From contig NZ_FOBW01000014.1 of NCBI RefSeq assembly GCF_900109925.1, forward strand, positions 1-64,000: 64,000 nt of DNA, in the 5' to 3' direction. The stretch comes from Mesobacillus persicus. Lineage in GTDB: Bacteria; Bacillota; Bacilli; Bacillales; Cytobacillaceae. Positions 1-64,000 of the stretch are shown in pieces (the stretch's first letter is position 1; each line of letters starts with the position of its first letter). The notes under the pieces were generated by a model. That model was given only the letters and a program-made list of their open reading frames with translations. It had not been told where the DNA came from and ran no database searches. The position numbers were made by a program, and so were the translations under genes.

Positions 1-2
1 AT

Positions 3-242
3 GAACTGGGTTATATCCCTTTGCATAAACAAGGTGGAGAGCTATTATTTCAAGTAATTTCAATGTGTTATGAGACCAAAAGCATCATTATTACAACCAA
101 CCTGCAGTTCGGTCAGTGGAACCACGTTTTTGGTGATCCGATTTTGACGGAGGCAGTCATTGACCGGCTGATCCACCATTCTCATCTGGTGGTATTTAAC
201 GGCGACAGTCATCGCTATAAGGAGTCATTATTACAAAACTAG
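3..242 (+). pseudogene. istB: C-terminal end of an IS21-family IstB-like ATPase, cut by the window edge
   Basis: The frame is open from the window start (ELGYIPLHKQ...) and ends at TAG 240-242, giving 79 residues of the C-terminal third of the IS21 helper ATPase. Seen: an ELGYIP segment that follows Walker B in IstB, the SIIITTNLQFGQW sensor region, and the VIDRLIHHSHLVVFNGDSHR tail. Known: IstB assists the IstA transposase of IS21 elements. The 5' part and istA lie outside the window, so I cannot tell whether the copy is intact. It marks the left edge as mobile-element territory. The family call is sure; intactness is unknown. Confidence 0.85.
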
Positions 243-325
243 CAATATCGTTGACGAGTGGTTTGAATGGATACATTTTTATCTGCCGTTTTGAACATTT
301 TTTGCTTGCCAAATACAGTCGTCAT
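239..325 (-). pseudogene. 28-residue ORF with strong RBS, probably truncated by the IS21 fragment
   Basis: On the minus strand an ATG at 325 follows AAGGAGGTGACCTGTG (spacing about 7), the best ribosome binding site in this corner. The reading frame (MTTVFGKQKMFKTADKNVSI and so on) runs only 28 codons before a TAG that overlaps the istB stop codon. A perfect RBS with such a short product beside an IS end suggests a gene whose 3' part was removed by insertion or deletion. I do not recognise the product. It could also be a real small protein. Confidence 0.35.
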
Positions 326-400
326 CACAGGTCACCTCCTTGTCTTTAGATATCGCCCTTCACTTATTAGCCAACGGGAAAGGTGGTTTGGTAACCAAAA

Positions 401-838
401 TTACAAAAAATAATTTTTAAGCTTTTCCAACACCTTTTTATGCCGTTTAACCACAGCTACATGTGAGATGTTTTCTTCCTTTGCTACTTCTCTTACTGTT
501 AAATCTTTATAATAAAGAGCCTGAATCAGCTCTTGTTCCTTTTCATTCAGTTCCGCCATCGCTTCCTGAAGGATCAGCAATGTTGCCTTGTCACAAAGAA
601 TATCTTCTATCATTTTGTCATCTTCAAAATCACCGCCTAGATCCATCAAACGATTGATTGAATCTTCCTTGCTTGGGATATATTCAACCGTTTCTTCATC
701 AGGATCAACAGCTATCCGTCCAACTTTGATATCCTGTTCGAGGTACCGTTCTCTTCTTTTCATTTTGTAATACTCCTTGTAAACTGCCTCGCTAACACAG
801 ACTTGATCCTTGCCGATTTTGATTAAAAACTCGCTCAT
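401..838 (-). CDS. Sigma-70 region 4-like HTH protein of the mobile-element type
   Basis: 145 residues. The start ATG at 838 was chosen over an upstream in-frame codon because GGGAGG lies 8 bases before it. The C-terminal half (about residues 85-145) has a region-4-like helix-turn-helix: LNEKEQELIQALYYKDLTVR followed by EVAKEENISHVAVVKRHKK. There is no region 2. Known: short sigma-like proteins of this layout are frequent in integrative and conjugative elements of Firmicutes. Inferred: regulator of a lost or remnant element, given the istB fragment next door. An alternative is a phage late regulator. I see no partner anti-sigma gene. Confidence 0.6.
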   Translation of the reverse strand: MSEFLIKIGKDQVCVSEAVYKEYYKMKRRERYLEQDIKVGRIAVDPDEETVEYIPSKEDSINRLMDLGGDFEDDKMIEDILCDKATLLILQEAMAELNEKEQELIQALYYKDLTVREVAKEENISHVAVVKRHKKVLEKLKNYFL

Positions 839-893
839 TCTCTTTTCCTCCCATGGCACGGTAGGAAGCCGTAGGGGAAAAAGAGACAAAAAA

Positions 894-955
894 ATAAGCC
901 GGACACAGAACGCCCAAACTGCATTAATTTGCAGGGCGTACTATGTCCGGCTTAT
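894..955. repeat. 62-bp nested palindrome upstream of the sigma-like gene
   Basis: TAAGCCGGACA (from 895) pairs with TGTCCGGCTTA near 945-955. Inside it CGCCC/GGGCG and CTGCA/TGCAG pair around a TTAATT loop, giving a long stem with few bulges. It lies in the 5' region of the minus-strand sigma-like gene and has no clear U-tract, so it could be a leader hairpin, an attenuator or a small palindromic element. Confidence 0.6.
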
Positions 956-960
956 AGGTA

Positions 961-1108
961 GTTCACACCACGACTCCATTGCTCGGTACCGATTATTTTT
1001 GATTGAATATGCATTCACTTGCTAGATGATCATTTCTTCTCAAAACATCAGATCATCCGGCATGGGTAATGCATATGATTCCTCGCTCGGTATTATCGTG
1101 GTATGAAC
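961..1108. repeat. Imperfect 148-bp inverted repeat
   Basis: The ends GTTCACACCACGA (961-973) and TCGTGGTATGAAC (1096-1108) match 12 of 13 in inverted orientation. Further in, ATATGCATT/AATGCATAT and GATGATC/GATCATC also pair. No ORF fills the segment. It may be a MITE-like element or a structured leader. The whole gap 839-1186 holds only this, the preceding palindrome and the terminator at 1126-1165. Confidence 0.5.
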
Positions 1109-1125
1109 TTTATGTAAAAATTAAA

Positions 1126-1165
1126 AAGGCCCAGGTATATCAGTTTCACTGATTCCCCGGACCTT
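1126..1165 (-). terminator. Intrinsic terminator of the zinc-ribbon gene
   Basis: On the minus strand AAGGTCCGGGGAATCAG pairs with CTGATATACCTGGGCCTT around GTGAAA, followed by TTTAATTTTT. It lies 22 bp after the stop of the minus-strand gene at 1187. Confidence 0.8.
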
Positions 1166-1186
1166 AAGGTAGAATTGATTTGCAAC

Positions 1187-1393
1187 TCATGGCGAATCAC
1201 TATCTCCTTTTCGTCTCGTTATTGGTTTTCCACTTACTTTTTTAAATTCACCTGTTGCCAGTTCAACTTCCCAAACCCGCTTACATCTCGCACACTTCGT
1301 TTGAACGGGGCCAGCAGCTTCATTCCCTTTATCCAGCAGCCTGTAACCACAAGCTGGACACTCAACTCGCATAATCTTAGCTTCTTTTATCAT
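1187..1393 (-). CDS. Small zinc-ribbon protein, 68 residues
   Basis: ATG at 1393 has GGGAGG 8 bases upstream, so it is preferred to the earlier in-frame codon at 1408. Two CxxC knuckles, CPAC (about residue 12) and CARC (about 34), form a probable zinc ribbon. The tail is basic (KPITRRKG). Small proteins of this shape (Com-like or KTR-like zinc proteins) occur in phages and conjugative elements, but I cannot name the family with certainty. It is single-gene, closed by its own terminator, and lies in the accessory edge between the sigma-like gene and the XRE regulator. Confidence 0.55.
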   Translation of the reverse strand: MIKEAKIMRVECPACGYRLLDKGNEAAGPVQTKCARCKRVWEVELATGEFKKVSGKPITRRKGDSDSP

Positions 1394-1555
1394 TTGTATT
1401 CCTCCCAACTGTGTTGAAGCTTTTTAATATTTATTGATGTTTCGATATTAATATTTTACACAAGAACGTATGTTCTGTATAGTGGGAATACCAATTTTTT
1501 GCCTTTCCAAATTATCATTATTCATACCATCCTTTCTGCAATTAACACATATTTT

Positions 1556-1654
1556 GTTGCATATTTGGGAAATGAAGATAAATAAAAAAGTTATATTGTT
1601 AAAAATTTCCATTATACTTCGATAGAATAATTGCGTCAATCCCAAATATGCAAC
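1556..1654. promoter_or_regulatory. Widely spaced perfect 15-bp inverted repeat, probable operator pair
   Basis: GTTGCATATTTGGGA at 1556-1570 recurs as its exact reverse complement TCCCAAATATGCAAC at 1640-1654, with 69 bp between. The right arm ends just upstream of the XRE gene promoter. The related core TTGC recurs at 1667 and 1680. Two identical half-sites about 84 bp apart, near eight helical turns, would suit a dimeric or tetrameric repressor that loops DNA. Confidence 0.55.
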
Positions 1655-1666
1655 TTATTAAAAAAG

Positions 1667-1695
1667 TTGCGTAACTTGTTGCATCGACTTATAAT
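1667..1695 (+). promoter_or_regulatory. Sigma-A type promoter of the XRE regulator with an overlapping palindrome
   Basis: TTGCGT (1667-1672), a 17-bp spacer, then TATAAT (1690-1695). The -35 box lies inside AAGTT-N4-AACTT (1664-1677), so repressor binding there would block RNA polymerase. The start codon follows about 33 bp after the -10 box. Confidence 0.7.
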
Positions 1696-1727
1696 ATTAT
1701 TGTAGTAAGAATATGGAGGGCAATTTT

Positions 1728-2408
1728 ATGAAGAGAAATGAAATGGATAAGACCGATCAAGAAATACTACGAAGACGCTTAAAGGAAAGACGTCTCTTTT
1801 TAAATATGACATATCAAGATTTGGCCGAGAAAACTGGCATCGGCAAATCTTCAATACAGCGGTATGAAACGGGAGGAATTAAAAATATTCCATATGATAA
1901 GATTTTTTCCTTATCAGAAGCATTAGAGGTAAGACCAGAATATTTTACTGATTTGACTAAAGATTATACTGGAGAATCTGCTTTTGAAGTGAAAGTGATT
2001 AAAAAAGAGGATAGATCGCAACATCTAGATTATATTAAAGAATTCGAGGAAAGAGCAATCAGATATATAACCCCAAACTTAATTTCACAGGGATATAATA
2101 TAGAACGGCACAGTCATGGCTCTGTAGGAGATATTGTTGCAACTAAGGGGAAGAAAATATGGCATATTGATTTCCTTTATACGAGAGATGTAAGTAAGTA
2201 TCCAACTGGAATGGGAATGGGGCGACAACAGCTTCTACTAAGATTTGGAAGGCTTGCTGTTTACAATAAACCGATTACAAAATATTCGATAGTTATGGAT
2301 AGACGTGAACTAGCAGAGCAATTCATACAATTTAAACCCATTCATTTAGACATTGAGACGAGCATTTTAATTTTACAGGGAACTGAATATAAAGAAATGC
2401 ATTTCTAG
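1728..2408 (+). CDS. XRE-family regulator with an uncharacterised C-terminal domain
   Basis: 226 residues. ATG 1728 is chosen because GGAGGG lies 7 bases upstream; the in-frame ATG at 1713 has no RBS. Residues about 12-70 are a lambda-repressor-type HTH (LAEKTGIGKSSIQRYETGG). The C-terminal part (about 90-226) has no LexA/S24 catalytic motifs. It contains GSVGDIVATKGKKIWHIDFL, an Asp on one strand followed by a hydrophobic beta strand carrying another Asp, which weakly resembles a nuclease-like fold. It is probably autoregulated through the sites at 1556-1677. No phage genes surround it. The DNA-binding role is secure; the function of the C-terminal domain is unknown. Confidence 0.75.
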   Translation: MKRNEMDKTDQEILRRRLKERRLFLNMTYQDLAEKTGIGKSSIQRYETGGIKNIPYDKIFSLSEALEVRPEYFTDLTKDYTGESAFEVKVIKKEDRSQHLDYIKEFEERAIRYITPNLISQGYNIERHSHGSVGDIVATKGKKIWHIDFLYTRDVSKYPTGMGMGRQQLLLRFGRLAVYNKPITKYSIVMDRRELAEQFIQFKPIHLDIETSILILQGTEYKEMHF

Positions 2409-2429
2409 AAAAAGACAAACACAAATAAC

Positions 2430-2458
2430 CCCGCCAGACCACATTTTGGTCCAGCGGG
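2430..2458. terminator. Hairpin between XRE gene and galE, probably a two-way terminator
   Basis: CCCGC and GACCA pair with TGGTC and GCGGG around CATTT. It lies between convergent genes. The flanking T-runs are weak on both sides. Confidence 0.55.
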
Positions 2459-2581
2459 ATAAAAGTATTATTCTTTATAATTTTTCTCAAATCGCCATTC
2501 GTAAAGGCACATTGCTACGTTGGGCAGTCCAACCTATTTCCCTTTCAGCTTAGAAGTATCCGCATAAGGATAACACTAAGA

Positions 2582-3571
2582 CTATTTTGATGAATAACCT
2601 TCAGGATTATTCCTATGCCAATTCCAAGCATCCTTAATTATTTTCTCTAATGAGTTAAATTCCGGCTTCCAACCTAATACTTTTTGAGCTTTATCTGATG
2701 AGGCAATTAAAACTGCCGGATCCCCCGCTCTTCTTTCTTTTAATTCAACAGGGATTGAATGCTCGGTTACTTTTCTTGCAACGTCAATTACTTCTTTTAC
2801 AGAATATCCATTTCCATTACCTAGATTGAAGATGTCACTTGAATTACCGTTTCTTAAATACTCTAATGCCAAATAATGAGCAGAGGCTAAATCCATTACA
2901 TGAATATAATCTCTTATACAAGTTCCATCTTCAGTTGGATAATCATCTCCGAAAATATATATCTTTTCCCTTTTTCCAAGCGGTACATCTAGGATAAGTG
3001 GTATTAGATGTGTTTCTGGCTCATGGTCTTCACCAATATATCCGCCTTGATGAGCTCCTGCGGCATTAAAATATCTCAAAGAAACATAATTAATTAAATA
3101 ACCTTTCTCAAACCACTTCATCATCTTTTCCATGACTAGTTTTGTTTCACCATAGGTATTTGTTGGATTGGTTTCATCTTCTTCCATAATTGGAATGTTT
3201 TTAGGCTCTCCATAGGTAGCTGCAGTCGATGAAAACACAATCTTATCGACGTTATTTTCTTTCATTACATCTAAGAGACACAACATACCGTAAACGTTGT
3301 TATGGTAATATTCATAAGGCTTGTCCATACTCTCACCAACTAGGGAGTTGGCAGCAAAGTGAATAACTGCTTCAATATTATGCTTCTTGAAGACTTTATC
3401 TAAAGCTTCTTTATCTCTTAGATCAATTTGGTAGAAATTCTCTACATCGACAGAATTTCTATGTCCACTTTGCAGATTATCAACTACAATAACCTCTTCA
3501 TGTTGATCTAAAAAATATTTTACTGAATGAGAACCTATATATCCTGCTCCGCCGGTTATTAGAATAGACAT
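2582..3571 (-). CDS. galE: UDP-glucose 4-epimerase
   Basis: 329 residues, the usual size. ATG 3571 has GGGGAGGGGAGA just upstream. The N-terminal Rossmann motif GGAGYIGSH and the SDR catalytic pair YGETK (Tyr-x3-Lys), preceded by FSSTAATYG, are all present. It interconverts UDP-Glc and UDP-Gal (or the GlcNAc forms) in the cytoplasm. It is the last gene of the capsule cluster, 45 bp after the HAD gene. Inferred role: supplies UDP-Gal or UDP-GalNAc for the repeat unit, using UDP-Glc made by GtaB of the same cluster. Confidence 0.93.
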   Translation of the reverse strand: MSILITGGAGYIGSHSVKYFLDQHEEVIVVDNLQSGHRNSVDVENFYQIDLRDKEALDKVFKKHNIEAVIHFAANSLVGESMDKPYEYYHNNVYGMLCLLDVMKENNVDKIVFSSTAATYGEPKNIPIMEEDETNPTNTYGETKLVMEKMMKWFEKGYLINYVSLRYFNAAGAHQGGYIGEDHEPETHLIPLILDVPLGKREKIYIFGDDYPTEDGTCIRDYIHVMDLASAHYLALEYLRNGNSSDIFNLGNGNGYSVKEVIDVARKVTEHSIPVELKERRAGDPAVLIASSDKAQKVLGWKPEFNSLEKIIKDAWNWHRNNPEGYSSK

Positions 3572-3616
3572 ATTCTCTCTCCCCTCCCCCAATAGGCCAC
3601 ATATAATATAACCAAA

Positions 3617-4441
3617 TTAAATTTTCTCAGCTACTTTAATTTCGGACAATTGATGATAGATTTCACCTATATGATTAAATATAAATTTTGGTTTGTATTC
3701 TGTATTATTAATATCGTCCCTTTTGGTTTCACCAGTAAGAACAACTGCTGTTGTTATACCTGCATTTATACCGCAAGCTATATCAGTATAAAGTCTATCA
3801 CCTATCATAATTGCTTCTTCTTTTTTAAATCCACTATTCTTTATAGCTAGATCCACCATGGTTGCATTAGGCTTTCCAATATAAAATGGGGTCTTGCCAG
3901 TAGCTTCTATTAACATATTACAAATAGAACCACAATCCGGAATGAAACCAAATGATGTAGGGCAAACTAAATCCGGATTTGTTGCTATGAAATCTACACC
4001 ACTATTTAGTAATTTACACGCATCTTCCAACTTTTTATATGTTAGTTCAGTGTCAAACCCGACCACCAAACAACCAATCTCTTCTTCCAACTGATCAGTT
4101 ACAATAATATTGTCTTCTATTAATTCTTCTTTAAATGACTCAGTTCCTAAAACATAAATCTTTTTTTCATTATAGTTTGCTTTTAAATATAAGGAAGTGG
4201 CTTGTGAAGAAGTTAAAAAGTTAGTTTCATCTACTGGAATTCCCAAGCTTGTTAGTTTTTCAAGGTATTCCTTGACGCTTTTTGATGAGTTATTTGTTAA
4301 GAAGACATATTTACCTTCATTTGCTTTAATATATTTTAAAAAATCTAAACTATATTCAAATAATTTGTTATCCAAGTAAATAGTTCCATCCATATCTAAT
4401 AAAAAAAGCTTTTTTCTCTCTATACTATTATAATTAATCAT
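3617..4441 (-). CDS. HAD-family phosphatase/phosphotransferase, Gtp3-like
   Basis: 274 residues. HAD motif I LLDMDGTIYLD (about 14-24) carries the nucleophile Asp. LTNNSS is motif II, IGKPN the motif III region, and MIGDRLYTDI motif IV, with a C2-type cap as in the NagD subfamily. Its start overlaps the end of the cytidylyltransferase gene by 8 bp. Known: in pneumococcal types 15A and 23F, gtp1-gtp2-gtp3 (reductase, cytidylyltransferase, phosphotransferase) make CDP-2-glycerol. Inferred: this gene is the third member of the same cassette. Alone it could be a generic sugar-phosphate phosphatase. Confidence 0.75.
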   Translation of the reverse strand: MINYNSIERKKLFLLDMDGTIYLDNKLFEYSLDFLKYIKANEGKYVFLTNNSSKSVKEYLEKLTSLGIPVDETNFLTSSQATSLYLKANYNEKKIYVLGTESFKEELIEDNIIVTDQLEEEIGCLVVGFDTELTYKKLEDACKLLNSGVDFIATNPDLVCPTSFGFIPDCGSICNMLIEATGKTPFYIGKPNATMVDLAIKNSGFKKEEAIMIGDRLYTDIACGINAGITTAVVLTGETKRDDINNTEYKPKFIFNHIGEIYHQLSEIKVAEKI

Positions 4442-5141
4442 TGAATAAAATCTCCGCTCTTCCTAAATCATCATGATTGTCAATTTCAATCCATCTTCCT
4501 TTTAAAAGGCAGGGCATAAAATTAATTTCTTTAAATACTTCATTAAGAGCTATTTCCGTCCATTGGTTTAGATCTTTTCTATTCTCGATATATTCTATAA
4601 CCTTTTCAAAGAAAATTTGCGATCCTTTTTCTGAGATTTTGTACACATCAATAGATACACCAAAAGCATCTTGTTCATCAATTATTTTACTTATCCCAAC
4701 TATTTTGTTATCGACACATGTTACTTTCATATTCTCATCATTATACAGACCTTTTTCTACAACAATGGCATTTTCATATTTTTCCAATAACAATTCTTGA
4801 ATAATCACTTCATCATAAAAAACATCTGCATTCATTAATAAAAATTTTTTATTAAGAAAGAATTCCTTCGCAAGATAAGCAGAATACATATTATTTGTTT
4901 TATCATAGTCATAATTTACTATTACTTTAACAAAGGGATATGATTCCTTTAACACATCTTGAAGTAACTGATATTTATACCCAGCTACTACTGTTATATC
5001 CTCAATCCCATTTTTCACTAAGTTATCTATCTGCTTAAACAAAATAGGAGTCCCATTAACCCCTACTAAAGATTTTGGTTTGCTATCCGTTAACGGTCTT
5101 AATCTAGTTCCTAATCCTGCTGCAAGAATAAGTGCTTTCAC
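4434..5141 (-). CDS. Nucleotidyltransferase, probable CTP:glycerol-phosphate cytidylyltransferase (Gtp2/LicC type)
   Basis: 235 residues. The signature AAGLGTRLRPLTD at residues 7-19 and KPKSL just after it bind the nucleotide and pyrophosphate. LMNADVFYD carries the metal-binding Asp, and the C-terminal EIDNHDDL is typical of LicC-like enzymes. The GTG start shares one base with the stop of the dehydrogenase upstream, so the two are translationally coupled. Position between a glycerol-type dehydrogenase and a HAD enzyme, with a LicD gene nearby, favours CDP-2-glycerol synthesis over CDP-choline. Confidence 0.75.
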   Translation of the reverse strand: MKALILAAGLGTRLRPLTDSKPKSLVGVNGTPILFKQIDNLVKNGIEDITVVAGYKYQLLQDVLKESYPFVKVIVNYDYDKTNNMYSAYLAKEFFLNKKFLLMNADVFYDEVIIQELLLEKYENAIVVEKGLYNDENMKVTCVDNKIVGISKIIDEQDAFGVSIDVYKISEKGSQIFFEKVIEYIENRKDLNQWTEIALNEVFKEINFMPCLLKGRWIEIDNHDDLGRAEILFND

Positions 5142-6193
5142 TATAATACCCCCATTATTTTATAATATATATCATCAAGATAATCCTCTGTTAAATTAAA
5201 TGTGTTAAGAATTGAAAATCTATCCGGCCTTGTAGACTGAGCTTTCATCCATGCACCAATAAATGTATCCTTTGAAATACCTAAAGCCTGCGGTGATACA
5301 TCCACTTTATACCTTTTAAGAAAATCTATAATAATATCATAACTTCGATTTTGAAAGATACAGCTGGTTATACTACCAAGTGCAACTTTCATTCCATGCG
5401 GAGCTTCAATATTATAGTATTCATCTAACGCATGACTAAATAAATGTTCAGAACCACTACAGGGCCTACTATTACCAGCAATATCCATTGCTAATCCACT
5501 CAAAACAAGTGACTGTGCTAATTGTCGAATAAAATTGTCATTCTTAAAATCCATCTCCCTTGTATAAAGAAGAATATTTAGTGCAGTGTCTGAAAGTAAA
5601 TAAGCAAAATCATTTGCATATTTTTCTTTATATTCACATTCAAGTTTCCAATCGTAAAGTGCAGTGTAATTAGAAACAGTATCTCCTATTCCCGCCATTA
5701 ATAATTGGTCTGGAGCATTTTTTATTATATCAATATCGATTAAGATTCCATCTGGAGTTTTACATCCAAAACTCTTAGCACGACCATTGATGGTCTTTAA
5801 TACAGCTATAGGTGATGCAATTCCATCATTACTTAATGTCGTTGGTATACTAATAAATTTTTTCTTACTAACGTATGATGCATATTTAGCTGTATCAAGT
5901 ACTTTCCCACCGCCAAAACCTATAATTAGATCATAATCTTCAATTGATATAATTTTAGCGGCTTCAACTGCGGTATCATAGGAGCTATCTGTAATATAAT
6001 AAGTATGAATATTACAAAATTTTTCCTGTAATACTGATAATTCTCTTGAGAACCTACTATCAGCACCCTTAGATGTAAAAAACATAATCTTCTTTTTATC
6101 AATGTCTATAAATTGTTTGCCTAAAATTAACATTAATTTCCCAAAAATATTTTTCTCTATCGTTAGAAACATAGGCAAGTTAAACGATTGCAT
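5141..6193 (-). CDS. Iron-containing (glycerol-1-phosphate dehydrogenase-like) reductase, Gtp1-like
   Basis: 350 residues. ATG 6193 follows GGGAGGTGACATA. GFGGGKVLDTAKY (about 100-112) binds NAD(P). IPTTLSNDG and the two metal-ligand regions SGSEHLFSHAL and APHGMKVALG match the group III metal-dependent alcohol dehydrogenase fold that includes sn-glycerol-1-phosphate dehydrogenase. Known relatives in pneumococcal capsule loci (Gtp1) reduce dihydroxyacetone. Inferred: first step of the phosphoglycerol donor pathway. A plain glycerol-1-phosphate dehydrogenase is the alternative. Confidence 0.75.
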   Translation of the reverse strand: MQSFNLPMFLTIEKNIFGKLMLILGKQFIDIDKKKIMFFTSKGADSRFSRELSVLQEKFCNIHTYYITDSSYDTAVEAAKIISIEDYDLIIGFGGGKVLDTAKYASYVSKKKFISIPTTLSNDGIASPIAVLKTINGRAKSFGCKTPDGILIDIDIIKNAPDQLLMAGIGDTVSNYTALYDWKLECEYKEKYANDFAYLLSDTALNILLYTREMDFKNDNFIRQLAQSLVLSGLAMDIAGNSRPCSGSEHLFSHALDEYYNIEAPHGMKVALGSITSCIFQNRSYDIIIDFLKRYKVDVSPQALGISKDTFIGAWMKAQSTRPDRFSILNTFNLTEDYLDDIYYKIMGVL

Positions 6194-6323
6194 TATGTCA
6201 CCTCCCAAGCGATTAATTTTTAAGAGAAAATAGTATGCATTAAAGATAAAGATTATATTTCAATTATCTTATAGGCTCCTAATCTCCCATTATAGTTACA
6301 ATTCAAAGAATTGAGATTTTTCT

Positions 6324-7193
6324 TTAATCAAAATGTTCAATTCCACTAAAATCTGCTAATCTCTTATTTTTAATTTCATAATCTCCAAAGTCTATTTTAA
6401 TAATTCCATGACGATTTCCCCTTTTCTCTATTGGAGGTAATTCCATAAAATTATTATATAAGTTTGTAAGATAAACCTCTGGTTCACCTGGAATTGAAAA
6501 TTGATACCCTTCAAATAGTATATTTTCTGTATTTACAGCGAGTTTTTTTGGTAAATACTCTCGATAGTTATAGGAACCCTCTAGATTAATAACATTTTCT
6601 GCATCGCCATCGTTATATTTCGTCTCGAGTTTAATTATTTCTTTTAATATATAGTTTTTACTAATAGGCATGGTGAGACTTCCCATTACTGATATTGCTA
6701 ATTGCTTAAATTTATTACTTTTATCCCAACTAGTGTAACGACACTTGCTTAACAGTAAAAACCTAAATAATTTAATTTTCTTTCTGTGTTCTTGTTGTTT
6801 ATTTTTGTCATTTGGCATATTGTCAAAAGGAAAAATATCAATAAATATACCTTTATGCGAGTTATTATTCTTTGCAATTTCTTCAACATACTGAGTACCG
6901 TTAATTCTAATTTTTGCAAAGGCAAAGCCAAAGTCGTCATCTGTAGAAGCTGTTTGTAGATAATATTTTTTATCTAATTTACTTGCACAAACTTCTATGA
7001 ACCGATTATATTCAGACCTAACCATCCCAATATCTAAATCATCATCCCAAGGTATAAAGCCAGCATGACGAATAGCTCCAAGTAACGTACCTCCAATTAA
7101 AAAATAGCTTATATCGTTTTCATCACATATTTTTTTTACTTCTAGTGCTAGATCCAGTTGACAAAGTTGTACTTTTCGTAATTCTTTATCCAT
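6324..7193 (-). CDS. LicD-family phosphotransferase
   Basis: 289 residues, starting at ATG 7193 behind AAAGGA. The LicD signature is clear: [13 protein letters not shown] (about 40-52), then PWDDDLDIG with the catalytic Asp triplet, and a later FIDIFPFDN. LicD proteins move phosphocholine or, in capsule loci, other phospho-alcohols from CDP carriers to glycans. With the three donor-synthesis genes directly downstream, the likely substrate is CDP-2-glycerol or CDP-glycerol and the acceptor the capsule repeat unit. The gene is AT-rich like its neighbours. Confidence 0.8.
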
Positions 7194-7406
7194 TATTAAA
7201 ATTTTCCTTTCTATTATAGTACACAAAATTTTAGCTCTTGACTCTAAAATCTGATTAGCAGAAAAATATAAGATAAAAGCTGTTATAACATTAGCTAGTA
7301 TCTTAACTATTTCTTTCCCATGATTTGTGGTTAGTATATAGCGTTCAGTAAATCGCCTAATTCGATATCAATAACAGATTTATTCCTATATTAAATAGAT
7401 AAGTCA

Positions 7407-8702
7407 TCATATAGATCTTTTACTTCTGCTACATAGGTGCTTTTGTAATACAGTGTAACTTGCAACCAATCTAACTAACATTCCAACACATATTGCCATA
7501 GCCGCACCATCTATTTGATAAATTGGGATTAATAATATCGATGCTAATGTACTAAAAATAACCATAAGGATATAAATTGGGATTTGAGCCTTAAAATTTC
7601 GAGTTGCATTTAACCCAGTTCCTAGGGCTGTGGTAATATACCATATTGCAGCGGAAACCATTACCCATATAAATAAACTATTAAACTGTGCATACTCAAA
7701 ACTATAAATTAATGTTAGTGTTATTTCCCCAAAAAAGGTAGCAACAATTATACCCGATAGCCCGATACCTATTGATAACATAATAAATCTATTCAATAAT
7801 GTTCTAAACAAACTAATTTTCCCTTGACTAAAATACAAAGAAAGTCTCGGTGTTACAGCTTGTCCCAATGCATTTATTATTGTACTCCCCACAACCATTA
7901 AGTATGTTATTGCAGCGAAATATCCTAACATCTCTTCTCCTGCAGAACCTTGGATAAAATACCTCGGTATATTGACGTTCAATGTGTCTAAAGCAGCAAC
8001 AATACCTAATGGAAATGATATAGCAGCAAGTCTTTTCAAGTTACTATAGGACCATTTCAGTTTCACTTCCTCACTATTAGCTAAATATTCACCTAGAATT
8101 TTTTTACTCATTCTGTAATCATAAATAATTAATATTAGTACCCAACTTATAATTAATCCAGTTAATGTTATTAATATATTTTCAGTTAAGTATATTAGGA
8201 CTAAAACAATGATTAAGGATAGAACTCCTTTAATAATTTTTGAAATTGAGACTAAATGGAGCTTCTCTACTTTTTGAAAAATTCCATGGAAAATGTCACT
8301 AATAAATTCAGAGACCTTTAATATTCCAACCTGCAAAACTACAAATAATGTTAGTAAATTATTTGTTAAAAATGGGGATATTATGATTATAAAAATAAAA
8401 GAAATTAACATCATTAGAATTCTTAAAGTTAAATAATCATTAAATCTATATTGTTCGGTTTTATCTGTTACCATTACCACCCTTAAATTAAAACTTAATA
8501 ATACAAAAAAAGGAGCGGTAATAGCCAAGCCTAATGCATACTGTCCCACCATTTCAGGTGTACCAAACTTTGTAAGGGTGATAAGAATTCCCCATTGGCT
8601 CATCGCGTATATTACGTTCCCAACAAAGGCCCAGATAACATTACTTTTTAACGAAAGATTATTTTTTTTTGTAATTCTAGAGCTTATCAAACTAATTTTC
8701 AC
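7407..8702 (-). CDS. wzx: Wzx-type oligosaccharide flippase
   Basis: 431 residues with about 12-14 hydrophobic helices and few motifs, as in the MATE/MVF flippase superfamily. The N-terminus (SLKSNVIWAFVGNVIYAMSQ) is the usual first helix. The start ATG 8702 follows GGAGTGAAA. It moves undecaprenyl-linked repeat units across the membrane and pairs with the Wzy-like gene just upstream. The subfamily is very divergent, so the call rests on topology and context. Confidence 0.85.
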   Translation of the reverse strand: MKISLISSRITKKNNLSLKSNVIWAFVGNVIYAMSQWGILITLTKFGTPEMVGQYALGLAITAPFFVLLSFNLRVVMVTDKTEQYRFNDYLTLRILMMLISFIFIIIISPFLTNNLLTLFVVLQVGILKVSEFISDIFHGIFQKVEKLHLVSISKIIKGVLSLIIVLVLIYLTENILITLTGLIISWVLILIIYDYRMSKKILGEYLANSEEVKLKWSYSNLKRLAAISFPLGIVAALDTLNVNIPRYFIQGSAGEEMLGYFAAITYLMVVGSTIINALGQAVTPRLSLYFSQGKISLFRTLLNRFIMLSIGIGLSGIIVATFFGEITLTLIYSFEYAQFNSLFIWVMVSAAIWYITTALGTGLNATRNFKAQIPIYILMVIFSTLASILLIPIYQIDGAAMAICVGMLVRLVASYTVLQKHLCSRSKRSI

Positions 8703-9013
8703 TCCATTTATTCATTAATGATATTTATTCTCGATTATTCTAATAGCTACGTGCTTATGTGAATTAAATGTTCTAATAAATGAATAAATAGGTTTTCCCT
8801 TCGCTATCATTAACTGAAAGAAAATATAATTACCCTAAACTAAGAAAAAACCTAAGTTGATAATTACATTCAATTAGTACTTGGTTTTTAACTAAATCCA
8901 TAATGTACTTCATAAGTTACCAGCAATTTAGATTTCAAAAGAAGATACTGTAAAATTTTTTATAAAACTATACTATTATTTATCATTTCAACATTAATTT
9001 AAGCCTAACTTGT
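8703..9013. other. Gene-free AT-rich gap between wzy and wzx
   Basis: 311 bp with no ORF carrying an RBS, no convincing hairpin terminator and no clear promoter. It is unusually long for this operon and may be a recombination scar of the exchangeable capsule cassette. Confidence 0.5.
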
Positions 9014-10408
9014 TTAGTATCTATTCTTAAAAACCTTTGCGAATTGATTGTTTATCCAGATGATTATTAAAAAAATACTTAAGTGACTAACAAAAAAAGC
9101 AAATGTGTTTTGTAAATCACCACGATTCATAAAAAAGAATAAGGATAACGAGAATGGGTAGAATACTGCTAATATAGTAGAGTGTTCAAATTTAACATTC
9201 TCCCAATATACCTTATCTAAATATGCACTGATTTTACCAAAAAACAATGCCAAAATAATAACTCCAAAAATTCCAAAGTTAATTATTCCTTCAGCAATTA
9301 AAGGAGCAGATCCATTTGTGAAGCTATGTCCATAAGCTTCAAGTATATATGCACCACTTCCAATAGGCTTAGACGGCCATATCGATCTTGGTATAAAAAA
9401 TAATAATGGACCCAAAAGCTGATACCCAAAAGAAATACCATATTCATTGGTATAAATATACGAGTAGATAATCATTGTAAACGAGTCGTAATGCCCAGTT
9501 AGGAAATTATCTGAGATATCGGAAATAGTCTGAAAAACAACTCCATCCGGTATATCAAACAATGAATATCGTCTAAAGACATTTATCAAAGGAAATACAA
9601 TAATAAATGCTAGAAAAAAAACAAATATAAATAATCTATTCTTTTTAAAACTACTAAACATTAAGAGAATGAGACCTATATAAACAACTGCAACATTAAA
9701 ACGAGCTAAGCCAAAAGGGGTATTGACAATTAAACAAGCTACAAGTTGAATTATAACTAGGAATAAACCCTGTTTAAATTTTTTATAAAATAAAATTGAA
9801 ATTGCCAATCCATATAATACAGAATTCCTTAAAAGTGAAGTAAGCATTTGTTGTTCTGCAAGGGATTCCTGTTGGAAAGCCGAACTTGCTGTTGACCTTG
9901 AAAATATAGCATTTAAACCAGTTTGACTTATAACATATAATGTTATTAATATACTCATAATTGTACTAAAAACAATAAAAGCATAATTAAAATTCACTTT
10001 GCTAGACAAAAACTTACTCTTATTTATTTTTCTACTAAATTTAATTTTTGTACCAATGTAGTAAAACAACATCCATAAGAATACAGCAAATGTAATATAT
10101 ATTAAATCCGTTGTCTCTAAGTTAAATGCATATAAGAAAGTGTTACTAGAATATTGGATGAATGCAGCAACCCCATAAAAAATAAAACAAAAAAACCAAT
10201 GTAACATTACAATCGAATATGATTTTTTCGCAACTTCGACTAACAGCATAACTAATGAAAATGTAAGAATTAACAAAAACATTAATACTAGGATCAAATC
10301 ATTTTGAACAGGATTAAGGTTAAGAATAATACCTGCATAAAACAAAAACGATACTAATCCAAATATTAATACAAGAAATAGATTTTTCAACTTTATTTGA
10401 TACACCAT
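9014..10408 (-). CDS. wzy: Wzy-type oligosaccharide repeat-unit polymerase
   Basis: 464 residues, about 11-12 membrane helices and a larger extracytoplasmic loop near residues 285-355 (FRRYSLFDIPDG to SIWPSKPIGSGAYI). This is the hallmark of O-antigen/capsule polymerases of the OAPol family. Start ATG 10408 has GGAG 11 bases upstream. It would polymerise flipped repeat units outside the membrane under YwqC/YwqD control. A WaaL-type ligase is unlikely in a Gram-positive capsule cluster. Confidence 0.8.
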   Translation of the reverse strand: MVYQIKLKNLFLVLIFGLVSFLFYAGIILNLNPVQNDLILVLMFLLILTFSLVMLLVEVAKKSYSIVMLHWFFCFIFYGVAAFIQYSSNTFLYAFNLETTDLIYITFAVFLWMLFYYIGTKIKFSRKINKSKFLSSKVNFNYAFIVFSTIMSILITLYVISQTGLNAIFSRSTASSAFQQESLAEQQMLTSLLRNSVLYGLAISILFYKKFKQGLFLVIIQLVACLIVNTPFGLARFNVAVVYIGLILLMFSSFKKNRLFIFVFFLAFIIVFPLINVFRRYSLFDIPDGVVFQTISDISDNFLTGHYDSFTMIIYSYIYTNEYGISFGYQLLGPLLFFIPRSIWPSKPIGSGAYILEAYGHSFTNGSAPLIAEGIINFGIFGVIILALFFGKISAYLDKVYWENVKFEHSTILAVFYPFSLSLFFFMNRGDLQNTFAFFVSHLSIFLIIIWINNQFAKVFKNRY

Positions 10409-10523
10409 ATGGCATATTACTCCTAACCTTTTTGTTTAAAACAAAAGCATTATTAATTGCTCTTGATATTCCTTAATTATTTTTTTAATTTCTAGAGCCT
10501 ATCGTCTTACTTTGACTTTACCT

Positions 10524-11720
10524 TTAAATTATTTTTTTATATAACTCTAAGTATTTCTGAAACTTGTCCTCTTTATTAAAGTGTTCTTTAGCATGACTTC
10601 TGCAACTATATTTATTCTTACCATTCTCTTTTACTTTTCGTATATTAATAAAAAGATCACCGACATTCTTTTCTTCTGAAATAATACCGCAACTTTCATT
10701 TATACTTTCAATACTTCCACCTGTATTAAATGTAATAACTGGCGTTCCACAAGCTAATGCCTCCAAATTAGTCGTTGGAAAATTATCTTCTAGAGTAGGA
10801 TTTACAAATACATCGGCTGCAGAATAAATTTCTGCTAATTCCTTTACACTATCTGTTTTAGTTATACCAATAACATTGTCCGGTAGTTCTTTAGTTTGTT
10901 GTTCTGTAAGTCCAACCATTACAATGACTTCATCTTCTTTTAGTTCCTTCGACAGACCATAAAAATATTCGTAACCTTTTCGTTTTTCCCATGCTCCGGC
11001 CACACCTAAAATAATAAACTTATCTTTTATATTTAACTTTCCTCTGAAATCACTTTCGGTTGGTTTAAAAACTTCCAGGTCTATCCCATTATTAATAACT
11101 TCTACAGGATACCTACCTAAAAATGATTTTTTCACAATCTCCGCAAGCCAATTTGATGGTGTAACAATAGTTAGGTGTTTAACACCATTAAATAGCTCTT
11201 TTTTCTTGTAATAATTTTGCTTTGAATTATCAGCAATTAAACTACTTGGATAACTTTTAGTTTGGGGGCAACTATGGCATTCCGTTATCCATTTATCGCA
11301 ACTAACATAATCAAAGTACGAGCAATGTCCCGTAAATGGCCAGCAATCATGTAATGTCCAAACGACAGGTTTTTCAGTTTCTTTTAGATAATCAAATAAG
11401 ATTTCAATATTAAGATAATAACCATGAATATTGTGTAAGTGTATAACGTCAGGATCTAGTTCTTTTACCTTATTGATAAAATCTTTTGTTGCTTTTTTTG
11501 AAGCAAAGCCGTGCTTATCAAAAAATCTTGTCTGAGCAACATGGATATAATTATCAAGTTTGCTTCCTATTTTTATAGTTGTATCAGAGAACTTTGCATT
11601 ACCTCTGCCGAAAGCAATATAACTTTCATTTCCTTCATTTTTTAAGATTTTATCAATATCAGTGGCTATACGACCAGTACTTCCAACACCGCATACAGAA
11701 TTGATTTGTAGTACCCTCAT
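10524..11720 (-). CDS. GT4-family glycosyltransferase
   Basis: 398 residues. GT-B fold: N-terminal QINSVCGVGSTGRIA glycine-rich loop, VINNGIDLEVFKP hinge, and the donor-site signature PTTNLEALACGTPVI with the preceding Glu. The ATG overlaps the capG stop (TAATG), indicating tight coupling. An unusual cysteine-rich stretch, CWPFTGHCSYFDYVSC with further Cys, lies near residues 125-150, as in WcaC-like transferases. It adds one sugar of the repeat unit at the cytoplasmic face; the specificity cannot be read from sequence. Confidence 0.85.
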   Translation of the reverse strand: MRVLQINSVCGVGSTGRIATDIDKILKNEGNESYIAFGRGNAKFSDTTIKIGSKLDNYIHVAQTRFFDKHGFASKKATKDFINKVKELDPDVIHLHNIHGYYLNIEILFDYLKETEKPVVWTLHDCWPFTGHCSYFDYVSCDKWITECHSCPQTKSYPSSLIADNSKQNYYKKKELFNGVKHLTIVTPSNWLAEIVKKSFLGRYPVEVINNGIDLEVFKPTESDFRGKLNIKDKFIILGVAGAWEKRKGYEYFYGLSKELKEDEVIVMVGLTEQQTKELPDNVIGITKTDSVKELAEIYSAADVFVNPTLEDNFPTTNLEALACGTPVITFNTGGSIESINESCGIISEEKNVGDLFINIRKVKENGKNKYSCRSHAKEHFNKEDKFQKYLELYKKII

Positions 11721-12844
11721 TACTTACCCCACACTACTCTATTAACATAATCTGTATACGATAATATAATTCTTAAAACTTTTTCTGAAACATTTGGCAT
11801 ACTATAATCAGCTACAGACCTTAACGTTCCTTTTTCTTGCACTTCTATTATTTCTAATCCTTGTAGTATACGATCTTTCTTTAAACCTACCATCATCACC
11901 GAGGCTTCCTCCATAGCTTCTGGCCTTTCATGAGCTTGTCTAATATTAAGCGCTCTAAAATCTAGAATAGAAGACTCCTCGCTAATTGTCCCACTATCAC
12001 TAAGAACTGCTTTTGATTTAATTTGTAATTTCACATAATCATTAAATCCGAGAGGTTTCATTGTTTTTACAAGTGGATTAAATATAATCCCTTTTGACTC
12101 AATCATTTTTCTTGTTCTTGGGTGGGTACTTACGATTACAGGTAAATTATATTTTTCTGCAATTGCATTTAAACTCTCCACTAGGTCTTGAAAATTTATA
12201 TCTGAATTAATATTTTCTTCTCGATGTGCAGAAACTACGAAGTACTTGTCTTCTTCAAGTCCCAGTCTCTTTACTACATCTGATTTTTCAATGTCATCTT
12301 TTCTAGAGTTGAGAACCTCAAACATTGGACTTCCAGTTTTAATTATTCTATCTGATGAGAACCCTTCTCTGAGAAGGTATTCCCTAGCAATATCACTATA
12401 CGTTAAATTAATGTCAGCTGTATGATCAACAATTTTCCTGTTCGTTTCTTCAGGTACTCTTTGATCAAAGCATCTATTTCCAGCTTCCATATGAAAAATT
12501 GGAATGTGTCTTCTCTTAGCAGCAATCGCGCATAAGCAGCTATTGGTATCTCCAAGTACTAAAAATGCATCAGGTTTTACTTCTTCCATAATAGGATCTA
12601 TTTTAACAAGAATGTTACCGATTGTTTCTACCGCTGTTCCAGTCGCCGCATTAAGAAAATAATTCGGTTTCTTCAAATTAAAGTCATTAAAAAATACTTC
12701 GTTTAATTCATAATCGTAATTTTGCCCTGTATGGACAAGAGTATGTTCGATTGCATTAGATTCTTCTAATTTATTTATAACAGCTGATAGTCTAATAATT
12801 TCCGGTCTCGTACCTACTACTGTCATTACTTTTAATTTCTTCAT
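11720..12844 (-). CDS. capG: Non-hydrolysing UDP-sugar 2-epimerase (CapG/FnlC type)
   Basis: 374 residues. ATG 12844 is preferred because TTGGAGG lies 10 bases upstream and the family starts with MKVMTVVGTRPEIIRL. Also present are GDTNSC, HMEAGNR and SDSGTISEESS. The WecB fold is shared with UDP-GlcNAc 2-epimerase. Following capE and capF directly, it should perform the last step to UDP-L-FucNAc. The start falls just after the capF stop. Confidence 0.88.
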   Translation of the reverse strand: MKKLKVMTVVGTRPEIIRLSAVINKLEESNAIEHTLVHTGQNYDYELNEVFFNDFNLKKPNYFLNAATGTAVETIGNILVKIDPIMEEVKPDAFLVLGDTNSCLCAIAAKRRHIPIFHMEAGNRCFDQRVPEETNRKIVDHTADINLTYSDIAREYLLREGFSSDRIIKTGSPMFEVLNSRKDDIEKSDVVKRLGLEEDKYFVVSAHREENINSDINFQDLVESLNAIAEKYNLPVIVSTHPRTRKMIESKGIIFNPLVKTMKPLGFNDYVKLQIKSKAVLSDSGTISEESSILDFRALNIRQAHERPEAMEEASVMMVGLKKDRILQGLEIIEVQEKGTLRSVADYSMPNVSEKVLRIILSYTDYVNRVVWGK

Positions 12845-12848
12845 TAAT

Positions 12849-13958
12849 TTAAACCTCCAAGAAATAGGTATCTGGCTTTTCAGGATCAAAAAACTCATTT
12901 GCCCACATAATTGTAACCATATCGGTATCTCCTAGGTTTTCAATATTATGCGTATAGCCAGTGGGTATATCAACTACTTCTAACTTTTCTCCATTGACGA
13001 AATATTCGATGACTTCATCTGAGCCAATCTTTCTAAAACGAATAACTCCTTCTCCACTTACAACAAGGAACTTTTCATTCTTTGTGTGGTGCCAATGGTT
13101 TCCTTTCGTTATACCAGGTTTAGATATATTCACAGAAACTTGTCCTCTTTCTGCAGTCTTAATAAACTCAGTAAAAGAACCTCTATGATCAACATTCATC
13201 TTAAGGTCGTAACTGAACTTATCCTCTGGTAAGTAGCTCAAGTACGTACTATATAATTTCTTCGTAAACGAATTAGACATATCTGGAATAGAGCGCTCTT
13301 CGCGGCTATTTTTGAACGAATTTAATAAATCAACTATTTCTCCAAGTGTGATAGTATGAACCACCGGTACTTCACAAAAATCTCCAACCATGTTTTCATT
13401 ACCTTGTAAAGCTCTTATCAATTCTTCTACTACACCATCTATATAAACTAAATTCACCACAACACTAGGATCATTTACGGTAACTGGTAATTCACGAGCA
13501 ATATTATGACAGAACGTTGCTACTGCACTGTTATAATTTGGTTTACACCATTTGCCGAATACATTTGGAAAACGATAAACAAGTACTTTCGCTCCAGTTT
13601 CTTTACTGTATTCAAAGAGTAAATCTTCACCAGCTTTTTTGCTAATACCATAAGGATTGTCTAGAACCGCTTGGATAGATGAAGAAATCATAACTGGACA
13701 TGTATTTTGATTTTTTTTCAACGCTTCTAATAGTGTTGATGTAAGTCCATAGTTACCATCCATGAACTCGGATTGATCCTTTGGACGGTTAACTCCTGCA
13801 AGGTGAAAGACAAAGTCTGCTTCTCTACAATATTGGTCAAGCTGCTCATGATTTGTTTCCTTGCAATATTCAAAGATGTCCGTGTAGTTTTGGTTTCTTA
13901 ATTCTGCTATTAGGTTCTTACCAATAAAACCTTTTGCACCTGTAACTAGAATCTTCAT
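12849..13958 (-). CDS. capF: Bifunctional epimerase/reductase with cupin domain (CapF/FnlB type)
   Basis: 369 residues. N-terminal SDR domain (GAKGFIGKNLI at about 7-17, YGISKKAGE with Tyr-x3-Lys) and C-terminal cupin (about 245-369; HRGSFTEFIKT, GNHWHHTKNEKF with metal-binding His). This two-domain layout is diagnostic for CapF of the UDP-L-FucNAc pathway, where the cupin epimerises C3 and the SDR reduces C4. ATG overlaps the capE stop by 4 bp. Confidence 0.92.
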   Translation of the reverse strand: MKILVTGAKGFIGKNLIAELRNQNYTDIFEYCKETNHEQLDQYCREADFVFHLAGVNRPKDQSEFMDGNYGLTSTLLEALKKNQNTCPVMISSSIQAVLDNPYGISKKAGEDLLFEYSKETGAKVLVYRFPNVFGKWCKPNYNSAVATFCHNIARELPVTVNDPSVVVNLVYIDGVVEELIRALQGNENMVGDFCEVPVVHTITLGEIVDLLNSFKNSREERSIPDMSNSFTKKLYSTYLSYLPEDKFSYDLKMNVDHRGSFTEFIKTAERGQVSVNISKPGITKGNHWHHTKNEKFLVVSGEGVIRFRKIGSDEVIEYFVNGEKLEVVDIPTGYTHNIENLGDTDMVTIMWANEFFDPEKPDTYFLEV

Positions 13959-14977
13959 GAATAAACCAAACCTTTCAGCTCATTTTGAACATACTCAAGC
14001 TCTAATAACTTTTCTTTAATTTGTTCGATAATTAATCGATCTGTATTATGAGAATTGTATTCCTCTTCCGTAGATAATTTCTGATCACCTTCTACAAAAA
14101 ACTTGTCATAGTTCAGATCTCTTGTATCAGCAGGAACACGGTAAAATCCGCCTAAATCCTGTGCAACTACGTGTTCTTCTCTAGTAAGAAGAGTTTCATA
14201 TAACTTTTCTCCATGGCGTGTACCAATAATCTTTATTTCATTATCTGCATTGAATAACTCTTTAAGTGCTATTGCTAGATCACCAATAGTAGAGGCTGGT
14301 GACTTTTGAACCATAATATCTCCTGCTTGAGCATTTTGGAATGCAAAGACTACTAATTCAACCGCTTCTTCAAGACTCATTAGAAATCTAGTCATATTAG
14401 GGTCTGTAATGGTAATTGGATAGCCATTTTTAATTTGTTCTATAAATAACGGAATTACAGAACCTCTTGATGCCATGACATTTCCATAGCGTGTCCCACA
14501 AATAAGTGTTTTTTCTGGGTCAACTGTCTTTGCCTTAGCTACAAATACTTTTTCCATCATTGCTTTTGAGATACCCATAGCGTTAATAGGGTAAGCTGCT
14601 TTATCTGTAGACAAGCAAATCACTTTCTTAACACCACTTTCAATAGAAGCAGTAAGAACGTTTTCCGTCCCGAGTACATTTGTTTTTACAGCTTCTAACG
14701 GGAAAAATTCACAAGAGGGAACTTGTTTAAGAGCAGCTGCATGAAAAACGTAATCAACTCCATGCATAGCATTTTTCACACTTGCAAGATCTCTTACATC
14801 TCCTAGGTAAAATTTAAGTTTATGGTTTTTATAAAGTTTTCGCATATCATCTTGTTTCTTTTCATCACGAGAAAATATACGTATTTCTTTTATATCCGTA
14901 TCTAAAAATCTATTCATGACAGCATTTCCGAAAGAACCTGTACCGCCTGTAATTAATAAAGTTTTATTTTCAAACAT
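13955..14977 (-). CDS. capE: UDP-GlcNAc 4,6-dehydratase/5-epimerase (CapE/FnlA type)
   Basis: 340 residues. Soluble SDR with TGGTGSFGNAV at about 10-20. The catalytic Tyr is replaced by Met in MGISKAMMEKV, as in CapE-type inverting dehydratases. RYGNVMASRGSVIPLF is conserved. It starts the UDP-L-FucNAc branch and is the second 4,6-dehydratase in the cluster; the other is the membrane protein at 21038-22855. Start ATG behind GAGGTAATTCT. Confidence 0.92.
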   Translation of the reverse strand: MFENKTLLITGGTGSFGNAVMNRFLDTDIKEIRIFSRDEKKQDDMRKLYKNHKLKFYLGDVRDLASVKNAMHGVDYVFHAAALKQVPSCEFFPLEAVKTNVLGTENVLTASIESGVKKVICLSTDKAAYPINAMGISKAMMEKVFVAKAKTVDPEKTLICGTRYGNVMASRGSVIPLFIEQIKNGYPITITDPNMTRFLMSLEEAVELVVFAFQNAQAGDIMVQKSPASTIGDLAIALKELFNADNEIKIIGTRHGEKLYETLLTREEHVVAQDLGGFYRVPADTRDLNYDKFFVEGDQKLSTEEEYNSHNTDRLIIEQIKEKLLELEYVQNELKGLVYS

Positions 14978-14995
14978 AGAATTACCTCTTTCAAA

Positions 14996-16192
14996 TTATT
15001 TGAAGTGTTTTTCTAAGATTTCAACAGAATGCTTAACCTGGAAATTATTTACGATATATTCCCGTCCGTTAAGTCCTTGTGTTATCAAATCTTTACTGTT
15101 TGCCATTGATTTAACCTTTGCTATAAAAGCATCAGCATCTCCTGACCAAACCCATTCACCACATTGAGCTTCAGTTATTAAGTCTTTTAAGTCGGTTACT
15201 TTATCAGTAACTGCAAGAACAGGCTTTGCATATTCCATATATGATAGTATTCTTGAGGGATAATTTGGAATTGTGAATTTTGGATCTAGAACAATTAACC
15301 CTACATTACATTCTTTAGTAATCTGTTCATAGTCATCTCTTGGTAGATTTTCTACTAACTTTGCGTTACTAACTTTATTCTCACTTATGGTTTTCTCAAG
15401 TTTATATCTATCTGTTCCTCGCCCAACAAAGAGAAAGTATATTTCATCATTATCCTTACATTCTTTAACTGCTTTACATAGAAGTTCAATAAACTGCGGC
15501 CTTCCCATATTCCCACCAAAAAGAAAAACACAAGCATCCTTAGGTATACTGTACCGTTCACGCATAGGATACTCATTTGTTTCAATTATCTTAGTAATTT
15601 TTTTTGTATTTGGAAAGATCTCTAGTTTGCTATTATCTAACCACGGGTTATGTTCTACGAGATAATTTTTATTAGCTAAAGACATGCAACCAATAGTATC
15701 AGCAGTTTGATACAACTTTTTTTCCTTTGTAAGAAAATACTTATACAATAACCCATTCTGTTTCATGATTCCTAAGTCTACTGCATTTTGAGGAAATATA
15801 TCCTTAAGCATAAGATAAGCTGGACAATCAAACTTTTTTTTAGCCCAAGCTACAAGTCCAGCATTTGTCACTGGGGGAGCTTCAAAGAGTATAAAGTCAA
15901 ACTCTTTATCTCCTAAATATTTTGTAATCCCTTTTTTCATCAATATCGGAATCTTTAATGTGGTTATTCCTTTTTCTATCAAACCAACATCGTAATAATT
16001 ACCAGTTACTACTCGTAGTACATCAAATCCGCGTTCTTTTTTTAGTTCCGTGTTTTTTTTATTCCTTGCTTGTTCTGCAACAGCCACTGTTAATTCATGG
16101 CCTGTTTCATGCAGTTTTTCTGCCAAATCAGTGTAAATAGTTGCGCCCTTATCTGGTTCTGGAAATGACGTGGCGATGTATAATACTTTCAA
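14996..16192 (-). CDS. GT4-family glycosyltransferase, WbuB-like
   Basis: 398 residues, TTG start 16192 with AAGGAG 11 bases upstream. The N-terminus ATSFPEPDKGATIYTDLAEK and the donor loop YPSRILSYMEYAKPVLAVTD recall WbuB-type L-FucNAc transferases, which often sit beside fnlA-B-C. Only 19 bp separate it from capE. Inferred: transfers L-FucNAc onto the priming sugar. The exact linkage and acceptor cannot be read. Confidence 0.8.
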   Translation of the reverse strand: MKVLYIATSFPEPDKGATIYTDLAEKLHETGHELTVAVAEQARNKKNTELKKERGFDVLRVVTGNYYDVGLIEKGITTLKIPILMKKGITKYLGDKEFDFILFEAPPVTNAGLVAWAKKKFDCPAYLMLKDIFPQNAVDLGIMKQNGLLYKYFLTKEKKLYQTADTIGCMSLANKNYLVEHNPWLDNSKLEIFPNTKKITKIIETNEYPMRERYSIPKDACVFLFGGNMGRPQFIELLCKAVKECKDNDEIYFLFVGRGTDRYKLEKTISENKVSNAKLVENLPRDDYEQITKECNVGLIVLDPKFTIPNYPSRILSYMEYAKPVLAVTDKVTDLKDLITEAQCGEWVWSGDADAFIAKVKSMANSKDLITQGLNGREYIVNNFQVKHSVEILEKHFK

Positions 16193-16232
16193 TTGTTATC
16201 AATCTCCTTACATTTTGTTAACAACAATAAAA

Positions 16233-16964
16233 TTACAAGTTCCACAGATGATAAACTTGATGACTTTCTACCTGTTTACAATTAACCTTATGATAAAAAT
16301 TAATTGCAGCTGTATTACGAACTTGTGTACCGACTTTTATTATGTTAACTCCACGATTATGAGCCGCATACTCTACAGCTCTGAATAAACTCGTACCGAT
16401 TCCACTTTTTGTAGTATTTTGTGAAACTGCAATAAGCTCTATCACACAAACATTATCTGAATAAGAATGTAATAAGAACCCATTCGTTTCAACATTTTCA
16501 TCGAAAGATAAGACATAGAACTTATCCTGTTTCTCAAAAGAATTCATTAACCATTGTTGATATACTTTTTCTCCACCACGTTTAGCCAGTTCTTTATCCT
16601 CTGTAAACTTAGAAAACTGAAAGTCTGCTATGTTAATAATTTGATCATTTCTTTTTAACGCTTGGTGAACAACAAGATTTTTTGGAATTTCATAAACGTC
16701 TTGTATCTTCTTTATAAACTGAATATTTACATCTGCCAAAAAGGCACTAGTATCTTTTCCAATGAATTGAGCGTTTTCTGGTTCAGAATTGCGGTTTTCG
16801 ATTGAGACAAACTGATAATCTTTAAATCTTTCTTTAAGATCATTCCATTCATTTTGTTTTAATGGTTTCTTTAGAATAGCTTTAGCACAAGTTACACCAA
16901 AAAACTCTGTGTCCCATTCAAGATTGTAGAAGGATGCTGGACTTTCTATGCTGCTTTTATCCAT
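16233..16964 (-). CDS. GNAT acetyltransferase, WecD-like
   Basis: 243 residues, ATG behind AAGGAG. The N-terminal half begins YNLEWDTEFFGVTCAK, the opening typical of WecD/FdtC-like sugar N-acetyltransferases. The C-terminal GNAT core has IELIAVSQNTTKSGIGTSLF (motif A, acetyl-CoA pyrophosphate loop). It sits 18 bp after the priming transferase and the aminotransferase. Inferred: acetylates the 4-amino group made by the aminotransferase, the job done by an LbH enzyme (EpsM/PglD) in the classic bacillosamine pathway. Confidence 0.75.
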   Translation of the reverse strand: MDKSSIESPASFYNLEWDTEFFGVTCAKAILKKPLKQNEWNDLKERFKDYQFVSIENRNSEPENAQFIGKDTSAFLADVNIQFIKKIQDVYEIPKNLVVHQALKRNDQIINIADFQFSKFTEDKELAKRGGEKVYQQWLMNSFEKQDKFYVLSFDENVETNGFLLHSYSDNVCVIELIAVSQNTTKSGIGTSLFRAVEYAAHNRGVNIIKVGTQVRNTAAINFYHKVNCKQVESHQVYHLWNL

Positions 16965-16982
16965 ATGACAATTACTCCTTCC

Positions 16983-17612
16983 CTACATACTAACTTTTTT
17001 ATTTTTAGTAGCTTCTGTACTACTTTCCTTAACAAAGACATCTTCACTCTTTAATACAGAAACAGCGGTCTTAAAGAAGATTTTTATATCTAGCCAAAAA
17101 GATAAATGATCAATATAATAAATATCATTTTGAATTCGTTCTTTCCAAGGTACTGTATTTCTGAAATAAGCTTGATTAAAACCAGAAACGCCAGGTCTAA
17201 CCTCTAACTTCCTAGCCTCGTTACCTTCATATAATTTATGGTGTTCAGGTAAATCGGGCCTAGGCCCAATAATACTCATATCACCCTTAATAATATTTAG
17301 AAGTTGTGGTGTCTCATCTAAGCTCGTCTTTCTAATAAACTTACCTATTCTTGTAAGTCTAGGATCATCTTCAGCATTAAATGTTGATCCATCTTCATTT
17401 CGGAGATCAGGTGCATTCATTTTCATTGAACGAAATTTATACATTTTAAATACTTTTCCATCCTTACCTAACCGTGGTGCATTATAAAAAATTGATCCTT
17501 TATCTTGAAAATATATTATTGGACCAATTATTAATAGAATAATAAACCAAAACGGTAAAGCTACTAATGCCAGTATTAAGTCTAAAATTCTTTTAAAAAA
17601 GCTCTTATACAT
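16983..17612 (-). CDS. Priming phosphoglycosyl transferase (EpsL/PglC type)
   Basis: 209 residues. I chose ATG 17612 with a GGAGTGGG stretch upstream and only 2 bp after the aminotransferase stop; an in-frame TTG at 17630 is possible. One N-terminal re-entrant hydrophobic helix (ILDLILALVALPFWFIILLI), then KMYKFRSM, DETPQLLNII and GPRPDLPEH, the monotopic PGT signatures. It transfers a sugar phosphate to undecaprenyl phosphate to start the repeat unit. Confidence 0.9.
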   Translation of the reverse strand: MYKSFFKRILDLILALVALPFWFIILLIIGPIIYFQDKGSIFYNAPRLGKDGKVFKMYKFRSMKMNAPDLRNEDGSTFNAEDDPRLTRIGKFIRKTSLDETPQLLNIIKGDMSIIGPRPDLPEHHKLYEGNEARKLEVRPGVSGFNQAYFRNTVPWKERIQNDIYYIDHLSFWLDIKIFFKTAVSVLKSEDVFVKESSTEATKNKKVSM

Positions 17613-17614
17613 TT

Positions 17615-18844
17615 CTAACACCCACTCCAAACTTCATTGATTACCTTTTTCAACGTGACAATAACGTAGTCCACATCTTCGTTACTCATTAGTGTATTAA
17701 GTGGCAGTGTAATTTCGTTCTCATACATGCTAAAAGCATTTGGATAATCATTAATATCAAAACCTAAGTTCTTATAAGCTGTAAACATTGGTAATGGCTT
17801 ATAGTGAACATTACATGACACTCCCAACTCAGCCAACTTAACTATTATTTCATTCCTTTTAAGTTCACCTATCCCTGGCATCCTAGCAAAATAAAGGTGC
17901 CCTGAAGAAATGGAATTTTCACTATAATGCTGCAAAGTTCTAATACCGAATGGTAAAAAAGCATTATCATACATCTCAATTATCTCTCTACGTCTATTCA
18001 TCATGTCTTCATATCTACTTAACTGAACTAAACCTATTCCAGCCATAACATCGGTCATATTACACTTATAGGCTGGATAAACAATGTCATACTCCCATGC
18101 ACCTTTTTGTGTTTTCGCTAGGGCATCTTTTGACTGCCCGTGTAAGCTATATAACATGTACTGCTTATAAAGCCATTCCTCATCTAAACCTTCAATACTT
18201 TGCCAAACAACGGCCCCACCTTCAGCAGTTGTCAAATTTTTAACTGCATGAAAAGAAAAGCAAGTAAAGTCAGCTACTTGCCCACATTTCAAACCATTTC
18301 TTTCAGCGCCAAAAGCATGGGCTGCATCAGTCATTACTATTACTCTATTAAATAACTTTTGAAGATCATTATTTGCTTTAAATAGCTCTTTTTTACTTTC
18401 TACTACTCTAAAAATTGCATCATAGTCACACATTTTCCCTGCAATATCTACAGGAATTATAGCTTTAGTCTTTTCTGTAATCGCATCTGCAAGTTTTGTA
18501 TAATCCATTTCAAAGGATTCAGGTGCTGTATCAACTAGCACAATTTTTGCACCGACATGGTCAATAATAGAAGCTGAAGCTGTGTAGGTATATGCTGAAG
18601 TAATTACTTCATCTCCTGGTCCAATTCCTAATATACGGAGAGTTAACTCCATTGCTGCAGTAGCTGAATTTAAACAAACAGCTTTATTTGTTCCGACATA
18701 TTCAGCTATCCTCTTTTCAAATTCTTTTGTTCTAGGTCCAGTTGTGATCCATCCAGACTTTAAGGCTTTTATCACTTCTTCAATTTCCGCATCTGTAATA
18801 TCAGGCGGTGAGAAAGGTATATTTCTAACTTTAGTATCATTCAT
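17615..18844 (-). CDS. DegT/DnrJ/EryC1/StrS-type sugar aminotransferase (EpsN/PglE-like)
   Basis: 409 residues, ATG 18844 with GTGAGG upstream. SGWITTGPRTKEFE opens the fold; VMTDAAHAFGAE holds the PLP-contacting Asp; FSFHAVKNLTTAEGG carries the PLP Lys; NYPNAFSMYENEITLPL is conserved near the end. It aminates a 4-keto nucleotide sugar, most likely the product of the membrane dehydratase at 21038-22855. It is the first gene after a 650-bp gap and is tightly coupled to the priming transferase. Confidence 0.9.
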   Translation of the reverse strand: MNDTKVRNIPFSPPDITDAEIEEVIKALKSGWITTGPRTKEFEKRIAEYVGTNKAVCLNSATAAMELTLRILGIGPGDEVITSAYTYTASASIIDHVGAKIVLVDTAPESFEMDYTKLADAITEKTKAIIPVDIAGKMCDYDAIFRVVESKKELFKANNDLQKLFNRVIVMTDAAHAFGAERNGLKCGQVADFTCFSFHAVKNLTTAEGGAVVWQSIEGLDEEWLYKQYMLYSLHGQSKDALAKTQKGAWEYDIVYPAYKCNMTDVMAGIGLVQLSRYEDMMNRRREIIEMYDNAFLPFGIRTLQHYSENSISSGHLYFARMPGIGELKRNEIIVKLAELGVSCNVHYKPLPMFTAYKNLGFDINDYPNAFSMYENEITLPLNTLMSNEDVDYVIVTLKKVINEVWSGC

Positions 18845-19492
18845 TTTAGTTTTCCTCACTTTATCGAAAGATTATGTTTCATATACATTTAGTAACTTAG
18901 TACTTAACTAGAAGAATTTCCAACCAACTACTAACCCACTAAACCTTATCCACTTCTGATAGCCACCTCGTAATATCTATTCAATCTACCAACCAAATAC
19001 GGAATAGATATTCACTCCACAATAATCCTAAACCGAGTTTCTTCCTATCATATATATCATTCAATCAATCTATAAACCTCACTAAAAACGTCTCAAACCC
19101 TTTTCCTACAAGGTTTCTAGCGTTCAATCTAACCACGATAGTCAGTTCCTTAACTCCATTCAATATTTTTCCATATTTTAGGTTGCTCAAAACCCCGTCA
19201 AATCAACGTTTTCAAAACTTAAAACACCCGATTTCAGCCATTTTATCTTTATATACTAACAAAACGATACTATGTCATATAGATAAATCCCGTATATTGT
19301 ATATTATTGTGATTTTCCACTGATTTTAACACAATATGTTGTGGTCATCTATTCGCCATTCTGACTCCCCCACTACCATTCAACCACTATTACCATATCC
19401 CTTAACTCCGAAGCTAGGGGCTCAATAAGTTCATATGAACCCCTAGCAACCCAGTTACCGCTAGCTCGAAGAGATACAATACTTACATACAC
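18845..19492. other. Long gene-free gap inside the capsule cluster
   Basis: 648 bp without a supported ORF. It holds AT-rich sequence, runs of short C/T-rich motifs and the hairpin at 19411-19448. It marks the junction between the conserved regulatory/precursor genes to the right and the variable polymer genes to the left. A promoter for the left part could lie here, but I see no convincing -35/-10 pair. Confidence 0.5.
19411..19448. repeat. Hairpin downstream of the pilin-like gene
   Basis: GCTAGGGG pairs perfectly with CCCCTAGC, and TTCATATGAA inside is itself a palindrome. There is no U-tract, so it may be a processing or stability hairpin rather than a strong terminator. Confidence 0.5.
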
Positions 19493-19885
19493 CTATAGAA
19501 ACGGAACACCACTTCCACCTTCATCAGGTTCTTCCTCTTCACCATGACTATCAGAGTGAATACTACATTTCACAGCACCATCCACAAAAGTAATTTCCCC
19601 ACCACTGGGACAAATATCAACGCCAGAGTCATGCAAATAATCCTGAAAAGCACTTGTTGAATGATCTTTACTCTCTAGGTGTAGATGAGTCGAGTACATT
19701 CTATCCAATTCCGTACGATTTAAAGCACAAACATCTTCCTTAGATCTTTCCACTAACCAAATAACAGAAGGCACTGCAATCGCTGCTAGTATCCCCAGTA
19801 TTACTGTAACAGCTAATACCTCCACTAAAGTGTAACCTTCACTCCGCAATTTCTCTCCTTTAATTGCTTTCATATATTCAAACAT
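19493..19885 (-). CDS. Orphan type IV pilin-like protein with prepilin cleavage site
   Basis: 130 residues. ATG 19885 (GGTGAT upstream); a TTG two codons earlier is possible. The N-terminus is a class III prepilin signal: basic MKAIKGEKLRS then G|YTLVEVLAVTVILGILAAI, with Tyr instead of the usual Phe after the cleavage Gly and the invariant Glu at +5. The mature part has CPSGGEITFVDGAVKC, a Cys pair like minor pilins, and an acidic tail EEEEPDEGG. No assembly ATPase or prepilin peptidase lies nearby, so it would rely on the competence (ComG/ComC) machinery. Its role in a polysaccharide cluster is unknown. Confidence 0.75.
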   Translation of the reverse strand: MFEYMKAIKGEKLRSEGYTLVEVLAVTVILGILAAIAVPSVIWLVERSKEDVCALNRTELDRMYSTHLHLESKDHSTSAFQDYLHDSGVDICPSGGEITFVDGAVKCSIHSDSHGEEEEPDEGGSGVPFL

Positions 19886-20015
19886 AAGCAATCACCATCC
19901 ATGTAGTTTCATGAATAGGTTTGGTTTAAAATCCCTAATGAAGTTAATACCAGCAGCCAACCCTCACCTATATTTTTAATTTACCATTAAACTCGAAGAG
20001 CTAATAAGGTACAAC

Positions 20016-20900
20016 CTATACCTCTACCCTGCTCTTACGCAATACATCCTCAAGATACTCAAGCAACTCATGCTTAATCTCTTCATTCTGCAAAGCAAAC
20101 TCAACCGTAGTCTTCACAAACCCAATCTTCTCCCCAACATCATATCGCTTACCCTCAAAGTCATAAGCAAACACCCGTTGAATCTGATTTAGTTTCTGAA
20201 TCGCATCCGTCAACTGAATCTCTCCACCAGCACCAGTCTCCTGTTGTTCAAGATACATGAAAATCTCCGGCGTAAGCACATAACGACCCATAATCGCAAG
20301 ATTAGAAGGAGCAGTACCCGGAGCAGGCTTCTCCACAAAATTCTCAACCTGAAACCTTCTACCCTCTTGAACCGAAGGATCAACAATCCCATAACGATGC
20401 GTCTCATTATCAGGAACAGTCTGTACCCCAATGACAGAAGAACGTGTTTCCTCATATTCATTAATTAATTGCCTAAGGCACGGAGTGTCACTTTGCACAA
20501 TATCATCACCAAGCAACACCGCAAACGGCTCATCCCCAATAAAATTCCGCGCACACCAAACCGCATGGCCTAAACCCTTAGGCTCTTTTTGCCGTATATA
20601 ATGAATATCTGCAAGATTAGTAGAATAGCGTACTCGGTCAAGAAGATCAAACTTCCCCTTCGACTCAAGGTTTTGCTCAAGCTCAGGAGCAAAATCAAAA
20701 TGATCTTCAATCGCACGCTTCCCTTTCCCAGTAACAATGATAATATCCTCAATACCAGACGCAATAGCCTCTTCAACTATGTACTGTATAGTTGGCTTAT
20801 CAACAATCGGTAACATTTCTTTTGGCATCGCCTTCGTAGCAGGCAAAAACCTTGTACCCAAACCCGCAGCTGGAATAATCGCCTTACGCACCTTTTTCAT
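20016..20900 (-). CDS. gtaB: UTP-glucose-1-phosphate uridylyltransferase
   Basis: 294 residues, standard length. [19 protein letters not shown] (10-28) is the nucleotide/pyrophosphate loop; [20 protein letters not shown] and GLGHAVWCA are conserved; FVEKP carries the uridine contact. It makes UDP-Glc, the feedstock for GalE and the cell wall. RBS GGGGGAG precedes ATG. Location inside the capsule cluster suggests a cluster-dedicated copy; whether a second housekeeping copy exists cannot be seen. Confidence 0.95.
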
Positions 20901-20926
20901 TCAAAACTCCCCCAACATCGCATAGT

Positions 20927-20949
20927 TCGAAAACCGCAAGGTTTTCTTC
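20927..20949. repeat. Small hairpin between the dehydratase and gtaB
   Basis: GAAAACC/GGTTTTC with a short GCAA-type loop. There is no U-tract on the transcribed strand; possible processing site. Confidence 0.4.
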
Positions 20950-21037
20950 TAACAACTAGTTCTTCACAACATTTAGTCAATGAGTAGATTAATCAAACTC
21001 CTAATCAATCCTCAATTTAATAGTGTTTATTAAGCTA

Positions 21038-22855
21038 TCACTCCGCCACCAAAAACCGAAGGTTCTCCCTCCGATTAGCAAGATTAACCACAAACTCCTT
21101 CAACTCATCCTCAGAAAGGCTTTCAAAGTTCTTAAGAAGATAATGAACCTCCTCATCCTGCTCATGCAACGCCTTCCCAATAAATATCTTCGGGAAAATC
21201 GGCTCAGGATGAATCTCCTTATCATTCAATAACTCCTCAAACATCTTCTCCCCAGGACGAAGCCCCGAATAAGAAATCCCAATCTCCTCAACAGAATAAC
21301 CCGAAAGGGTTATCAAGTTTTTCGCAAGATCAACAATCCGAACCGGCTCCCCCATATCTAACACGAAGATTTCTCCACCTCTTGCAAGAGATCCCGCCTG
21401 AATAACAAGCCTTGAAGCTTCAGGAATCGTCATAAAATATCTCGTCATATCCGGATGCGTAACCGTCACCGGGCCACCAGCCTGAATCTGTCTCTTAAAC
21501 AGTGGAATAACACTACCACGACTACCAAGCACATTACCAAATCTCACCGCAACAAACTTAGTCTTACTAGTCTCCGCCAACTGCTGAATCACCATCTCCG
21601 CAATCCGCTTAGTAGACCCCATCACATTAGGAGGATTAACCGCCTTATCAGAAGAAATCAAAACAAATGTTTTCACACCGAAGGTGTGACTCGCCTCCGC
21701 CACATTCCGAGTCCCAAAAACATTATTCTTAACAGCTTCCCTCGGATTATACTCCATCAAAGGCACATGCTTATGAGCCGCCGCATGATAAACAACATCC
21801 GGCTTATGCTCCTCCATCACCTCAAACATCCGCTCACGATCCTGAATATCCCCAATCACCGGAACAATCTCAATAGAATCTCGATAGAGATTCCGTAACT
21901 CCATATCAATAGAGTAGATGCTATTCTCCCCATGCCCCACCAAAACTAGTTTTTGTGGGGTGAAAAGGCAAATCTGCCGACAAATCTCAGACCCAATCGA
22001 TCCACCAGCACCCGTAACAAGCACTGTTTTCCCCGACACATATTCAGAAATCCCATCAATATCAAGCTTAATCGGCTCACGCCCCAACAAGTCTTCCACC
22101 TCAACATCACGGAACTGACTAACAGGGACCTTCCCAAGCATGACATCCTCAATCTTCGGCATAATCTGTGTCTTCACTTTCGTTTTCGAGCACTCATCAA
22201 AAATTCTTGTAATCTCTTTCCTACTTAAGGAAGGAATCGCAATCACAATCTTATCAATCTTATACTTTTCAACCGCATCGACAATCCCCTTCGACGTCCC
22301 AACAACCGGAATATCAAGGATTTGCAGCTTATACTTACGAAAATCATCATCAATAAAGGCCGCAGGCTTTAAGCCAAGCTCTGGATTACTTAATAACTGT
22401 CTCGCCACAAGCGTTCCACCCTGACCCGCACCAATAATCAACACCCGTTCCATATCCTGCTTTTTCTTCATAAAATGGTCACGATACATTCGCCAAGCGA
22501 AACGTGAACCACCAATGAGGATCATATGCAAGGTCCATGTCGTGAACAAAGCCCGACCGAAAATGGGCATATCCATCATGTATTGAAAAACCGCCGTACC
22601 CGCAATCGAAAAGGTAACAGCTTTTAAAATACTCACGATTTCCCCGATGCTCGCATATTCCCACGCCTTGTTGTAGAGCTGGAATATAGAAGCGAACAAA
22701 TGATGAAGCACTAATAAAACAACGACACTCCATAAAAGATTATCAAAAACAACTTCAATCGATGGATGAAGAAGGATATAACTAAAATAAATTGCTGTCA
22801 GCACAATCAATGTATCCAGCCCTGCTAATAGCGTTAAGCGATTTCGATAGCTCAT
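21038..22855 (-). CDS. epsC: Membrane-bound nucleotide-sugar 4,6-dehydratase (CapD/EpsC/PglF family)
   Basis: 605 residues. Four N-terminal membrane helices (about 10-130), a CoA-binding-like Rossmann domain (LIIGAGQGGTLVARQLL), then the SDR domain (VTGAGGSIGSEICRQI at about 280). The active site MGSTKRIAE has Met in place of Tyr, as in PglF. It should convert UDP-GlcNAc to the 4-keto-6-deoxy sugar used by the aminotransferase at 17615-18844. GGAGGG stands 6 bases before ATG. It lies directly after the EAR-like RNA and terminator, as B. subtilis epsC lies after EAR. Confidence 0.92.
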   Translation of the reverse strand: MSYRNRLTLLAGLDTLIVLTAIYFSYILLHPSIEVVFDNLLWSVVVLLVLHHLFASIFQLYNKAWEYASIGEIVSILKAVTFSIAGTAVFQYMMDMPIFGRALFTTWTLHMILIGGSRFAWRMYRDHFMKKKQDMERVLIIGAGQGGTLVARQLLSNPELGLKPAAFIDDDFRKYKLQILDIPVVGTSKGIVDAVEKYKIDKIVIAIPSLSRKEITRIFDECSKTKVKTQIMPKIEDVMLGKVPVSQFRDVEVEDLLGREPIKLDIDGISEYVSGKTVLVTGAGGSIGSEICRQICLFTPQKLVLVGHGENSIYSIDMELRNLYRDSIEIVPVIGDIQDRERMFEVMEEHKPDVVYHAAAHKHVPLMEYNPREAVKNNVFGTRNVAEASHTFGVKTFVLISSDKAVNPPNVMGSTKRIAEMVIQQLAETSKTKFVAVRFGNVLGSRGSVIPLFKRQIQAGGPVTVTHPDMTRYFMTIPEASRLVIQAGSLARGGEIFVLDMGEPVRIVDLAKNLITLSGYSVEEIGISYSGLRPGEKMFEELLNDKEIHPEPIFPKIFIGKALHEQDEEVHYLLKNFESLSEDELKEFVVNLANRRENLRFLVAE

Positions 22856-22910
22856 CCATGACCCTCCTCTTTTTATCTATTAATTACTATTAAGAAAATT
22901 TCTGCCCAAA

Positions 22911-22971
22911 AATAAATACCTAATGAAAACGCATATTGTGGTTTAACAAGCGCTTTCATTGGGTATTTATT
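22911..22971 (-). terminator. Long intrinsic terminator between the EAR-like RNA and the dehydratase gene
   Basis: On the minus strand a 22-bp stem (arms 22950-22971 and 22911-22932, 20 of 22 paired) ends in GGTATTTATT and is followed by TTTGGG, giving a U-rich run UUUAUUUUU. It would stop transcription before the distal capsule genes unless RNA polymerase is modified. Outer TGCCCAAA (22903-22910) and TTTGGGCA (22997-23004) form a second pairing. Confidence 0.75.
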
Positions 22972-23009
22972 CTGTAGCGTTATTAACTAAATTTAATTTG
23001 GGCATCTAA

Positions 23010-23140
23010 CCCATCCTCACATCATGCTTTTGACGACATCGTGCGTCTAAGGATACATAAATGCATCCCACAGCATAATCGAGTGCCTCCATAGATAACG
23101 GATAGGAGACATCGCCGGTCAGGAGGTCGCTCCTGAAGCT
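23010..23140 (-). ncRNA. EAR-like (epsC RNA) processive antitermination element
   Basis: The minus-strand transcript between ywqE and the dehydratase can fold into several helices: CAGGAG-CGAC-CUCCUG (23135-23120), UGUCUCC/GGAGGCA (23111-23105 with 23090-23084), GGAUGCA-UUUA-UGUAUCC (23068-23051), GACG/CGUC (23047-23032) and a long-range AUGCU/AGCAU (23076-23072 with 23028-23024). Known: EAR RNAs lie inside Bacillales eps/capsule operons upstream of epsC and prevent termination over long operons. Position and pairing fit; I have no covariance score. Confidence 0.72.
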
Positions 23141-23346
23141 GTTGTTAATAGCTAGATTTATCTATTTGAAGTTTTATTGTTAAAAGGAGCGAAGCTCCAC
23201 CAAACCAAAACATCTCCTAACCATTAGAAAACAACAACCAATTCCATTCATCTACTAAAGATGAAGTTAAACCAAGCAATCCTCTTAAAAGGAACGAAGT
23301 TCCTTCAAAAAAGGGAACGAAAGTTCCCCACCCGAATATCTCAAAC

Positions 23347-24111
23347 TCAAAATATCCCCAAAAACTTTCTGCGCTTCACCCGTTGAGGCTCTTCCCTAAA
23401 CACATTCATCCCCTCAACAAGCAGCTCCGCATTCTCTCTATATAAATAAACCATATCAATCCCGTACAATTTCTCCACCACATCATAAGCCTGCCGCAAA
23501 TGAAACCCACGACTTGTGACGTTATGAGCATCCGAAGCAATAAAATGAACAAGATTCGCTTCAATCAACTGCTCTGAAAAACTCTTAATCTTCTTCCCGA
23601 ACTTGCCGCATAAACTCCCAGCTGTAAGCTGTGCTAACGCACCTTTTTCAACTAGTTTGTATAGCAACTCTGGTCGCTCATGGATCTCCCGGTTGCGCTC
23701 CGGATGAACAATCACCGGAATCAATCCCTTTAACTGTAGGTCAAACAGCATCTTCTCCGAATACCTAGGCACGTGGTCCGAAGGAAGTTCGACAAACACA
23801 TAATTGGTATCATTTAACGTCATGATTTGCCCACTATCAAAATCTTCTAACAATTCACCGTTGATTGCCGTCTCTTGTCCCGGAAGGATTTTTAGATCAA
23901 TCCTTTCCTCTAGCAATCTCTTATTCAACTCCGCTACCTTCGCCAAAACATTCTGTTTCGGATTCAAATAGCGACCATTTTTATGGTGTGGGGTTGCAAT
24001 GATCGTTGTGATTCCTTCTTGCACGGCCAATTTAGCCATCTCAAGACTATCATTGTCCGTTTGCGCGCCATCATCAATTCCTGTAAGTATATGACAATGC
24101 AAATCTATCAT
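23347..24111 (-). CDS. ywqE: PHP-family protein-tyrosine phosphatase (CpsB/YwqE type)
   Basis: 254 residues. Metal-binding PHP motifs in order: DLHCHILTGIDDGA (3-16), TPHHKNGRY, VHPERNREI and ASDAHNVTSRG. RBS GGAGG 6 bases before ATG. It dephosphorylates the tyrosine tail of YwqD, cycling capsule export. It is the last gene before the EAR-like leader; the gap of 491 bp that follows is filled by that RNA and its terminator. Confidence 0.94.
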   Translation of the reverse strand: MIDLHCHILTGIDDGAQTDNDSLEMAKLAVQEGITTIIATPHHKNGRYLNPKQNVLAKVAELNKRLLEERIDLKILPGQETAINGELLEDFDSGQIMTLNDTNYVFVELPSDHVPRYSEKMLFDLQLKGLIPVIVHPERNREIHERPELLYKLVEKGALAQLTAGSLCGKFGKKIKSFSEQLIEANLVHFIASDAHNVTSRGFHLRQAYDVVEKLYGIDMVYLYRENAELLVEGMNVFREEPQRVKRRKFLGIF

Positions 24112-24223
24112 TGCGAACCTCCATTCACCAGCTGTCGAAAATTGTGTCTTTTACTATGCTACCATCGACCCATACCTAGGTCAAAGGGTGTATTTTGTCG
24201 TAATATGTCGAAAGTCACACTAT

Positions 24224-24925
24224 TTATTTGCCATAATAATAGTAATAATCCGAACTTTCTAGTTTCTTGTGATTTAACACCGCACCGAGTAATTTTCCCT
24301 TCGCAGATGTTAATAGTTCTTTCGCCTTAGCTGCTTCTTCCATTTCCGTCTTGCCACTATAAACAACTAGCACACTTCCATCACATAAATTGGCAAGTAC
24401 CTGTGCATCAGTTACCGCAAGAATCGGTGGCGTGTCAAAAATGATGATGTCATAAGACTCTTTCGCTTCCTTTAAGAAACGATTCATGCTTTTTGAGCCC
24501 ATCAATTCAGCAGGGTTCGGCGGAATCGGTCCACTTGTTAACACAGATAGATTGAATACATCAGTCGGATTCACTGCTTCATTCATTGGAACCTGACCAG
24601 CAAGAACAGTCGTTAATCCAAATGTATTCGTTTGGTTAAACGTATAATGCATCGTTGGTTTCCGTAAATCAGCATCAACCAATAGTACCTTCTTCTCCTG
24701 CTGCGCGAACACAACCGCCAGGTTGCCTGCTGTCGTCGATTTCCCTTCCATCGGACCGGCAGAAGTAACCATTATGACTTGGACATCATCATCGACAGCA
24801 GAGAATTGAATATTCGTTCGAATCGTCCGATATTGTTCAGAAATCGGTGACTTCGGGTCAATCGAAGTCACCAGTTTTCGTCTGTTTTCTGCTGTCGGCT
24901 TGTTTGCTTTTTTCTTAGGACCCAA
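24224..24925 (-). CDS. ywqD: Bacterial tyrosine kinase of capsule synthesis (CpsD/YwqD type)
   Basis: 233 residues from TTG 24925, which has GAGGTGA 5 bases upstream; a GTG at 24934 is the alternative. P-loop GPMEGKSTTAGN, Walker A' LLVDADLRKP and Walker B IIIFDTPP define the BY-kinase. The P-loop has Met where most have Gly (PGEGKST). The C-terminal tyrosine cluster DYYYYYGK is the autophosphorylation site. It overlaps the 3' end of ywqC, its transmembrane activator. Confidence 0.92.
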   Translation of the reverse strand: MGPKKKANKPTAENRRKLVTSIDPKSPISEQYRTIRTNIQFSAVDDDVQVIMVTSAGPMEGKSTTAGNLAVVFAQQEKKVLLVDADLRKPTMHYTFNQTNTFGLTTVLAGQVPMNEAVNPTDVFNLSVLTSGPIPPNPAELMGSKSMNRFLKEAKESYDIIIFDTPPILAVTDAQVLANLCDGSVLVVYSGKTEMEEAAKAKELLTSAKGKLLGAVLNHKKLESSDYYYYYGK

Positions 24926-25664
24926 ATGTCTCACCTCTTACTTTTGTTTTACGTGCATGGCGTCTCGCCTTAGCTTCTTCCATCTTCGACTCTTCAATGA
25001 CAGAAATAACTCCTAGAATTGGGAGCTCAAGCAATTTCTCTACATCCTGTTCATTTTTCACCGTGTTATCCAAATACTCTAATAAGAAAGCAAGTCCAAC
25101 ACCGGCCATTAACCCGACCACTAACGCAATTGCGATATTTAACAGTGGCTGTGGTTTAATCGGCGCTTGCCCTTCTCCAACCGTTGCTTTTGCTAAAATA
25201 CTAACGTTGTCGACATTCATAATATTAACGATTTCAGTTGAAAATACATTTGCGATTGTATTCGCGATTTCTGCCGCCATTTTTGGATCCTCATCCTGTA
25301 CGGAAATATTCACTACTTGTGAATCCGCTTCGCTACCGACGGTAATCTTCCCGTTAATCTGAGTGGCCGTTAATCCAGTTCCTAATTGTTCTGCAACGAT
25401 ATCAAGAATCGCTGGACTTTTAATAATGACATTATAAGTATTGATTAGTTGTAAGTTTGTTTGTAGCTCATTCGTATTCAACATTACCTGATCATCTTTC
25501 TTTTGATTCACAAGTAGCTGTGTAGATGCCTGATAAATCGGCGTTAGAAAGAAAAAGCTAACTACTCCAGAAATAATCACAGCGGTTAATGTAATCGCCA
25601 GGATTAAAGCCAAGCGTTTTCTAAGCGTCTGTAGCAATTCTTTTAAACTAATTGTTTCTTCCAT
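24915..25664 (-). CDS. ywqC: Wzz/CapA-type chain-length and kinase-activator protein (YwqC)
   Basis: 249 residues. Two membrane helices flank an extracytoplasmic domain (LALILAITLTAVIISGVVSF near 20-40 and LNIAIALVVGLMAGVGLAFL near 175-195); the Wzz motif IKPQPLLN precedes the second helix. The cytoplasmic tail activates YwqD. GGAGG precedes ATG. First gene of the capsule transcription unit, with an extended -10 promoter about 40 bp upstream. Confidence 0.92.
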   Translation of the reverse strand: MEETISLKELLQTLRKRLALILAITLTAVIISGVVSFFFLTPIYQASTQLLVNQKKDDQVMLNTNELQTNLQLINTYNVIIKSPAILDIVAEQLGTGLTATQINGKITVGSEADSQVVNISVQDEDPKMAAEIANTIANVFSTEIVNIMNVDNVSILAKATVGEGQAPIKPQPLLNIAIALVVGLMAGVGLAFLLEYLDNTVKNEQDVEKLLELPILGVISVIEESKMEEAKARRHARKTKVRGETFGS

Positions 25665-25700
25665 TGAAATCCTCCGCTCTTTTTCTACAAATCTCTAAGT

Positions 25701-25709
25701 ATTATAGCA
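25701..25709 (-). promoter_or_regulatory. Extended -10 promoter of the capsule operon
   Basis: Minus strand reads TGCTATAAT, a TGn-extended -10 box. No good TTGACA lies at the right distance, suggesting activator help or reliance on the extended element. The 5' leader to ywqC is short, about 35-40 nt. Confidence 0.6.
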
Positions 25710-25770
25710 CAACAGCTTGTAAAAATTGCCGTTTATTGTCATAATTTTAATGAACTTGTCATCGCGTTCT

Positions 25771-25779
25771 TGCTATACT
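25771..25779 (+). promoter_or_regulatory. Extended -10 promoter of the SGNH gene
   Basis: TGCTATACT with no strong -35. It is divergent from the capsule promoter 60-70 bp away, so shared control is possible. Confidence 0.5.
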
Positions 25780-25866
25780 CATTAAAACTGATTTGAGCAC
25801 ATTTTTAAAGGGATATTCAAACATCCCATAATTTACATTTAACTGGAAGAGAAGGGGGACATTCTT

Positions 25867-26673
25867 ATGAAACGTTTTCTTGTCACACTACTCGCCATTG
25901 GTTGCGTTGCCATTCTCATTATTGGCAACAAACACTGGAAGGAGAAAACCTCCGTATCGGCAGAGAAAGTTAAACAAGAAGTCATAATGAAAGATGAAGG
26001 ACAAGCAAAAGAAGATGTTAAGGAAGAAGAAAAAGTAGATACCGAGCAGCTACTCAAGTTTGCGAGTAACTGGCCAGCAAAAGCGAAAGACAGCTATCAG
26101 CAGGCATTAGTAGATGGCCAACCATTCACAATTCTTATTGCTGGTTCATTATCACTAGGTACCGAAGACAACAGCTGGAGCCAATTAGTAAAGAAAGACC
26201 TAGAAGAAACTTATGGTGACACAGTTAATGTCGTTGTAAAAACATATAACCATACATCTGCTTCCTTTCTAACTGATAACAAACTAGCAGAGCTTATCGC
26301 AGAAAAGCCAGATTTGACACTATTAGAACCATTTACGTTAATGAACAATGGTAACGTAAATGTTAGTGTAGCGCATCAACATATTATGGAGATCGCATCT
26401 GGGTTAGCTGACAGTAATGCTAATCATGTGTTGGTCCTGCACCCAACGAATCCTCTTTATCAAGCAAACTATTATCCAATTCAAGTCGATTCCTTACAAA
26501 AGTTTGCTGAAGCAGAAGCTATTCCTTATCTAAATCACTGGACCGCTTGGCCAGACCCCAACAGCGAGGAAATACAAGACTATTTAATCGGAGAAGGTTC
26601 GGAAACGAAACCTAGTGAAAAAGGTCATCAACTGTGGGCTGAGTATATAGTAGATTATTTTATTGCCAAGTAA
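25867..26673 (+). CDS. Exported SGNH/GDSL-like hydrolase
   Basis: 268 residues, RBS GGGGG 8 bases before ATG. An uncleaved-type N-terminal anchor (LVTLLAIGCVAILIIG) is followed by a charged Lys/Glu-rich spacer (30-60). The catalytic domain opens with ILIAGSLSLG, a GDSL-like block I in which the first Asp is Ser. The terminal block V reads KPSEKGHQLWAEYI, keeping His but with Ser/Glu where Asp is usual. SGNH proteins near polysaccharide clusters often act on O-acetyl groups. Divergent from ywqC. Activity is uncertain because of the altered blocks. Confidence 0.7.
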   Translation: MKRFLVTLLAIGCVAILIIGNKHWKEKTSVSAEKVKQEVIMKDEGQAKEDVKEEEKVDTEQLLKFASNWPAKAKDSYQQALVDGQPFTILIAGSLSLGTEDNSWSQLVKKDLEETYGDTVNVVVKTYNHTSASFLTDNKLAELIAEKPDLTLLEPFTLMNNGNVNVSVAHQHIMEIASGLADSNANHVLVLHPTNPLYQANYYPIQVDSLQKFAEAEAIPYLNHWTAWPDPNSEEIQDYLIGEGSETKPSEKGHQLWAEYIVDYFIAK

Positions 26674-26682
26674 TACATAATG

Positions 26683-26715
26683 AAAAGGAGCGTTCCATAT
26701 GGGACGCTCCTCTTT
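26683..26715 (+). terminator. Terminator of the SGNH gene
   Basis: AAAAGGAGCGTTCC-ATAT-GGGACGCTCCTCTTTT, a perfect GC-rich stem with a T-run, 10 bp after the stop. It can also close the minus-strand small gene at 26733. Confidence 0.85.
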
Positions 26716-26732
26716 TACTTATTCATCTATTC

Positions 26733-26873
26733 TTATAGTTGGTTTGCTAGAAATGTCATGGCTGTGCTCACTACCGCTGTCATGATAATCAGCGAAATAT
26801 ACAGGAACATTTTGTCCCGCTTTTTCTTTCTCATTCTTTCCTCTGGGGTCATAAAATACGAATTTGACATCAT
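26733..26873 (-). CDS. 46-residue single-helix membrane protein
   Basis: Two adjacent ATG codons at 26873/26870 follow AAAGGAGAAAAA, an excellent RBS. The product starts MMSNSYFMTPEERMRKKKR, a basic cytoplasmic head, then one hydrophobic helix (MFLYISLIIMTAVVSTAMTF) and a short tail. It ends at TAA 26733, next to the terminator at 26683-26715. Not recognised. It is more credible than the overlapping 160-codon plus-strand frame, which has no RBS and runs through the terminator and a repeat. Confidence 0.6.
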   Translation of the reverse strand: MMSNSYFMTPEERMRKKKRDKMFLYISLIIMTAVVSTAMTFLANQL

Positions 26874-27116
26874 TTTTTCTCCTTTTCGATATGATGGTAA
26901 CTGGCTAGCCTTGCTAATAAGCGGAGGCCCCTATAGCTTTGCGTCATCACCTTTCAGTGATTTTGCCTTTAGGTGTTACAAATACGATTATAATCCCGTA
27001 CAGAACAAAAGAAAAGGTAGAATTGTTGGTTTTTGTATATTTATGTCGAATTCATTTCAAACCTGGAAGGGCTCTTGTGTCTTTTGGCTGCCCTATGTTG
27101 TGTTTGAACAAGGAGT

Positions 27117-27306
27117 GGTTGATTCCGCTCCAGGCGCTTGCTTTCCGCGGGGCGTGCGGTGAGCCTCCTCGTCGCTGCGCTCCTGCGGGGTTTCACCTGT
27201 CCCGCTGCTCCCGCAGGACACTGAATGACATCCTTGAATAGGCCCACGCACGAAAAAATGTGCAGTTCATTTTCGAGGAGTCAAGCGCCCTCCGCTACAA
27301 TCAACC
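27117..27306. repeat. 130-bp structured repeat, long form (copy 1 of 3)
   Basis: Inverted ends GTTGATTCCGCTCCAGGCG... and ...CAATCAAC with the internal CTTTCCGCGGGGCG, GAGCCTCCTCG and CCCGCTGCTCCCGCAGGA blocks shared with 58187-58314 and 59686-59814. Only this copy carries an extra 61 bp (27219-27279) bounded by AGGA on both sides. Confidence 0.85.
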
Positions 27307-27407
27307 GGTTTCGTCCAAAATTCTCATTCACAAGAAACAATCAAAACAAGAATCCACTAAAAGCAGCTTTTCTTTTAAATAAAGTTCCAAAAAAGGGCAA
27401 AAGAAAA

Positions 27408-27427
27408 AAGGCGTGAATCCACGCCTT
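27408..27427 (-). terminator. Terminator of the 51-residue ORF
   Basis: AAGGCGTG/CACGCCTT stem; on the minus strand it is followed by TTTTTTC and lies directly after the stop at 27431. Confidence 0.8.
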
Positions 27428-27430
27428 CAT

Positions 27431-27586
27431 CTACTTCGCTATAACTCTTCTTATATCAATCTTCAAATCTTCTAATAACCGTTCGACTGTGATCTCTTTC
27501 TCAGACATCCCTTTTTCATAGGTACGCTTGAGGAGATTAAAGAACTCATCTTGTTTGTCACTCATATCAGACATTTCATTATTCAA
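27431..27586 (-). CDS. 51-residue soluble acidic protein
   Basis: TTG start at 27586 with GGAGG 9 bases upstream; the product reads MNNEMSDMSDKQDEFFNLLK and continues with a charged, helical sequence (EKEITVERLLEDLKIDIRRV). A clean terminator follows the stop. RBS, codon pattern and terminator together support a real gene too short for standard ORF cut-offs. No family recognised; there is no signal peptide or Cys. Confidence 0.6.
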   Translation of the reverse strand: MNNEMSDMSDKQDEFFNLLKRTYEKGMSEKEITVERLLEDLKIDIRRVIAK

Positions 27587-27766
27587 TAGCTGTGTCCTCC
27601 GTTATAATTCTGACATTATTCTATTAAATTTGCAGCGATTTGTAAATCCTTTTCCAATAATTACTTCTCTTTCTCACGATTTTGTGACAATTATCAGAAT
27701 TTTTATATCTACTATTTAGGCTATATGATAGAATATTGATAGAAAACAACGAGAAAAAGGAGTGAT

Positions 27767-28840
27767 TTGAAAACAATGAAGAAAAAAGTCACCACCATCG
27801 CCACGGCCGCGATCCTGTCATCGGCATTCGCCACAACCGCCTTTGCTGATACCTACACCGTTAAAAAAGGAGATACGCTCTTCGAGATCGCGAAAAGCTA
27901 CTCCACAACCGTCAGTGAACTGAAAAGCCTTAACGGTTTATCGTCGCACATCATTTACCCAAACCAAAAGCTAACCGTCACCAAAACGGCTGCGGTAAAA
28001 CCTGCCGAGTCAACACCATCTACCCCAGCACCAAGTAGCACGACAACTACAACAAACAGTACATATACGATTGTCAGTGGTGACACATTAAGTGCCATCG
28101 CCAATAAACATAAAATTTCACTTAGCAATCTTAAAAGCTGGAACAAGCTGACTAGTGACTTAATCTTCCCTGGACAAAAGCTGATTGTGTCTGATCCAAG
28201 TAAGTCACAGACTTCAGCACCTGCAACAGGAACAACTGCTCCAACAGCACCTGTACAAACGACTGTACCAGCTCCTGCAACCGAGACAGCAACAACGGTT
28301 TACTATACCATCAAGTCCGGAGACACATTAGGCAAGATTGCCAACCAGTACAACATGACAGTTACGGAGCTAATGAAATTAAATAATCTTTCTTCCCATT
28401 TAATTTATGCAGGGAAAACGCTAAAGGTTTCTGGCCAAGCTAGCACACCTGAAACCGTGAATGAGTCCGCTCCTTCCAATAATGCTGAAAAGCTAATTAA
28501 AGAAGCTAAAGCCTTACTCGGAATTCCTTATGTATGGGGCGGAAGCACAGTCAAAGGCTTTGATTGTAGCGGATTCATTTTCTATACTTATAACAAAGTA
28601 GGCAAAGGCTTAATCCGCACGAATGCAGAAGGTTATTACAACCGCTCTTTTTATGTGGACAAGCCCCAACCGGGTGACCTAGTATTCTTTGAAAATACCT
28701 ATAAAAAAGGAATTTCCCATGTCGGCATCTATCTCGGCAATAATGAATTCATCCATGCGGGCAACGACGCCGTTGAAATCAGCAGCCTAAACAATACTTA
28801 CTACAAAAAGCATTTCAGCGCCTTTAAGCGGTTCTATTAA
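27767..28840 (+). CDS. Secreted peptidoglycan endopeptidase with three LysM repeats and NlpC/P60 domain
   Basis: 357 residues. A TTG at 27767 (AAGGAG 4 bases before) or ATG at 27776 starts it. Signal peptide ends AFA|DTYTV. Three LysM modules start at YTVKKGDTLFEIA (about 30), YTIVSGDTLSAIA (about 100) and YTIKSGDTLGKIA (about 185), separated by Thr/Pro/Ala linkers. The NlpC/P60 domain (about 243-357) has the catalytic Cys in GFDCSGFI, His in GISHVGIYLG and a third polar residue at FIHAGND. It resembles LytE/CwlS-type DL-endopeptidases that cut D-gamma-glutamyl-mDAP links in the wall. Monocistronic. Confidence 0.93.
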   Translation: MKTMKKKVTTIATAAILSSAFATTAFADTYTVKKGDTLFEIAKSYSTTVSELKSLNGLSSHIIYPNQKLTVTKTAAVKPAESTPSTPAPSSTTTTTNSTYTIVSGDTLSAIANKHKISLSNLKSWNKLTSDLIFPGQKLIVSDPSKSQTSAPATGTTAPTAPVQTTVPAPATETATTVYYTIKSGDTLGKIANQYNMTVTELMKLNNLSSHLIYAGKTLKVSGQASTPETVNESAPSNNAEKLIKEAKALLGIPYVWGGSTVKGFDCSGFIFYTYNKVGKGLIRTNAEGYYNRSFYVDKPQPGDLVFFENTYKKGISHVGIYLGNNEFIHAGNDAVEISSLNNTYYKKHFSAFKRFY

Positions 28841-28862
28841 GCTCTAAATCTTTATATCTTGT

Positions 28863-28891
28863 GAAGCACCTATCCTTGGTGCTTCTTTTTT
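28863..28891 (+). terminator. Terminator of the LysM/NlpC gene
   Basis: GAAGCACC-TATCCTT-GGTGCTTC followed by TTTTTT, 22 bp after the stop. Confidence 0.9.
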
Positions 28892-29093
28892 ATGGAAAAA
28901 ATCGTAAGATTTTTAGTACAAGCATTCTAATCTTTTTCCACGCCTCATATCCTCTTTTTAGAGGAAAAAATTTCAAATCCAAAAAGGCGGCCTACCTCCA
29001 ATGTAATATACAACCTCACCAGAGACAAGCTCCTCTAATCTATTCAACGAGAACATATTCGTATCATTTACACCATTGTTGTCGAATTGTTTG

Positions 29094-29107
29094 TGTAAGC
29101 GTTTATC
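29094..29107 (+). promoter_or_regulatory. Possible CcpA cre-like site
   Basis: TGTAAGCGTTTATC matches 12 of 14 positions of TGTAANCGNTNACA, upstream of the alcohol dehydrogenase gene. One site by eye is weak evidence. The rest of the gap 28892-29212 holds short hairpins only. Confidence 0.35.
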
Positions 29108-29212
29108 TAGTTTCTTCTATTAAATACCTATATATCTTTCCAACCTAGAAAACTCATTTTAAGAACCACCATTATTTATGATGGCTCATATAAAGTTAGG
29201 GGGAATATCATT

Positions 29213-30271
29213 ATGAAAGCTTTAGTTTTAGAGGAATTCAAAAAACCTTTAGTTGTCCGGGAGATGCCCGATCCAGAGTGCTCACCAGATGGCGTCATCT
29301 TAAAGGTTGAAGCCAACGGCGTCTGCCGCAGCGATTGGCATGCCTGGCAAGGAGACTGGGATTGGATTGGTATTGAGCTGCCACTTCCACATGTATTAGG
29401 CCATGAGTTCACCGGCGTTATCGAAGAAGTCGGCAAGAACGTGAGAAACTTCAAAAAAGGCGACCGCGTCATCGTTCCTTTCACAATTGGCGATGGCACT
29501 TGCCCTTATTGCGTCAGCGGTCATCATAATATTTGCGAAAACATTCAAATGCCTGGATTCACCTCATGGGGTGGCTATGGCCGCTATGCCCATGTCCCAA
29601 GTGCAGACACCAACTTAACCCAGCTACCGGAAAACATCAGCTTTGTCGATGCCGCCGGAATGGGCTGCCGCTTTATGACCGCCTTCCATGGTGTCACCGA
29701 CCAAGCGCAGGTTCGTGCTGGCGAATGGGTTGCCGTCCATGGCTGTGGCGGTGTCGGTTTATCGGCGATTCAAATTGCCACAGCGTTAGGAGCCAACGTT
29801 ATCGCTGTCGACATCGGTGATGACAAGCTTGATTTCGCCAAGCAATTAGGGGCTGTTGCAACTGTAAATGCTAAGTATGAAAATGCTCCAGAAGCAATCC
29901 GCGAGATCACCAAAGGCGGTGCCCCTGTCTCGATTGACGCCTTAGGGATTGCACAAACATGTCAGGCTTCGGTTTCAAGCTTACGGAAGCGCGGCCGTCA
30001 CTTACAAATCGGTTTAACAACAAGAGCCGAAGAAGGCATGATTCCCCTGCCAATTGACTTAATTGTTCAATACGAAATCCAGTTAATCGGCTCACTCGGC
30101 ATGCAGCCATCGCGCTATCCGAATATGTTGTCCATGGTCGAGAAAGGCAAGCTAAACCCAGGAGCACTCGTTACGCAAACCATCTCGTTGGAGGAAGCCC
30201 CTCGCATTTTTAACGAAATGGATAGCTTCCAGAATCTTGGGGTGACTGTGGTTGATAAGTGGGATAAATAA
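29213..30271 (+). CDS. Zinc-dependent medium-chain alcohol dehydrogenase
   Basis: 352 residues, ATG behind GGGGG. N-terminal catalytic zinc motif GVCRSDWHAW (Cys) with GHEFTGVIEEVG (His-Glu). The structural-zinc loop reads TCPYCVSGHHNIC: three Cys of the usual four, the first replaced near GDG. Cofactor loop GCGGVGLSAIQIA with VDIGDDK (acidic residue, so NAD preferred). It oxidises or reduces an unknown alcohol/aldehyde. Stands alone between two terminators. Confidence 0.88.
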   Translation: MKALVLEEFKKPLVVREMPDPECSPDGVILKVEANGVCRSDWHAWQGDWDWIGIELPLPHVLGHEFTGVIEEVGKNVRNFKKGDRVIVPFTIGDGTCPYCVSGHHNICENIQMPGFTSWGGYGRYAHVPSADTNLTQLPENISFVDAAGMGCRFMTAFHGVTDQAQVRAGEWVAVHGCGGVGLSAIQIATALGANVIAVDIGDDKLDFAKQLGAVATVNAKYENAPEAIREITKGGAPVSIDALGIAQTCQASVSSLRKRGRHLQIGLTTRAEEGMIPLPIDLIVQYEIQLIGSLGMQPSRYPNMLSMVEKGKLNPGALVTQTISLEEAPRIFNEMDSFQNLGVTVVDKWDK

Positions 30272-30289
30272 TCTATTTTTATCACAAAA

Positions 30290-30322
30290 AGGGTCAGGCA
30301 CGCGCTAGGCATGCCTGACCCT
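30290..30322. terminator. Bidirectional terminator between adh and tcyP
   Basis: AGGGTCAGGCA pairs perfectly with TGCCTGACCCT around an 11-base loop, between convergent genes. Confidence 0.75.
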
Positions 30323-30331
30323 ATCTTTATC

Positions 30332-31714
30332 TTACGCTTCAACTACATCTTTCCGCTCATACACTTCTTCTTCAAATTCACCCGTAATCCGGCTTGTTAA
30401 GATACCTGTTGTCATACTACCACTTACGTTTAATGCTGTACGTCCCATGTCGATTAATGGCTCAACTGAGATCAATAGACCAACGATTGCTAATGGAAGA
30501 TCCATCACAGATAACACAATTAGTGAAGCAAACGTTGCCCCGCCACCAACACCAGCAACACCGAATGAACTAATCATCACGACAAGGATGAGCATTAAAA
30601 TAAATGATGGGCTTGCTGGATTGATTCCAACCGTAGGCGCAACCATTACGGCTAGCATCGCTGGGTAAATTCCGGCACAGCCATTTTGACCAATCGTTAA
30701 ACTAAATGGTCCTGCAAAGTTAGCAATTCCCTCAGAAACACCAAAATCTTTTGTTTGGGATTTAATGTTCATCGGCAGTGTTCCCGCACTTGAACGAGAC
30801 GTAAAGGCAAACGTTAACGTTGGTAAGCCTTTTTTTACATATTGAATCGGGCTTAGCTTTGCCATTGCAAGCAATGCTAAATGAACGATAAACACTAAAA
30901 TCAAGGCGACATAAGAAGCAATGACGAATTTCCCCATGCTGACAATCGCTTCATAATTACTTGTTGCTGCGACCTTTGTGATCAATGCTAAAATTCCATA
31001 TGGAGTTAATCTTAATACTAGCGTGACGACCCTCATAATGATCGCATAGAAGGCATCAATGATTTTCGCAAACATTTCTGCTTGCTCAGGTTGTTTCCCT
31101 CTAATCCCAAGATAAGCAACGCCAAGGAATGCTGCAAAAATAACGACCGCAATTGTTGAAGTTGGACGAGAACCTGTTAAATCAGCAAATGGGTTAGCTG
31201 GAATCATTTGTAGGATTTGTTGTGGGATTGTCATGCTTTCAACCTCAACGGCACGGTCCACTAACTGCGCATTGCGGTTCGCTTCTGCTTCCCCTTCGGT
31301 TAACTGCACGCCATCAAGACCAAATCCTAGGGTTGTGCCAATGCCGATGGCCGCGGAAATCCCCGTCGTTGCAAGCAGAAGTCCGATGACAAGAAAACTA
31401 ATTTTCCCAATGTTCTTCGTTAACTTCATCTTTGTAAACGCACCGACAATCGAAATAAATACAAGCGGCATAACAACCATTTGTAGAAGTTTCACATAGC
31501 CGCTACCGACAATGTTAAACCACTCGATCGTCCCCGTTGTGATTTCTGAAGCCGTACCATAAAGCAAATGAATAATATATCCAAAGATAATACCTAAACC
31601 CAAACCAGCAAAAACACGTTTTGAAAACGAAACATGCTTCTTCTGCATAACGAACAATCCAGCCGCCAACAATAGGAAAACAGCGATGTTCACAATGATA
31701 AGAATGGTGTTCAT
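30332..31714 (-). CDS. tcyP: L-cystine:cation symporter (DAACS family, TcyP-like)
   Basis: 460 residues with 8-10 membrane segments and two re-entrant hairpins. FAFTSRSSAGTLPMNIK is the serine-rich HP1 signature of dicarboxylate/amino-acid:cation symporters; FAGPFSLTIGQNGCAGIYPA and SSFGVAGVGGGATFAS are TM7 and HP2 regions. Sequence and length fit TcyP (YhcL). GGAGGG lies 6 bases before ATG. Monocistronic. Confidence 0.88.
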   Translation of the reverse strand: MNTILIIVNIAVFLLLAAGLFVMQKKHVSFSKRVFAGLGLGIIFGYIIHLLYGTASEITTGTIEWFNIVGSGYVKLLQMVVMPLVFISIVGAFTKMKLTKNIGKISFLVIGLLLATTGISAAIGIGTTLGFGLDGVQLTEGEAEANRNAQLVDRAVEVESMTIPQQILQMIPANPFADLTGSRPTSTIAVVIFAAFLGVAYLGIRGKQPEQAEMFAKIIDAFYAIIMRVVTLVLRLTPYGILALITKVAATSNYEAIVSMGKFVIASYVALILVFIVHLALLAMAKLSPIQYVKKGLPTLTFAFTSRSSAGTLPMNIKSQTKDFGVSEGIANFAGPFSLTIGQNGCAGIYPAMLAVMVAPTVGINPASPSFILMLILVVMISSFGVAGVGGGATFASLIVLSVMDLPLAIVGLLISVEPLIDMGRTALNVSGSMTTGILTSRITGEFEEEVYERKDVVEA

Positions 31715-31805
31715 GCATATCCCTCCTCTAGTAAGTTATTTTATTATGAAAATACTGGGTAATATTACAACTATAATTCCGATGTGTCAAGTCGGAAATA
31801 CCGAA

Positions 31806-31858
31806 TGGGGACGGTTCTGCTGCTTCCGTCTGCGACGGAAGCGCAAGAACCGTCCCCT
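31806..31858. repeat. Family-1 hairpin repeat (copy a)
   Basis: GGGGACGGTTCT ... AGAACCGTCCCC with an inner CTTCCGTC/GACGGAAG stem. One of seven full or half copies between 31.8 and 44.7 kb. Confidence 0.85.
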
Positions 31859-31864
31859 TGCTTT

Positions 31865-31981
31865 TCACAATTTAGACACGATTTTTTCAATAACTTCGGA
31901 GAATCGATCAATAACTTTGAAGAATCGATGCATAACTTTCTAGAATCAATCCATATCTTGTAATAATCAATGCATAACTTG
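31865..31981. repeat. 21-bp periodic repeat array (copy 1)
   Basis: Four to five tandem units of consensus TGCATAACTTnnnAGAATCGA, spaced exactly 21 bp, preceded by a conserved CACAATTT...ATTTTTTCAATAAC lead-in. The inverted second copy is at 39037-39146. Confidence 0.8.
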
Positions 31982-32014
31982 TTCCTCCCTTGCTAGATAT
32001 CGCCGAAAAATGAC

Positions 32015-32050
32015 CGAAGGTCAGGCGCGCTGACGCGCATCTGACCTTCG
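32015..32050 (-). terminator. Terminator of the sigma/anti-sigma operon
   Basis: CGAAGGTCAG...GCGC-GTCA-GCGC...CTGACCTTCG, a very stable stem, followed on the minus strand by GTCATTTTTC, 28 bp after the anti-sigma stop. Confidence 0.75.
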
Positions 32051-32077
32051 TATCAATCTTTTTTATTCAAAATCTCA

Positions 32078-33520
32078 TTAATCTTGCGGTAACTCCACCG
32101 TAAATGGTGCTAATTCCTTCGTTCCGTTGAAGCTGTAGAAGTCCATTTGTAACACGGCGTCTTCCAATGAGAAGTTTTTATACCGTTCTTCCCCTTTTAA
32201 GTCAAAGACCGCTTGGAACTGGTGATTGTTTTTATCAATTACCTTCACTTCGTTGCGGGTAATGCTATGTCCCTCTGGGGGGACTGGGTTTTCTGGATCT
32301 ATTTTATCAACAAAGTCTTTGTCTACTAAGGTAAACGCATAGGACAAGTTATGGTGAATGATCTCGAACTTATGGTTGCTCATGTCTTCTGCTAGCCCTT
32401 GGAAGTGATAATCAAGAATCAGCTTGTCTCCTTCTTGCTTCACACTGTGTACCTCGATCGCTAAATCGGTTCGTTCACTTTCTAAGGTGAAGCTTGAGGT
32501 AGTTAGCTGTTGCTGAACGGTTGGGTCCGCGATTGAAACCTTTGGATAGAAGGTGATCGCTTTTGTTCCTTCGGCAATTTTATCGATTGATATACGGAGC
32601 GCCTGCTGATATCCTTCATCCACTTTGCCGCTCGATAGTCTTGTATTATTTGCGTGATTGAATAAGACTGTTCCGTTCTCATCCATTGCTTTACCTAGGT
32701 CAATATGGTCGCCTTTAAAGGTCGAGATGGTTTCAAAAGTCAGCGTCGAAGTAGCCTCTGCATGCTTTAATTCTTTTATTGTAATCATGACACCGTCGTT
32801 GTCGTAAGACTGTGATTGGTTGATGACGAGTGCCTTGCTTTGCTCTTGGGTGATTGGGACATTGAAGTTCCAATCGCCTTTGATGCCATTGATGTTATGA
32901 ATCGAAATTGGTAGCGTGAACTCCTCGCTCATGTCTTTATAAGGATAGTTTAGTTTCCACTGAAAGTCATAGCCAGTTGCTGCTTCTTGTAGGCTTGCGG
33001 ATTTCCCGTTTAACCATGGGTCGTTGTCGCCCTTGTTGTTTTCGAAGTTGACGTCGAAGCTCACCTCACCGGGTTCGTTATGGTCTTTTGATAGGTCGCC
33101 ACTGACATTTCCTGTGATGCTAACGACATCGCCATCAAAGTAGACATTGGTCAGCTTTACGGTTATGCCATTTTGGGTGATGGCTTGGTCCAGCTCGGTG
33201 ACGAGGTTTTGCTCGGCTAAATGCATGCCGATTTTATCGCCGAACTTCTCGTAGATGCCACCTAGTAATGGCGTACTGGCCAACACTTGGTTCATGCCTG
33301 GGTGGATGAAGCCGGATGAGAGTGTGATAGCTAGGATTGATGCCGCCGCAATGCCAGCAACTTTTTTGTTTCTTTTATAGGATAGCTGGCGGGTGTCTTT
33401 GGTCGGTCTGACATCCTCTATAGCTTCTTGTTTGGCCTTTGCCACTCCCAGCTTCACGCGTGGGTGGAGTTCTAAGGGAATCTCAATCTTCTCTAGTTCT
33501 CTCTTAATCTCCTTGCTCAT
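32078..33520 (-). CDS. Membrane-anchored anti-sigma factor with DUF4179-type domain
   Basis: 480 residues. The short cytoplasmic head (about 1-55, IKRELEKIEIPLELHPRVKL) should bind the sigma factor. One membrane helix follows (VAGIAAASILAITLSSGFI, about 57-75), then MNQVLASTPLLGGIYEKFGD and a large extracytoplasmic domain of DUF4179/DUF5643 type, rich in beta strands. The start overlaps the sigma stop by 4 bp (ATGA). It probably holds the ECF sigma inactive until an envelope stress is sensed; the signal is not readable from sequence. Confidence 0.85.
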   Translation of the reverse strand: MSKEIKRELEKIEIPLELHPRVKLGVAKAKQEAIEDVRPTKDTRQLSYKRNKKVAGIAAASILAITLSSGFIHPGMNQVLASTPLLGGIYEKFGDKIGMHLAEQNLVTELDQAITQNGITVKLTNVYFDGDVVSITGNVSGDLSKDHNEPGEVSFDVNFENNKGDNDPWLNGKSASLQEAATGYDFQWKLNYPYKDMSEEFTLPISIHNINGIKGDWNFNVPITQEQSKALVINQSQSYDNDGVMITIKELKHAEATSTLTFETISTFKGDHIDLGKAMDENGTVLFNHANNTRLSSGKVDEGYQQALRISIDKIAEGTKAITFYPKVSIADPTVQQQLTTSSFTLESERTDLAIEVHSVKQEGDKLILDYHFQGLAEDMSNHKFEIIHHNLSYAFTLVDKDFVDKIDPENPVPPEGHSITRNEVKVIDKNNHQFQAVFDLKGEERYKNFSLEDAVLQMDFYSFNGTKELAPFTVELPQD

Positions 33521-34032
33521 AACAGATCTGCTCCTCTCACTTGAACCCTAAGTTTTGCTAATGCCCGGTAGAGGACCGTCTTGACGGTTCCTAGTGGTAG
33601 CTCCAACAGTTCGCTGATGTCTTTAAAAGTCAAATCATTGTAATACTTTAGAAAGACGATGTTCTTTTCCTGCTCGTCCAAGGTTTCTAGTATCTGCTTG
33701 ATGGTGAGGACCGTCGGGATGTCCTCCCCCTCACTTCCTAACCACTCTGCGTAGTCCTGGTTCAAGTACATGACTTTCTTATTCTTTCTCAGTACATCCG
33801 TGGCACAAGAAATCGTGATTTTGATGAGCCACGTTTTAAAGAACCGTGGGTCTCGTAACGTTTGGATATTCTTAAACGCCCGGTAAGCCGTTTCCTGAAC
33901 GACATCGAGCGCATCCTCTTGGTTCTTCACATACAGAAATGCCATTCGGTACAAATCGTTCTCATATGTTTGAAACAGCGACAAAAAGGCTTCATCGTCA
34001 CCCTTTTGCGCCTTCTTAATCAACTCAAGCAC
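33517..34032 (-). CDS. ECF-type RNA polymerase sigma factor
   Basis: 171 residues. GTG 34032 is preferred because AAGGGGGTG lies 6 bases upstream and the protein then opens MLELIKKAQKGDDEAF, the usual ECF start; an upstream GTG at 34041 has no RBS. Region 2 DALDVVQETAYRAFKNIQTL and region 4 DISELLELPLGTVKTVLYRA are clear. It resembles the SigV/SigM size class. Partner anti-sigma overlaps downstream. Autoregulation is expected, but I could not place a confident ECF promoter in 34033-34314, which otherwise holds nothing recognisable. Confidence 0.92.
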   Translation of the reverse strand: MLELIKKAQKGDDEAFLSLFQTYENDLYRMAFLYVKNQEDALDVVQETAYRAFKNIQTLRDPRFFKTWLIKITISCATDVLRKNKKVMYLNQDYAEWLGSEGEDIPTVLTIKQILETLDEQEKNIVFLKYYNDLTFKDISELLELPLGTVKTVLYRALAKLRVQVRGADLL

Positions 34033-34317
34033 CCTCGCCACCCCCTTGTTTGTTGGTCAATCTGCCCCTATTAGACGGACTCTGTTGGTGTTTGGCTTTT
34101 ATTTTAATGGGTTTTTCGGAAATAAAGTGGAAATTAAGGAAAGAGGAGACACGTGGATTTTCGATAAACAACAAAACCTTCATTTGGATAAAGGAAGGTT
34201 CATGAACATCTACTACTAGCAAATAATTGATTATTTTTCTTTAGAGCAAAATCTTCTCTGTCCCATTCTTTCTATATTTCCGCCAAAAATTGGAACAGTT
34301 TCTCAATATAAAAAAAA

Positions 34318-34334
34318 GCGCCTATAATAGGCAC
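34318..34334 (-). terminator. Terminator of the MerR-like gene
   Basis: GGTGCCTAT-T-ATAGGCGC stem on the minus strand followed by TTTTTTTTATA, immediately after the stop at 34336. Confidence 0.85.
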
Positions 34335-34335
34335 C

Positions 34336-35046
34336 TTATTTACGGAACAGGGAAAAAAGCCAGTCCCACTGTTTTTCTTTCGGCTTATGTATCGCTACTT
34401 CCAAACGTTTATTAAAATCATTTTGAGAGCGCCATTCTTGATCGTGATCAGCGCGCAATCTTTGAATTTCCTTTTGTAAGAAGTCGTTTTTCTCTTTTTC
34501 TTGTTGCAACAATATGTCGTAATGTTCCTTTTCCTGCTGAGCTAATTTCTCAATTTTCACTTGAGTTTTTTGTGCTGAATTTCGAATATTAGCACCTAAG
34601 TCATGATGATCTTGCTGGAGCCTAGAAACCGTTGTTTTTAGTTGAGTCAAATCATTTGATATTTGGACATTCATTTCACGTGTGGCTGCGAGCTCATTGG
34701 CTAAAAAAGATAACATCTCTTTTAACTGATTTGGATCACTGGGCAAGGTTTCAAATGTATCGGGTATGGCAACTTCGATTTCTGTTGAACCTTTCAATCT
34801 ATCTTTTTGTTGAATAACAAGCTCTTTCGCCGCATCCTCAAGGGGCCTATCCGTATCGCGTAACGCTATAAGTACTTCTATGTCGGATTGAACAAAGCTA
34901 CGACGATCGCCCTCTTTTAAAAACTCATACCCGTTCTTTTCTAGAATTTGGGCATATTTCCGAACAGTCGGTGTTGCAATCCCCGCCTCTTCTGCCACCT
35001 CCTTAGAAGAGAAAGATCGTTCATACGGTTGAATATCGCTTCGCAT
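34336..35046 (-). CDS. MerR-type HTH / coiled-coil DNA-binding protein with aromatic-basic tail (DUF3967-like)
   Basis: 236 residues, ATG 35046 behind GGAGGCGCGAT. Residues about 10-75 form a MerR-like winged HTH (SSKEVAEEAGIATPTVRKYA, then FVQSDIEVLIALRD). Residues about 115-215 are a long coiled coil (LKEMLSFLANELAATREMNV; KIEKLAQQEKEHYDILLQQE). The tail KPKEKQWDWLFSLFRK is amphipathic and Trp/Phe/Lys-rich, like a membrane-binding end. Known: this layout recalls RacA and the DUF3967 proteins of Bacillus plasmids and phages. It is transcribed away from the palindrome array at 35034-36073, its probable target. Role inferred: DNA anchoring, segregation or array-wide silencing. Confidence 0.7.
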   Translation of the reverse strand: MRSDIQPYERSFSSKEVAEEAGIATPTVRKYAQILEKNGYEFLKEGDRRSFVQSDIEVLIALRDTDRPLEDAAKELVIQQKDRLKGSTEIEVAIPDTFETLPSDPNQLKEMLSFLANELAATREMNVQISNDLTQLKTTVSRLQQDHHDLGANIRNSAQKTQVKIEKLAQQEKEHYDILLQQEKEKNDFLQKEIQRLRADHDQEWRSQNDFNKRLEVAIHKPKEKQWDWLFSLFRK

Positions 35047-36073
35047 ATCGCGCCTCCTTTTCTACTAATTATGAGGGTTTCAGCAGAATTTGCAAGAGGC
35101 ATATCGGCTAGCGATACGCAAAACAATAGAATGTCAGCCAATATCAGCTAGTGTTTATACGCGATTCGTAACCTTCGAAACGCGCTCTGAAGCTTCCATA
35201 TCGGTCAAGCTTGTTACCTACTTAGTTGTCAGTTCCTTTTGCACGTCAGATTTAATTGCTGGACTGACTCTGCAAAGCAACCTCACGATGAGGTTGTTAT
35301 CGTTGTTTATTATATTGCATGGCGATACGAGCTTTACAGTTGCCTATCAACCTCTTTAAACATGATGGACCTTAGAACAATTCATATCGTATGGTGATAC
35401 GATATGTATAGGAAGCTAATTAGCCCTCTCTCAAAGTCTTTAGCCGTATCGGCCAACGATACAAAACAAACACTAGCAACGTTACCATACCTAGACAGGC
35501 TTTTTGATCGCAACTCGGAACCTGTTCTGATACATCGATATCGGCAAATAAATTGCCTCCATTTTACTTGACTACAGTCCTTTGAACCGTCTCTTATTTG
35601 AATACTGGATCTGCAAAGCATCTCTCTATTCCACTTAGTTAGTACGGCTTTTGTTTGCCATATTGCATGGCGATATAAACCTTCACAACCTAACAACCTC
35701 TTAGAATATTCATATCGTATGGCGATACGATACGCCATTAGCCCTCTCGCAAAGGTCTTTAGCCGTATCGGCTAGCAATATGAAACTTAACACGGGCACG
35801 TTAGTCCTACTAGACGTGCTTTTTAGCGCTACTAGAAACCTGCTCTAGTACATTGATATCGCTCAAACAAATTAGCCTTCCGTTTTACCTGAGATACAAT
35901 TTTTTTAACAACCTCACGTTGAACGATGGAACTGCAAAGCAATCTCTTAATTCTCACTCAGGTACAATATTTGTTTGCCATATTGCATGGCGATATAAAC
36001 CTTTACGATCACCTAACAACCTCTTAAACTTGAACGGTTTTAGATAATGCACAATGCATATCGGGCGGCGATA
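35034..36073. repeat. Array of TATyG-N5-(C/T)(G/A)ATA palindromes in about 320-350 bp degenerate units
   Basis: Nine sites fit the 15-bp palindrome: 35102, 35313, 35385, 35447, 35661, 35713, 35766, 35981 and 36059 (first base of each). Degenerate or half sites occur at 35034, 35142, 35199, 35539 and 35857. The site TATTGCATGGCGATA is identical at 35313, 35661 and 35981 (steps 348 and 320). CATATCGTAT-GGTG-ATACGATATG (35383-35406) is a 24-bp palindrome. Units also share CTGCAAAGCA and TTAGCC text. No supported gene lies within, so the 1.2 kb between 35047 and 36262 is apparently there for the sites. Confidence 0.85.
35068..35095 (-). promoter_or_regulatory. Promoter of the MerR-like gene, abutting the first array palindrome
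   Basis: Minus strand: TTGCAA (35095-35090), 16-bp spacer, CATAAT (35073-35068). The first perfect TATCG-N5-CGATA site (35102-35116) ends 6 bp upstream of the -35 box, and a degenerate site overlaps the start codon, so autoregulation is likely. Confidence 0.55.
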
Positions 36074-36267
36074 TGAAACACAAGAAAGACACCCAATTCC
36101 TCATATACTTAAAGGCTCCCTGAATACTTTTACGTGTGAAATAAAAGACAAAATCAGCTAATTATTTCCTTGGAAATGCAAACTTCGACATTTCATATGT
36201 TTTTCTTGGTGAGAAACTCCGAATATTATAATGACTATTCCACCAAGTTAGCGAATGAAATAAAAAG

Positions 36268-36298
36268 AAGCCTTTCCCCTTTAGAGGATTAGGCTTCT
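36268..36298 (-). terminator. Terminator of the small membrane gene at 36341
   Basis: GAAGCCT/AGGCTTC stem; on the minus strand followed by TTTTTATTTC. Confidence 0.8.
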
Positions 36299-36340
36299 TC
36301 GTATCCATTACTACATGCGTTGAAAGCAGGAGGACCTTCC

Positions 36341-36535
36341 CTAAAACGACCGGGACCCTTTGAAAAAGAGGAAAATGATTACTAGAATAATTGCCCCAAC
36401 AAATAAGAACGGTCCGACACCTGTGCTATACACAAAATAGATTCTAAGATTTTTGATTATGCTTATGACAACATAAATGATTAAGAAAGCGGACAATCCG
36501 CCTATGATCGGCAAATATTTGTTTCTTCTTCTCAA
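36341..36535 (-). CDS. Small two-helix membrane protein
   Basis: 64 residues from TTG 36535, chosen because AAAGGTG lies 8 bases upstream; a GTG at 36547 has no RBS. A basic N-terminus (RRRNK) is followed by two hydrophobic helices (YLPIIGGLSAFLIIYVVISI and VGPFLFVGAIILVIIFLFF) and ends KGSRSF. Has its own terminator. Not recognised. Confidence 0.5.
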   Translation of the reverse strand: MRRRNKYLPIIGGLSAFLIIYVVISIIKNLRIYFVYSTGVGPFLFVGAIILVIIFLFFKGSRSF

Positions 36536-36653
36536 AGCAATCAGCACCTTTATAGAAGCTTTTCACGGGTAAGAAGGAGACAACTAAGGACTTATAGCTC
36601 GTTATACCACACACTATGTTCGATACATCTTGTATTATTCTGAAATTGTTTAT

Positions 36654-36839
36654 TTATTTTGACCTAGTGTTCTTCCGATGGACGATTTTCTCGATAATAA
36701 ACACGCCAAGGGCCACTAATACTAGTCCTAAGCTGATGAGAGCTTGTATGTCTTCACCCAAGGGAACGGCGTTTTTGAGGAGCATGATGAAAATGACTAT
36801 AAAATAGAGATTTAATGCGTTTTGGGCGATTTTTTCCAT
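36654..36839 (-). CDS. Small two-helix membrane protein, 61 residues
   Basis: ATG 36839 has AAGGAG 6 bases upstream. Two hydrophobic helices (LYFIVIFIMLLKNAVPL; ALISLGLVLVALGVFII) and a basic tail (HRKNTRSK). It lies 14 bp after the L7/L12-like gene and is probably co-transcribed with it. Function unknown. Confidence 0.6.
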   Translation of the reverse strand: MEKIAQNALNLYFIVIFIMLLKNAVPLGEDIQALISLGLVLVALGVFIIEKIVHRKNTRSK

Positions 36840-36853
36840 CGTCTTCTCCTTGG

Positions 36854-37153
36854 TTATTTCTTTGTTTTTAAGTCATCGATGTACTGTTTTCCCTCAACTA
36901 GGCTTAGGCCGAACGCTCGGCGTGCTTCTCTGATCGCCTCGACTTCCTTGCCCTCTTTTATGAGCTTTCGCAGCTCCTTATTCACCGGTGGTTCTGGGAG
37001 TTTTACCTTGTCTGAGAGTTGGTTGATTGTGTAGGTCATTGCTTGAATGCGGTGCTCGAGTTTGCTTATTTTAAATAGTAAGTAAACCACTAAGGCCAAC
37101 AAAGCAATGTCGATAATTGAAATGTTCATTTTTAGAAAACACTCGCTTTCCAT
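36854..37153 (-). CDS. Membrane-anchored protein with ribosomal L7/L12 C-terminal-like domain
   Basis: 99 residues; ATG 37153 (GGGA about 10 upstream) or ATG 37129 are possible starts. One membrane helix (SIIDIALLALVVYLLFKI), a short coiled coil (KLEHRIQAMTYTINQLSDKV), then KELRKLIKEGKEVEAIREAR with AFGLSLVEGKQYIDDL, which closely follows the helix-turn of the L7/L12 C-terminal fold. Such proteins are often misannotated as ribosomal. The fused membrane helix argues for a different role. Confidence 0.65.
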   Translation of the reverse strand: MESECFLKMNISIIDIALLALVVYLLFKISKLEHRIQAMTYTINQLSDKVKLPEPPVNKELRKLIKEGKEVEAIREARRAFGLSLVEGKQYIDDLKTKK

Positions 37154-37180
37154 TTAGTTCTTTTCCCTAGTTTACCATAT

Positions 37181-37206
37181 AAGCATGGGGACGGTTCTCT
37201 TGCTTG
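37181..37206. repeat. Family-1 repeat, half copy (b)
   Basis: AAGCATGGGGACGGTTCTCTTGCTT without the opposing arm, upstream of ktrD. Confidence 0.8.
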
Positions 37207-37283
37207 AAAACAGGCTTTCACATTTCTACTTATGGGCTTATAATGATGAACATACTTAGCGCTTCTAAAGGAGTTCGTCTACT

Positions 37284-38636
37284 ATGTCCATTTTGAAATT
37301 GAGGATCGAAAATTTGTCGCCTTCTCAATTGATTGTGTCTTTTTACATTATTGCTGTCTTGATTTCGGTGGGTTTGTTAAGTCTACCAATTACGTTAAAG
37401 CCAGGTGTCGAGTGGGAATTTATTGATGTGCTGTTTACCGCGGTTAGTGCGATTAGTGTGACGGGATTAGCTGTTGTCTCTACGCCTGATACGTTTAGCA
37501 CAACGGGGATTTTTATTTTGATGTTTATCCTCCAATTTGGTGGCATTGGTATTATGACTCTAGGAACCTTTTTTTGGTTGCTTTTAGGAAAGAAAATTGG
37601 TTTAAAGGAACGGCAGCTTATCAAGACGGACCAGAACCAGTCGAGTCTGTCCGGGCTTGTGCGCCTAATGAAAAATATCTTGCTTATTATTGTCGCGATT
37701 GAGTTGGTTGGTGGGTTAATTTTAGGGACATATTTTTTAACTTACTTCCCTACCTGGCAAGAAGCCTATTTGCAGGGGATGTTTGCCGCTGTTAGTGCGA
37801 CGACGAATGCAGGCTTTGATATTACTGGTCAATCGTTGATCCCGTTTGCGCAGGATTATTTTGTGCAAACAGTGAATATCATTCTTTTAACCTTAGGGGC
37901 GATTGGATTTCCGGTACTTATTGAGTTGAAGGATTATTATCTATCTAGAAAAACACGGAAAATTTTCCGTTTTTCCCTTTATACGAAGTTAACCACGACG
38001 ACATTTTTCGGGTTAATGGTCTTTGGTACGGTTGCGATTTTACTATTAGAAATCAATCATTTCTTTGCTGATAAAACGTGGCATGAATCGTTTTTCTATG
38101 CGTTCTTCCAATCATCGACGACGAGAAATGGTGGTTTGGCAACGATGGATGTAAGTGAGTTTACCAATCCGACTCTACTCGTGATTAGCGTGTTGATGTT
38201 TATCGGTGCGTCGCCAAGTTCTGTTGGTGGTGGCGTTCGGACGACAACGGTTGCAATAATCTTACTGTTTTTATATAGCTTTGCCCGTGGGCGCAAGTCG
38301 GTGAAGGTGTTTAACCGCGAGTTTGATCCTGAGGACATTCTGAAGTCGATGGCGATCATGTCGACCGCGTTGTTCATCTGTTTTACCGCCGTTGTGCTCC
38401 TGTCGATTACCGAGCCGTTTTCGACGATGGCGATTATCTTTGAAGTCGCCTCGGCCTTCGGAACAACGGGTTTATCAATGGGGATTACCCCTGAGCTTAG
38501 CAGTGTTGGGAAAATGATTATCATTGCTTTGATGTTCGTTGGGCGGATTGGAATTCTCTCGTTCATTACGATTATTTCCAAGCCAGGACCTGAGGATCGC
38601 TATCATTATCCTAGGGAGAAAGTGATTATTGGATGA
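37284..38636 (+). CDS. ktrD: KtrB/KtrD-type potassium (Na+-dependent) transporter subunit
   Basis: 450 residues, eight to ten membrane segments as four M1-P-M2 repeats. The selectivity-filter glycines are visible in AISVTGLAV, ATTNAGFDI, TTRNGGLAT and FGTTGLSMG. Intramembrane gating glycine region SPSSVGGGVRTTT. GGAG lies 10 bases before ATG. The cytosolic RCK partner (KtrA/KtrC) is not in the window, as for B. subtilis ktrD. Confidence 0.9.
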   Translation: MSILKLRIENLSPSQLIVSFYIIAVLISVGLLSLPITLKPGVEWEFIDVLFTAVSAISVTGLAVVSTPDTFSTTGIFILMFILQFGGIGIMTLGTFFWLLLGKKIGLKERQLIKTDQNQSSLSGLVRLMKNILLIIVAIELVGGLILGTYFLTYFPTWQEAYLQGMFAAVSATTNAGFDITGQSLIPFAQDYFVQTVNIILLTLGAIGFPVLIELKDYYLSRKTRKIFRFSLYTKLTTTTFFGLMVFGTVAILLLEINHFFADKTWHESFFYAFFQSSTTRNGGLATMDVSEFTNPTLLVISVLMFIGASPSSVGGGVRTTTVAIILLFLYSFARGRKSVKVFNREFDPEDILKSMAIMSTALFICFTAVVLLSITEPFSTMAIIFEVASAFGTTGLSMGITPELSSVGKMIIIALMFVGRIGILSFITIISKPGPEDRYHYPREKVIIG

Positions 38637-38662
38637 AGCATGGGGACGGTTCTCTTGCTTCT
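38636..38662. repeat. Family-1 repeat, half copy (c)
   Basis: GAAGCATGGGGACGGTTCTCTTGCTTC begins at the ktrD stop codon. Confidence 0.8.
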
Positions 38663-39288
38663 TCAATTAGATAATAAGGTTAGATGGCCAGGTGCGGTTA
38701 GCGTACTTGGTCTTTTTTAGGTGTTTTGGCGGGCTGTTTCGGGTCGGAGAAGTGAGCGGGGCTTCGCATTGAAGATATTTCTAGAGAAGTGGTTTTAAAC
38801 TTGTTTATGTCCGGAAAATGGTCCAACTCAGTGATGAGCTATGCGGATGAATTCGGGATTTGGTATTGCTTGTGGGTTGAAGGATCAAATGGCAACCTAT
38901 TCCGCTGTTTTTTACCCGAAAGAGATTCTCTTTTCTTGAAATACCAGGAACAAGGCTCTCCCGCTATCTATTCAGGAGGTTTTAGGCTCTCTTTTTGTAC
39001 CCTTATAGGTATTTTTTATGAAGACAGTTTTTATTATGCATCGATTCTAGTAAGTTATTGATTGATTCTCGGAAGTTATGCATCGATTCTGGAAAGTTAT
39101 GCATCGATTCTCAAGAGTTATTGAAAAAATGGTGAACAAATTGTGACAAAGGCTCTTTATGATGCTCTTAATTCAGCCAGATCACCTTAACTATTTTAAT
39201 CCGAAATCAAAGCAGTATCTTATTCCCAATTTATTTGGCAAAATGGATGTAGATTGCTTTTTTCGTGCGAACAGTTGGGGGTGCTTTT
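38663..39288. other. Intergenic stretch with degenerate repeat-like ORF and 21-bp array
   Basis: No gene with an RBS. A 90-codon plus-strand frame (38789-39061) reads GKWSNSVMSYADEFGIWYCL and runs into the 21-bp array; I take it as part of a dispersed repeat, not a gene. The array itself is listed separately. Confidence 0.45.
39037..39146. repeat. 21-bp periodic repeat array (copy 2, inverted)
   Basis: Reverse complement shows units TTCAATAACTCTTGAGAATCG, TGCATAACTTTCCAGAATCGA and so on at 21-bp steps, with the same CACAATTT...ATTTTTTCAATAAC lead-in as 31865-31981. Confidence 0.8.
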
Positions 39289-39804
39289 ATGAAAATTAGC
39301 GTTTATATCGCGGCTAGTCTTGATGGCTTTATTGCGAACAATACGGGTGCTGTGGATTGGCTTGAGGCGATTGAGGGCGATGGGGATAATGGCTATGGGC
39401 GCTACTATTCTGAGGTCGATGCGGTGGTGATGGGCCGAAAGACGTATGAGGTCATCCTTGGCTTCGATATCCCCTTCCCTTATCGTGGCAAGGATTGCTT
39501 TGTGTTGACCAACCAGTTGACTGGGAGCAACGAAGATGTCACGTTTATCAACGGGACAGTTGATGACTTGATGTCAGCCCTTTCTACTAAGAACTATAAG
39601 AAGGCCTGGGTCGTTGGTGGCGGGATGTTGATTTCAGAGCTGATGAATCGTCACTTGATTGATGAATTGATCGTGACCGTGGCCCCTGTCCTTCTCGGCA
39701 ATGGGATTTCCCTATTCAGTGATATAACTGATTTCCATGCATTAAGGCTGACCGATACGACTCGTTATGGGCAGCTTGTTGAGATGAGGTATGTGGTCAA
39801 GTAG
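39289..39804 (+). CDS. Dihydrofolate reductase-like (RibD C-terminal) protein
   Basis: 171 residues; ATG 39289 follows GGGGGTG, preferred to an upstream GTG. The fold opens KISVYIAASLDGFIA, then VVMGRKTYEVIL and AWVVGGGMLISELM with the NADPH glycine loop. YyaP/YwjB-like proteins of this family are widespread and mostly uncharacterised; they are not true folate enzymes. Monocistronic, ending at a family-1 repeat. Confidence 0.85.
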   Translation: MKISVYIAASLDGFIANNTGAVDWLEAIEGDGDNGYGRYYSEVDAVVMGRKTYEVILGFDIPFPYRGKDCFVLTNQLTGSNEDVTFINGTVDDLMSALSTKNYKKAWVVGGGMLISELMNRHLIDELIVTVAPVLLGNGISLFSDITDFHALRLTDTTRYGQLVEMRYVVK

Positions 39805-39810
39805 ACGTTG

Positions 39811-39880
39811 GAAGCAAGGGGACGGTTCTTTTGCTTCCGAAGCCTTGGCGAAGGAAGCGAAACAACCGTCCCCTTGCTTT
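39811..39880. repeat. Family-1 hairpin repeat (copy d)
   Basis: GAAGCAAGGGGACGGTTCTT ... AACCGTCCCCTTGCTT with inner CTTCC/GGAAG; it ends a few bases before the RBS of the first fluC gene. Confidence 0.85.
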
Positions 39881-39897
39881 AAAGGAGTTATCGATTT

Positions 39898-40275
39898 ATG
39901 CAGTTGATTTTAGTTGGTTTGGGTGGTTTTTTAGGGGCGATGGCCCGGTTTGGTATCGGCGAATGGTTGTATATGGAGAATGGCTTTCCGGTCGGGACGT
40001 TGTTGGTGAATTTGCTTGGGTGCTTGGCTTTGGGCTGGTTTTTGGCGTTTGCGAAGCGCAAGAAGGTTCAGAGTGAATATGTGCTGCTGATTGGCACGGG
40101 GTTTTTAGGTTCATTTACGACTTTTTCAACGTTTTCGGTGGAATCAATCGACTTGCTGACCTCGGGTTCGATATCGGTGGCCTTGTTCTATCTGTTGACG
40201 ACGATTTTAGCGGGAGTTTTATTGGCGTTTATTGGCTTTAAGATCGGCAGCACCGAGGGGGGCATGAAGTCATGA
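39898..40275 (+). CDS. crcB1: Fluoride channel subunit FluC/CrcB (first of two)
   Basis: 125 residues, ATG behind AAAGGAG. Four helices; GGFLGAMARFGIGEW at the N-terminus, and GFLGSFTTFSTFSVE, the phenylalanine/threonine track that lines the fluoride pore. The next gene starts within its stop (4-bp overlap). Paired copies usually form hetero-dimers. I see no fluoride riboswitch in front; the space is filled by a hairpin repeat. Confidence 0.92.
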   Translation: MQLILVGLGGFLGAMARFGIGEWLYMENGFPVGTLLVNLLGCLALGWFLAFAKRKKVQSEYVLLIGTGFLGSFTTFSTFSVESIDLLTSGSISVALFYLLTTILAGVLLAFIGFKIGSTEGGMKS

Positions 40276-40631
40276 TGAGTTTCCTCTTGATTGGAGTGGG
40301 CGGCGCGTTAGGTGCGATTTGTCGTTATTCTCTTGGGTTGTTTGTAGCGGGACGAACGAAGTCAAGCTTTCCATATGGCACGTGGATCATCAATATTTCG
40401 GGTTCTATTTTACTCGGGATTGTATTTAATTTACATATAAATGGTGCCGTGGCCGATTGGGTGATGCTGTTCGTTGGGGTTGGCTTTTGCGGTGCCTTTA
40501 CCACCTTTTCGACCTTTGGGAACGAAATAGTGCAGTTGATCGTTGCAAATAAGTGGAAGCTGGCTGTCGGTTATGTCGTCACTTCGGTGGTCGTTTCATT
40601 TTTAGCGGCCTGGGTTGGGTTTCTTTTATAA
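40272..40631 (+). CDS. crcB2: Fluoride channel subunit FluC/CrcB (second)
   Basis: 119 residues, ATGA overlap with crcB1. GGALGAICRYSLG and GFCGAFTTFSTFGNE mirror the first subunit, and both carry the central Asn/Ser sodium region. Dual-topology or opposite orientation in a heterodimer is expected. A terminator follows. Confidence 0.92.
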   Translation: MMSFLLIGVGGALGAICRYSLGLFVAGRTKSSFPYGTWIINISGSILLGIVFNLHINGAVADWVMLFVGVGFCGAFTTFSTFGNEIVQLIVANKWKLAVGYVVTSVVVSFLAAWVGFLL

Positions 40632-40637
40632 GCAGTG

Positions 40638-40680
40638 CAAAAAGACCGATCTTTTAACTAGGGACGGTCCTTTTTTTCAT
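40638..40680 (+). terminator. Terminator after the fluoride channel pair
   Basis: AAAGACCG ... CGGTCCTTTTTTT. It overlaps the 3' end of the convergent membrane-protein gene. Confidence 0.7.
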
Positions 40681-41133
40681 TAAATGGGTGAGGAGTGTTT
40701 TTATCATAAAGCTAATGATTATCGCTGGAATGACAAATAGGATTGGTAAAAACACTGGACCCCATTGGACGCCAAAGACAGTCATGGTCTGCGAATACAT
40801 CACGCCGACCGTCACAAAGTATGCTGAGATGACAAAAGGAAGATATAAAAATGGAGAATGGGCTCCTCCCTTTGCATCCTTATAGGCATCCCACATCGTG
40901 AAAAAATACAAACAAGGGTAAAACATCAGCCACTGAATATTGGTTTGATCGATAGCCGTTTGAATATCCCCGTTAAAACTAGCGAAGATGGCGCGGTTAA
41001 AATTTGCCTGAACATTCACGACTACTTCTAATAGAATGAAAAAAATCCCTTTAAGAAATTTCCGATTTAATATTTGGCCAAACCCTGGCAGGCCAATGGA
41101 CCATAGGAGTATTTCTGATGCACTTTTATTCAC
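40654..41133 (-). CDS. Four-helix membrane protein, probable TM2-like family
   Basis: 159 residues. I place the start at GTG 41133, with TTGGAG 5 bases upstream; the longer frame to 41337 reads through a family-1 repeat and is not credible. The N-terminus SEILLWSIGLPGFGQILNRK is a TM2-like amphipathic/hydrophobic motif, followed by three further helices. Function unknown. Confidence 0.6.
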   Translation of the reverse strand: MNKSASEILLWSIGLPGFGQILNRKFLKGIFFILLEVVVNVQANFNRAIFASFNGDIQTAIDQTNIQWLMFYPCLYFFTMWDAYKDAKGGAHSPFLYLPFVISAYFVTVGVMYSQTMTVFGVQWGPVFLPILFVIPAIIISFMIKTLLTHLMKKRTVPS

Positions 41134-41214
41134 TTTTTCTCCAACCTTCTCTATGTAATTTATATCGGCATAATAATGATAGTTTCTTTTTAGGCTAGTT
41201 TTTCTATTCTTAAG

Positions 41215-41269
41215 GAAGCATGGGGACGGTTCTTTTGCTTCGGAAGCAAAAGAACCGTCCCCATGCTTA
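41215..41269. repeat. Family-1 hairpin repeat (copy e), perfect palindrome
   Basis: AAGCATGGGGACGGTTCTTTTGCTTC and its exact reverse complement meet at TTCGGAA; about 27 bp per arm. It produces the false N-terminal extension of the gene at 40654. Confidence 0.9.
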
Positions 41270-41328
41270 CATATTTTGGTCAACTGTTGGAAAGATAAAT
41301 TTAGGATTTCTGTAGATGGAGGTATGAC

Positions 41329-42342
41329 ATGGACCAAGGACGACTGATTAGTCTTACAGCAAGTGAGTTAGCGCCATTGTGGGCGCAATACATGAATGAT
41401 AGTGCCAGTATTTGTTTTCTTACTTATTATTTAGAAAAGGCTGAGGATGAGGAAATTAAGCCTGTTATCGCCTTTGCCTTGGAGCTGTCACAAAACCATA
41501 TAGAATGGTTGACTGCCCTCTTTAAGGAGGAAAAGCAGGTGATTCCACATGGCTTCAAGCTGGAGGAAGATGTTGATTTGCAGGCCCCCAAATTGTACTC
41601 TGACACCTATGTTCTCCAGTTTCTCCTCCAAATGGCCAAGAATGGACTCACAACTTATTCGGGGGCTGTGACCTCATCAGCCAGAGAGGATATCACCGAC
41701 TATTTTATGGGGTGTGTATCCGAGACGATGGAGTTATACAAACGGGCAAAGGGAGTTCTGTTATCAAAGGGTCTATTTATTCGCCCCCCTTCTTTTCCGA
41801 ACCAAGTAAATGTCGAGTATGTAAAAAAACAAGGGTTTGTGTGGGATATATTTGGGGATAAGCGCCCACTCCTTGCCGCGGAGGTCGGAAACCTTTACGC
41901 CAACCTCCAACGAAATGACCTCGGAGCAGCGACGCTTACTGGATTCAGCCAGGTAGCAAAGTCCAAAGAGGTGGCGGAGTTCTTCGTTAAGGGAATTGGG
42001 ATTGCTAAGAAGCATGTAAGGCTGTTTGCTGAAAAACTTGGGGAAGGCGATCTTCCCGCCCCGACTAGTTGGGCAAACGACATCACGGTTAGTACCTCGC
42101 AAACCTTTTCCGATAAGCTCATGATGTTTATGACCACGGGAATGATTGGCTTAAGTATCGGGTATTACGGGACCGCGGTCGCTCAAAGTCCACGAGTAGA
42201 TATCGGCCTCATGTATAATCGATTATCCACCGAAGTACAATTATACTCGGAAGATGGGGCGAATCTCATGATTAAGAACGGCTGGATGGAGCAGCCACCA
42301 ATGGCCCCGGATCGGGATGAATTGGCGAAGAAACGAAAATGA
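41329..42342 (+). CDS. DUF3231 family protein
   Basis: 337 residues, ATG behind GGAGG. Two similar all-helical halves (LISLTASELAPLWAQYMNDS in the first; LLAAEVGNLYANLQRNDLGA in the second) give the ferritin-like duplicated four-helix bundle of DUF3231. Such proteins abound in spore-formers, often near sporulation or stress genes; their biochemical role is not known. The stop merges into a family-1 repeat. Confidence 0.85.
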   Translation: MDQGRLISLTASELAPLWAQYMNDSASICFLTYYLEKAEDEEIKPVIAFALELSQNHIEWLTALFKEEKQVIPHGFKLEEDVDLQAPKLYSDTYVLQFLLQMAKNGLTTYSGAVTSSAREDITDYFMGCVSETMELYKRAKGVLLSKGLFIRPPSFPNQVNVEYVKKQGFVWDIFGDKRPLLAAEVGNLYANLQRNDLGAATLTGFSQVAKSKEVAEFFVKGIGIAKKHVRLFAEKLGEGDLPAPTSWANDITVSTSQTFSDKLMMFMTTGMIGLSIGYYGTAVAQSPRVDIGLMYNRLSTEVQLYSEDGANLMIKNGWMEQPPMAPDRDELAKKRK

Positions 42343-42405
42343 AGCATAGGGACGGTTCCTCCGCTTCCTTCTCGCGAAGGAAGCAGGAGAACCGTCCCTA
42401 TTGTT
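42341..42405. repeat. Family-1 hairpin repeat (copy f)
   Basis: GAAGCATAGGGACGGTTCCTCCGCTTCCTTC ... GAAGGAAGCAGGAGAACCGTCCCTATTG. It supplies stop-codon bases to the genes on both sides and may act as a shared terminator. Confidence 0.85.
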
Positions 42406-43720
42406 TGCTGAAGCCTACCCAGATGGCTTTTAGCCAGGTCATAGGTGATTCTCGTTTGATTAGGCTGGGGTTTATTCTTAGGAAATCGAGCCGGGTGATG
42501 AATGGATGATCTGGGCGTTTGACTTGGTTTGGGTTGGTGATGATGGTTTCGCCTTGTTCTAGTCCTTCGACGATTTCTACTTTGCCGTTGACTTCGAGGC
42601 CCATTTTAATTGGTCGGCGCTCGATTTTGCCGGTTCGTGGTAACACATAGACATAGCTGCCTTTTTTGATTTGCTCTTCTGATAGGGTTAAGGCATTTAC
42701 GGCTTTGTTTGTGACGATGGTAATGTTGACACGGGTGCCGTGGGCGAGTTTCGTATCTGGGTGACGACTTTCTGACGGATGGATGGGTCTTATCTCGGCG
42801 GTATTGTCTCCGTCATCGAAGGTGGACTCTGACGCTTCATCCTCCGCCATACCGCTGCTGTCCAATTCAATTTCAAAGGCGAACTCGCTTTCCTTCTCAA
42901 CGTCTGGCTCATCTTCGGAATGGTTAGCGATGGTCGCCAGCTTGCCTGCGAGCTTGTCGCTCAGTAGATCCGATGTGATATATGCCTCCATCCCCTCTTC
43001 CACCTTCGCTAAGTCGGTTTCTAGGAACGTCCCACGAATCTTCGGGGAATCTGAGATGATCGTCATGATCGGATTTTCAAGGTCATAATTGATGTCTTTA
43101 ACCGTGCCTGTGACCTCGCTTCGGACATCAAGCTCGCTGGTGTCGCTGAGGGTTGCTAGACTGTCCTCATAGATTTCGATATCTGCTTCGAGTTGCCGGA
43201 TTTCCCGTTCATTATCGTAAATTTCTTTTGCAAGCGTCACTTCGACGAGGGTTTCCGACTGGATCCCAGTGGGCAAGCCGTCTCCACTGACGGGGATGCT
43301 TTCCGTTGCTGTTGAGGCGGAAACGGTCTGTAGATATTCTAATTGGTCGATTTGGTCTTCGATTAATGCGACTTCGCGGTTTAGCTGGCTAATTTCGGTT
43401 TGAAGCCGCTCGCGGTCGATGGGAGCCTGTGCGGACAGATACTCATAGAGCTCCGTACCGACTGTGACTGGATCGCCTTTTTTTACAAGGAACTGCTGAA
43501 AGCCGCCCTGCTCACTAGTAAAATAGACCGGATGTTCCTCGGCAGGGATGACGACCCCGGCTGTTTTTAGCGTTTCGGTCAGGGTCTCGGTTGTCGCCTC
43601 GTTCCATGAGGTGATAAATGAAGTTCGATCGACCTTGCTATCTTTGTGAAGGGTCAGGAACACGTTTCCGCTGATCAACAGCGCCCCTGCCACCGCGAGA
43701 ATGATGGTTCTTTTTTTCAT
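42398..43720 (-). CDS. HlyD/YknX-like membrane-fusion (efflux adaptor) protein
   Basis: 440 residues. N-terminal anchor (IILAVAGALLISGNVFLTL), a split biotinyl-lipoyl domain (FLVKKGDPVTVGTELYEYL), a coiled-coil hairpin (ERLQTEISQLNREVALIEDQ), a beta-barrel domain and a C-terminal VEIVEGLEQGETIITNP. It sits 18 bp after a YIP1-type membrane protein, the YknW-YknX order. No ATPase/permease (YknY/Z) follows, so it may serve an unlinked transporter. Confidence 0.85.
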   Translation of the reverse strand: MKKRTIILAVAGALLISGNVFLTLHKDSKVDRTSFITSWNEATTETLTETLKTAGVVIPAEEHPVYFTSEQGGFQQFLVKKGDPVTVGTELYEYLSAQAPIDRERLQTEISQLNREVALIEDQIDQLEYLQTVSASTATESIPVSGDGLPTGIQSETLVEVTLAKEIYDNEREIRQLEADIEIYEDSLATLSDTSELDVRSEVTGTVKDINYDLENPIMTIISDSPKIRGTFLETDLAKVEEGMEAYITSDLLSDKLAGKLATIANHSEDEPDVEKESEFAFEIELDSSGMAEDEASESTFDDGDNTAEIRPIHPSESRHPDTKLAHGTRVNITIVTNKAVNALTLSEEQIKKGSYVYVLPRTGKIERRPIKMGLEVNGKVEIVEGLEQGETIITNPNQVKRPDHPFITRLDFLRINPSLIKRESPMTWLKAIWVGFSKQ

Positions 43721-43738
43721 CTAAAATCACCTACCCGC

Positions 43739-44401
43739 TTATATGATTTTCTCAAACTGGATAAATGAAAACATCGCCGACATCAGCCATAACATGAGGT
43801 TAAGCCCGAGCACTAATGCTAGTACGACCACGCGGGATTTCCCGGTTAGAGCGCGGACATACATGTATTGAATTGAGATGGCCCATAGTTTGAAAAGCGT
43901 AATGCCGGCGAAAAAGTAGATTAAGAATCGATTATTGGTTAACGATTGTGCAATGGGTCCAAGTGAGAACGGCGATGAGATTTCCGGAATGCCAAGCGTC
44001 AAGCCGATGGGAATCATGATCGCTTTTTCCAGGAGAAGAATGAACAACACAAGCATCTGCATAACGATATAGCGATTCAGTTCCGTGTCGGTCATGCTCC
44101 AGAACCAAAAGGATGAAAAATAAAGAATCCCTGCTCCATAAAAAAGGCCCCACACCACTTGTCCGCTGACGAATAAAGCTTTTTGTATTTGGAATTCTTC
44201 GGATGACATCGTCAGAAATTTCTTCGCTAAATATTCTGAACCCATGCCGAAATAACCACCTAGTCCAAATACCAAGCCGCTGATCAAAATGAAGAGGATG
44301 GAATGCTTCCATACCTTCCCCACGGTTTCCGTCGTTCGGAGTTCGTACATAAAATAATTAGGATGGCGCAACCCGCGCATCAGGCGAATTTGAAACATCA
44401 T
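43739..44401 (-). CDS. YIP1-family membrane protein, YknW-like
   Basis: 220 residues from ATG 44401, which has GGAGGGAG 7 bases upstream; the longer frame lacks an RBS. FQIRLMRGLRHPNYFMYELR leads into five helices. YknW of B. subtilis, same family, assembles the YknXYZ transporter that protects against the SdpC toxin. The gene pair here would be a two-component remnant or variant. Confidence 0.75.
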   Translation of the reverse strand: MMFQIRLMRGLRHPNYFMYELRTTETVGKVWKHSILFILISGLVFGLGGYFGMGSEYLAKKFLTMSSEEFQIQKALFVSGQVVWGLFYGAGILYFSSFWFWSMTDTELNRYIVMQMLVLFILLLEKAIMIPIGLTLGIPEISSPFSLGPIAQSLTNNRFLIYFFAGITLFKLWAISIQYMYVRALTGKSRVVVLALVLGLNLMLWLMSAMFSFIQFEKII

Positions 44402-44632
44402 TTTGTGACTCCCTCCATCATGCTGGATTGTAGGTGGGTGGATCTTTCGGTAATTGGTCTTGGTTCTTGTTTTGGAAGGCCCAGATGTACGTTTGTTTGC
44501 AAGGATTTTTTGTGAAGATATATACAATAACTATTCTTTTTCAACGAGCCGAAATCCTCTATTAATTTGAAATCACCCAAGGACTCCTCTTGCGACCAAT
44601 AATAGGTTATAATAAAGAAATATGGTTTTTTG

Positions 44633-44680
44633 GAAGCTTGGGGACGGTTCTTTTGCTTCGGAAGCAAAAGAACCGTCCCC
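44633..44680. repeat. Family-1 hairpin repeat (copy g), abutting an RBS
   Basis: AAGCTTGGGGACGGTTCTTTTGCTTC with its reverse complement; the right arm ends at CCCC and the next bases AAAGGAGG are the RBS of the SWIM-protein gene. Confidence 0.9.
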
Positions 44681-44695
44681 AAAGGAGGAATGAAG

Positions 44696-46333
44696 GTGGC
44701 GATGGTCCCAGAGTTACAGGTTCCGAAGTTGAAGGAGGCGGCGAATGATCTGAAGCGGCTGCTTCGAGCGGAATCTGAGGAAGATTCAAAGGTCGTCCAA
44801 AAAGGTCTGATGCTGTATCGGCAGGGTCTTGTCCATCATTTAAAGTTTGTTGGTGGGTCGATTTGGGCGACGATTCAAGATGTGACGCCGGTCCGGGTGT
44901 ATGTCAGTCTTGCTGATCCCAATGATAGCACCTGTACTTGCCCTGCCTTCGGGTTTTGCCGTCACCGGATGGCTGCGTTTTTCCATGCTTATGATCAGGT
45001 GGCGAGTGTGGCTGATTGGGTTGAAGACTGGCGCAAACCGGCGAAGGAAAGCGAACAGGCGGAAAAATGGGGCATGAACAAGGCGAAGGATCTCATTAAA
45101 GGACGCCAAGATGACGCGTTTAATTACAAACGTTGGATTTCAGAGTTCCAGCATAGCTTTGAGGAGATTGTCCTTGGGCAAGGAAAGCCGACGCCTTATG
45201 TGATTGCTAGTCTGTTTCACGGCTATATGCGACAGCTGCGGGCAACTGCCCCTATTCACCAAGAATGGAAAGCACTGTATGAATTGGTTGGGAATCTTTA
45301 TGCCTTTAAGCAGCTCACGGTGATGAGTGAGAATCTTGGACATTCTAGCGAAACGGTTGACCGTTATTATCGCTATTTATTTGATACGATCGAAGAAGAT
45401 ATTGAAGACTTGATTGCTTCGTTATCGGTCCATTCGTTGCCGTTTGACTTTGATCCTTTTATGGAAGAATTGAAGAATGAGACGGCGGAATTGATTGAAA
45501 CCGAAGATCAGTTTAATTTTGAACGAGTGAATCTGTACCGAATGTTTTGGAGCAATCTATTGAAAAAGGCAAGTTGGCGTGATGAGGAACGTGAGCGGCT
45601 TGAGAAATTTGGCGATGGGAAACGAACCCAGGCTGAGGACATTGCGCTGGCTCACCAGTACTTTTTGGCACGCCGGGATAAGGATACGCTTGAGCGGCTG
45701 AAGCAGCTCGGGCTACATACGCTTCCGTTTATGTTTTATTGGATTGAAGAGCTGACAAGTCAAGGGGACATGCCCCGGGCTGGCGATTTCATTGAGTTTT
45801 TGACCCAGCATGTGCGTACCGCGCTTGATCGAATGGACAACCGGCACGAGGCTCGCGATTTTACTCGCTATGCGCTGCGCAATGCCAAGCCTTATTTTCG
45901 GTCAGGTGGTCGGGAGGATTTGTATGAGAAGCTGTTGTCGCAGACACTTCCCTATAGCTTTATTGAATATGAAGACTTCTTATTTGCCAAGGGACATTAT
46001 GATAAATGGGGCGAGCTGTTTACCTATGCCAATTTTGAGTCCTTGTCGGTCCCAAATGACAAGTTGAAGATTGTTCAGAAGGATAACCCCGTTGTACTGC
46101 TACCGATTCTTCATCAGGCTGTCGATGGGCTGATTGCTCAAAAGAACCGGTCTAGCTATAAACAAGCCGTCCGATTATTGAAAAAACTGCGGACGATTTA
46201 TAAAAAATTAAAGCGCGTTCCCGAATGGGAAACGTTTTTCAAGAAACTCCTCGACCGCAACAAACGCCTCCGCGCCTTCCACGCCGAATGTGAGCGTGCC
46301 AAGCTGATTGAGCCGAAGGTGGTAGAGGAATAA
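44696..46333 (+). CDS. ywqB: SWIM zinc-finger protein (YwqB-like)
   Basis: 545 residues from GTG 44696, placed 8 bases after AAAGGAGG; upstream codons lie within the hairpin repeat. The SWIM motif CTCPAFGFCRH (CxCx6CxH) is at about 76-86. The rest is helical, with many Arg/Glu. SWIM proteins pair with SNF2 helicases, as here (ywqB-ywqA in B. subtilis). Likely a DNA-binding or regulatory partner of the helicase; the process served is not established. Confidence 0.88.
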   Translation: MAMVPELQVPKLKEAANDLKRLLRAESEEDSKVVQKGLMLYRQGLVHHLKFVGGSIWATIQDVTPVRVYVSLADPNDSTCTCPAFGFCRHRMAAFFHAYDQVASVADWVEDWRKPAKESEQAEKWGMNKAKDLIKGRQDDAFNYKRWISEFQHSFEEIVLGQGKPTPYVIASLFHGYMRQLRATAPIHQEWKALYELVGNLYAFKQLTVMSENLGHSSETVDRYYRYLFDTIEEDIEDLIASLSVHSLPFDFDPFMEELKNETAELIETEDQFNFERVNLYRMFWSNLLKKASWRDEERERLEKFGDGKRTQAEDIALAHQYFLARRDKDTLERLKQLGLHTLPFMFYWIEELTSQGDMPRAGDFIEFLTQHVRTALDRMDNRHEARDFTRYALRNAKPYFRSGGREDLYEKLLSQTLPYSFIEYEDFLFAKGHYDKWGELFTYANFESLSVPNDKLKIVQKDNPVVLLPILHQAVDGLIAQKNRSSYKQAVRLLKKLRTIYKKLKRVPEWETFFKKLLDRNKRLRAFHAECERAKLIEPKVVEE

Positions 46334-46353
46334 ACTGGGTGGAGCGGCGGCGG

Positions 46354-46417
46354 TGGCACCATCCAGGAAAATGGATATTTTGTTTGACTGGAAATCTGCT
46401 GGATGGTGCCTGGCACC
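46354..46417. repeat. Family-2 repeat (copy a) with extended inverted repeat
   Basis: GGCACCATCCAG (46354-46366) and CTGGATGGTGCC (46399-46410) pair; the right arm carries the GGTGCC-TGGCACC core. Sits between ywqB and ywqA and may modulate their joint transcript. Confidence 0.8.
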
Positions 46418-46464
46418 TACCAAAGTTTTACCAACTTGAACAAGTGTAGAAAGGGGCGGCTGGG

Positions 46465-49383
46465 ATGCTGCAGATGAAGATGATTTCGATTCAGATGAAG
46501 CCGCTGGCGGACGGGAGGTTTTTCCTGTATGCGCTGAATCCGGATGGGCATTGGCTCGATCTTTCGGATTGGCGGCACCTGCTTTTTAACCGTCATAAGG
46601 AGAGCTATTACGGGACGATGCTTGAGAGCGCGACTGAGGACGGAATTAATGGGGTTGTCATCAGCAGTTGGCAGCTTGTCACCTTGTTCGCTGAGGAAGG
46701 CTTCAACCGGATTGTTGACTGGGAATGGGACGAACTCTCCCACCTCTGCCTCGCCTCGGCCCATGCCGTCTACGATGCGATTCTTGAGAAAGATTGGCAT
46801 CCGGATTTTCGGATGTTGGATCACGCTGGGGACCTCGAAGGTGACGATGCCTCCCCTACTTCTGGGACGGCGGCGGCTCCGATTACTGAATCCGGCTCGT
46901 TCCGCTGGGCCCTCCCTGAACAGGTCAAAGACGAGTTCGGCGATAATTTTTGGGAGGATGTCATCCACCAGGACGGGCAAGATTGGCAGGTAGAAAGGTT
47001 TATTTCCGACCTATTCCACTACGCACTGGATGCTTATTTTGATGAAAATGAAACTCTGAAATATTTGCTTGGCGAGAAACTCGAACTGTTGCGGAACAAC
47101 CAGCTTTCCGGTCGCGAGCTTGCCGCTTATTTCGATGAGGCGCGCTGGTTAGAGTGGCTTGGTATAAAAGAAAATCCCGCACCGTTTTCGATTGGCCTGC
47201 GCTTGGAAGAGCCGGAGGATGGTGAAGGCGATTGGCAGCTCGGCTTATTCCTGCGCGGTCATAAAAATGGAATGGTCATTGAGGCGAACAACTACGCCGA
47301 TTATCCAGCCAACTGGGATGGATTCCACGACAAGGTTGATGCCGAGGAACAACGCTTAGCGAAGGTGTTTCCATGGCTAGCGGAGGAAGGCGAGCGTGGC
47401 GGCGATGACGTTCGTCTCAAATCAGCGTTATCCGAAGAGGATGCATGGCAATTTTTAACCGAAACGAGCGAGACCTTGATTGCGCTTGGAATTGAGATCC
47501 TCCTGCCGTCTTGGTGGGAAGCGATTAAAACATCGCACCTAAAAGTAAAGGCGCGCCTGAAGAGTCAAGGTGGCTACCGTCGTTCATTTGTTGGGCTCAA
47601 TGCGTTGCTTGATTATGACTGGCGCTTCTCGATGAATGGCGTTGACCTTACCGAGGACGAATTCCAAAACCTCGTCAATGAAAAACGTCGCCTTGTGTTT
47701 GTCCGCGGAAAATGGATTAAGCTTGACCATGGGTTTATTCGCCAGATTCAGGATTTGATGAAAAAGGCCGATAAAGAAGGCTTACATATACGTGACCTGT
47801 TGCAACAAGAATTGAACGAGGAAACCGATGAGCCGTCTGAGCAGCTTGATGACCCGCGGGCGTTTGCTAAAATTCAGATTGAATTGAATCGCCATTGGAA
47901 GCAGATGATGAAGCAACTATCGGAAACAAAGGAAATTCCTGACCAGCCCGTGCCTGCTGGTTTGCAAGGCGAGCTACGTCCTTATCAAAAACTCGGGATG
48001 AACTGGCTGTTATTTTTACGGAAATATGGATTTGGCGCGGTGTTAGCCGATGATATGGGGCTTGGGAAAACGATTCAGCTTATCTCCTACCTGCTTTCGG
48101 TAAAAGAACAGGAGTCTAGGAGCGGACCTGCCTTGATCATCTGTCCGACGTCTGTGCTTGGGAACTGGCAGAAGGAAATCGAACGGTTTGCCCCTGGGAC
48201 GGATGTGATGCTTCATTACGGATCCACTCGCCTTAAGGGTGAGGAATTGCTTGAGCGGACGAAGCAGGCGGATATTGTGCTTACCTCTTATGGGCTGACG
48301 CATCTCGATTCCGAGGAACTGGAGCCGGTTGAGTGGAGTGCAGTGGCGATTGATGAGGCGCAGAATATCAAGAACGCCGATACGAAGCAATCACGGGCAG
48401 TCCGGAAGTTAAAGGGTCTTCATCATATTGCTCTGACAGGGACACCGATGGAAAACCGCTTATCTGAGTTGTGGTCAATTTTTGATTTTACCAATCGTGG
48501 GTATCTTGGCAGTGCAGGTCAGTTCCAGAAGAGGTTCATTGTGCCGATTGAAAAAGATGGCGAGTCCGAGCCCATCCGTCAGCTTCAGGGCTTGATTCGG
48601 CCGTTCTTATTGCGGCGGACGAAGAAGGATGAAGACGTTGCCTTGAACCTGCCGGATAAAATTGAGCAGAAGGAATATTGTCCGCTGACTGCTGAGCAGG
48701 CTTCGCTTTATGAGCAGCTTGTCAAAGATACGTTTGGCGAGATTGAAAAGCTGTCAGGGTTTGAGCGCAAAGGCTTGATCTTGCAGATGCTCGGGCGCTT
48801 GAAGCAGCTTTGTAACCACCCTGCGCTTTATTTGAAAGAAGAGCAGCCGACGAGTCTCGTGGCACGTTCCGCGAAAATGGAAAAGCTGATGGATTTGGTT
48901 GGCGCGGTGCGTGAGCAGGATGAAAGCTGTTTGATTTTTACCCAGTATATTGGCATGGGTGAAATGATTCGCAAGGTGCTGCAGGAGGAGTTTGGCGTTG
49001 ATGTGCCATTTTTACATGGGAGCTTGCCGAAAGCGAAGCGCGACCAGTTAATTGATCAGTTCCAGAATCGCGAATTTCCGTTCTTCTTGCTGTCCTTGAA
49101 GGCGGGTGGAACAGGGCTGAACTTGACGGCAGCGAACCACGTTATCCATTATGACCGTTGGTGGAACCCGGCGGTTGAGAACCAAGCGACCGATAGAGCG
49201 TACAGGATTGGGCAAGACCGCTTTGTTCACGTTCATAAATTGATCGCCACTGGTACATTAGAAGAGAAAATCGATGCGATGCTCGAGAAAAAGCAAAACC
49301 TCAACGACCAAATCATCCAAAGCGACAGCTGGATGACCGAACTATCCACCGACGAACTTCAAGAGCTCGTGCGGTTGGGGTAG
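46465..49383 (+). CDS. ywqA: SNF2-family DNA-dependent ATPase/helicase (YwqA-like)
   Basis: 972 residues. N-terminal half (1-480) is the bacterial SNF2-associated region. The ATPase has motif I ADDMGLGKTIQLI, motif II DEAQNIKN, motif III LTGTPMENR, and motif VI NQATDRAYRIGQ. RBS GGGGCGG 6 bases before ATG. It probably remodels or translocates on DNA during repair or transcription, with the SWIM protein upstream as partner. Confidence 0.93.
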   Translation: MLQMKMISIQMKPLADGRFFLYALNPDGHWLDLSDWRHLLFNRHKESYYGTMLESATEDGINGVVISSWQLVTLFAEEGFNRIVDWEWDELSHLCLASAHAVYDAILEKDWHPDFRMLDHAGDLEGDDASPTSGTAAAPITESGSFRWALPEQVKDEFGDNFWEDVIHQDGQDWQVERFISDLFHYALDAYFDENETLKYLLGEKLELLRNNQLSGRELAAYFDEARWLEWLGIKENPAPFSIGLRLEEPEDGEGDWQLGLFLRGHKNGMVIEANNYADYPANWDGFHDKVDAEEQRLAKVFPWLAEEGERGGDDVRLKSALSEEDAWQFLTETSETLIALGIEILLPSWWEAIKTSHLKVKARLKSQGGYRRSFVGLNALLDYDWRFSMNGVDLTEDEFQNLVNEKRRLVFVRGKWIKLDHGFIRQIQDLMKKADKEGLHIRDLLQQELNEETDEPSEQLDDPRAFAKIQIELNRHWKQMMKQLSETKEIPDQPVPAGLQGELRPYQKLGMNWLLFLRKYGFGAVLADDMGLGKTIQLISYLLSVKEQESRSGPALIICPTSVLGNWQKEIERFAPGTDVMLHYGSTRLKGEELLERTKQADIVLTSYGLTHLDSEELEPVEWSAVAIDEAQNIKNADTKQSRAVRKLKGLHHIALTGTPMENRLSELWSIFDFTNRGYLGSAGQFQKRFIVPIEKDGESEPIRQLQGLIRPFLLRRTKKDEDVALNLPDKIEQKEYCPLTAEQASLYEQLVKDTFGEIEKLSGFERKGLILQMLGRLKQLCNHPALYLKEEQPTSLVARSAKMEKLMDLVGAVREQDESCLIFTQYIGMGEMIRKVLQEEFGVDVPFLHGSLPKAKRDQLIDQFQNREFPFFLLSLKAGGTGLNLTAANHVIHYDRWWNPAVENQATDRAYRIGQDRFVHVHKLIATGTLEEKIDAMLEKKQNLNDQIIQSDSWMTELSTDELQELVRLG

Positions 49384-49419
49384 GACTGGTTGTTGTGAAA
49401 TTTTGAATGGGAAAACTTT

Positions 49420-49440
49420 GGATGGTGCCAGGCACCATCC
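49420..49440. repeat. Family-2 repeat (copy b)
   Basis: GGATGGTGCCAGGCACCATC, with one more base completing a near-perfect 21-bp palindrome. Confidence 0.85.
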
Positions 49441-49450
49441 AGGGAATTGG

Positions 49451-49492
49451 AAAAAACGGGTCCACCTTTTACTAGAGGTGGGCCCGTTTTTT
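49451..49492. terminator. Strong bidirectional terminator after ywqA
   Basis: AAAAAACGGGTCCACCT ... AGGTGGGCCCGTTTTTT with an 8-base loop, between convergent genes. Confidence 0.92.
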
Positions 49493-49503
49493 GTGTGATG
49501 TTA

Positions 49504-50217
49504 TTACAAACTATCAATGAGTAAATAAACACTTGTGAATAGGAGGATGAGGTAGGTAAATATTCGGAAGAGGTGTTGGTTGATCTTTTTAAATAGGAAT
49601 TGCCCGAGTATGAGACCTAGTAAGACTAGTGGGAGTGCCTGTGCGCTAGAGATCCAAATGGTTGTATTTGTTCCGACGAAAATGACTTGTATGACTAGAC
49701 TTACAAGGTAGATGAACAAATAAAAGGCTAGTGTCGTCGCTCTTAATCTCTCCTTTTGAGTATCTGTCCCTGAGAAATATAATAATAGCGGTGGTCCGGG
49801 CATGCCGATACTGGTGGTGAGTGCCCCTGAGAATGCACCTACTAATAGATCCCTCCCCTTGCTCTGCTGGATTCGAAATTTAAATACTAGCATTATTGTT
49901 AGTGCTAGGATAACCAGGCTAATCCCTAATTTTAGGGTCGTAATATTGATGAACAAGAAAATGAGGATTCCTACTGGTAGGCCTGGAATACTTCCAAACA
50001 CAAATCTTCTAAGGACTCCAAAGTCCACTTCCTTCTTGATTTTCGATAGCAACGCACACGAAATGACTAGTGATAAGATCAAATTGATTTGAATTGCTTC
50101 GGCTGGCTCAAAGAGGAGAAGGAGAAAGGGCGTCGCTAGTATTGAAAAGCCAAACCCTGTGCTCGTTTGGAGGGCGGAAGCGATTAGGATAATGCACGTA
50201 AATAGGATTATCTCCAT
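49504..50217 (-). CDS. TauE/SafE-type sulfite/organosulfur exporter
   Basis: 237 residues with eight hydrophobic helices in two similar halves; STGFGFSILATPFLLLLFEP and GAFSGALTTSIGMPGPPLLL are the internal-repeat signatures. RBS AGGGGATGA. Anion exporter of unknown substrate. Confidence 0.82.
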   Translation of the reverse strand: MEIILFTCIILIASALQTSTGFGFSILATPFLLLLFEPAEAIQINLILSLVISCALLSKIKKEVDFGVLRRFVFGSIPGLPVGILIFLFINITTLKLGISLVILALTIMLVFKFRIQQSKGRDLLVGAFSGALTTSIGMPGPPLLLYFSGTDTQKERLRATTLAFYLFIYLVSLVIQVIFVGTNTTIWISSAQALPLVLLGLILGQFLFKKINQHLFRIFTYLILLFTSVYLLIDSL

Positions 50218-50248
50218 TCATCCCCTACCTTATCTTTTTACAATTTTT

Positions 50249-50269
50249 GGAAGGTGCCAGGCACCTTCC
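50249..50269. repeat. Family-2 repeat (copy c)
   Basis: GGAAGGTGCCAGGCACCTTC, a near-perfect 21-bp palindrome touching the end of the next gene. Confidence 0.85.
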
Positions 50270-50270
50270 T

Positions 50271-50948
50271 TTATTTCCCTCTTCGTCTATATAGGTCCAT
50301 TGTTTTGTAACCTTCGGTGAGGACGATTTCCATTTCATTTAGGCGCTTTTCTTGGGTTTCTTTTCGTTTTGCGCTGTATATATAGCGCGCCCAGTCTTTT
50401 TGGTAGCCGGGGGTTAAATCGTTGTAAATCTTTAATACATCCTCATTTTTGCTCCAATATTGTTTAATATCTTGGATATAGTCAATATAATCATCGACTC
50501 GTTGGCTCGGCTTTGAGCTCTTAGTTTTAGTCTTTTTCTCCGGTGTTGCCTTCATGCCGACAACGGTAAAGACATCGTTTAAACTAACCATTCTTGCAAA
50601 CTTTAACTGGCTTCCGTGGACAAATCCGTCCTCATTATAATGCTGGTCATTGTAGATACTGTCTCGTTCTATGTATTCTTCATATTGAGGATTATTCTTC
50701 TTTGGATAAGCAAAGTATAAATAGCCGTTATCCTTCACTAACTGCTTTTCAACGACTTCGTTTAGGGTTTTTGTAAATTCCTCTAGGCGATAAACGAACA
50801 CAAAGACAAGATCATATTTTTCCTCTTTAATCATGTCGTCATATTCTAATGGTTTAAAATCCTCAATATCTTTAGGGATATCGAGAATCAGCTTTGTTGG
50901 GTATTTATTTAGGCTTAATTTTTCAACCACCGTTTTTGTTGGGTTCAT
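50271..50948 (-). CDS. YdeI/OmdA-type protein
   Basis: 225 residues, ATG with AAGGAG 10 bases upstream. The N-terminal half is alpha/beta (YDLVFVFVYRLEEFTKTLNE). The C-terminal part (LTPGYQKDWARYIYSAKRKE) is the YdeI/OmpD-associated domain found in many Bacillus proteins of unknown biochemical role. Single gene. Confidence 0.65.
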   Translation of the reverse strand: MNPTKTVVEKLSLNKYPTKLILDIPKDIEDFKPLEYDDMIKEEKYDLVFVFVYRLEEFTKTLNEVVEKQLVKDNGYLYFAYPKKNNPQYEEYIERDSIYNDQHYNEDGFVHGSQLKFARMVSLNDVFTVVGMKATPEKKTKTKSSKPSQRVDDYIDYIQDIKQYWSKNEDVLKIYNDLTPGYQKDWARYIYSAKRKETQEKRLNEMEIVLTEGYKTMDLYRRRGK

Positions 50949-50980
50949 CTCATAATTGCTCCTTCATCTTAAATTCATTT

Positions 50981-51000
50981 TGGTGCCAGGCACCATCCAG
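50981..51000. repeat. Family-2 repeat (copy d)
   Basis: TGGTGCCAGGCACCATCCAG, between the YdeI-like and desulfhydrase genes. Confidence 0.85.
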
Positions 51001-51011
51001 CTATTTACCAA

Positions 51012-52007
51012 TTACCTAAATAGTTCTGTATTGGCATAGAGGGATGGGGAGCCACCGGAGTGAACGAAAAGTATGTGATCTTTCTTTTTAAAGATGCCTT
51101 TGCGAATTAAGTCCATTAAGCCCGCGACCGCTTTGCCGGTGTAGACAGGGTCTAGTAAGATTCCTTCTGTTTTTGCGACGAGCTGAACAGCTTCAATCAT
51201 TTCTGGTGTTGGTTGGGCGTAACCTGGGCCAACATATTCCTCGAAACAGATGACCGCTTCCCGCTGGACGGGGTTTGGAATCCCTACATGGGCGGATGTT
51301 TCAATTGCAAGCCTAAATACTTTTTCTTCTTGTTCTGGCTTGCCTCTGCTCACGTTTATGCCAATAACGGGGATTTTGCTTTGTAAGCCCTGAAAGCCAG
51401 TGACCAATCCAGCATGCATCCCACCACTCCCACTTACACATACGACTGTACTGAGATTAATATTTTGCTCAAAAGATTGCGCGAGAATTTCTTGAGCACA
51501 AGCAACATACCCTTTTGCACCGATAAAGTTGCTTCCTCCAACCGGAATCGTGTATGGCCGGTGTCCAGCTTCTTTTACCCTCTCTGCAATCTTAAGCATT
51601 TCCTTATTCAGGTCCGTCCCGTGCGGAACGACCTTAATCTCCGCTGCCCCAAGCAGATGATAAAGGAAATAGTTCCCGTTGAAATCGGGGTCCATATTTG
51701 GTGTAACCCCCTCTTCCAAGACAAGAATACACTTCATATCTTCTTTGACTGCTGCTGATAAGGTCAATCGGCAGTGATTCGATTGAATAGCTCCGCTCGT
51801 AATAATCGTATCCGCGCCCTTTTCAAGCGCATCAGCAATCAGGAACTCCAACTTTCTCGTTTTATTTCCCCCTGCCGTTAAACCCAGCTGATCATCGCGT
51901 TTAAAATAAATCGATGGCCCGCCAAGAGCTTTTGAAAAATGCGGTAAATATTCGATTGGTGTATAAGAAGGTGTATACCTTCGCCTTGGAAATTGCGCTA
52001 AATTCAT
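51012..52007 (-). CDS. D-cysteine desulfhydrase / ACC deaminase family PLP enzyme
   Basis: 331 residues. Fold-type II PLP enzyme: FKRDDQLGLTAGGNKTRKLE holds the PLP Lys; SGAIQSNHCR binds the carboxylate; VCVSGSGGMHAGLV is the phosphate loop; LFVHSGGSPSLYA closes. The family contains D-cysteine desulfhydrase and ACC deaminase; residues around SNHCR fit desulfhydrase. It releases sulfide, pyruvate and ammonia from D-Cys. Confidence 0.85.
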   Translation of the reverse strand: MNLAQFPRRRYTPSYTPIEYLPHFSKALGGPSIYFKRDDQLGLTAGGNKTRKLEFLIADALEKGADTIITSGAIQSNHCRLTLSAAVKEDMKCILVLEEGVTPNMDPDFNGNYFLYHLLGAAEIKVVPHGTDLNKEMLKIAERVKEAGHRPYTIPVGGSNFIGAKGYVACAQEILAQSFEQNINLSTVVCVSGSGGMHAGLVTGFQGLQSKIPVIGINVSRGKPEQEEKVFRLAIETSAHVGIPNPVQREAVICFEEYVGPGYAQPTPEMIEAVQLVAKTEGILLDPVYTGKAVAGLMDLIRKGIFKKKDHILFVHSGGSPSLYANTELFR

Positions 52008-52143
52008 GCTATATCCCCTTTGTATATGTACTAATTTGTTGAATCGTTAGTTGTTGTACTTATATGATTTATCAAATTACAGACCGTGCTTTTTTCCCTT
52101 ATTATCAGTATAGCAAAACGAGCTCGTAAGATGGAAAAACTCT

Positions 52144-52164
52144 GGATGGTGCCAGGCACCTCCC
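52144..52164. repeat. Family-2 repeat (copy e)
   Basis: GGATGGTGCCAGGCACCTCC. Confidence 0.85.
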
Positions 52165-52177
52165 AAAAGTTTTCCAT

Positions 52178-52639
52178 TTACTGCTCAGAATGATTCTTTA
52201 AATATTCTTCGATGATGGCTTTGTGGCTTTTCACCATTTTTTGGGGGAGGTTCTTAGGGTCATAAAACTGGAAGGAGATCGATTCTGTTTCGTCTACTCT
52301 AAGATTTCCTTCAAAATTCTTTGTGTAATAAGCTACTGTAACGACGAAAAACTCATCCCCGTTTTCGGCGACAACGAAATGGTTTGGTCCGGAGTAAACA
52401 TTGATTAATTGTAAGTCCTTCACTGTTAGTCCGGTCTCTTCCATTACCTCACGACGCGCAACGTCTTCAGTTGATTCCCCTAGCTCCATCAGGCCACCTG
52501 GCAATCCCCATGATTCTTTCGGGAACCTCCGTTGTTCAAGTAGGATTCGACCTGACTCATCGACTAGAACCGTAACCGCCCCGACCAAGATCAGTGGTCG
52601 ATGTCCGACGATTTTACGCAAATCCTCTACATAACCCAA
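52178..52639 (-). CDS. NUDIX hydrolase
   Basis: 153 residues, TTG start with GGGGGTGA 6 bases upstream. The Nudix box starts GGLMELGES and ends REVMEETGL, with the G-x5-E-x7-REUxEE spacing. Also LLEQRRFPKESWGLP before it. Cleaves a nucleoside diphosphate-linked compound; substrate unknown. Confidence 0.9.
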   Translation of the reverse strand: MGYVEDLRKIVGHRPLILVGAVTVLVDESGRILLEQRRFPKESWGLPGGLMELGESTEDVARREVMEETGLTVKDLQLINVYSGPNHFVVAENGDEFFVVTVAYYTKNFEGNLRVDETESISFQFYDPKNLPQKMVKSHKAIIEEYLKNHSEQ

Positions 52640-52722
52640 CTATCGTCACCCCCTTCTAACATTGTTACCTGCAAGGACTCTACAATTGCTTGGACATCTT
52701 ATAGGGATGGATGGATAATTAT

Positions 52723-52743
52723 GGGTGGTGCCAGGCACCACCC
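52723..52743. repeat. Family-2 repeat (copy f)
   Basis: GGGTGGTGCCAGGCACCACC, near-perfect palindrome upstream of the NUDIX gene. Confidence 0.85.
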
Positions 52744-52760
52744 AGGGAATTCCCAAAAAC

Positions 52761-52787
52761 AAAGCTCTGTCAGTTGGACAGAGCTTT
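52761..52787 (-). terminator. Terminator of the DUF2062 gene
   Basis: AAAGCTCTGTC/GACAGAGCTTT stem, followed on the minus strand by GTTTTTGGG. Confidence 0.85.
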
Positions 52788-52794
52788 GGGTTAT

Positions 52795-53262
52795 TTAGTA
52801 TTTTAGTTTGCTCAGAATACGTGTCCGGTACTTTTTGAAGATCAGATAAACGATGATGTAAAGAATGATCGAGGATACTAGTACATTCACTAGGGCTCCT
52901 GTTAGGAATTGCAGGCTGCCTGATTGGATGCTGCCTACCGTATCATTGACTGCCTCGATGTATTCTACTTCTTCTAAATCATTTACCTCACTAGGCTTCT
53001 TTAGGAAGAGCCCACCGACACGATAATTGAATAAAAAGAACACAGGCCATAATGGGGTCCCAATGATGCCTCCAATTACAGCTGCGATCACATTTACTCT
53101 TGTTATTTTCGCCAGACCTAATGATAGGATTGGTCCAAAACCAAACGTTGGAAACCAGTTAGGAATAAAGCCTAATGATAAGCCCAATGCCACTTGATGT
53201 GGCCCAGCCTTTAAGCGAAACAAACGAATTAGATAATATTTAAATCGACGCTGAAGTTTCAT
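52795..53262 (-). CDS. DUF2062 membrane protein
   Basis: 155 residues. FRLKAGPHQVALGLSLGFIP is the conserved start of DUF2062, followed by FGFGPILSLGLAKITRVN and three to four helices. Function unknown; the family recurs near glycosyltransferases, but none is adjacent here. Confidence 0.8.
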   Translation of the reverse strand: MKLQRRFKYYLIRLFRLKAGPHQVALGLSLGFIPNWFPTFGFGPILSLGLAKITRVNVIAAVIGGIIGTPLWPVFFLFNYRVGGLFLKKPSEVNDLEEVEYIEAVNDTVGSIQSGSLQFLTGALVNVLVSSIILYIIVYLIFKKYRTRILSKLKY

Positions 53263-53368
53263 GTCATTCCCCTAACATGTTCATATCATTCATATGGTTA
53301 TCTCCTAAGTTTAACAGATAACAGAGAAACGAACTAACGATAACATGATAGGGTGGATTGGCAATTAC

Positions 53369-53393
53369 CTGGAAGGTGCCAGGCACCTTCCAG
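53369..53393. repeat. Family-2 repeat (copy g)
   Basis: CTGGAAGGTGCCAGGCACCT and onward, a 25-bp palindrome. Confidence 0.85.
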
Positions 53394-53408
53394 GACTTTA
53401 CCAGACCC

Positions 53409-54269
53409 TTACCCTATACTCCAGCCGTTAACAAAGTATTCTACCGTCTCGAGTTCGTCTTCGTTTAAGGTTCGGCCGATTTGTTTTTCGTAGGCTTGTT
53501 TTATTTTTGATGCATCGCCCCTATATTCCTCGGTGTAATTTGCTATCGCCCTGAAAAGTGCAGCTTCGGCATTGAATTCCTCTCTTGTGAGGGTTCCCGA
53601 GTGCGACAGTACATAGGTTTCGGCCTCGTTGAACGTTTCCAACGTATCTAATAAACGCCGAATCTTTCCGACGGTATAGTTCGTTTTCGAGGCGAAAATG
53701 TTCGCATAAATGCTATCTCCTAAAAAGAGAATCTTTTCTTCTTTTACAAAAATAACAACCGAGTCGGAGGCATGGTCTCCGCCTACATGCTGCAACACGC
53801 AAGTAACCCCACCTACATCCACCTCTATCCGATCGTCAAAGGTTACCTCTGGTAGCGCAATAACTATATTCCGATGATGGGGAAACTCCTTTTTAATCGC
53901 TGTTGAACAAAATTCAATTTCTGTTCCCTCCTGGACCCGTTCATCCAATGCCTCATCTGACCAGGATAAAGGAATCAATTTCTCCATTGCTTCCTTCGTT
54001 TCGACTTGTGCAATTGAGACGACCTCTGTTAATGACGAGAGGCCAAATATATGATCCCAATGCCAATGCGTCAGCGCCAAAATATCCGGTTTAGGGACGT
54101 TCCGCTTTGCCAACTCCTCTAAAAAATACTGGGCATGGGCCTCTGAGTTTCCTGCATCAATCATTAATGTTTTATTGTCTCCTACCACCATCCCAAGTAC
54201 CGGACGATCGGTTTCCGAGACAGGGGTTTGGTACCAAAAGCGCTCGCCTATTTTTTCTATTGTTTGCAT
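53409..54269 (-). CDS. Metallo-beta-lactamase-fold hydrolase
   Basis: 286 residues. LTHWHWDHIFG (HxHxDH metal motif, about 60-70), HVGGDHASD and FLGDS supply the remaining ligands, and the fifth ligand His lies in VLSHSG. Substrate not predictable; family includes glyoxalase II-like and lactonase-like enzymes. 18 bp after the VOC gene, probably co-transcribed. Confidence 0.88.
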   Translation of the reverse strand: MQTIEKIGERFWYQTPVSETDRPVLGMVVGDNKTLMIDAGNSEAHAQYFLEELAKRNVPKPDILALTHWHWDHIFGLSSLTEVVSIAQVETKEAMEKLIPLSWSDEALDERVQEGTEIEFCSTAIKKEFPHHRNIVIALPEVTFDDRIEVDVGGVTCVLQHVGGDHASDSVVIFVKEEKILFLGDSIYANIFASKTNYTVGKIRRLLDTLETFNEAETYVLSHSGTLTREEFNAEAALFRAIANYTEEYRGDASKIKQAYEKQIGRTLNEDELETVEYFVNGWSIG

Positions 54270-54287
54270 CGTTTATCACTCCAAGCT

Positions 54288-54701
54288 CTATTTTAACAAC
54301 ATCTTTTTAAACACCGGACTCAATTCACTCCAGACATCAAACATATTGCCATCTATATCATAAAAAATAAAGTTTCGCCCACTATGGCCTCTATCTTCAA
54401 TTTCTCCAACGGTTATTCCCTTTTGAATAAATTCCATATGTAAAGCTTCCAAAGCCTCTAGTCCATTGACTTCAAACGTTACAGAGAATCGCTCTTGCCC
54501 TTTTATATCAATGAAGTTCGCACTCTGCTTAACCCCTGACTTCACCAAGAAAAAACTTTGGAATGCAAGATTAATGATGGCTTTATCCTGATCCTTATAG
54601 CTGAGCTCTGCCCCTAACTTATTTTCATACCACTCCGCTGAAATGTCCACATCCTTTACAGGAATGTAGATGGTCCCAACTCTAATCAAAGCTTCACTCA
54701 T
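54288..54701 (-). CDS. VOC-family (glyoxalase/bleomycin-resistance-like) protein
   Basis: 137 residues, two beta-alpha-beta-beta-beta modules: IYIPVKDVDISAEWYENKLG opens the first, and GRNFIFYDIDGNMFDVWSE closes the second with its acidic metal ligand. Start behind GGGGGAAGG. Pairing with an MBL-fold hydrolase hints at a small detoxification unit. Confidence 0.88.
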   Translation of the reverse strand: MSEALIRVGTIYIPVKDVDISAEWYENKLGAELSYKDQDKAIINLAFQSFFLVKSGVKQSANFIDIKGQERFSVTFEVNGLEALEALHMEFIQKGITVGEIEDRGHSGRNFIFYDIDGNMFDVWSELSPVFKKMLLK

Positions 54702-54808
54702 TATCCTTCCCCCTTTTAGAAGTATTTACATTCTCCACGATGGAGTTTAATTCCTTTTTATTCATGGTGGAAAAGGACCCGTGAATCAACCTATCCATAA
54801 AAAAACAA

Positions 54809-54826
54809 CCGGCTATCGCTAGCCGG
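54809..54826 (-). terminator. Terminator of the ssb transcript
   Basis: CCGGCTA-GCGA-TAGCCGG on the minus strand followed by TTGTTTTTTTA. Confidence 0.9.
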
Positions 54827-54902
54827 CAAAGGTTGGGGGGTATTGGAGATAGGGTTTGATTCTCTCTGTTTGGGATTGTGCTTTTGAAAAATTGGCGGGG
54901 GA

Positions 54903-55097
54903 TTATGCTTGTTCCAATTCTCCTGACTTGTTAGGCTCCGCGATGAATGAATAAACGCGCGGTTCTCTCGCGGCTAACTCAAGCTGACGGACTCGCATTG
55001 ATAGTGCGTCTACCTTTGCATTTGTCTTTCCGACCATAGTAATTAGACTTTCAAGAAGCTTTTCCAACCCATCCATCTCACTGGGAGACCGGTTCAA
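54903..55097 (-). CDS. Small YwpG-position protein, coupled to ssb
   Basis: 64 residues from TTG 55097, inside the ssb 3' end with GGAGG 9 bases upstream. A short coiled coil (LEKLLESLITMVGKTNAKVD, ALSMRVRQLELAAR) and no membrane helix. It sits where B. subtilis has ywpG next to ssbB, but I cannot confirm homology by eye. Confidence 0.55.
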   Translation of the reverse strand: MNRSPSEMDGLEKLLESLITMVGKTNAKVDALSMRVRQLELAAREPRVYSFIAEPNKSGELEQA

Positions 55098-55503
55098 AAG
55101 GCATGACCTCCGCTTCTACGGGTACTGGTACTGGTTCAGGTGGTAGTGCTGTTTTTGCTTGTGGTTGCGCTCGGCTTTCGACTGTCTTTTTACTGAGGAA
55201 TTGTACGTTTTCGGCCACGACCTCGGTCACATAGACCCGTTTGCCTTCTTGATTCTCGTAGCTTCGGGTTTGTATCCGGCCTATCACGCCAATGACGGAG
55301 CCTTTTTGGCAATAGAGGGCTGTGTTTTCTGCGGTTTTTCTCCAGAGGATGCATTGCACAAAATCGGATTCTAGCTCACCATCGGCATTGCGGTAATGGC
55401 GGGTCACGGCCACCGTGACATTCATGTACGCACGCCCATCACTCGTAGATTTGAGCTCGGGATCACGCGTCAATCGTCCAACAAGAATGACCTGATTAAT
55501 CAA
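55078..55503 (-). CDS. ssbB: Single-stranded DNA-binding protein (SsbB-like)
   Basis: 141 residues. OB fold opens with INQVILVGRLTRDPELKSTS; VQCILWRKTAENTALYCQKG and GRIQTRSYENQEGKRVYVTE follow. The tail is Pro/Glu-rich (LPPEPVPVPVEAEVMPF) and lacks the acidic DDDIPF end of housekeeping SsbA, fitting the competence-type paralogue. The 113-residue B. subtilis SsbB lies at the same syntenic place (ywpH); this one is longer by a linker. Confidence 0.9.
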   Translation of the reverse strand: MINQVILVGRLTRDPELKSTSDGRAYMNVTVAVTRHYRNADGELESDFVQCILWRKTAENTALYCQKGSVIGVIGRIQTRSYENQEGKRVYVTEVVAENVQFLSKKTVESRAQPQAKTALPPEPVPVPVEAEVMPFEPVSQ

Positions 55504-55760
55504 AAGTTCATCTCCTTTCTCTTTGATGCTTTTATCTTACAACCGAAAACAATTCGAGTAAAATATACAAAATACATAAAAATACGACATTTCCAATCAC
55601 ACCCCATCTGTTTTCGATTGAAAAAACATTTTTAGGTGCCAAAAGATTTTTTCGTTAAAAATTTTTATAAATACAAGAAGATTTTTCGACAAGCGCTCAT
55701 TCGCTTTCTATTTTCCAGATATGTTATAATTTTTGTAAAACTGTCGTTAGGAGGGCGCAC

Positions 55761-56195
55761 ATGAAGTCATTCAGGCTCATCTCCATGCAAATTGCCGATG
55801 AGGACAATTTAACCGATATCGATTTTACCGAAGGTTTAATCATTAATAAAGAAGATGATAGTGGCACCTGGCTAATTGAAGTATTCGTCGAAGAGAAATT
55901 CATTCCCTACTTTGAAAATGCCTGTGCCGACCAGAGCGATATTATTGTCCAAGTAGTTATTACTAAAAAGGATAACGACCCTGCTGCTTTCAAATCCAAA
56001 GTTTGCAGCGTGAGCAGAGTCAACGGTTATGCGAGCATCCTGTTAAAAGGGAACTTAACTAAAATTCAAAACGATTATCCTGCGATGCTGCTTGAGTACC
56101 TACTTAACCAGGGCCTAACAGGTGAAGAGCTGCTTTCGGAATTCAAAGAAAAGATTACGACCCGCCCAAGAATTTTAATCCCTAAGAAAGTGTAA
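55761..56195 (+). CDS. ywpF: YwpF-family protein
   Basis: 144 residues, ATG with GGAGGG 8 bases upstream and a TATAAT box about 40 bp before it. Opens KSFRLISMQIADEDNLTDID; no membrane helix or catalytic motif. Assigned by family resemblance and place between ssb and fabZ. Function unknown. Confidence 0.8.
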   Translation: MKSFRLISMQIADEDNLTDIDFTEGLIINKEDDSGTWLIEVFVEEKFIPYFENACADQSDIIVQVVITKKDNDPAAFKSKVCSVSRVNGYASILLKGNLTKIQNDYPAMLLEYLLNQGLTGEELLSEFKEKITTRPRILIPKKV

Positions 56196-56227
56196 CTTTC
56201 CTCTAGCTAGGTGCTGAAAGTGCAAAA

Positions 56228-56253
56228 AAGGCAAGGGAATTAATCCCCTGCCT
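56228..56253. terminator. Shared terminator of ywpF and the repeat-rich lipoprotein
   Basis: AAGGCAAGGG/CCCCTGCCTT stem between convergent genes; the T-run (TTTTTTGC) is on the minus strand. Confidence 0.85.
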
Positions 56254-56281
56254 TCTCGCATATGGCCCTTACCTCTAATTT

Positions 56282-56719
56282 CTATCGGTCACGATTGTCA
56301 CGGTCGTTCATATCTAGACGATCTTCAAGTGGTTCTTCACCACGAGTGTTGCGGTCTCTCACCAGATCCATATCATTATCTCGGTTCACGTCACGTGCCC
56401 CTCTGTCGGTGTCAAAGATACCATTATTGTCATTGCGGTCATTATTGAAAAGCTCATTATCGTTATCGCGGTCGAACATACCGTTGTTGCCATTGTTGTC
56501 GTTGTTGAAAATACCTGTGTCACGCTCGCCACGGTTGTTATTATTGAAAATACGGTTGTCACGGTCGTTACGGTTTAGGTCATTGATTTCAGTTGTATCG
56601 CCATCATTGACGCCATCACCGTTTGGTGGTGCCGGATCATTGTTATTTGCTCCACAACCAGCAAGAAGCATAGCAGTAAGGGCAGAACCCCCAACGATTT
56701 TTAACAGCTTGTTATTCAA
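56282..56719 (-). CDS. Low-complexity Asn/Asp/Arg-rich lipoprotein
   Basis: 145 residues, TTG start with AAAGGGG 9 bases upstream. Lipobox signal LTAMLLAGC with Cys at about 22. The mature part is almost wholly Asn, Asp, Arg and Gly in imperfect repeats around GIFNNDNNGNNGMFDRDN; strongly charged, probably disordered and able to bind metal or wall polymers. No family recognised. Two longer opposite-strand frames here are shadows of the repeats. Confidence 0.7.
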   Translation of the reverse strand: MNNKLLKIVGGSALTAMLLAGCGANNNDPAPPNGDGVNDGDTTEINDLNRNDRDNRIFNNNNRGERDTGIFNNDNNGNNGMFDRDNDNELFNNDRNDNNGIFDTDRGARDVNRDNDMDLVRDRNTRGEEPLEDRLDMNDRDNRDR

Positions 56720-56886
56720 TAGAATGAACCCCTTTCGTTACTATGTTGTTTATTTCAAGGTGACCAGCAAGGGCCTGCCATTAGGTTGCCCGAGAACAAA
56801 CAAGAACTTACAGGAAAATATTTTAAACCATTCGCCCGAATAATAAGCTAGTTGTAACAAATCCACCGGTTATGAGGTGAGTGTTC

Positions 56887-57207
56887 ATGTTAAAAAGAAC
56901 CCCTTGGTTCATACTTATCATGCTCCTTATTGGCTGTTCAAATCCCCCTATAAATAATGGAATTTCAAATGACACTACCCTTGAAGGAATCGTTATTGAA
57001 AAAACAACCAACGGAGCTTTTCTTGAATTAGTCGGCGAATCGTCGCACATTTCGAATAAGATCCATGTCAGTGTGGAAGACAATGAAATGCTTGCAGATA
57101 TCATAGAGGGCCAGCATGTCCGCGTTTGGTATGACGTCATTTCCGAGTCATACCCACCACAAACCCAGGCACTTAGATTAGAACTGATCGAGGAGCAACC
57201 GAAATAA
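56887..57207 (+). CDS. DUF3221-type lipoprotein
   Basis: 106 residues from ATG 56887, where GAGGTGA lies 6 bases upstream. Signal ends LIMLLIGC|SNPP. The beta-rich remainder (LEGIVIEKTTNGAFLELVGE; GQHVRVWYDVISESYPPQTQ) matches the small OB-like DUF3221 lipoproteins of Bacillus. Divergent from the repeat-rich lipoprotein. Role unknown. Confidence 0.72.
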   Translation: MLKRTPWFILIMLLIGCSNPPINNGISNDTTLEGIVIEKTTNGAFLELVGESSHISNKIHVSVEDNEMLADIIEGQHVRVWYDVISESYPPQTQALRLELIEEQPK

Positions 57208-57212
57208 AAAAA

Positions 57213-57235
57213 GAGCCTGGAAATTCTCCAAGCTC
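57213..57235. terminator. Terminator between the DUF3221 gene and fabZ
   Basis: GAGCCTGGA/TCCAAGCTC stem; on the minus strand it is followed by TTTTTTTATT after fabZ. Confidence 0.85.
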
Positions 57236-57245
57236 AATTTAGCAC

Positions 57246-57668
57246 CTATTTTAACGCAAACATAATCTCAGTTTCACATGCGACTTCGCCATTAACGGTA
57301 GCAATCCCCTTGCCTTTGCCCATTGGCCCGCGTACTTTAATCATTTCAACTTCAAGGCGAAGTTGATCACCCGGCTTGACCTGTCTTTTAAAACGACAAT
57401 TATCAATCCCAGCGAAAAATGCGAGCTTGCCGCGGTTTTCTTCCGGCTTCAGCATCGCCACTGCCCCAACTTGAGCCAGGGCCTCAACAATGAGCACACC
57501 AGGCATCACTGGATAGTCAGGAAAATGGCCATTAAAAAATTCTTCGTTCGCGGTGACATTTTTCAAGCCAACCGCTCGTTTGCCGTCCTCAACCTCAGTA
57601 ATTTTATCAATTAATAAAAATGGATATCGATGCGGAATAATTTCTTTGATTTCATTAATGTCTAACAT
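57246..57668 (-). CDS. fabZ: 3-hydroxyacyl-ACP dehydratase FabZ
   Basis: 140 residues, standard size. Hot-dog fold with catalytic His in [20 protein letters not shown] and the Glu of that helix; [14 protein letters not shown] opens. Dehydrates (3R)-hydroxyacyl-ACP in fatty-acid elongation. RBS GGAGG 11 bases before ATG. Same place relative to mbl/spoIIID as in B. subtilis, though the flagellar flhO/flhP genes found there are absent. Confidence 0.96.
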
Positions 57669-57730
57669 TTGAATTAGTACCTCCTACTAATAATAGGTTC
57701 TTATCCTATTGTATAAAAGAAGTACAAAAA

Positions 57731-57754
57731 AAGGAAGGGTGAAATCCCTTCCTT
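57731..57754 (-). terminator. Terminator separating the small membrane gene from fabZ
   Basis: AAGGAAGGG/CCCTTCCTT stem, minus-strand tail TTTTTTTGT. Confidence 0.9.
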
Positions 57755-57778
57755 GTCCTCATTTTTATAATCAACGGA

Positions 57779-58042
57779 TTAATTGTGATTAACCAAGTCT
57801 AACATATGCATCCAGGTTGTCTTTTCAAAGACATCCATCGGCTCGCCATTTCCGAGAATCCCATAGCCAACAGCAGCACCTAAGATCGTGCTAAGAGCCA
57901 ATAAAGCAATAATAATGAGGAGGCGTAGCCAAATGGGAATAAGGCGCACTCGAACCTTTTTCCGTTCCTGCCCCTTCACCTTCTCTTTACTCTTTTTCAC
58001 TTGTTCGCGTGTTAATGCTTCTTGTTTGCTGTTCACTGCCAT
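57779..58042 (-). CDS. Small membrane protein of the EpuA / 'RNA polymerase subunit beta' family
   Basis: 87 residues. A strongly basic cytoplasmic head (EQVKKSKEKVKGQERKKVRV), one helix (LLIIIALLALSTILGAAVGY) and a short outer part (MDVFEKTTWMHMLDLVNHN). Commonly mislabelled DNA-directed RNA polymerase subunit beta; EpuA of streptococci is a relative. Placed next to mbl/fabZ in many Bacillaceae. It has its own terminator. Confidence 0.75.
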   Translation of the reverse strand: MAVNSKQEALTREQVKKSKEKVKGQERKKVRVRLIPIWLRLLIIIALLALSTILGAAVGYGILGNGEPMDVFEKTTWMHMLDLVNHN

Positions 58043-58186
58043 TATGTTCTTCCCCTTTTAACGAATTCATCCAGGTTGAGACATTATTATTTTTCACTAT
58101 CCTCTATTATAAAAAAAAATGCAACAAGAAGCATTAACAAATTGTAGAAATTTGCGTTTTTTCTTGTTTGGCTGCTAAAAATGGAT

Positions 58187-58314
58187 GTTGATTTCCGCTT
58201 CAGGCGCTTGCTTTCCGCGGGGCGGGCGGTGAGCCTCCTCGCTCGTTCCTCGCTGTGGGGTCTCACCTGTCCCGCTGCTCCCGCAGGAGTCAAGCGCCTT
58301 CCGCTCCAATCAAC
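58187..58314. repeat. 130-bp structured repeat, short form (copy 2)
   Basis: From GTTGATTTCCGCTTCAGGCG to CTCCAATCAAC; fills the gap between mbl and the small membrane protein. Confidence 0.9.
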
Positions 58315-58393
58315 CTGCTAAAAAACACTACTTTCTTATTTTAAAAGCTAAAAAATCCATGGCTCAACTTGAGACCATGGACGTGTTAGCTCG

Positions 58394-59395
58394 TTAGACG
58401 ATTTTCCTTCTTGCGATTTTATCAAGGTTATCAAGCATAATGCCTGTCCCTAGCGCCACACATTCCATTGGGTTTTCCGCAACAAGGACAGGTACTTTGA
58501 GTTCTTCTGCTAGTAAGGTATCCATACCATGTAGCAAAGCACCGCCACCGGTTAAAATCACACCACGGTCAATGATGTCTGCAGATAGCTCTGGAGGGGT
58601 TTTCTCAAGCACTGTTTTCGCCGCATGGACAATCACCGCTACCGATTCACGTAGCGCGTTTTCGATCTCCTCTGAGCGTACAGAAATCGTTCTAGGAAGA
58701 CCAGAAACCATATCACGGCCACGGATGTCCATTTCCTCGCTACGAGATCCAGGGAACACCGTACCAATATTCAATTTAATGTTTTCCGCCGTACGCTCCC
58801 CAATCAAGAGCTTATACTGCCGTTTGATATAGCTGAGGATTTCGGCATCGAACTTATCCCCTGCCATTTTTATAGAAGCAGAAGTAACGATATCGCCCAT
58901 AGACAACACGGCTACATCTGTTGTTCCACCACCGATGTCGACAACCATGTTTCCGCTCGGTTGGAAGATATCCATTCCTGCACCAATCGCCGCCACCTTA
59001 GGCTCTTCTTCAAGATAAATCTTTTTGCCACCGCTTTTCTCAGCAGCTTCTCTAATTGCTTTTTGCTCTACGCTCGTAATATTCGTCGGGCAGCAGATCA
59101 AAATCCGCGGCTTCGACAACAGACCTTTAACGTTTAATTTGTTAATAAAATGCTTTAGCATCGCTTCCGTCACATCAAAATCAGCAATCACGCCGTCCTT
59201 CAACGGGCGAATTGCGACGATGTTTCCCGGTGTGCGCCCTACCATCTGACGCGCTTCTTCCCCGACTGCCAAAACTTTGTTTGTATTTTTATCAATTGCC
59301 ACGACAGACGGCTCGTTCAATACAATCCCACGGCCTTTAACGTGTATCAACACATTCGCTGTTCCAAGGTCAATCCCAATATCCCTTGCTAACAT
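58394..59395 (-). CDS. mbl: MreB-like actin homologue Mbl
   Basis: 333 residues from ATG 59395 with AAGGAGG 10 bases upstream; the longer frame is rejected. ARDIGIDLGTANVLIHVKGR carries the phosphate-1 loop; DIGGGTTDVAVLSMG phosphate-2; TGGGALLHGMD adenosine. Forms membrane-bound filaments directing lateral wall synthesis. Followed in the chromosome by the EpuA-like gene and fabZ, preceded by spoIIID, as in B. subtilis. Confidence 0.95.
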   Translation of the reverse strand: MLARDIGIDLGTANVLIHVKGRGIVLNEPSVVAIDKNTNKVLAVGEEARQMVGRTPGNIVAIRPLKDGVIADFDVTEAMLKHFINKLNVKGLLSKPRILICCPTNITSVEQKAIREAAEKSGGKKIYLEEEPKVAAIGAGMDIFQPSGNMVVDIGGGTTDVAVLSMGDIVTSASIKMAGDKFDAEILSYIKRQYKLLIGERTAENIKLNIGTVFPGSRSEEMDIRGRDMVSGLPRTISVRSEEIENALRESVAVIVHAAKTVLEKTPPELSADIIDRGVILTGGGALLHGMDTLLAEELKVPVLVAENPMECVALGTGIMLDNLDKIARRKIV

Positions 59396-59685
59396 TCTAC
59401 CCAAACCTCCTTGACAAATGGCTGGCTGCGGCTGATTCATCCTCACCTCTACCAACAACTTAGACAAGGACTTATTCTTCTTATAGACAGACGCGGCACC
59501 ATATTCACCTAATTTTCTATTTTAACACATGCTAACCAAAATAGTAACTGTTTTCGACAGTTTCTGCAGAAAATTGTCGGATTTTTTAGAGGAGTAGGAT
59601 TTTGCTTTAGTTTTTAATCATGCCCATTATTGGTTGATTTTATGGAAGAGGGTTTTGTTCACTTTGTTCTTCGGGACAATGAGAG

Positions 59686-59814
59686 GTTGATTTCCGCTCC
59701 AGGCACTTGCTTTCCGCGGGGCGGGCGCTGAGCCTCCTCGTCGCTTACGCTCCTGCGGGGTCTCACCTGTCCCGCTGCTCCCGCAGGAGTCAAGCGCCTG
59801 GAGCTCCAATCAAC
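59686..59814. repeat. 130-bp structured repeat, short form (copy 3)
   Basis: GTTGATTTCCGCTCCAGGCACTTG and CAAGCGCCTGGAGCTCC-AATCAAC form inverted ends (about 21 of 24 paired). Lies between mbl and spoIIID. Confidence 0.9.
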
Positions 59815-59917
59815 ACGACTGGTAAAAGTTTTTATTCACACCAAACATCCACCTTCAATAGGAATATTAGATTCTGGTTTGGTACATGCGGCTTTTCGGG
59901 TAAATGTAAAAACACAA

Positions 59918-59956
59918 AAGGCGACTGCCTCTTTAAATTTCGAGACACTCGCCTAT
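59918..59956 (-). terminator. Terminator of the spoIIID transcript
   Basis: AGGCGA..CTC / GAG..TCGCCT stem; on the minus strand followed by TTTTGTGTTTTTA. Confidence 0.8.
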
Positions 59957-59985
59957 TGTTCTGCCCAGTCTTTCTTTCCGGACAT
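59953..59985 (-). CDS. Ten-codon ORF with perfect RBS between spoIIID and its terminator
   Basis: AAAGGAGCAAATAGCA then ATG, reading MSGKKDWAEQ and TAG at the foot of the terminator. The spacing of 9 and the exact fit between RBS and terminator look deliberate, but ten codons alone cannot prove translation. Could be a remnant of a longer gene. Confidence 0.3.
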   Translation of the reverse strand: MSGKKDWAEQ

Positions 59986-60049
59986 TGCTATTTGCTCCTT
60001 TACCATTGACTTGAAAAGTGTAATCGTTGGAGACAGAAAGTAACATACG

Positions 60050-60322
60050 TTATTTTACGGGTTCCTCTTCCCTTTCTTCTTTTCGGTATTTTAGCTTCGT
60101 CGCTTCGCCACCTCGTAAATGGCGAATCGATTTATGATAATCGAGAATTTCTTTTACTTCATTCGCTAGTTCCGGATTGATCTCAGGCAGCCTTTCCGTC
60201 AAGTCTTTATGGACTGTACTTTTGGATACGCCAAACTCTTTCGCGATGACGCGAACTGTTTTTTTCGTCTCCACGATATACTTTCCAATCTTGATGGTTC
60301 TCTCTTTGATGTAATCGTGCAC
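60050..60322 (-). CDS. spoIIID: Sporulation transcriptional regulator SpoIIID
   Basis: 90 residues from GTG 60322 with GGGAGG 9 bases upstream; the longer frame has no RBS. The product opens with HDYIKERTIKIGKYIVETKK right after the start, and the HTH EFGVSKSTVHKDL matches SpoIIID closely. It activates and represses sigma-E genes in the mother cell. This is the best proof that the organism forms endospores. CATACAAT, a sigma-E-like -10 box, occurs upstream, but I could not place its -35. Confidence 0.97.
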   Translation of the reverse strand: MHDYIKERTIKIGKYIVETKKTVRVIAKEFGVSKSTVHKDLTERLPEINPELANEVKEILDYHKSIRHLRGGEATKLKYRKEEREEEPVK

Positions 60323-60751
60323 ACCACTCGCCCTCCCTAAATTGGATGTGAGAAGTGTGAAATGAGACCCGCTTTTCCGCGTAAGATACTGGAACCGCAC
60401 CATTGTATGCGGCAGAAGGCCTGGCCTTCTTGACATTACTGGAAATAATCATGACCCCGGCTAAATTCATATTCTCTGCTAACGACTCTTCACCTCAAAC
60501 ACTCTCTTTGACAGGTTTGTAACCATTCTATTAGCTTGGATAAGGGATTATGCACGAAAAACATAATAAGGACGAGGAAAACATGTATTTTTTCTGAAAA
60601 TTTAATTATTTTAGGTGATTGAGTGGGTTTATTGTGGATTTTTATCCTTGAGGACATTTTGTTAGAGGATGGAATGTGCTGGTGCATACTTGAGTGCTTT
60701 ATTTTAGGAAAGGCTGTGTCGGCTCAAACCGAGGTGCCCCGGCTTGAACCT
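60323..60751. other. Intergenic region between the exonuclease gene and spoIIID
   Basis: 429 bp. It holds the spoIIID leader and promoter region, AT-rich sequence and a hairpin at 60716-60749 (GGTTCAAGCCG / CGGTTTGAGCC on the minus strand, no U-tract) that may end the exonuclease transcript. No supported small gene. Confidence 0.5.
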
Positions 60752-61405
60752 CTATCCACCATTTTTATTCGTGACATTGATTAGATCGCCCCATGTGGAG
60801 CCACCCCTATCTTTAAAAAGCCGGAGCAGCTCAGTAAATAAATAAGCGGTTGTACGGGCATCGCCGAGGGCATTATGACGTTCGTAGATTCTCGTGCCAA
60901 ATGCCATCGAATATCGTTCTAAATCACGCATATCGTAGGATGGCGCGATATGTCCAATCAAATCTAATGTATCGATTGCCTGCATTCCTTTTAAGGACCG
61001 ATTCGCTCTTTTGAGTTCATTTTTTAAAACAAGACTATCAAAACTGACATAATGACCGACTAGGCTGACCGCTTCACGCAATTTTATGAACTCAAAAAAC
61101 TCATTTATTGCTTCGATGGCTTCAGGTGCGTTTTCAACCTTTTCCGGCGTAATCGATGTCAGGTCGATTATTTCTTGAGAAATGTTTCGTTGCGGGTTCA
61201 CATAGGTCTGAAAGCATTCATCTTCGTACACTTCTAAGCCACGGATGGTTACCGCGCCAATCTCAATCAACCGATCATCTGCCCCGACATTAAATCCCGT
61301 CGTTTCGGTGTCGAACACAACGAAAGTTAAATCCTCAATCGACGTTGATAAAGGAATGGACTGATACGATATCGGACAAGTGACGGATTTTCTTCGAAAT
61401 AGCAT
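60752..61405 (-). CDS. DnaQ-like 3'-5' exonuclease
   Basis: 217 residues, GGAGG 5 bases before ATG. ExoI TFVVFDTETTGF (Asp-Glu), ExoII VGHYVSFDSLVL (Asp) and ExoIII HNALGDARTT (His-Asp) form the DEDDh site. Stand-alone epsilon-like exonucleases follow acetate-symporter/DUF294 genes in many Bacillaceae, as here; the meaning of this linkage is unclear. Confidence 0.9.
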   Translation of the reverse strand: MLFRRKSVTCPISYQSIPLSTSIEDLTFVVFDTETTGFNVGADDRLIEIGAVTIRGLEVYEDECFQTYVNPQRNISQEIIDLTSITPEKVENAPEAIEAINEFFEFIKLREAVSLVGHYVSFDSLVLKNELKRANRSLKGMQAIDTLDLIGHIAPSYDMRDLERYSMAFGTRIYERHNALGDARTTAYLFTELLRLFKDRGGSTWGDLINVTNKNGG

Positions 61406-61430
61406 CGAAACCTCCTTATTTCCCGTTTTT

Positions 61431-61608
61431 TATTCCCTGTACGAGAATATATCGGCTGAATATGGTCATCTTATTCCCTGTGCGGGAATATAACTTCCCT
61501 TAGAGAGAATATATCTTCCTTTAGAGGGAATAAAACTGTCGTTAGCGGGAATATAATCTAGCTCACCTGATCAAAACTAGTTTTTATTCCCACTAGGCGG
61601 AATAAAAT
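61431..61608. repeat. Cluster of ATTCCC-N5-8-GGGAAT palindromes
   Basis: At least four imperfect palindromes (TTATTCCCTGTGCGGGAATA, TTCCTTTAGAGGGAATAAAA, GTTAGCGGGAATATAA, TTATTCCCACTAGGCGGAAT) spaced about 20-40 bp between the DUF294 and exonuclease genes, probably in their joint transcript. Confidence 0.7.
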
Positions 61609-61751
61609 ATACCCCGCAGTGTAATTTAAACCGCTAATCTACTTTAAAAACAGCTGATTTTTAACAAAAATTACCCATTTCAGATAAAAACTAACCCCCA
61701 TACTAAGCAAATCTAGCTCTGATCAGAACAAAACTCGCAAATCTAGCACTA

Positions 61752-63602
61752 TCAAATCGAAAACCGCGCAAAAACCAGCCCCTGCAGCTCCCTCAACGTA
61801 TCTAAACTTAAAATTAACTCATCTTTTTCCCTCGTGGATAGAGAATGAAAGTGGAGAACAGAACTTCCGCCCGCCCACCTCAGCCGAATATACACAGATA
61901 GAATCTGCTCCACCCCGGCCTTGAGATCAGCAGCAAAATCCGGCGTAAAAACGCCCCGCTGTAATAACGCATTAATTTTACCCACCGGCGTCCCACCTGG
62001 GATTCCCTCTAGCAAAGACAGAATCTGCAAACTATGATGATAGGGAAACAGCACTTCCTTCTTCAAATCGATACTCTTCCGGTCCATTTTAAACAGTGAG
62101 CGAATGGGTTGGTCTAGCATAGGTATCTGGCCTTGCGCCCGCTCTGCTTGGGCCAGTCGATACTGGAAGATTTTCGAGCGATCAAGCAACTCTAAAATCA
62201 TCGAATCTAGCTTTTTCGCTACACTCTCATCCCCGGCAACCAATCGATAGGAAAAGAAGTTTTGTGCTAGCAGCAAGTTTTCATTGGTCGATTTTAGCAT
62301 CCAGTGACGCAGCCGCTCCTGCCACTGGCTCACCGACCCGCGCCACTGCTCCTCACTCGCCATCATCAAGCCCTGACAACGCGCGTAGCCAGCCACCTCG
62401 AACAGTCTCGTGATTTCCACACCTAAGCGCTTAAAATAAACATGGTCGCTACCATTCTCAAAGACAAGAAAATGGTCCTGATCCGTCAGCATGAACTGCT
62501 CCCCACGACCACTTGACCCCATTTGAAAGAAAGCAAATTTCGTCGAGGCACCTCCCAGATTCGCCACGGCCAACTCAACCACGCGCAACACCACACGGTC
62601 ATACAGAGCCGTCACCACTTCTAGCAACGAAAATGCTGGGACCTGTTCTTTTATTAACATATCAGTAATGTCACAGATGGCTTCCCTCACAAATGGGAGG
62701 GACGCTTCATCGGCTTCATCAATTCGCCTAATCATCTTCATGACACTAGCATTCTTCTTTTGAAATAAATCAGATAAGGTCACAATTCCTAACACGGTTT
62801 TACCGCCCTTATCTGTAACAGGTAAATGCTTAATTCCATTTAAAAGCATGCTAGTTATGGCCTCATAATAGTAGGCAAGGCGAGGAATCGTTATTGGACT
62901 GGCGGTCATGATTTCCGAAGCCCGGCCTTGATCGTTTTTCCCTTGAGCGACAACGCGATGGACAATGTCGCGCTCGGTGATGATTCCGGTGAGCACCTCT
63001 CCTTCCATGACCAACACCGAGCTTGTCCGAGATTCAAACATCTTCAACGCCACGTCTTGGATCGTTGCATCAGGCGTAACAGTGACCAGTTTTTCGACCA
63101 TCAAATCTTGAACCCTCGTCATGAATGTTTGTTTGTCGCCAATCTTTCGGGCTAATTTTACCTGCTCGGCAAGCGAGCCATAAACATCCTTCAGCCGGAC
63201 CGTTACTTGCGCTAGCAAATATTCGGTGACCACCGGCTCATTCCATCTTTTAGATAACACGCCGAAAGGGACGAACAATGCCTCAAGCTCCTCCACAGCC
63301 CGAACCTGAATTGCGGTTGGAGTGTCCCGTACCTTCAACCCACTCATCACTTCAACCAGGTTAGAAAATCCAATCAGCTCTCCCTTTTGAAGAATTTCAA
63401 GCACTTCATCCTCAACAAACACTTCGGCCATTCCTGATAAAATCACCAACAAGCCACGGTGCGGTGGAATGACTTCGGTTTTTTTATAAGACCGGGGCTC
63501 ACAATCGGAGACAAGGGAAAGGGCCGTGCTTTGCTCCAACCCCTGAAAGAGGGGATGAAGCTGCACAGCCTCCCATATTTCTTTATGCCTTTGTGGATCC
63601 AT
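61752..63602 (-). CDS. cNMP-like / tandem CBS / DUF294 nucleotidyltransferase-like protein
   Basis: 616 residues. Order: cyclic-nucleotide-binding-like fold (about 10-125), two CBS motifs (DLMVEKLVTVTPDATIQDVA near 165; EIMTASPITIPRLAYYYEAI near 230), DUF294 with GSSGRGE and TDQDH (nucleotidyltransferase Gly-Ser and Asp-x-Asp pattern) near 365, and a helical DUF294 C-terminal part. ATG 63602 overlaps the symporter gene by 20 bp. GlnD-like proteins of this layout may modulate the linked transporter in response to nucleotides. Confidence 0.9.
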   Translation of the reverse strand: MDPQRHKEIWEAVQLHPLFQGLEQSTALSLVSDCEPRSYKKTEVIPPHRGLLVILSGMAEVFVEDEVLEILQKGELIGFSNLVEVMSGLKVRDTPTAIQVRAVEELEALFVPFGVLSKRWNEPVVTEYLLAQVTVRLKDVYGSLAEQVKLARKIGDKQTFMTRVQDLMVEKLVTVTPDATIQDVALKMFESRTSSVLVMEGEVLTGIITERDIVHRVVAQGKNDQGRASEIMTASPITIPRLAYYYEAITSMLLNGIKHLPVTDKGGKTVLGIVTLSDLFQKKNASVMKMIRRIDEADEASLPFVREAICDITDMLIKEQVPAFSLLEVVTALYDRVVLRVVELAVANLGGASTKFAFFQMGSSGRGEQFMLTDQDHFLVFENGSDHVYFKRLGVEITRLFEVAGYARCQGLMMASEEQWRGSVSQWQERLRHWMLKSTNENLLLAQNFFSYRLVAGDESVAKKLDSMILELLDRSKIFQYRLAQAERAQGQIPMLDQPIRSLFKMDRKSIDLKKEVLFPYHHSLQILSLLEGIPGGTPVGKINALLQRGVFTPDFAADLKAGVEQILSVYIRLRWAGGSSVLHFHSLSTREKDELILSLDTLRELQGLVFARFSI

Positions 63603-64000
63603 CTTCACTCATCCAAACTTCGCCGTCTTTATAGACCATTTGTTCAGGATATCGTAAGTCCATAACTTCTTCCTGAATTTTTTGCGAAGGTGCTGCCGTT
63701 GCTAGCGATACGATGATGTTTGCCAAGAACGCGGCCGTTGCCCCGAAGACACCCGCGCCAGTGTCGATGATTCCAAGAATCGTAAATCCGCCGTATTTTG
63801 CAGCGAAAATGTAGCCAAGTGTCACCGCTAGACCAACTAGTAGACCAGCAATAACCCCTTGTGAGTTTGAACGCTTCCACCAAACCCCTAGTACAAGTGC
63901 TGGGAAGAAGGTTCCTGTCGCGAGCGCAAACGCCCAAGCAACAATTTGCGTGATTGCTCCCGGAGGATTTAAGGCAATCAAGCCAGCGAATAATGTAGCT
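63583..64000 (-). CDS. Sodium:solute symporter (acetate-permease ActP-like), 3' end only
   Basis: The frame is open beyond the window edge. Visible: GLIALNPPGAITQIVAWAFA, two to three helices (FFPALVLGVWWKRSNSQGVI; FGATAAFLANIIVSLAT) and a charged C-terminal tail ending MSEDGSTKA. These match the last helices of SSS-family acetate/monocarboxylate symporters. Overlaps DUF294, so the two are co-transcribed. Confidence 0.85.
   Translation of the reverse strand, partial: ATLFAGLIALNPPGAITQIVAWAFALATGTFFPALVLGVWWKRSNSQGVIAGLLVGLAVTLGYIFAAKYGGFTILGIIDTGAGVFGATAAFLANIIVSLATAAPSQKIQEEVMDLRYPEQMVYKDGEVWMSEDGSTKA

Follow-up and report, generated by a model that had tools for sequence, protein, structure and literature searches.

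A long hairpin with a U-tract recurs directly downstream of the EAR/epsC RNA in polysaccharide operon leaders of Mesobacillus persicus and its relatives

Introduction

EAR belongs to the small number of RNAs for which an ability to make RNA polymerase disregard terminators has been reported, and the study by Irnov and Winkler of 2010 is said to be the primary account of the EAR/epsC RNA. Its usual place is between phosphatase/kinase genes and dehydratase genes. EAR lets the polymerase pass intrinsic terminators, foreign ones included, and as reported it acts at distal intrinsic terminators of the operon (PMC7858274, available part); no protein factors have so far been shown for this antitermination, according to the available part of PMC11658703.

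Two described systems come closest in layout. In Bacillus velezensis, the LoaP/dfn leader likewise combines an RNA determinant of antitermination with a leader terminator, which is NusA dependent (PMC12691694, available part). There, a protein (LoaP) binds to a small UNCG hairpin, whereas EAR is a larger RNA for which the sources consulted, seen in part, name no partner protein. In Tn916, canT and T1 likewise form a pair of an RNA antiterminator and a terminator that shields the genes behind it from stray transcription, but canT is a different RNA and T1 falls downstream of it only after excision of the element (PMC11658703, available part). The LoaP leaders and canT/T1 thus indicate that a similar layout is workable elsewhere. 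In addition, NusG-dependent terminators of B. subtilis have been described as combining weak terminal pairs with TTNTTT (PMC8060035, available part).

Here, we analyzed a stretch of 64,000 nucleotides of Mesobacillus persicus DNA (the window) that carries a capsule operon. Its EAR is in the usual place, but in contrast to the reported action at distal terminators, a long hairpin stands immediately behind it. No description of such an EAR-partnered hairpin was found in the literature searched, which comprised sources available in part and lay outside the primary EAR paper, and its novelty is provisional.

Results and Discussion

The capsule operon leader carries an EAR RNA followed by a long hairpin

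From the helices of the leader and its placement between ywqE and a dehydratase gene, the original prediction had proposed an EAR-like RNA, to be checked with the Rfam epsC covariance model. In that search (cmscan, Rfam 15), the leader matched RF01735 over the full model (positions 1-117) at 111.7 bits, well above the gathering cutoff of 42, with an E value of 1.4e-18. Pfam placed the phosphatase gene upstream and the dehydratase gene downstream as anticipated (Table 1), and Pfam and NCBIfam assignments of the neighboring genes located the site inside a polysaccharide operon. The leader therefore contains an EAR/epsC RNA, one more member of an RNA that is already known, and processive antitermination by this copy would be expected by analogy with what others have reported for EAR. 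A pseudoknot has also been reported in EAR (PMC2864571, available part). Its putative partners, as deduced from the sequences of the 104 EAR loci described below, are a GG near the 5′ end (104/104) and a CC in the first loop (102/104); the flanking positions can pair in 81/102 and 70/102 when the best placement is picked per sequence, counts that have no control.

Table 1. Features of the capsule operon leader and its flanking genes in the window
Feature	Coordinates	Strand	Basis
CpsB/CapC tyrosine phosphatase (ywqE-like), upstream gene	23347..24111	-	PF19567, 2.4e-59
Short hairpin (7 bp, U6) resembling a classical terminator, between ywqE and EAR	23312..23329	-	terminator scan
EAR/epsC RNA, full length	22999..23117	-	cmscan RF01735
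Post-EAR long hairpin, class A (AGAATAAATACCCAATGAAAG...TTTTCATTAGGTATTTATTTT)	22909..22973	-	fold, 27 bp, model R1
U-tract at/after 3′ stem base, TTTATTTTT, with TTNTTT	22908..22916	-	sequence
Nucleoside-diphosphate-sugar dehydratase (capD/epsC-like), Polysacc_synt_2	21038..22855	-	PF02719, 1.3e-124

Directly behind EAR, the transcript can form a long hairpin with 4 unpaired nucleotides in its stem, which starts 25 nt and ends 90 nt after the RNA; the dehydratase gene is the first gene past it. A 22-bp stem with a U-rich tail, 40-100 nt after EAR, had been foreseen; the long stem and the U-tract were borne out, and the predicted stem length (against 27 bp) and distances were slightly inaccurate but essentially correct. 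The segment 22975-22895 (minus strand) folds at -27.8 kcal/mol versus -10.4 +/- 2.5 kcal/mol in 200 dinucleotide shuffles (z -6.9), none of which folded as well. EAR and the hairpin appeared as separate domains in the fold of the 275-nt leader, and the hairpin is the strongest terminator-like one on the minus strand between 2500 and 26000 (-23.3 kcal/mol; the next, at -18.0, is intragenic).

At the sequence level, a stem-loop with a U-tract directly after it (7 U in the best 8-nt window) is what an intrinsic terminator would have, but the stem is AU-rich (G+C 0.29) rather than G+C-rich. The full stem draws some residues of the U-tract into its outermost pairs; with the core stem (22969-22913) as the reference, the tail reads UUUUUGGGC. 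At its 3′ base, the hairpin carries UAUUUAUUUUU, and weak terminal A-U/G-U pairs with TTNTTT across the stem base (TATTTATTTTT) are sequence marks of NusG-dependent terminators.

The long hairpin recurs behind EAR in related genomes

A search of 101 related genomes with RF01735 yielded matches in 72 of them, giving 104 loci including the window's own, and the 103 others were brought to one orientation for comparison. Using strict criteria that were chosen after hairpins had been viewed and were thus not blind (at least 20 bp, at most 5 unpaired nucleotides, a loop of at most 14, a ΔG of -15 kcal/mol or lower, within 200 nt), we found a hairpin downstream of EAR at 70/104 loci, versus 0.65/104 expected from dinucleotide shuffles. 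The same criteria gave 1/104 in the 200 nt upstream of EAR, 33/1736 in other 200-nt windows, and 18/402 in other same-strand gaps, whose limits are approximate since genes came from simple ORF calls; these 18 include 2 hairpins of second EARs and the 2 hairpins before a 607-aa gene in genomes G016 and G039 (see below). Strict hairpins start at a median of 15 nt past EAR and have a median stem of 25 bp, and at least one post-EAR hairpin is present in 29 of 44 genera.

With relaxed criteria (17 bp, 6 unpaired nucleotides, 250 nt), the count rose to 82/104 EAR loci. Sorted by the preceding gene, on length and without a family search, these hairpins occurred at 45/49 loci with a gene of phosphatase length, at 29/36 with one of kinase length, and at 8/19 others. 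Two looser criteria were dropped as a headline because their background is high: at least 14 bp plus a U tail gave 71/104 versus 18.5 by shuffles and 82/402 in control gaps, and at least 16 bp without a tail gave 76/104 versus 19.5 by shuffles, 21/104 upstream, and 88/402 in gaps.

A second, partly overlapping set came from a DNA-pattern scan, which returned at least 120 EAR loci, 117 of them with at least 150 nt downstream. In the 117 listed, a strict hairpin was present at 45 and a 17-bp hairpin at 62, against 0/114 upstream and 16/854 in other windows; RF01735 confirmed 17 of the 18 checked out of 120, and these counts still include one locus from an Actinomycetota MAG (L135) with a pattern match but no RF01735 match. 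Among the matches listed with names, the hairpin was seen in 15/27 of Paenibacillus and 0/4 of Cohnella. These data indicated that the association of EAR with the hairpin is far above chance and is repeated across many genera. On two contigs (G024:C6, loci L088 and L089; G055:C30, loci L052 and L109), two EARs lie 5-7 kb apart, each with its own long hairpin.

The U-tract has polarity and the hairpins differ from gene-end terminators

When a U-tail was required (at least 16 bp, at most 4 unpaired nucleotides), the hairpin was found after EAR at 56/104 loci versus 0.54 in shuffles and 14/402 in other gaps. On the opposite strand, the count was 15/104, with 43 loci having the tailed hairpin in the sense direction only, 2 in antisense only, and 13 in both. 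A plain palindrome would not require a direction, and the excess of sense-only over antisense-only loci thus indicated that the U-tract has one. Among the 70 strict hairpins, 52 have a 3′ base at which 6 of 8 nt are U and 18 do not, and such a tract is found on the mirror strand in 27. B. spizizenii, a member of the B. subtilis group, has a stable post-EAR hairpin without a U-tract.

As a comparison set, we took the 76 terminators found in 51 gaps between convergent genes at these loci. The EAR-linked terminator-like hairpins have a median stem of 23 bp (16 bp having been required of them) versus 12 bp in the gene-end terminators and a mean G+C of 0.28 versus 0.52; three closing A-U/G-U pairs are present in 46/56 versus 7/76, and TTNTTT across the stem base in 36/56 versus 28/76. 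NusG-dependent B. subtilis terminators likewise have weak A-U/G-U closing pairs with TTNTTT at the base of the stem, but the EAR-linked stems are about 23-25 bp long, as opposed to a median of 10 nt in the strongest-hairpin class of the NusG study (PMC8060035, available part).

Class A hairpins share sequence and covary

Forty hairpins, including that of the window, can be aligned to the consensus ATAAATATCTAATGAAAGnACATGTnnnnnnACGTGTnTTTTCATTAGATATTTATTTTT and were termed class A. In this alignment of 40 sequences, 96.3% of the cells of an 18-bp helix are paired; 10 of the 18 pairs have changed on both sides, amounting to 40 doubly changed cells, which none of 500 shuffles reached. G-U pairs are frequent (26/40 at one position), suggesting that the conserved entity is an RNA and not a DNA palindrome to which a protein binds.

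Class A sites are found next to EAR. The exact pattern occurred at 11 sites in 61 whole genomes, and all 11 were beside an EAR by coordinate comparison. A covariance model of the class A hairpin, R1, was then searched against whole genomes by scoring a few pre-ranked candidates per genome (50 or 16), a scheme in which weak sites elsewhere can be missed. At E ≤0.001 it returned 45 sites in 101 genomes, most of them genomes used in model building, and 43 of the 45 are within 400 nt downstream of a same-strand EAR; order-level genomes outside training gave 39 new sites, of which 37 are so placed, including one (G245) where the opposite strand scored higher with R1. Combined, 80/84 class A sites are just downstream of an EAR. 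The window's hairpin, whose sequence is among the model's building set, scored 64.6 bits at 22973-22903.

Many post-EAR hairpins have the class A shape without the class A sequence. The pattern of a putative second class in Paenibacillus (ACGAGCTA...TAGCTCG) gave no hits in 398 class genomes. By eye, the apical parts of class B hairpins (e.g., L063, L090, and L078), at loci with a kinase-length gene upstream, are alike, TATGTGCTTT...AAAGAAC, and this likeness is a possible second sequence class.

Hairpins without EAR and EARs without hairpin

Both elements were also found apart. In G016 and G039, the hairpin stands between the phosphatase gene and a 607-aa gene, and EAR follows the latter, whereas in G053 the hairpin precedes a dehydratase gene with no EAR found nearby; the gene after the hairpin in these three genomes, which represent one genus, is of dehydratase type and encodes 606-607 aa, the G053 copy being a dehydratase by Pfam. 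Since EAR comes later or none was found nearby, EAR cannot modify the polymerase before the hairpin in these genomes. At L104 and L106, where EAR follows a 607-aa gene, a further terminator-like hairpin is located directly before EAR. The hairpin of G058 lacks an EAR just upstream, that of G215 precedes a galU-like nucleotidyltransferase gene with no EAR even at E values up to 1, and that of G057 precedes glycosyltransferase genes with no EAR found. The R1 sites of G089 and G173 resemble ordinary terminators after unrelated genes (G173 by eye), and six weaker R1 sites (E 0.005-0.07) are likewise without an EAR just upstream. Three rows were left out of one follow-up search, namely, two G049 fragments and one match below the cutoff.

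Among 86 phosphatase genes, an EAR follows within 900 nt at 56 and is absent from this distance at the other 30. A long hairpin follows 12 of these 30, some of which resemble plain operon-end terminators, compared to 45/49 with EAR (Fisher p 1e-6); when the EAR-less genes are limited to those whose gap measures 80 nt or more (9/16), the p value is 0.003. Conversely, EAR occurs in 39 genomes outside the taxonomic order of the window, and among the matches listed for such loci the hairpin is present at 1/15. Ten of these 15 are from one genus, where EAR lies about 50 nt before a galU-like gene, and four Paenibacillus loci (L164, L176, L194, and L211) show the same arrangement. Together, the hairpin is neither required for EAR nor confined to it, but within the taxonomic order to which the window belongs the linkage of the two is strong.

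The original prediction had cast EAR and the terminator as a simple switch for the distal capsule genes. The linkage on which this relied held up, but a universal simple switch is doubtful because some hairpins lack a U-tract, some EARs have been moved or lost, and some have no hairpin.

A stop/go gate and alternative readings

An explanation has to accommodate what was observed: the two elements, their adjacency, a specific and recurrent association, conserved base pairing, and a U-tract with polarity. We reasoned that EAR and a default Nus-type terminator form a two-part gate in the leader, the reading that we favor and consider somewhat probable. In such a gate, an RNA polymerase arriving from the kinase/phosphatase genes would make EAR first, and the RNA, folding outside the enzyme, would turn it into a termination-resistant form, as other groups have reported for this RNA. 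The polymerase would reach the U-tract some 85-90 nt past the end of EAR, by which point EAR would already be complete. The long AU-rich hairpin, with its weak A-U closing pairs and TTNTTT U-tract, would then act as a default NusA/NusG-assisted terminator, at which an unmodified or stray polymerase would halt and which an EAR-modified one would pass, continuing into some 20 kb of capsule genes. Termination at the hairpin, the help of Nus factors, and EAR-mediated read-through of this hairpin are all predictions of the model. By its title, a 2023 study of Miguel-Arribas reportedly found that terminators with exceptionally long stems withstand processive antitermination; if general, that would argue against read-through of the hairpin by EAR.

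The main rival to the gate holds that the hairpin is an independent element of polysaccharide operons, such as a partial terminator, a site of processing by RNase III or otherwise, or a 3′-end stabilizer, which sets the ratio of kinase/phosphatase to biosynthetic mRNA and merely shares its junction with EAR. Hairpins without an EAR just upstream in G016, G039, G053, G058, G215, and G057 speak for it, as do stems near 25 bp, a length that suits RNase III, and the hairpins without a U-tract. We nevertheless regard it as unlikely, given that class A sites are beside EAR in 80/84 cases, that the hairpin is commoner after phosphatase genes with EAR than after those without, and that the polarity of the U-tract suits termination. 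A closer partnership, in which the hairpin belongs to the antitermination signal, either because EAR plus hairpin form the active RNA or because a trans-acting factor binds the hairpin sequence, would account for the tight adjacency to EAR (median 15 nt) and for class A keeping sequence beyond pairing across several families (consensus ATAAATATCTAATGAAAG...TTTTCATTAGATATTTATTTTT); with so many hairpins of the same shape and other sequence, and with EAR also occurring without a hairpin, we judge it improbable.

Still less can be said for a classical attenuator, in which EAR would pair with an arm of the hairpin and open the terminator directly. The EAR 3′ loop GUUAGAUG can indeed form pairs with UAUCUAAU in the 5′ arm of many class A hairpins, and own partners scored above permuted ones (p 0.023 for class A and 0.033 for all, uncorrected and with relatedness not removed), but the effect is small, it is absent in the other classes (p 0.39), and EAR and the hairpin fold as independent domains, making this reading very improbable. 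The least probable of all is a hairpin that blocks antisense transcription as a terminator of the other strand or that represents a mobile palindrome: its palindromic nature and the 15/104 loci with a tailed hairpin on the other strand would fit, but sense-only loci far outnumber antisense-only ones (43 versus 2), and class A sites are not scattered in genomes.

Three further candidates were tried and rejected. Base pairing between the EAR 3′ arm and the region past the hairpin (for the window, TGCCCAAA/TTTGGGCA) showed no excess (p 0.48), nor did promoters between the hairpin and the next gene (9/82 versus 13.2 in mononucleotide shuffles), and hiding of the ribosome site is unlikely, as 2/82 hairpins lie within 25 nt of the next start.

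Returning to the gate, it would account for the way in which stray transcription is prevented from switching on a 20-kb capsule operon. Beyond it, the hairpin may tentatively be viewed as a distinct and widespread regulatory RNA element of Bacillales polysaccharide operons, conserved in sequence within its main class, EAR's dedicated substrate or partner that is recognized by a trans-acting Nus factor or RNA-binding protein, although we would not expect this wider reading to hold. If it did, hairpin-bearing EAR loci would be complete stop/go switches instead of read-through elements for scattered distal terminators. A hairpin right behind EAR in 29/44 genera also offers a compact reporter for EAR's mode of action, the R1 model provides a second marker for finding such operons, and hairpins without EAR and EARs without hairpin are natural experiments on the division of roles.

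Other elements in and around the operon

Past the dehydratase gene, minus-strand ORFs continue to 2582, and those searched by Pfam and NCBIfam are mostly polysaccharide or nucleotide-sugar genes. It had also been suggested that the open gaps within the operon would require read-through. This part found weak support: in a scan of 2500-26000, all terminator-like candidates in the other gaps, e.g., 19123-19088 and 8854-8789, are weak.

Between ywqE and EAR, at 23329-23178 (minus strand), there are three similar short hairpins (GGAACTTTCGTTCC, GGAACTTCGTTCC, and GGAGCTTCGCTCC), each followed by T-rich sequence, and the first resembles a classical terminator. Terminator-like sites upstream of EAR were found at 14/104 loci, and the short hairpin listed in Table 1 is thus not typical of EAR loci at large.

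Upstream of the capsule operon, a c-di-GMP-I riboswitch (26977-26893, minus strand, 65.4 bits) precedes a gene for a 46-aa protein (26873-26736, minus strand), by eye a single-span membrane microprotein. The protein was found in 12 of 31 genomes searched and in 7/7 within the genus, one copy having an internal stop. The riboswitch is present at 4/6 other capsule loci of the genus, as a tandem duplicate in two.
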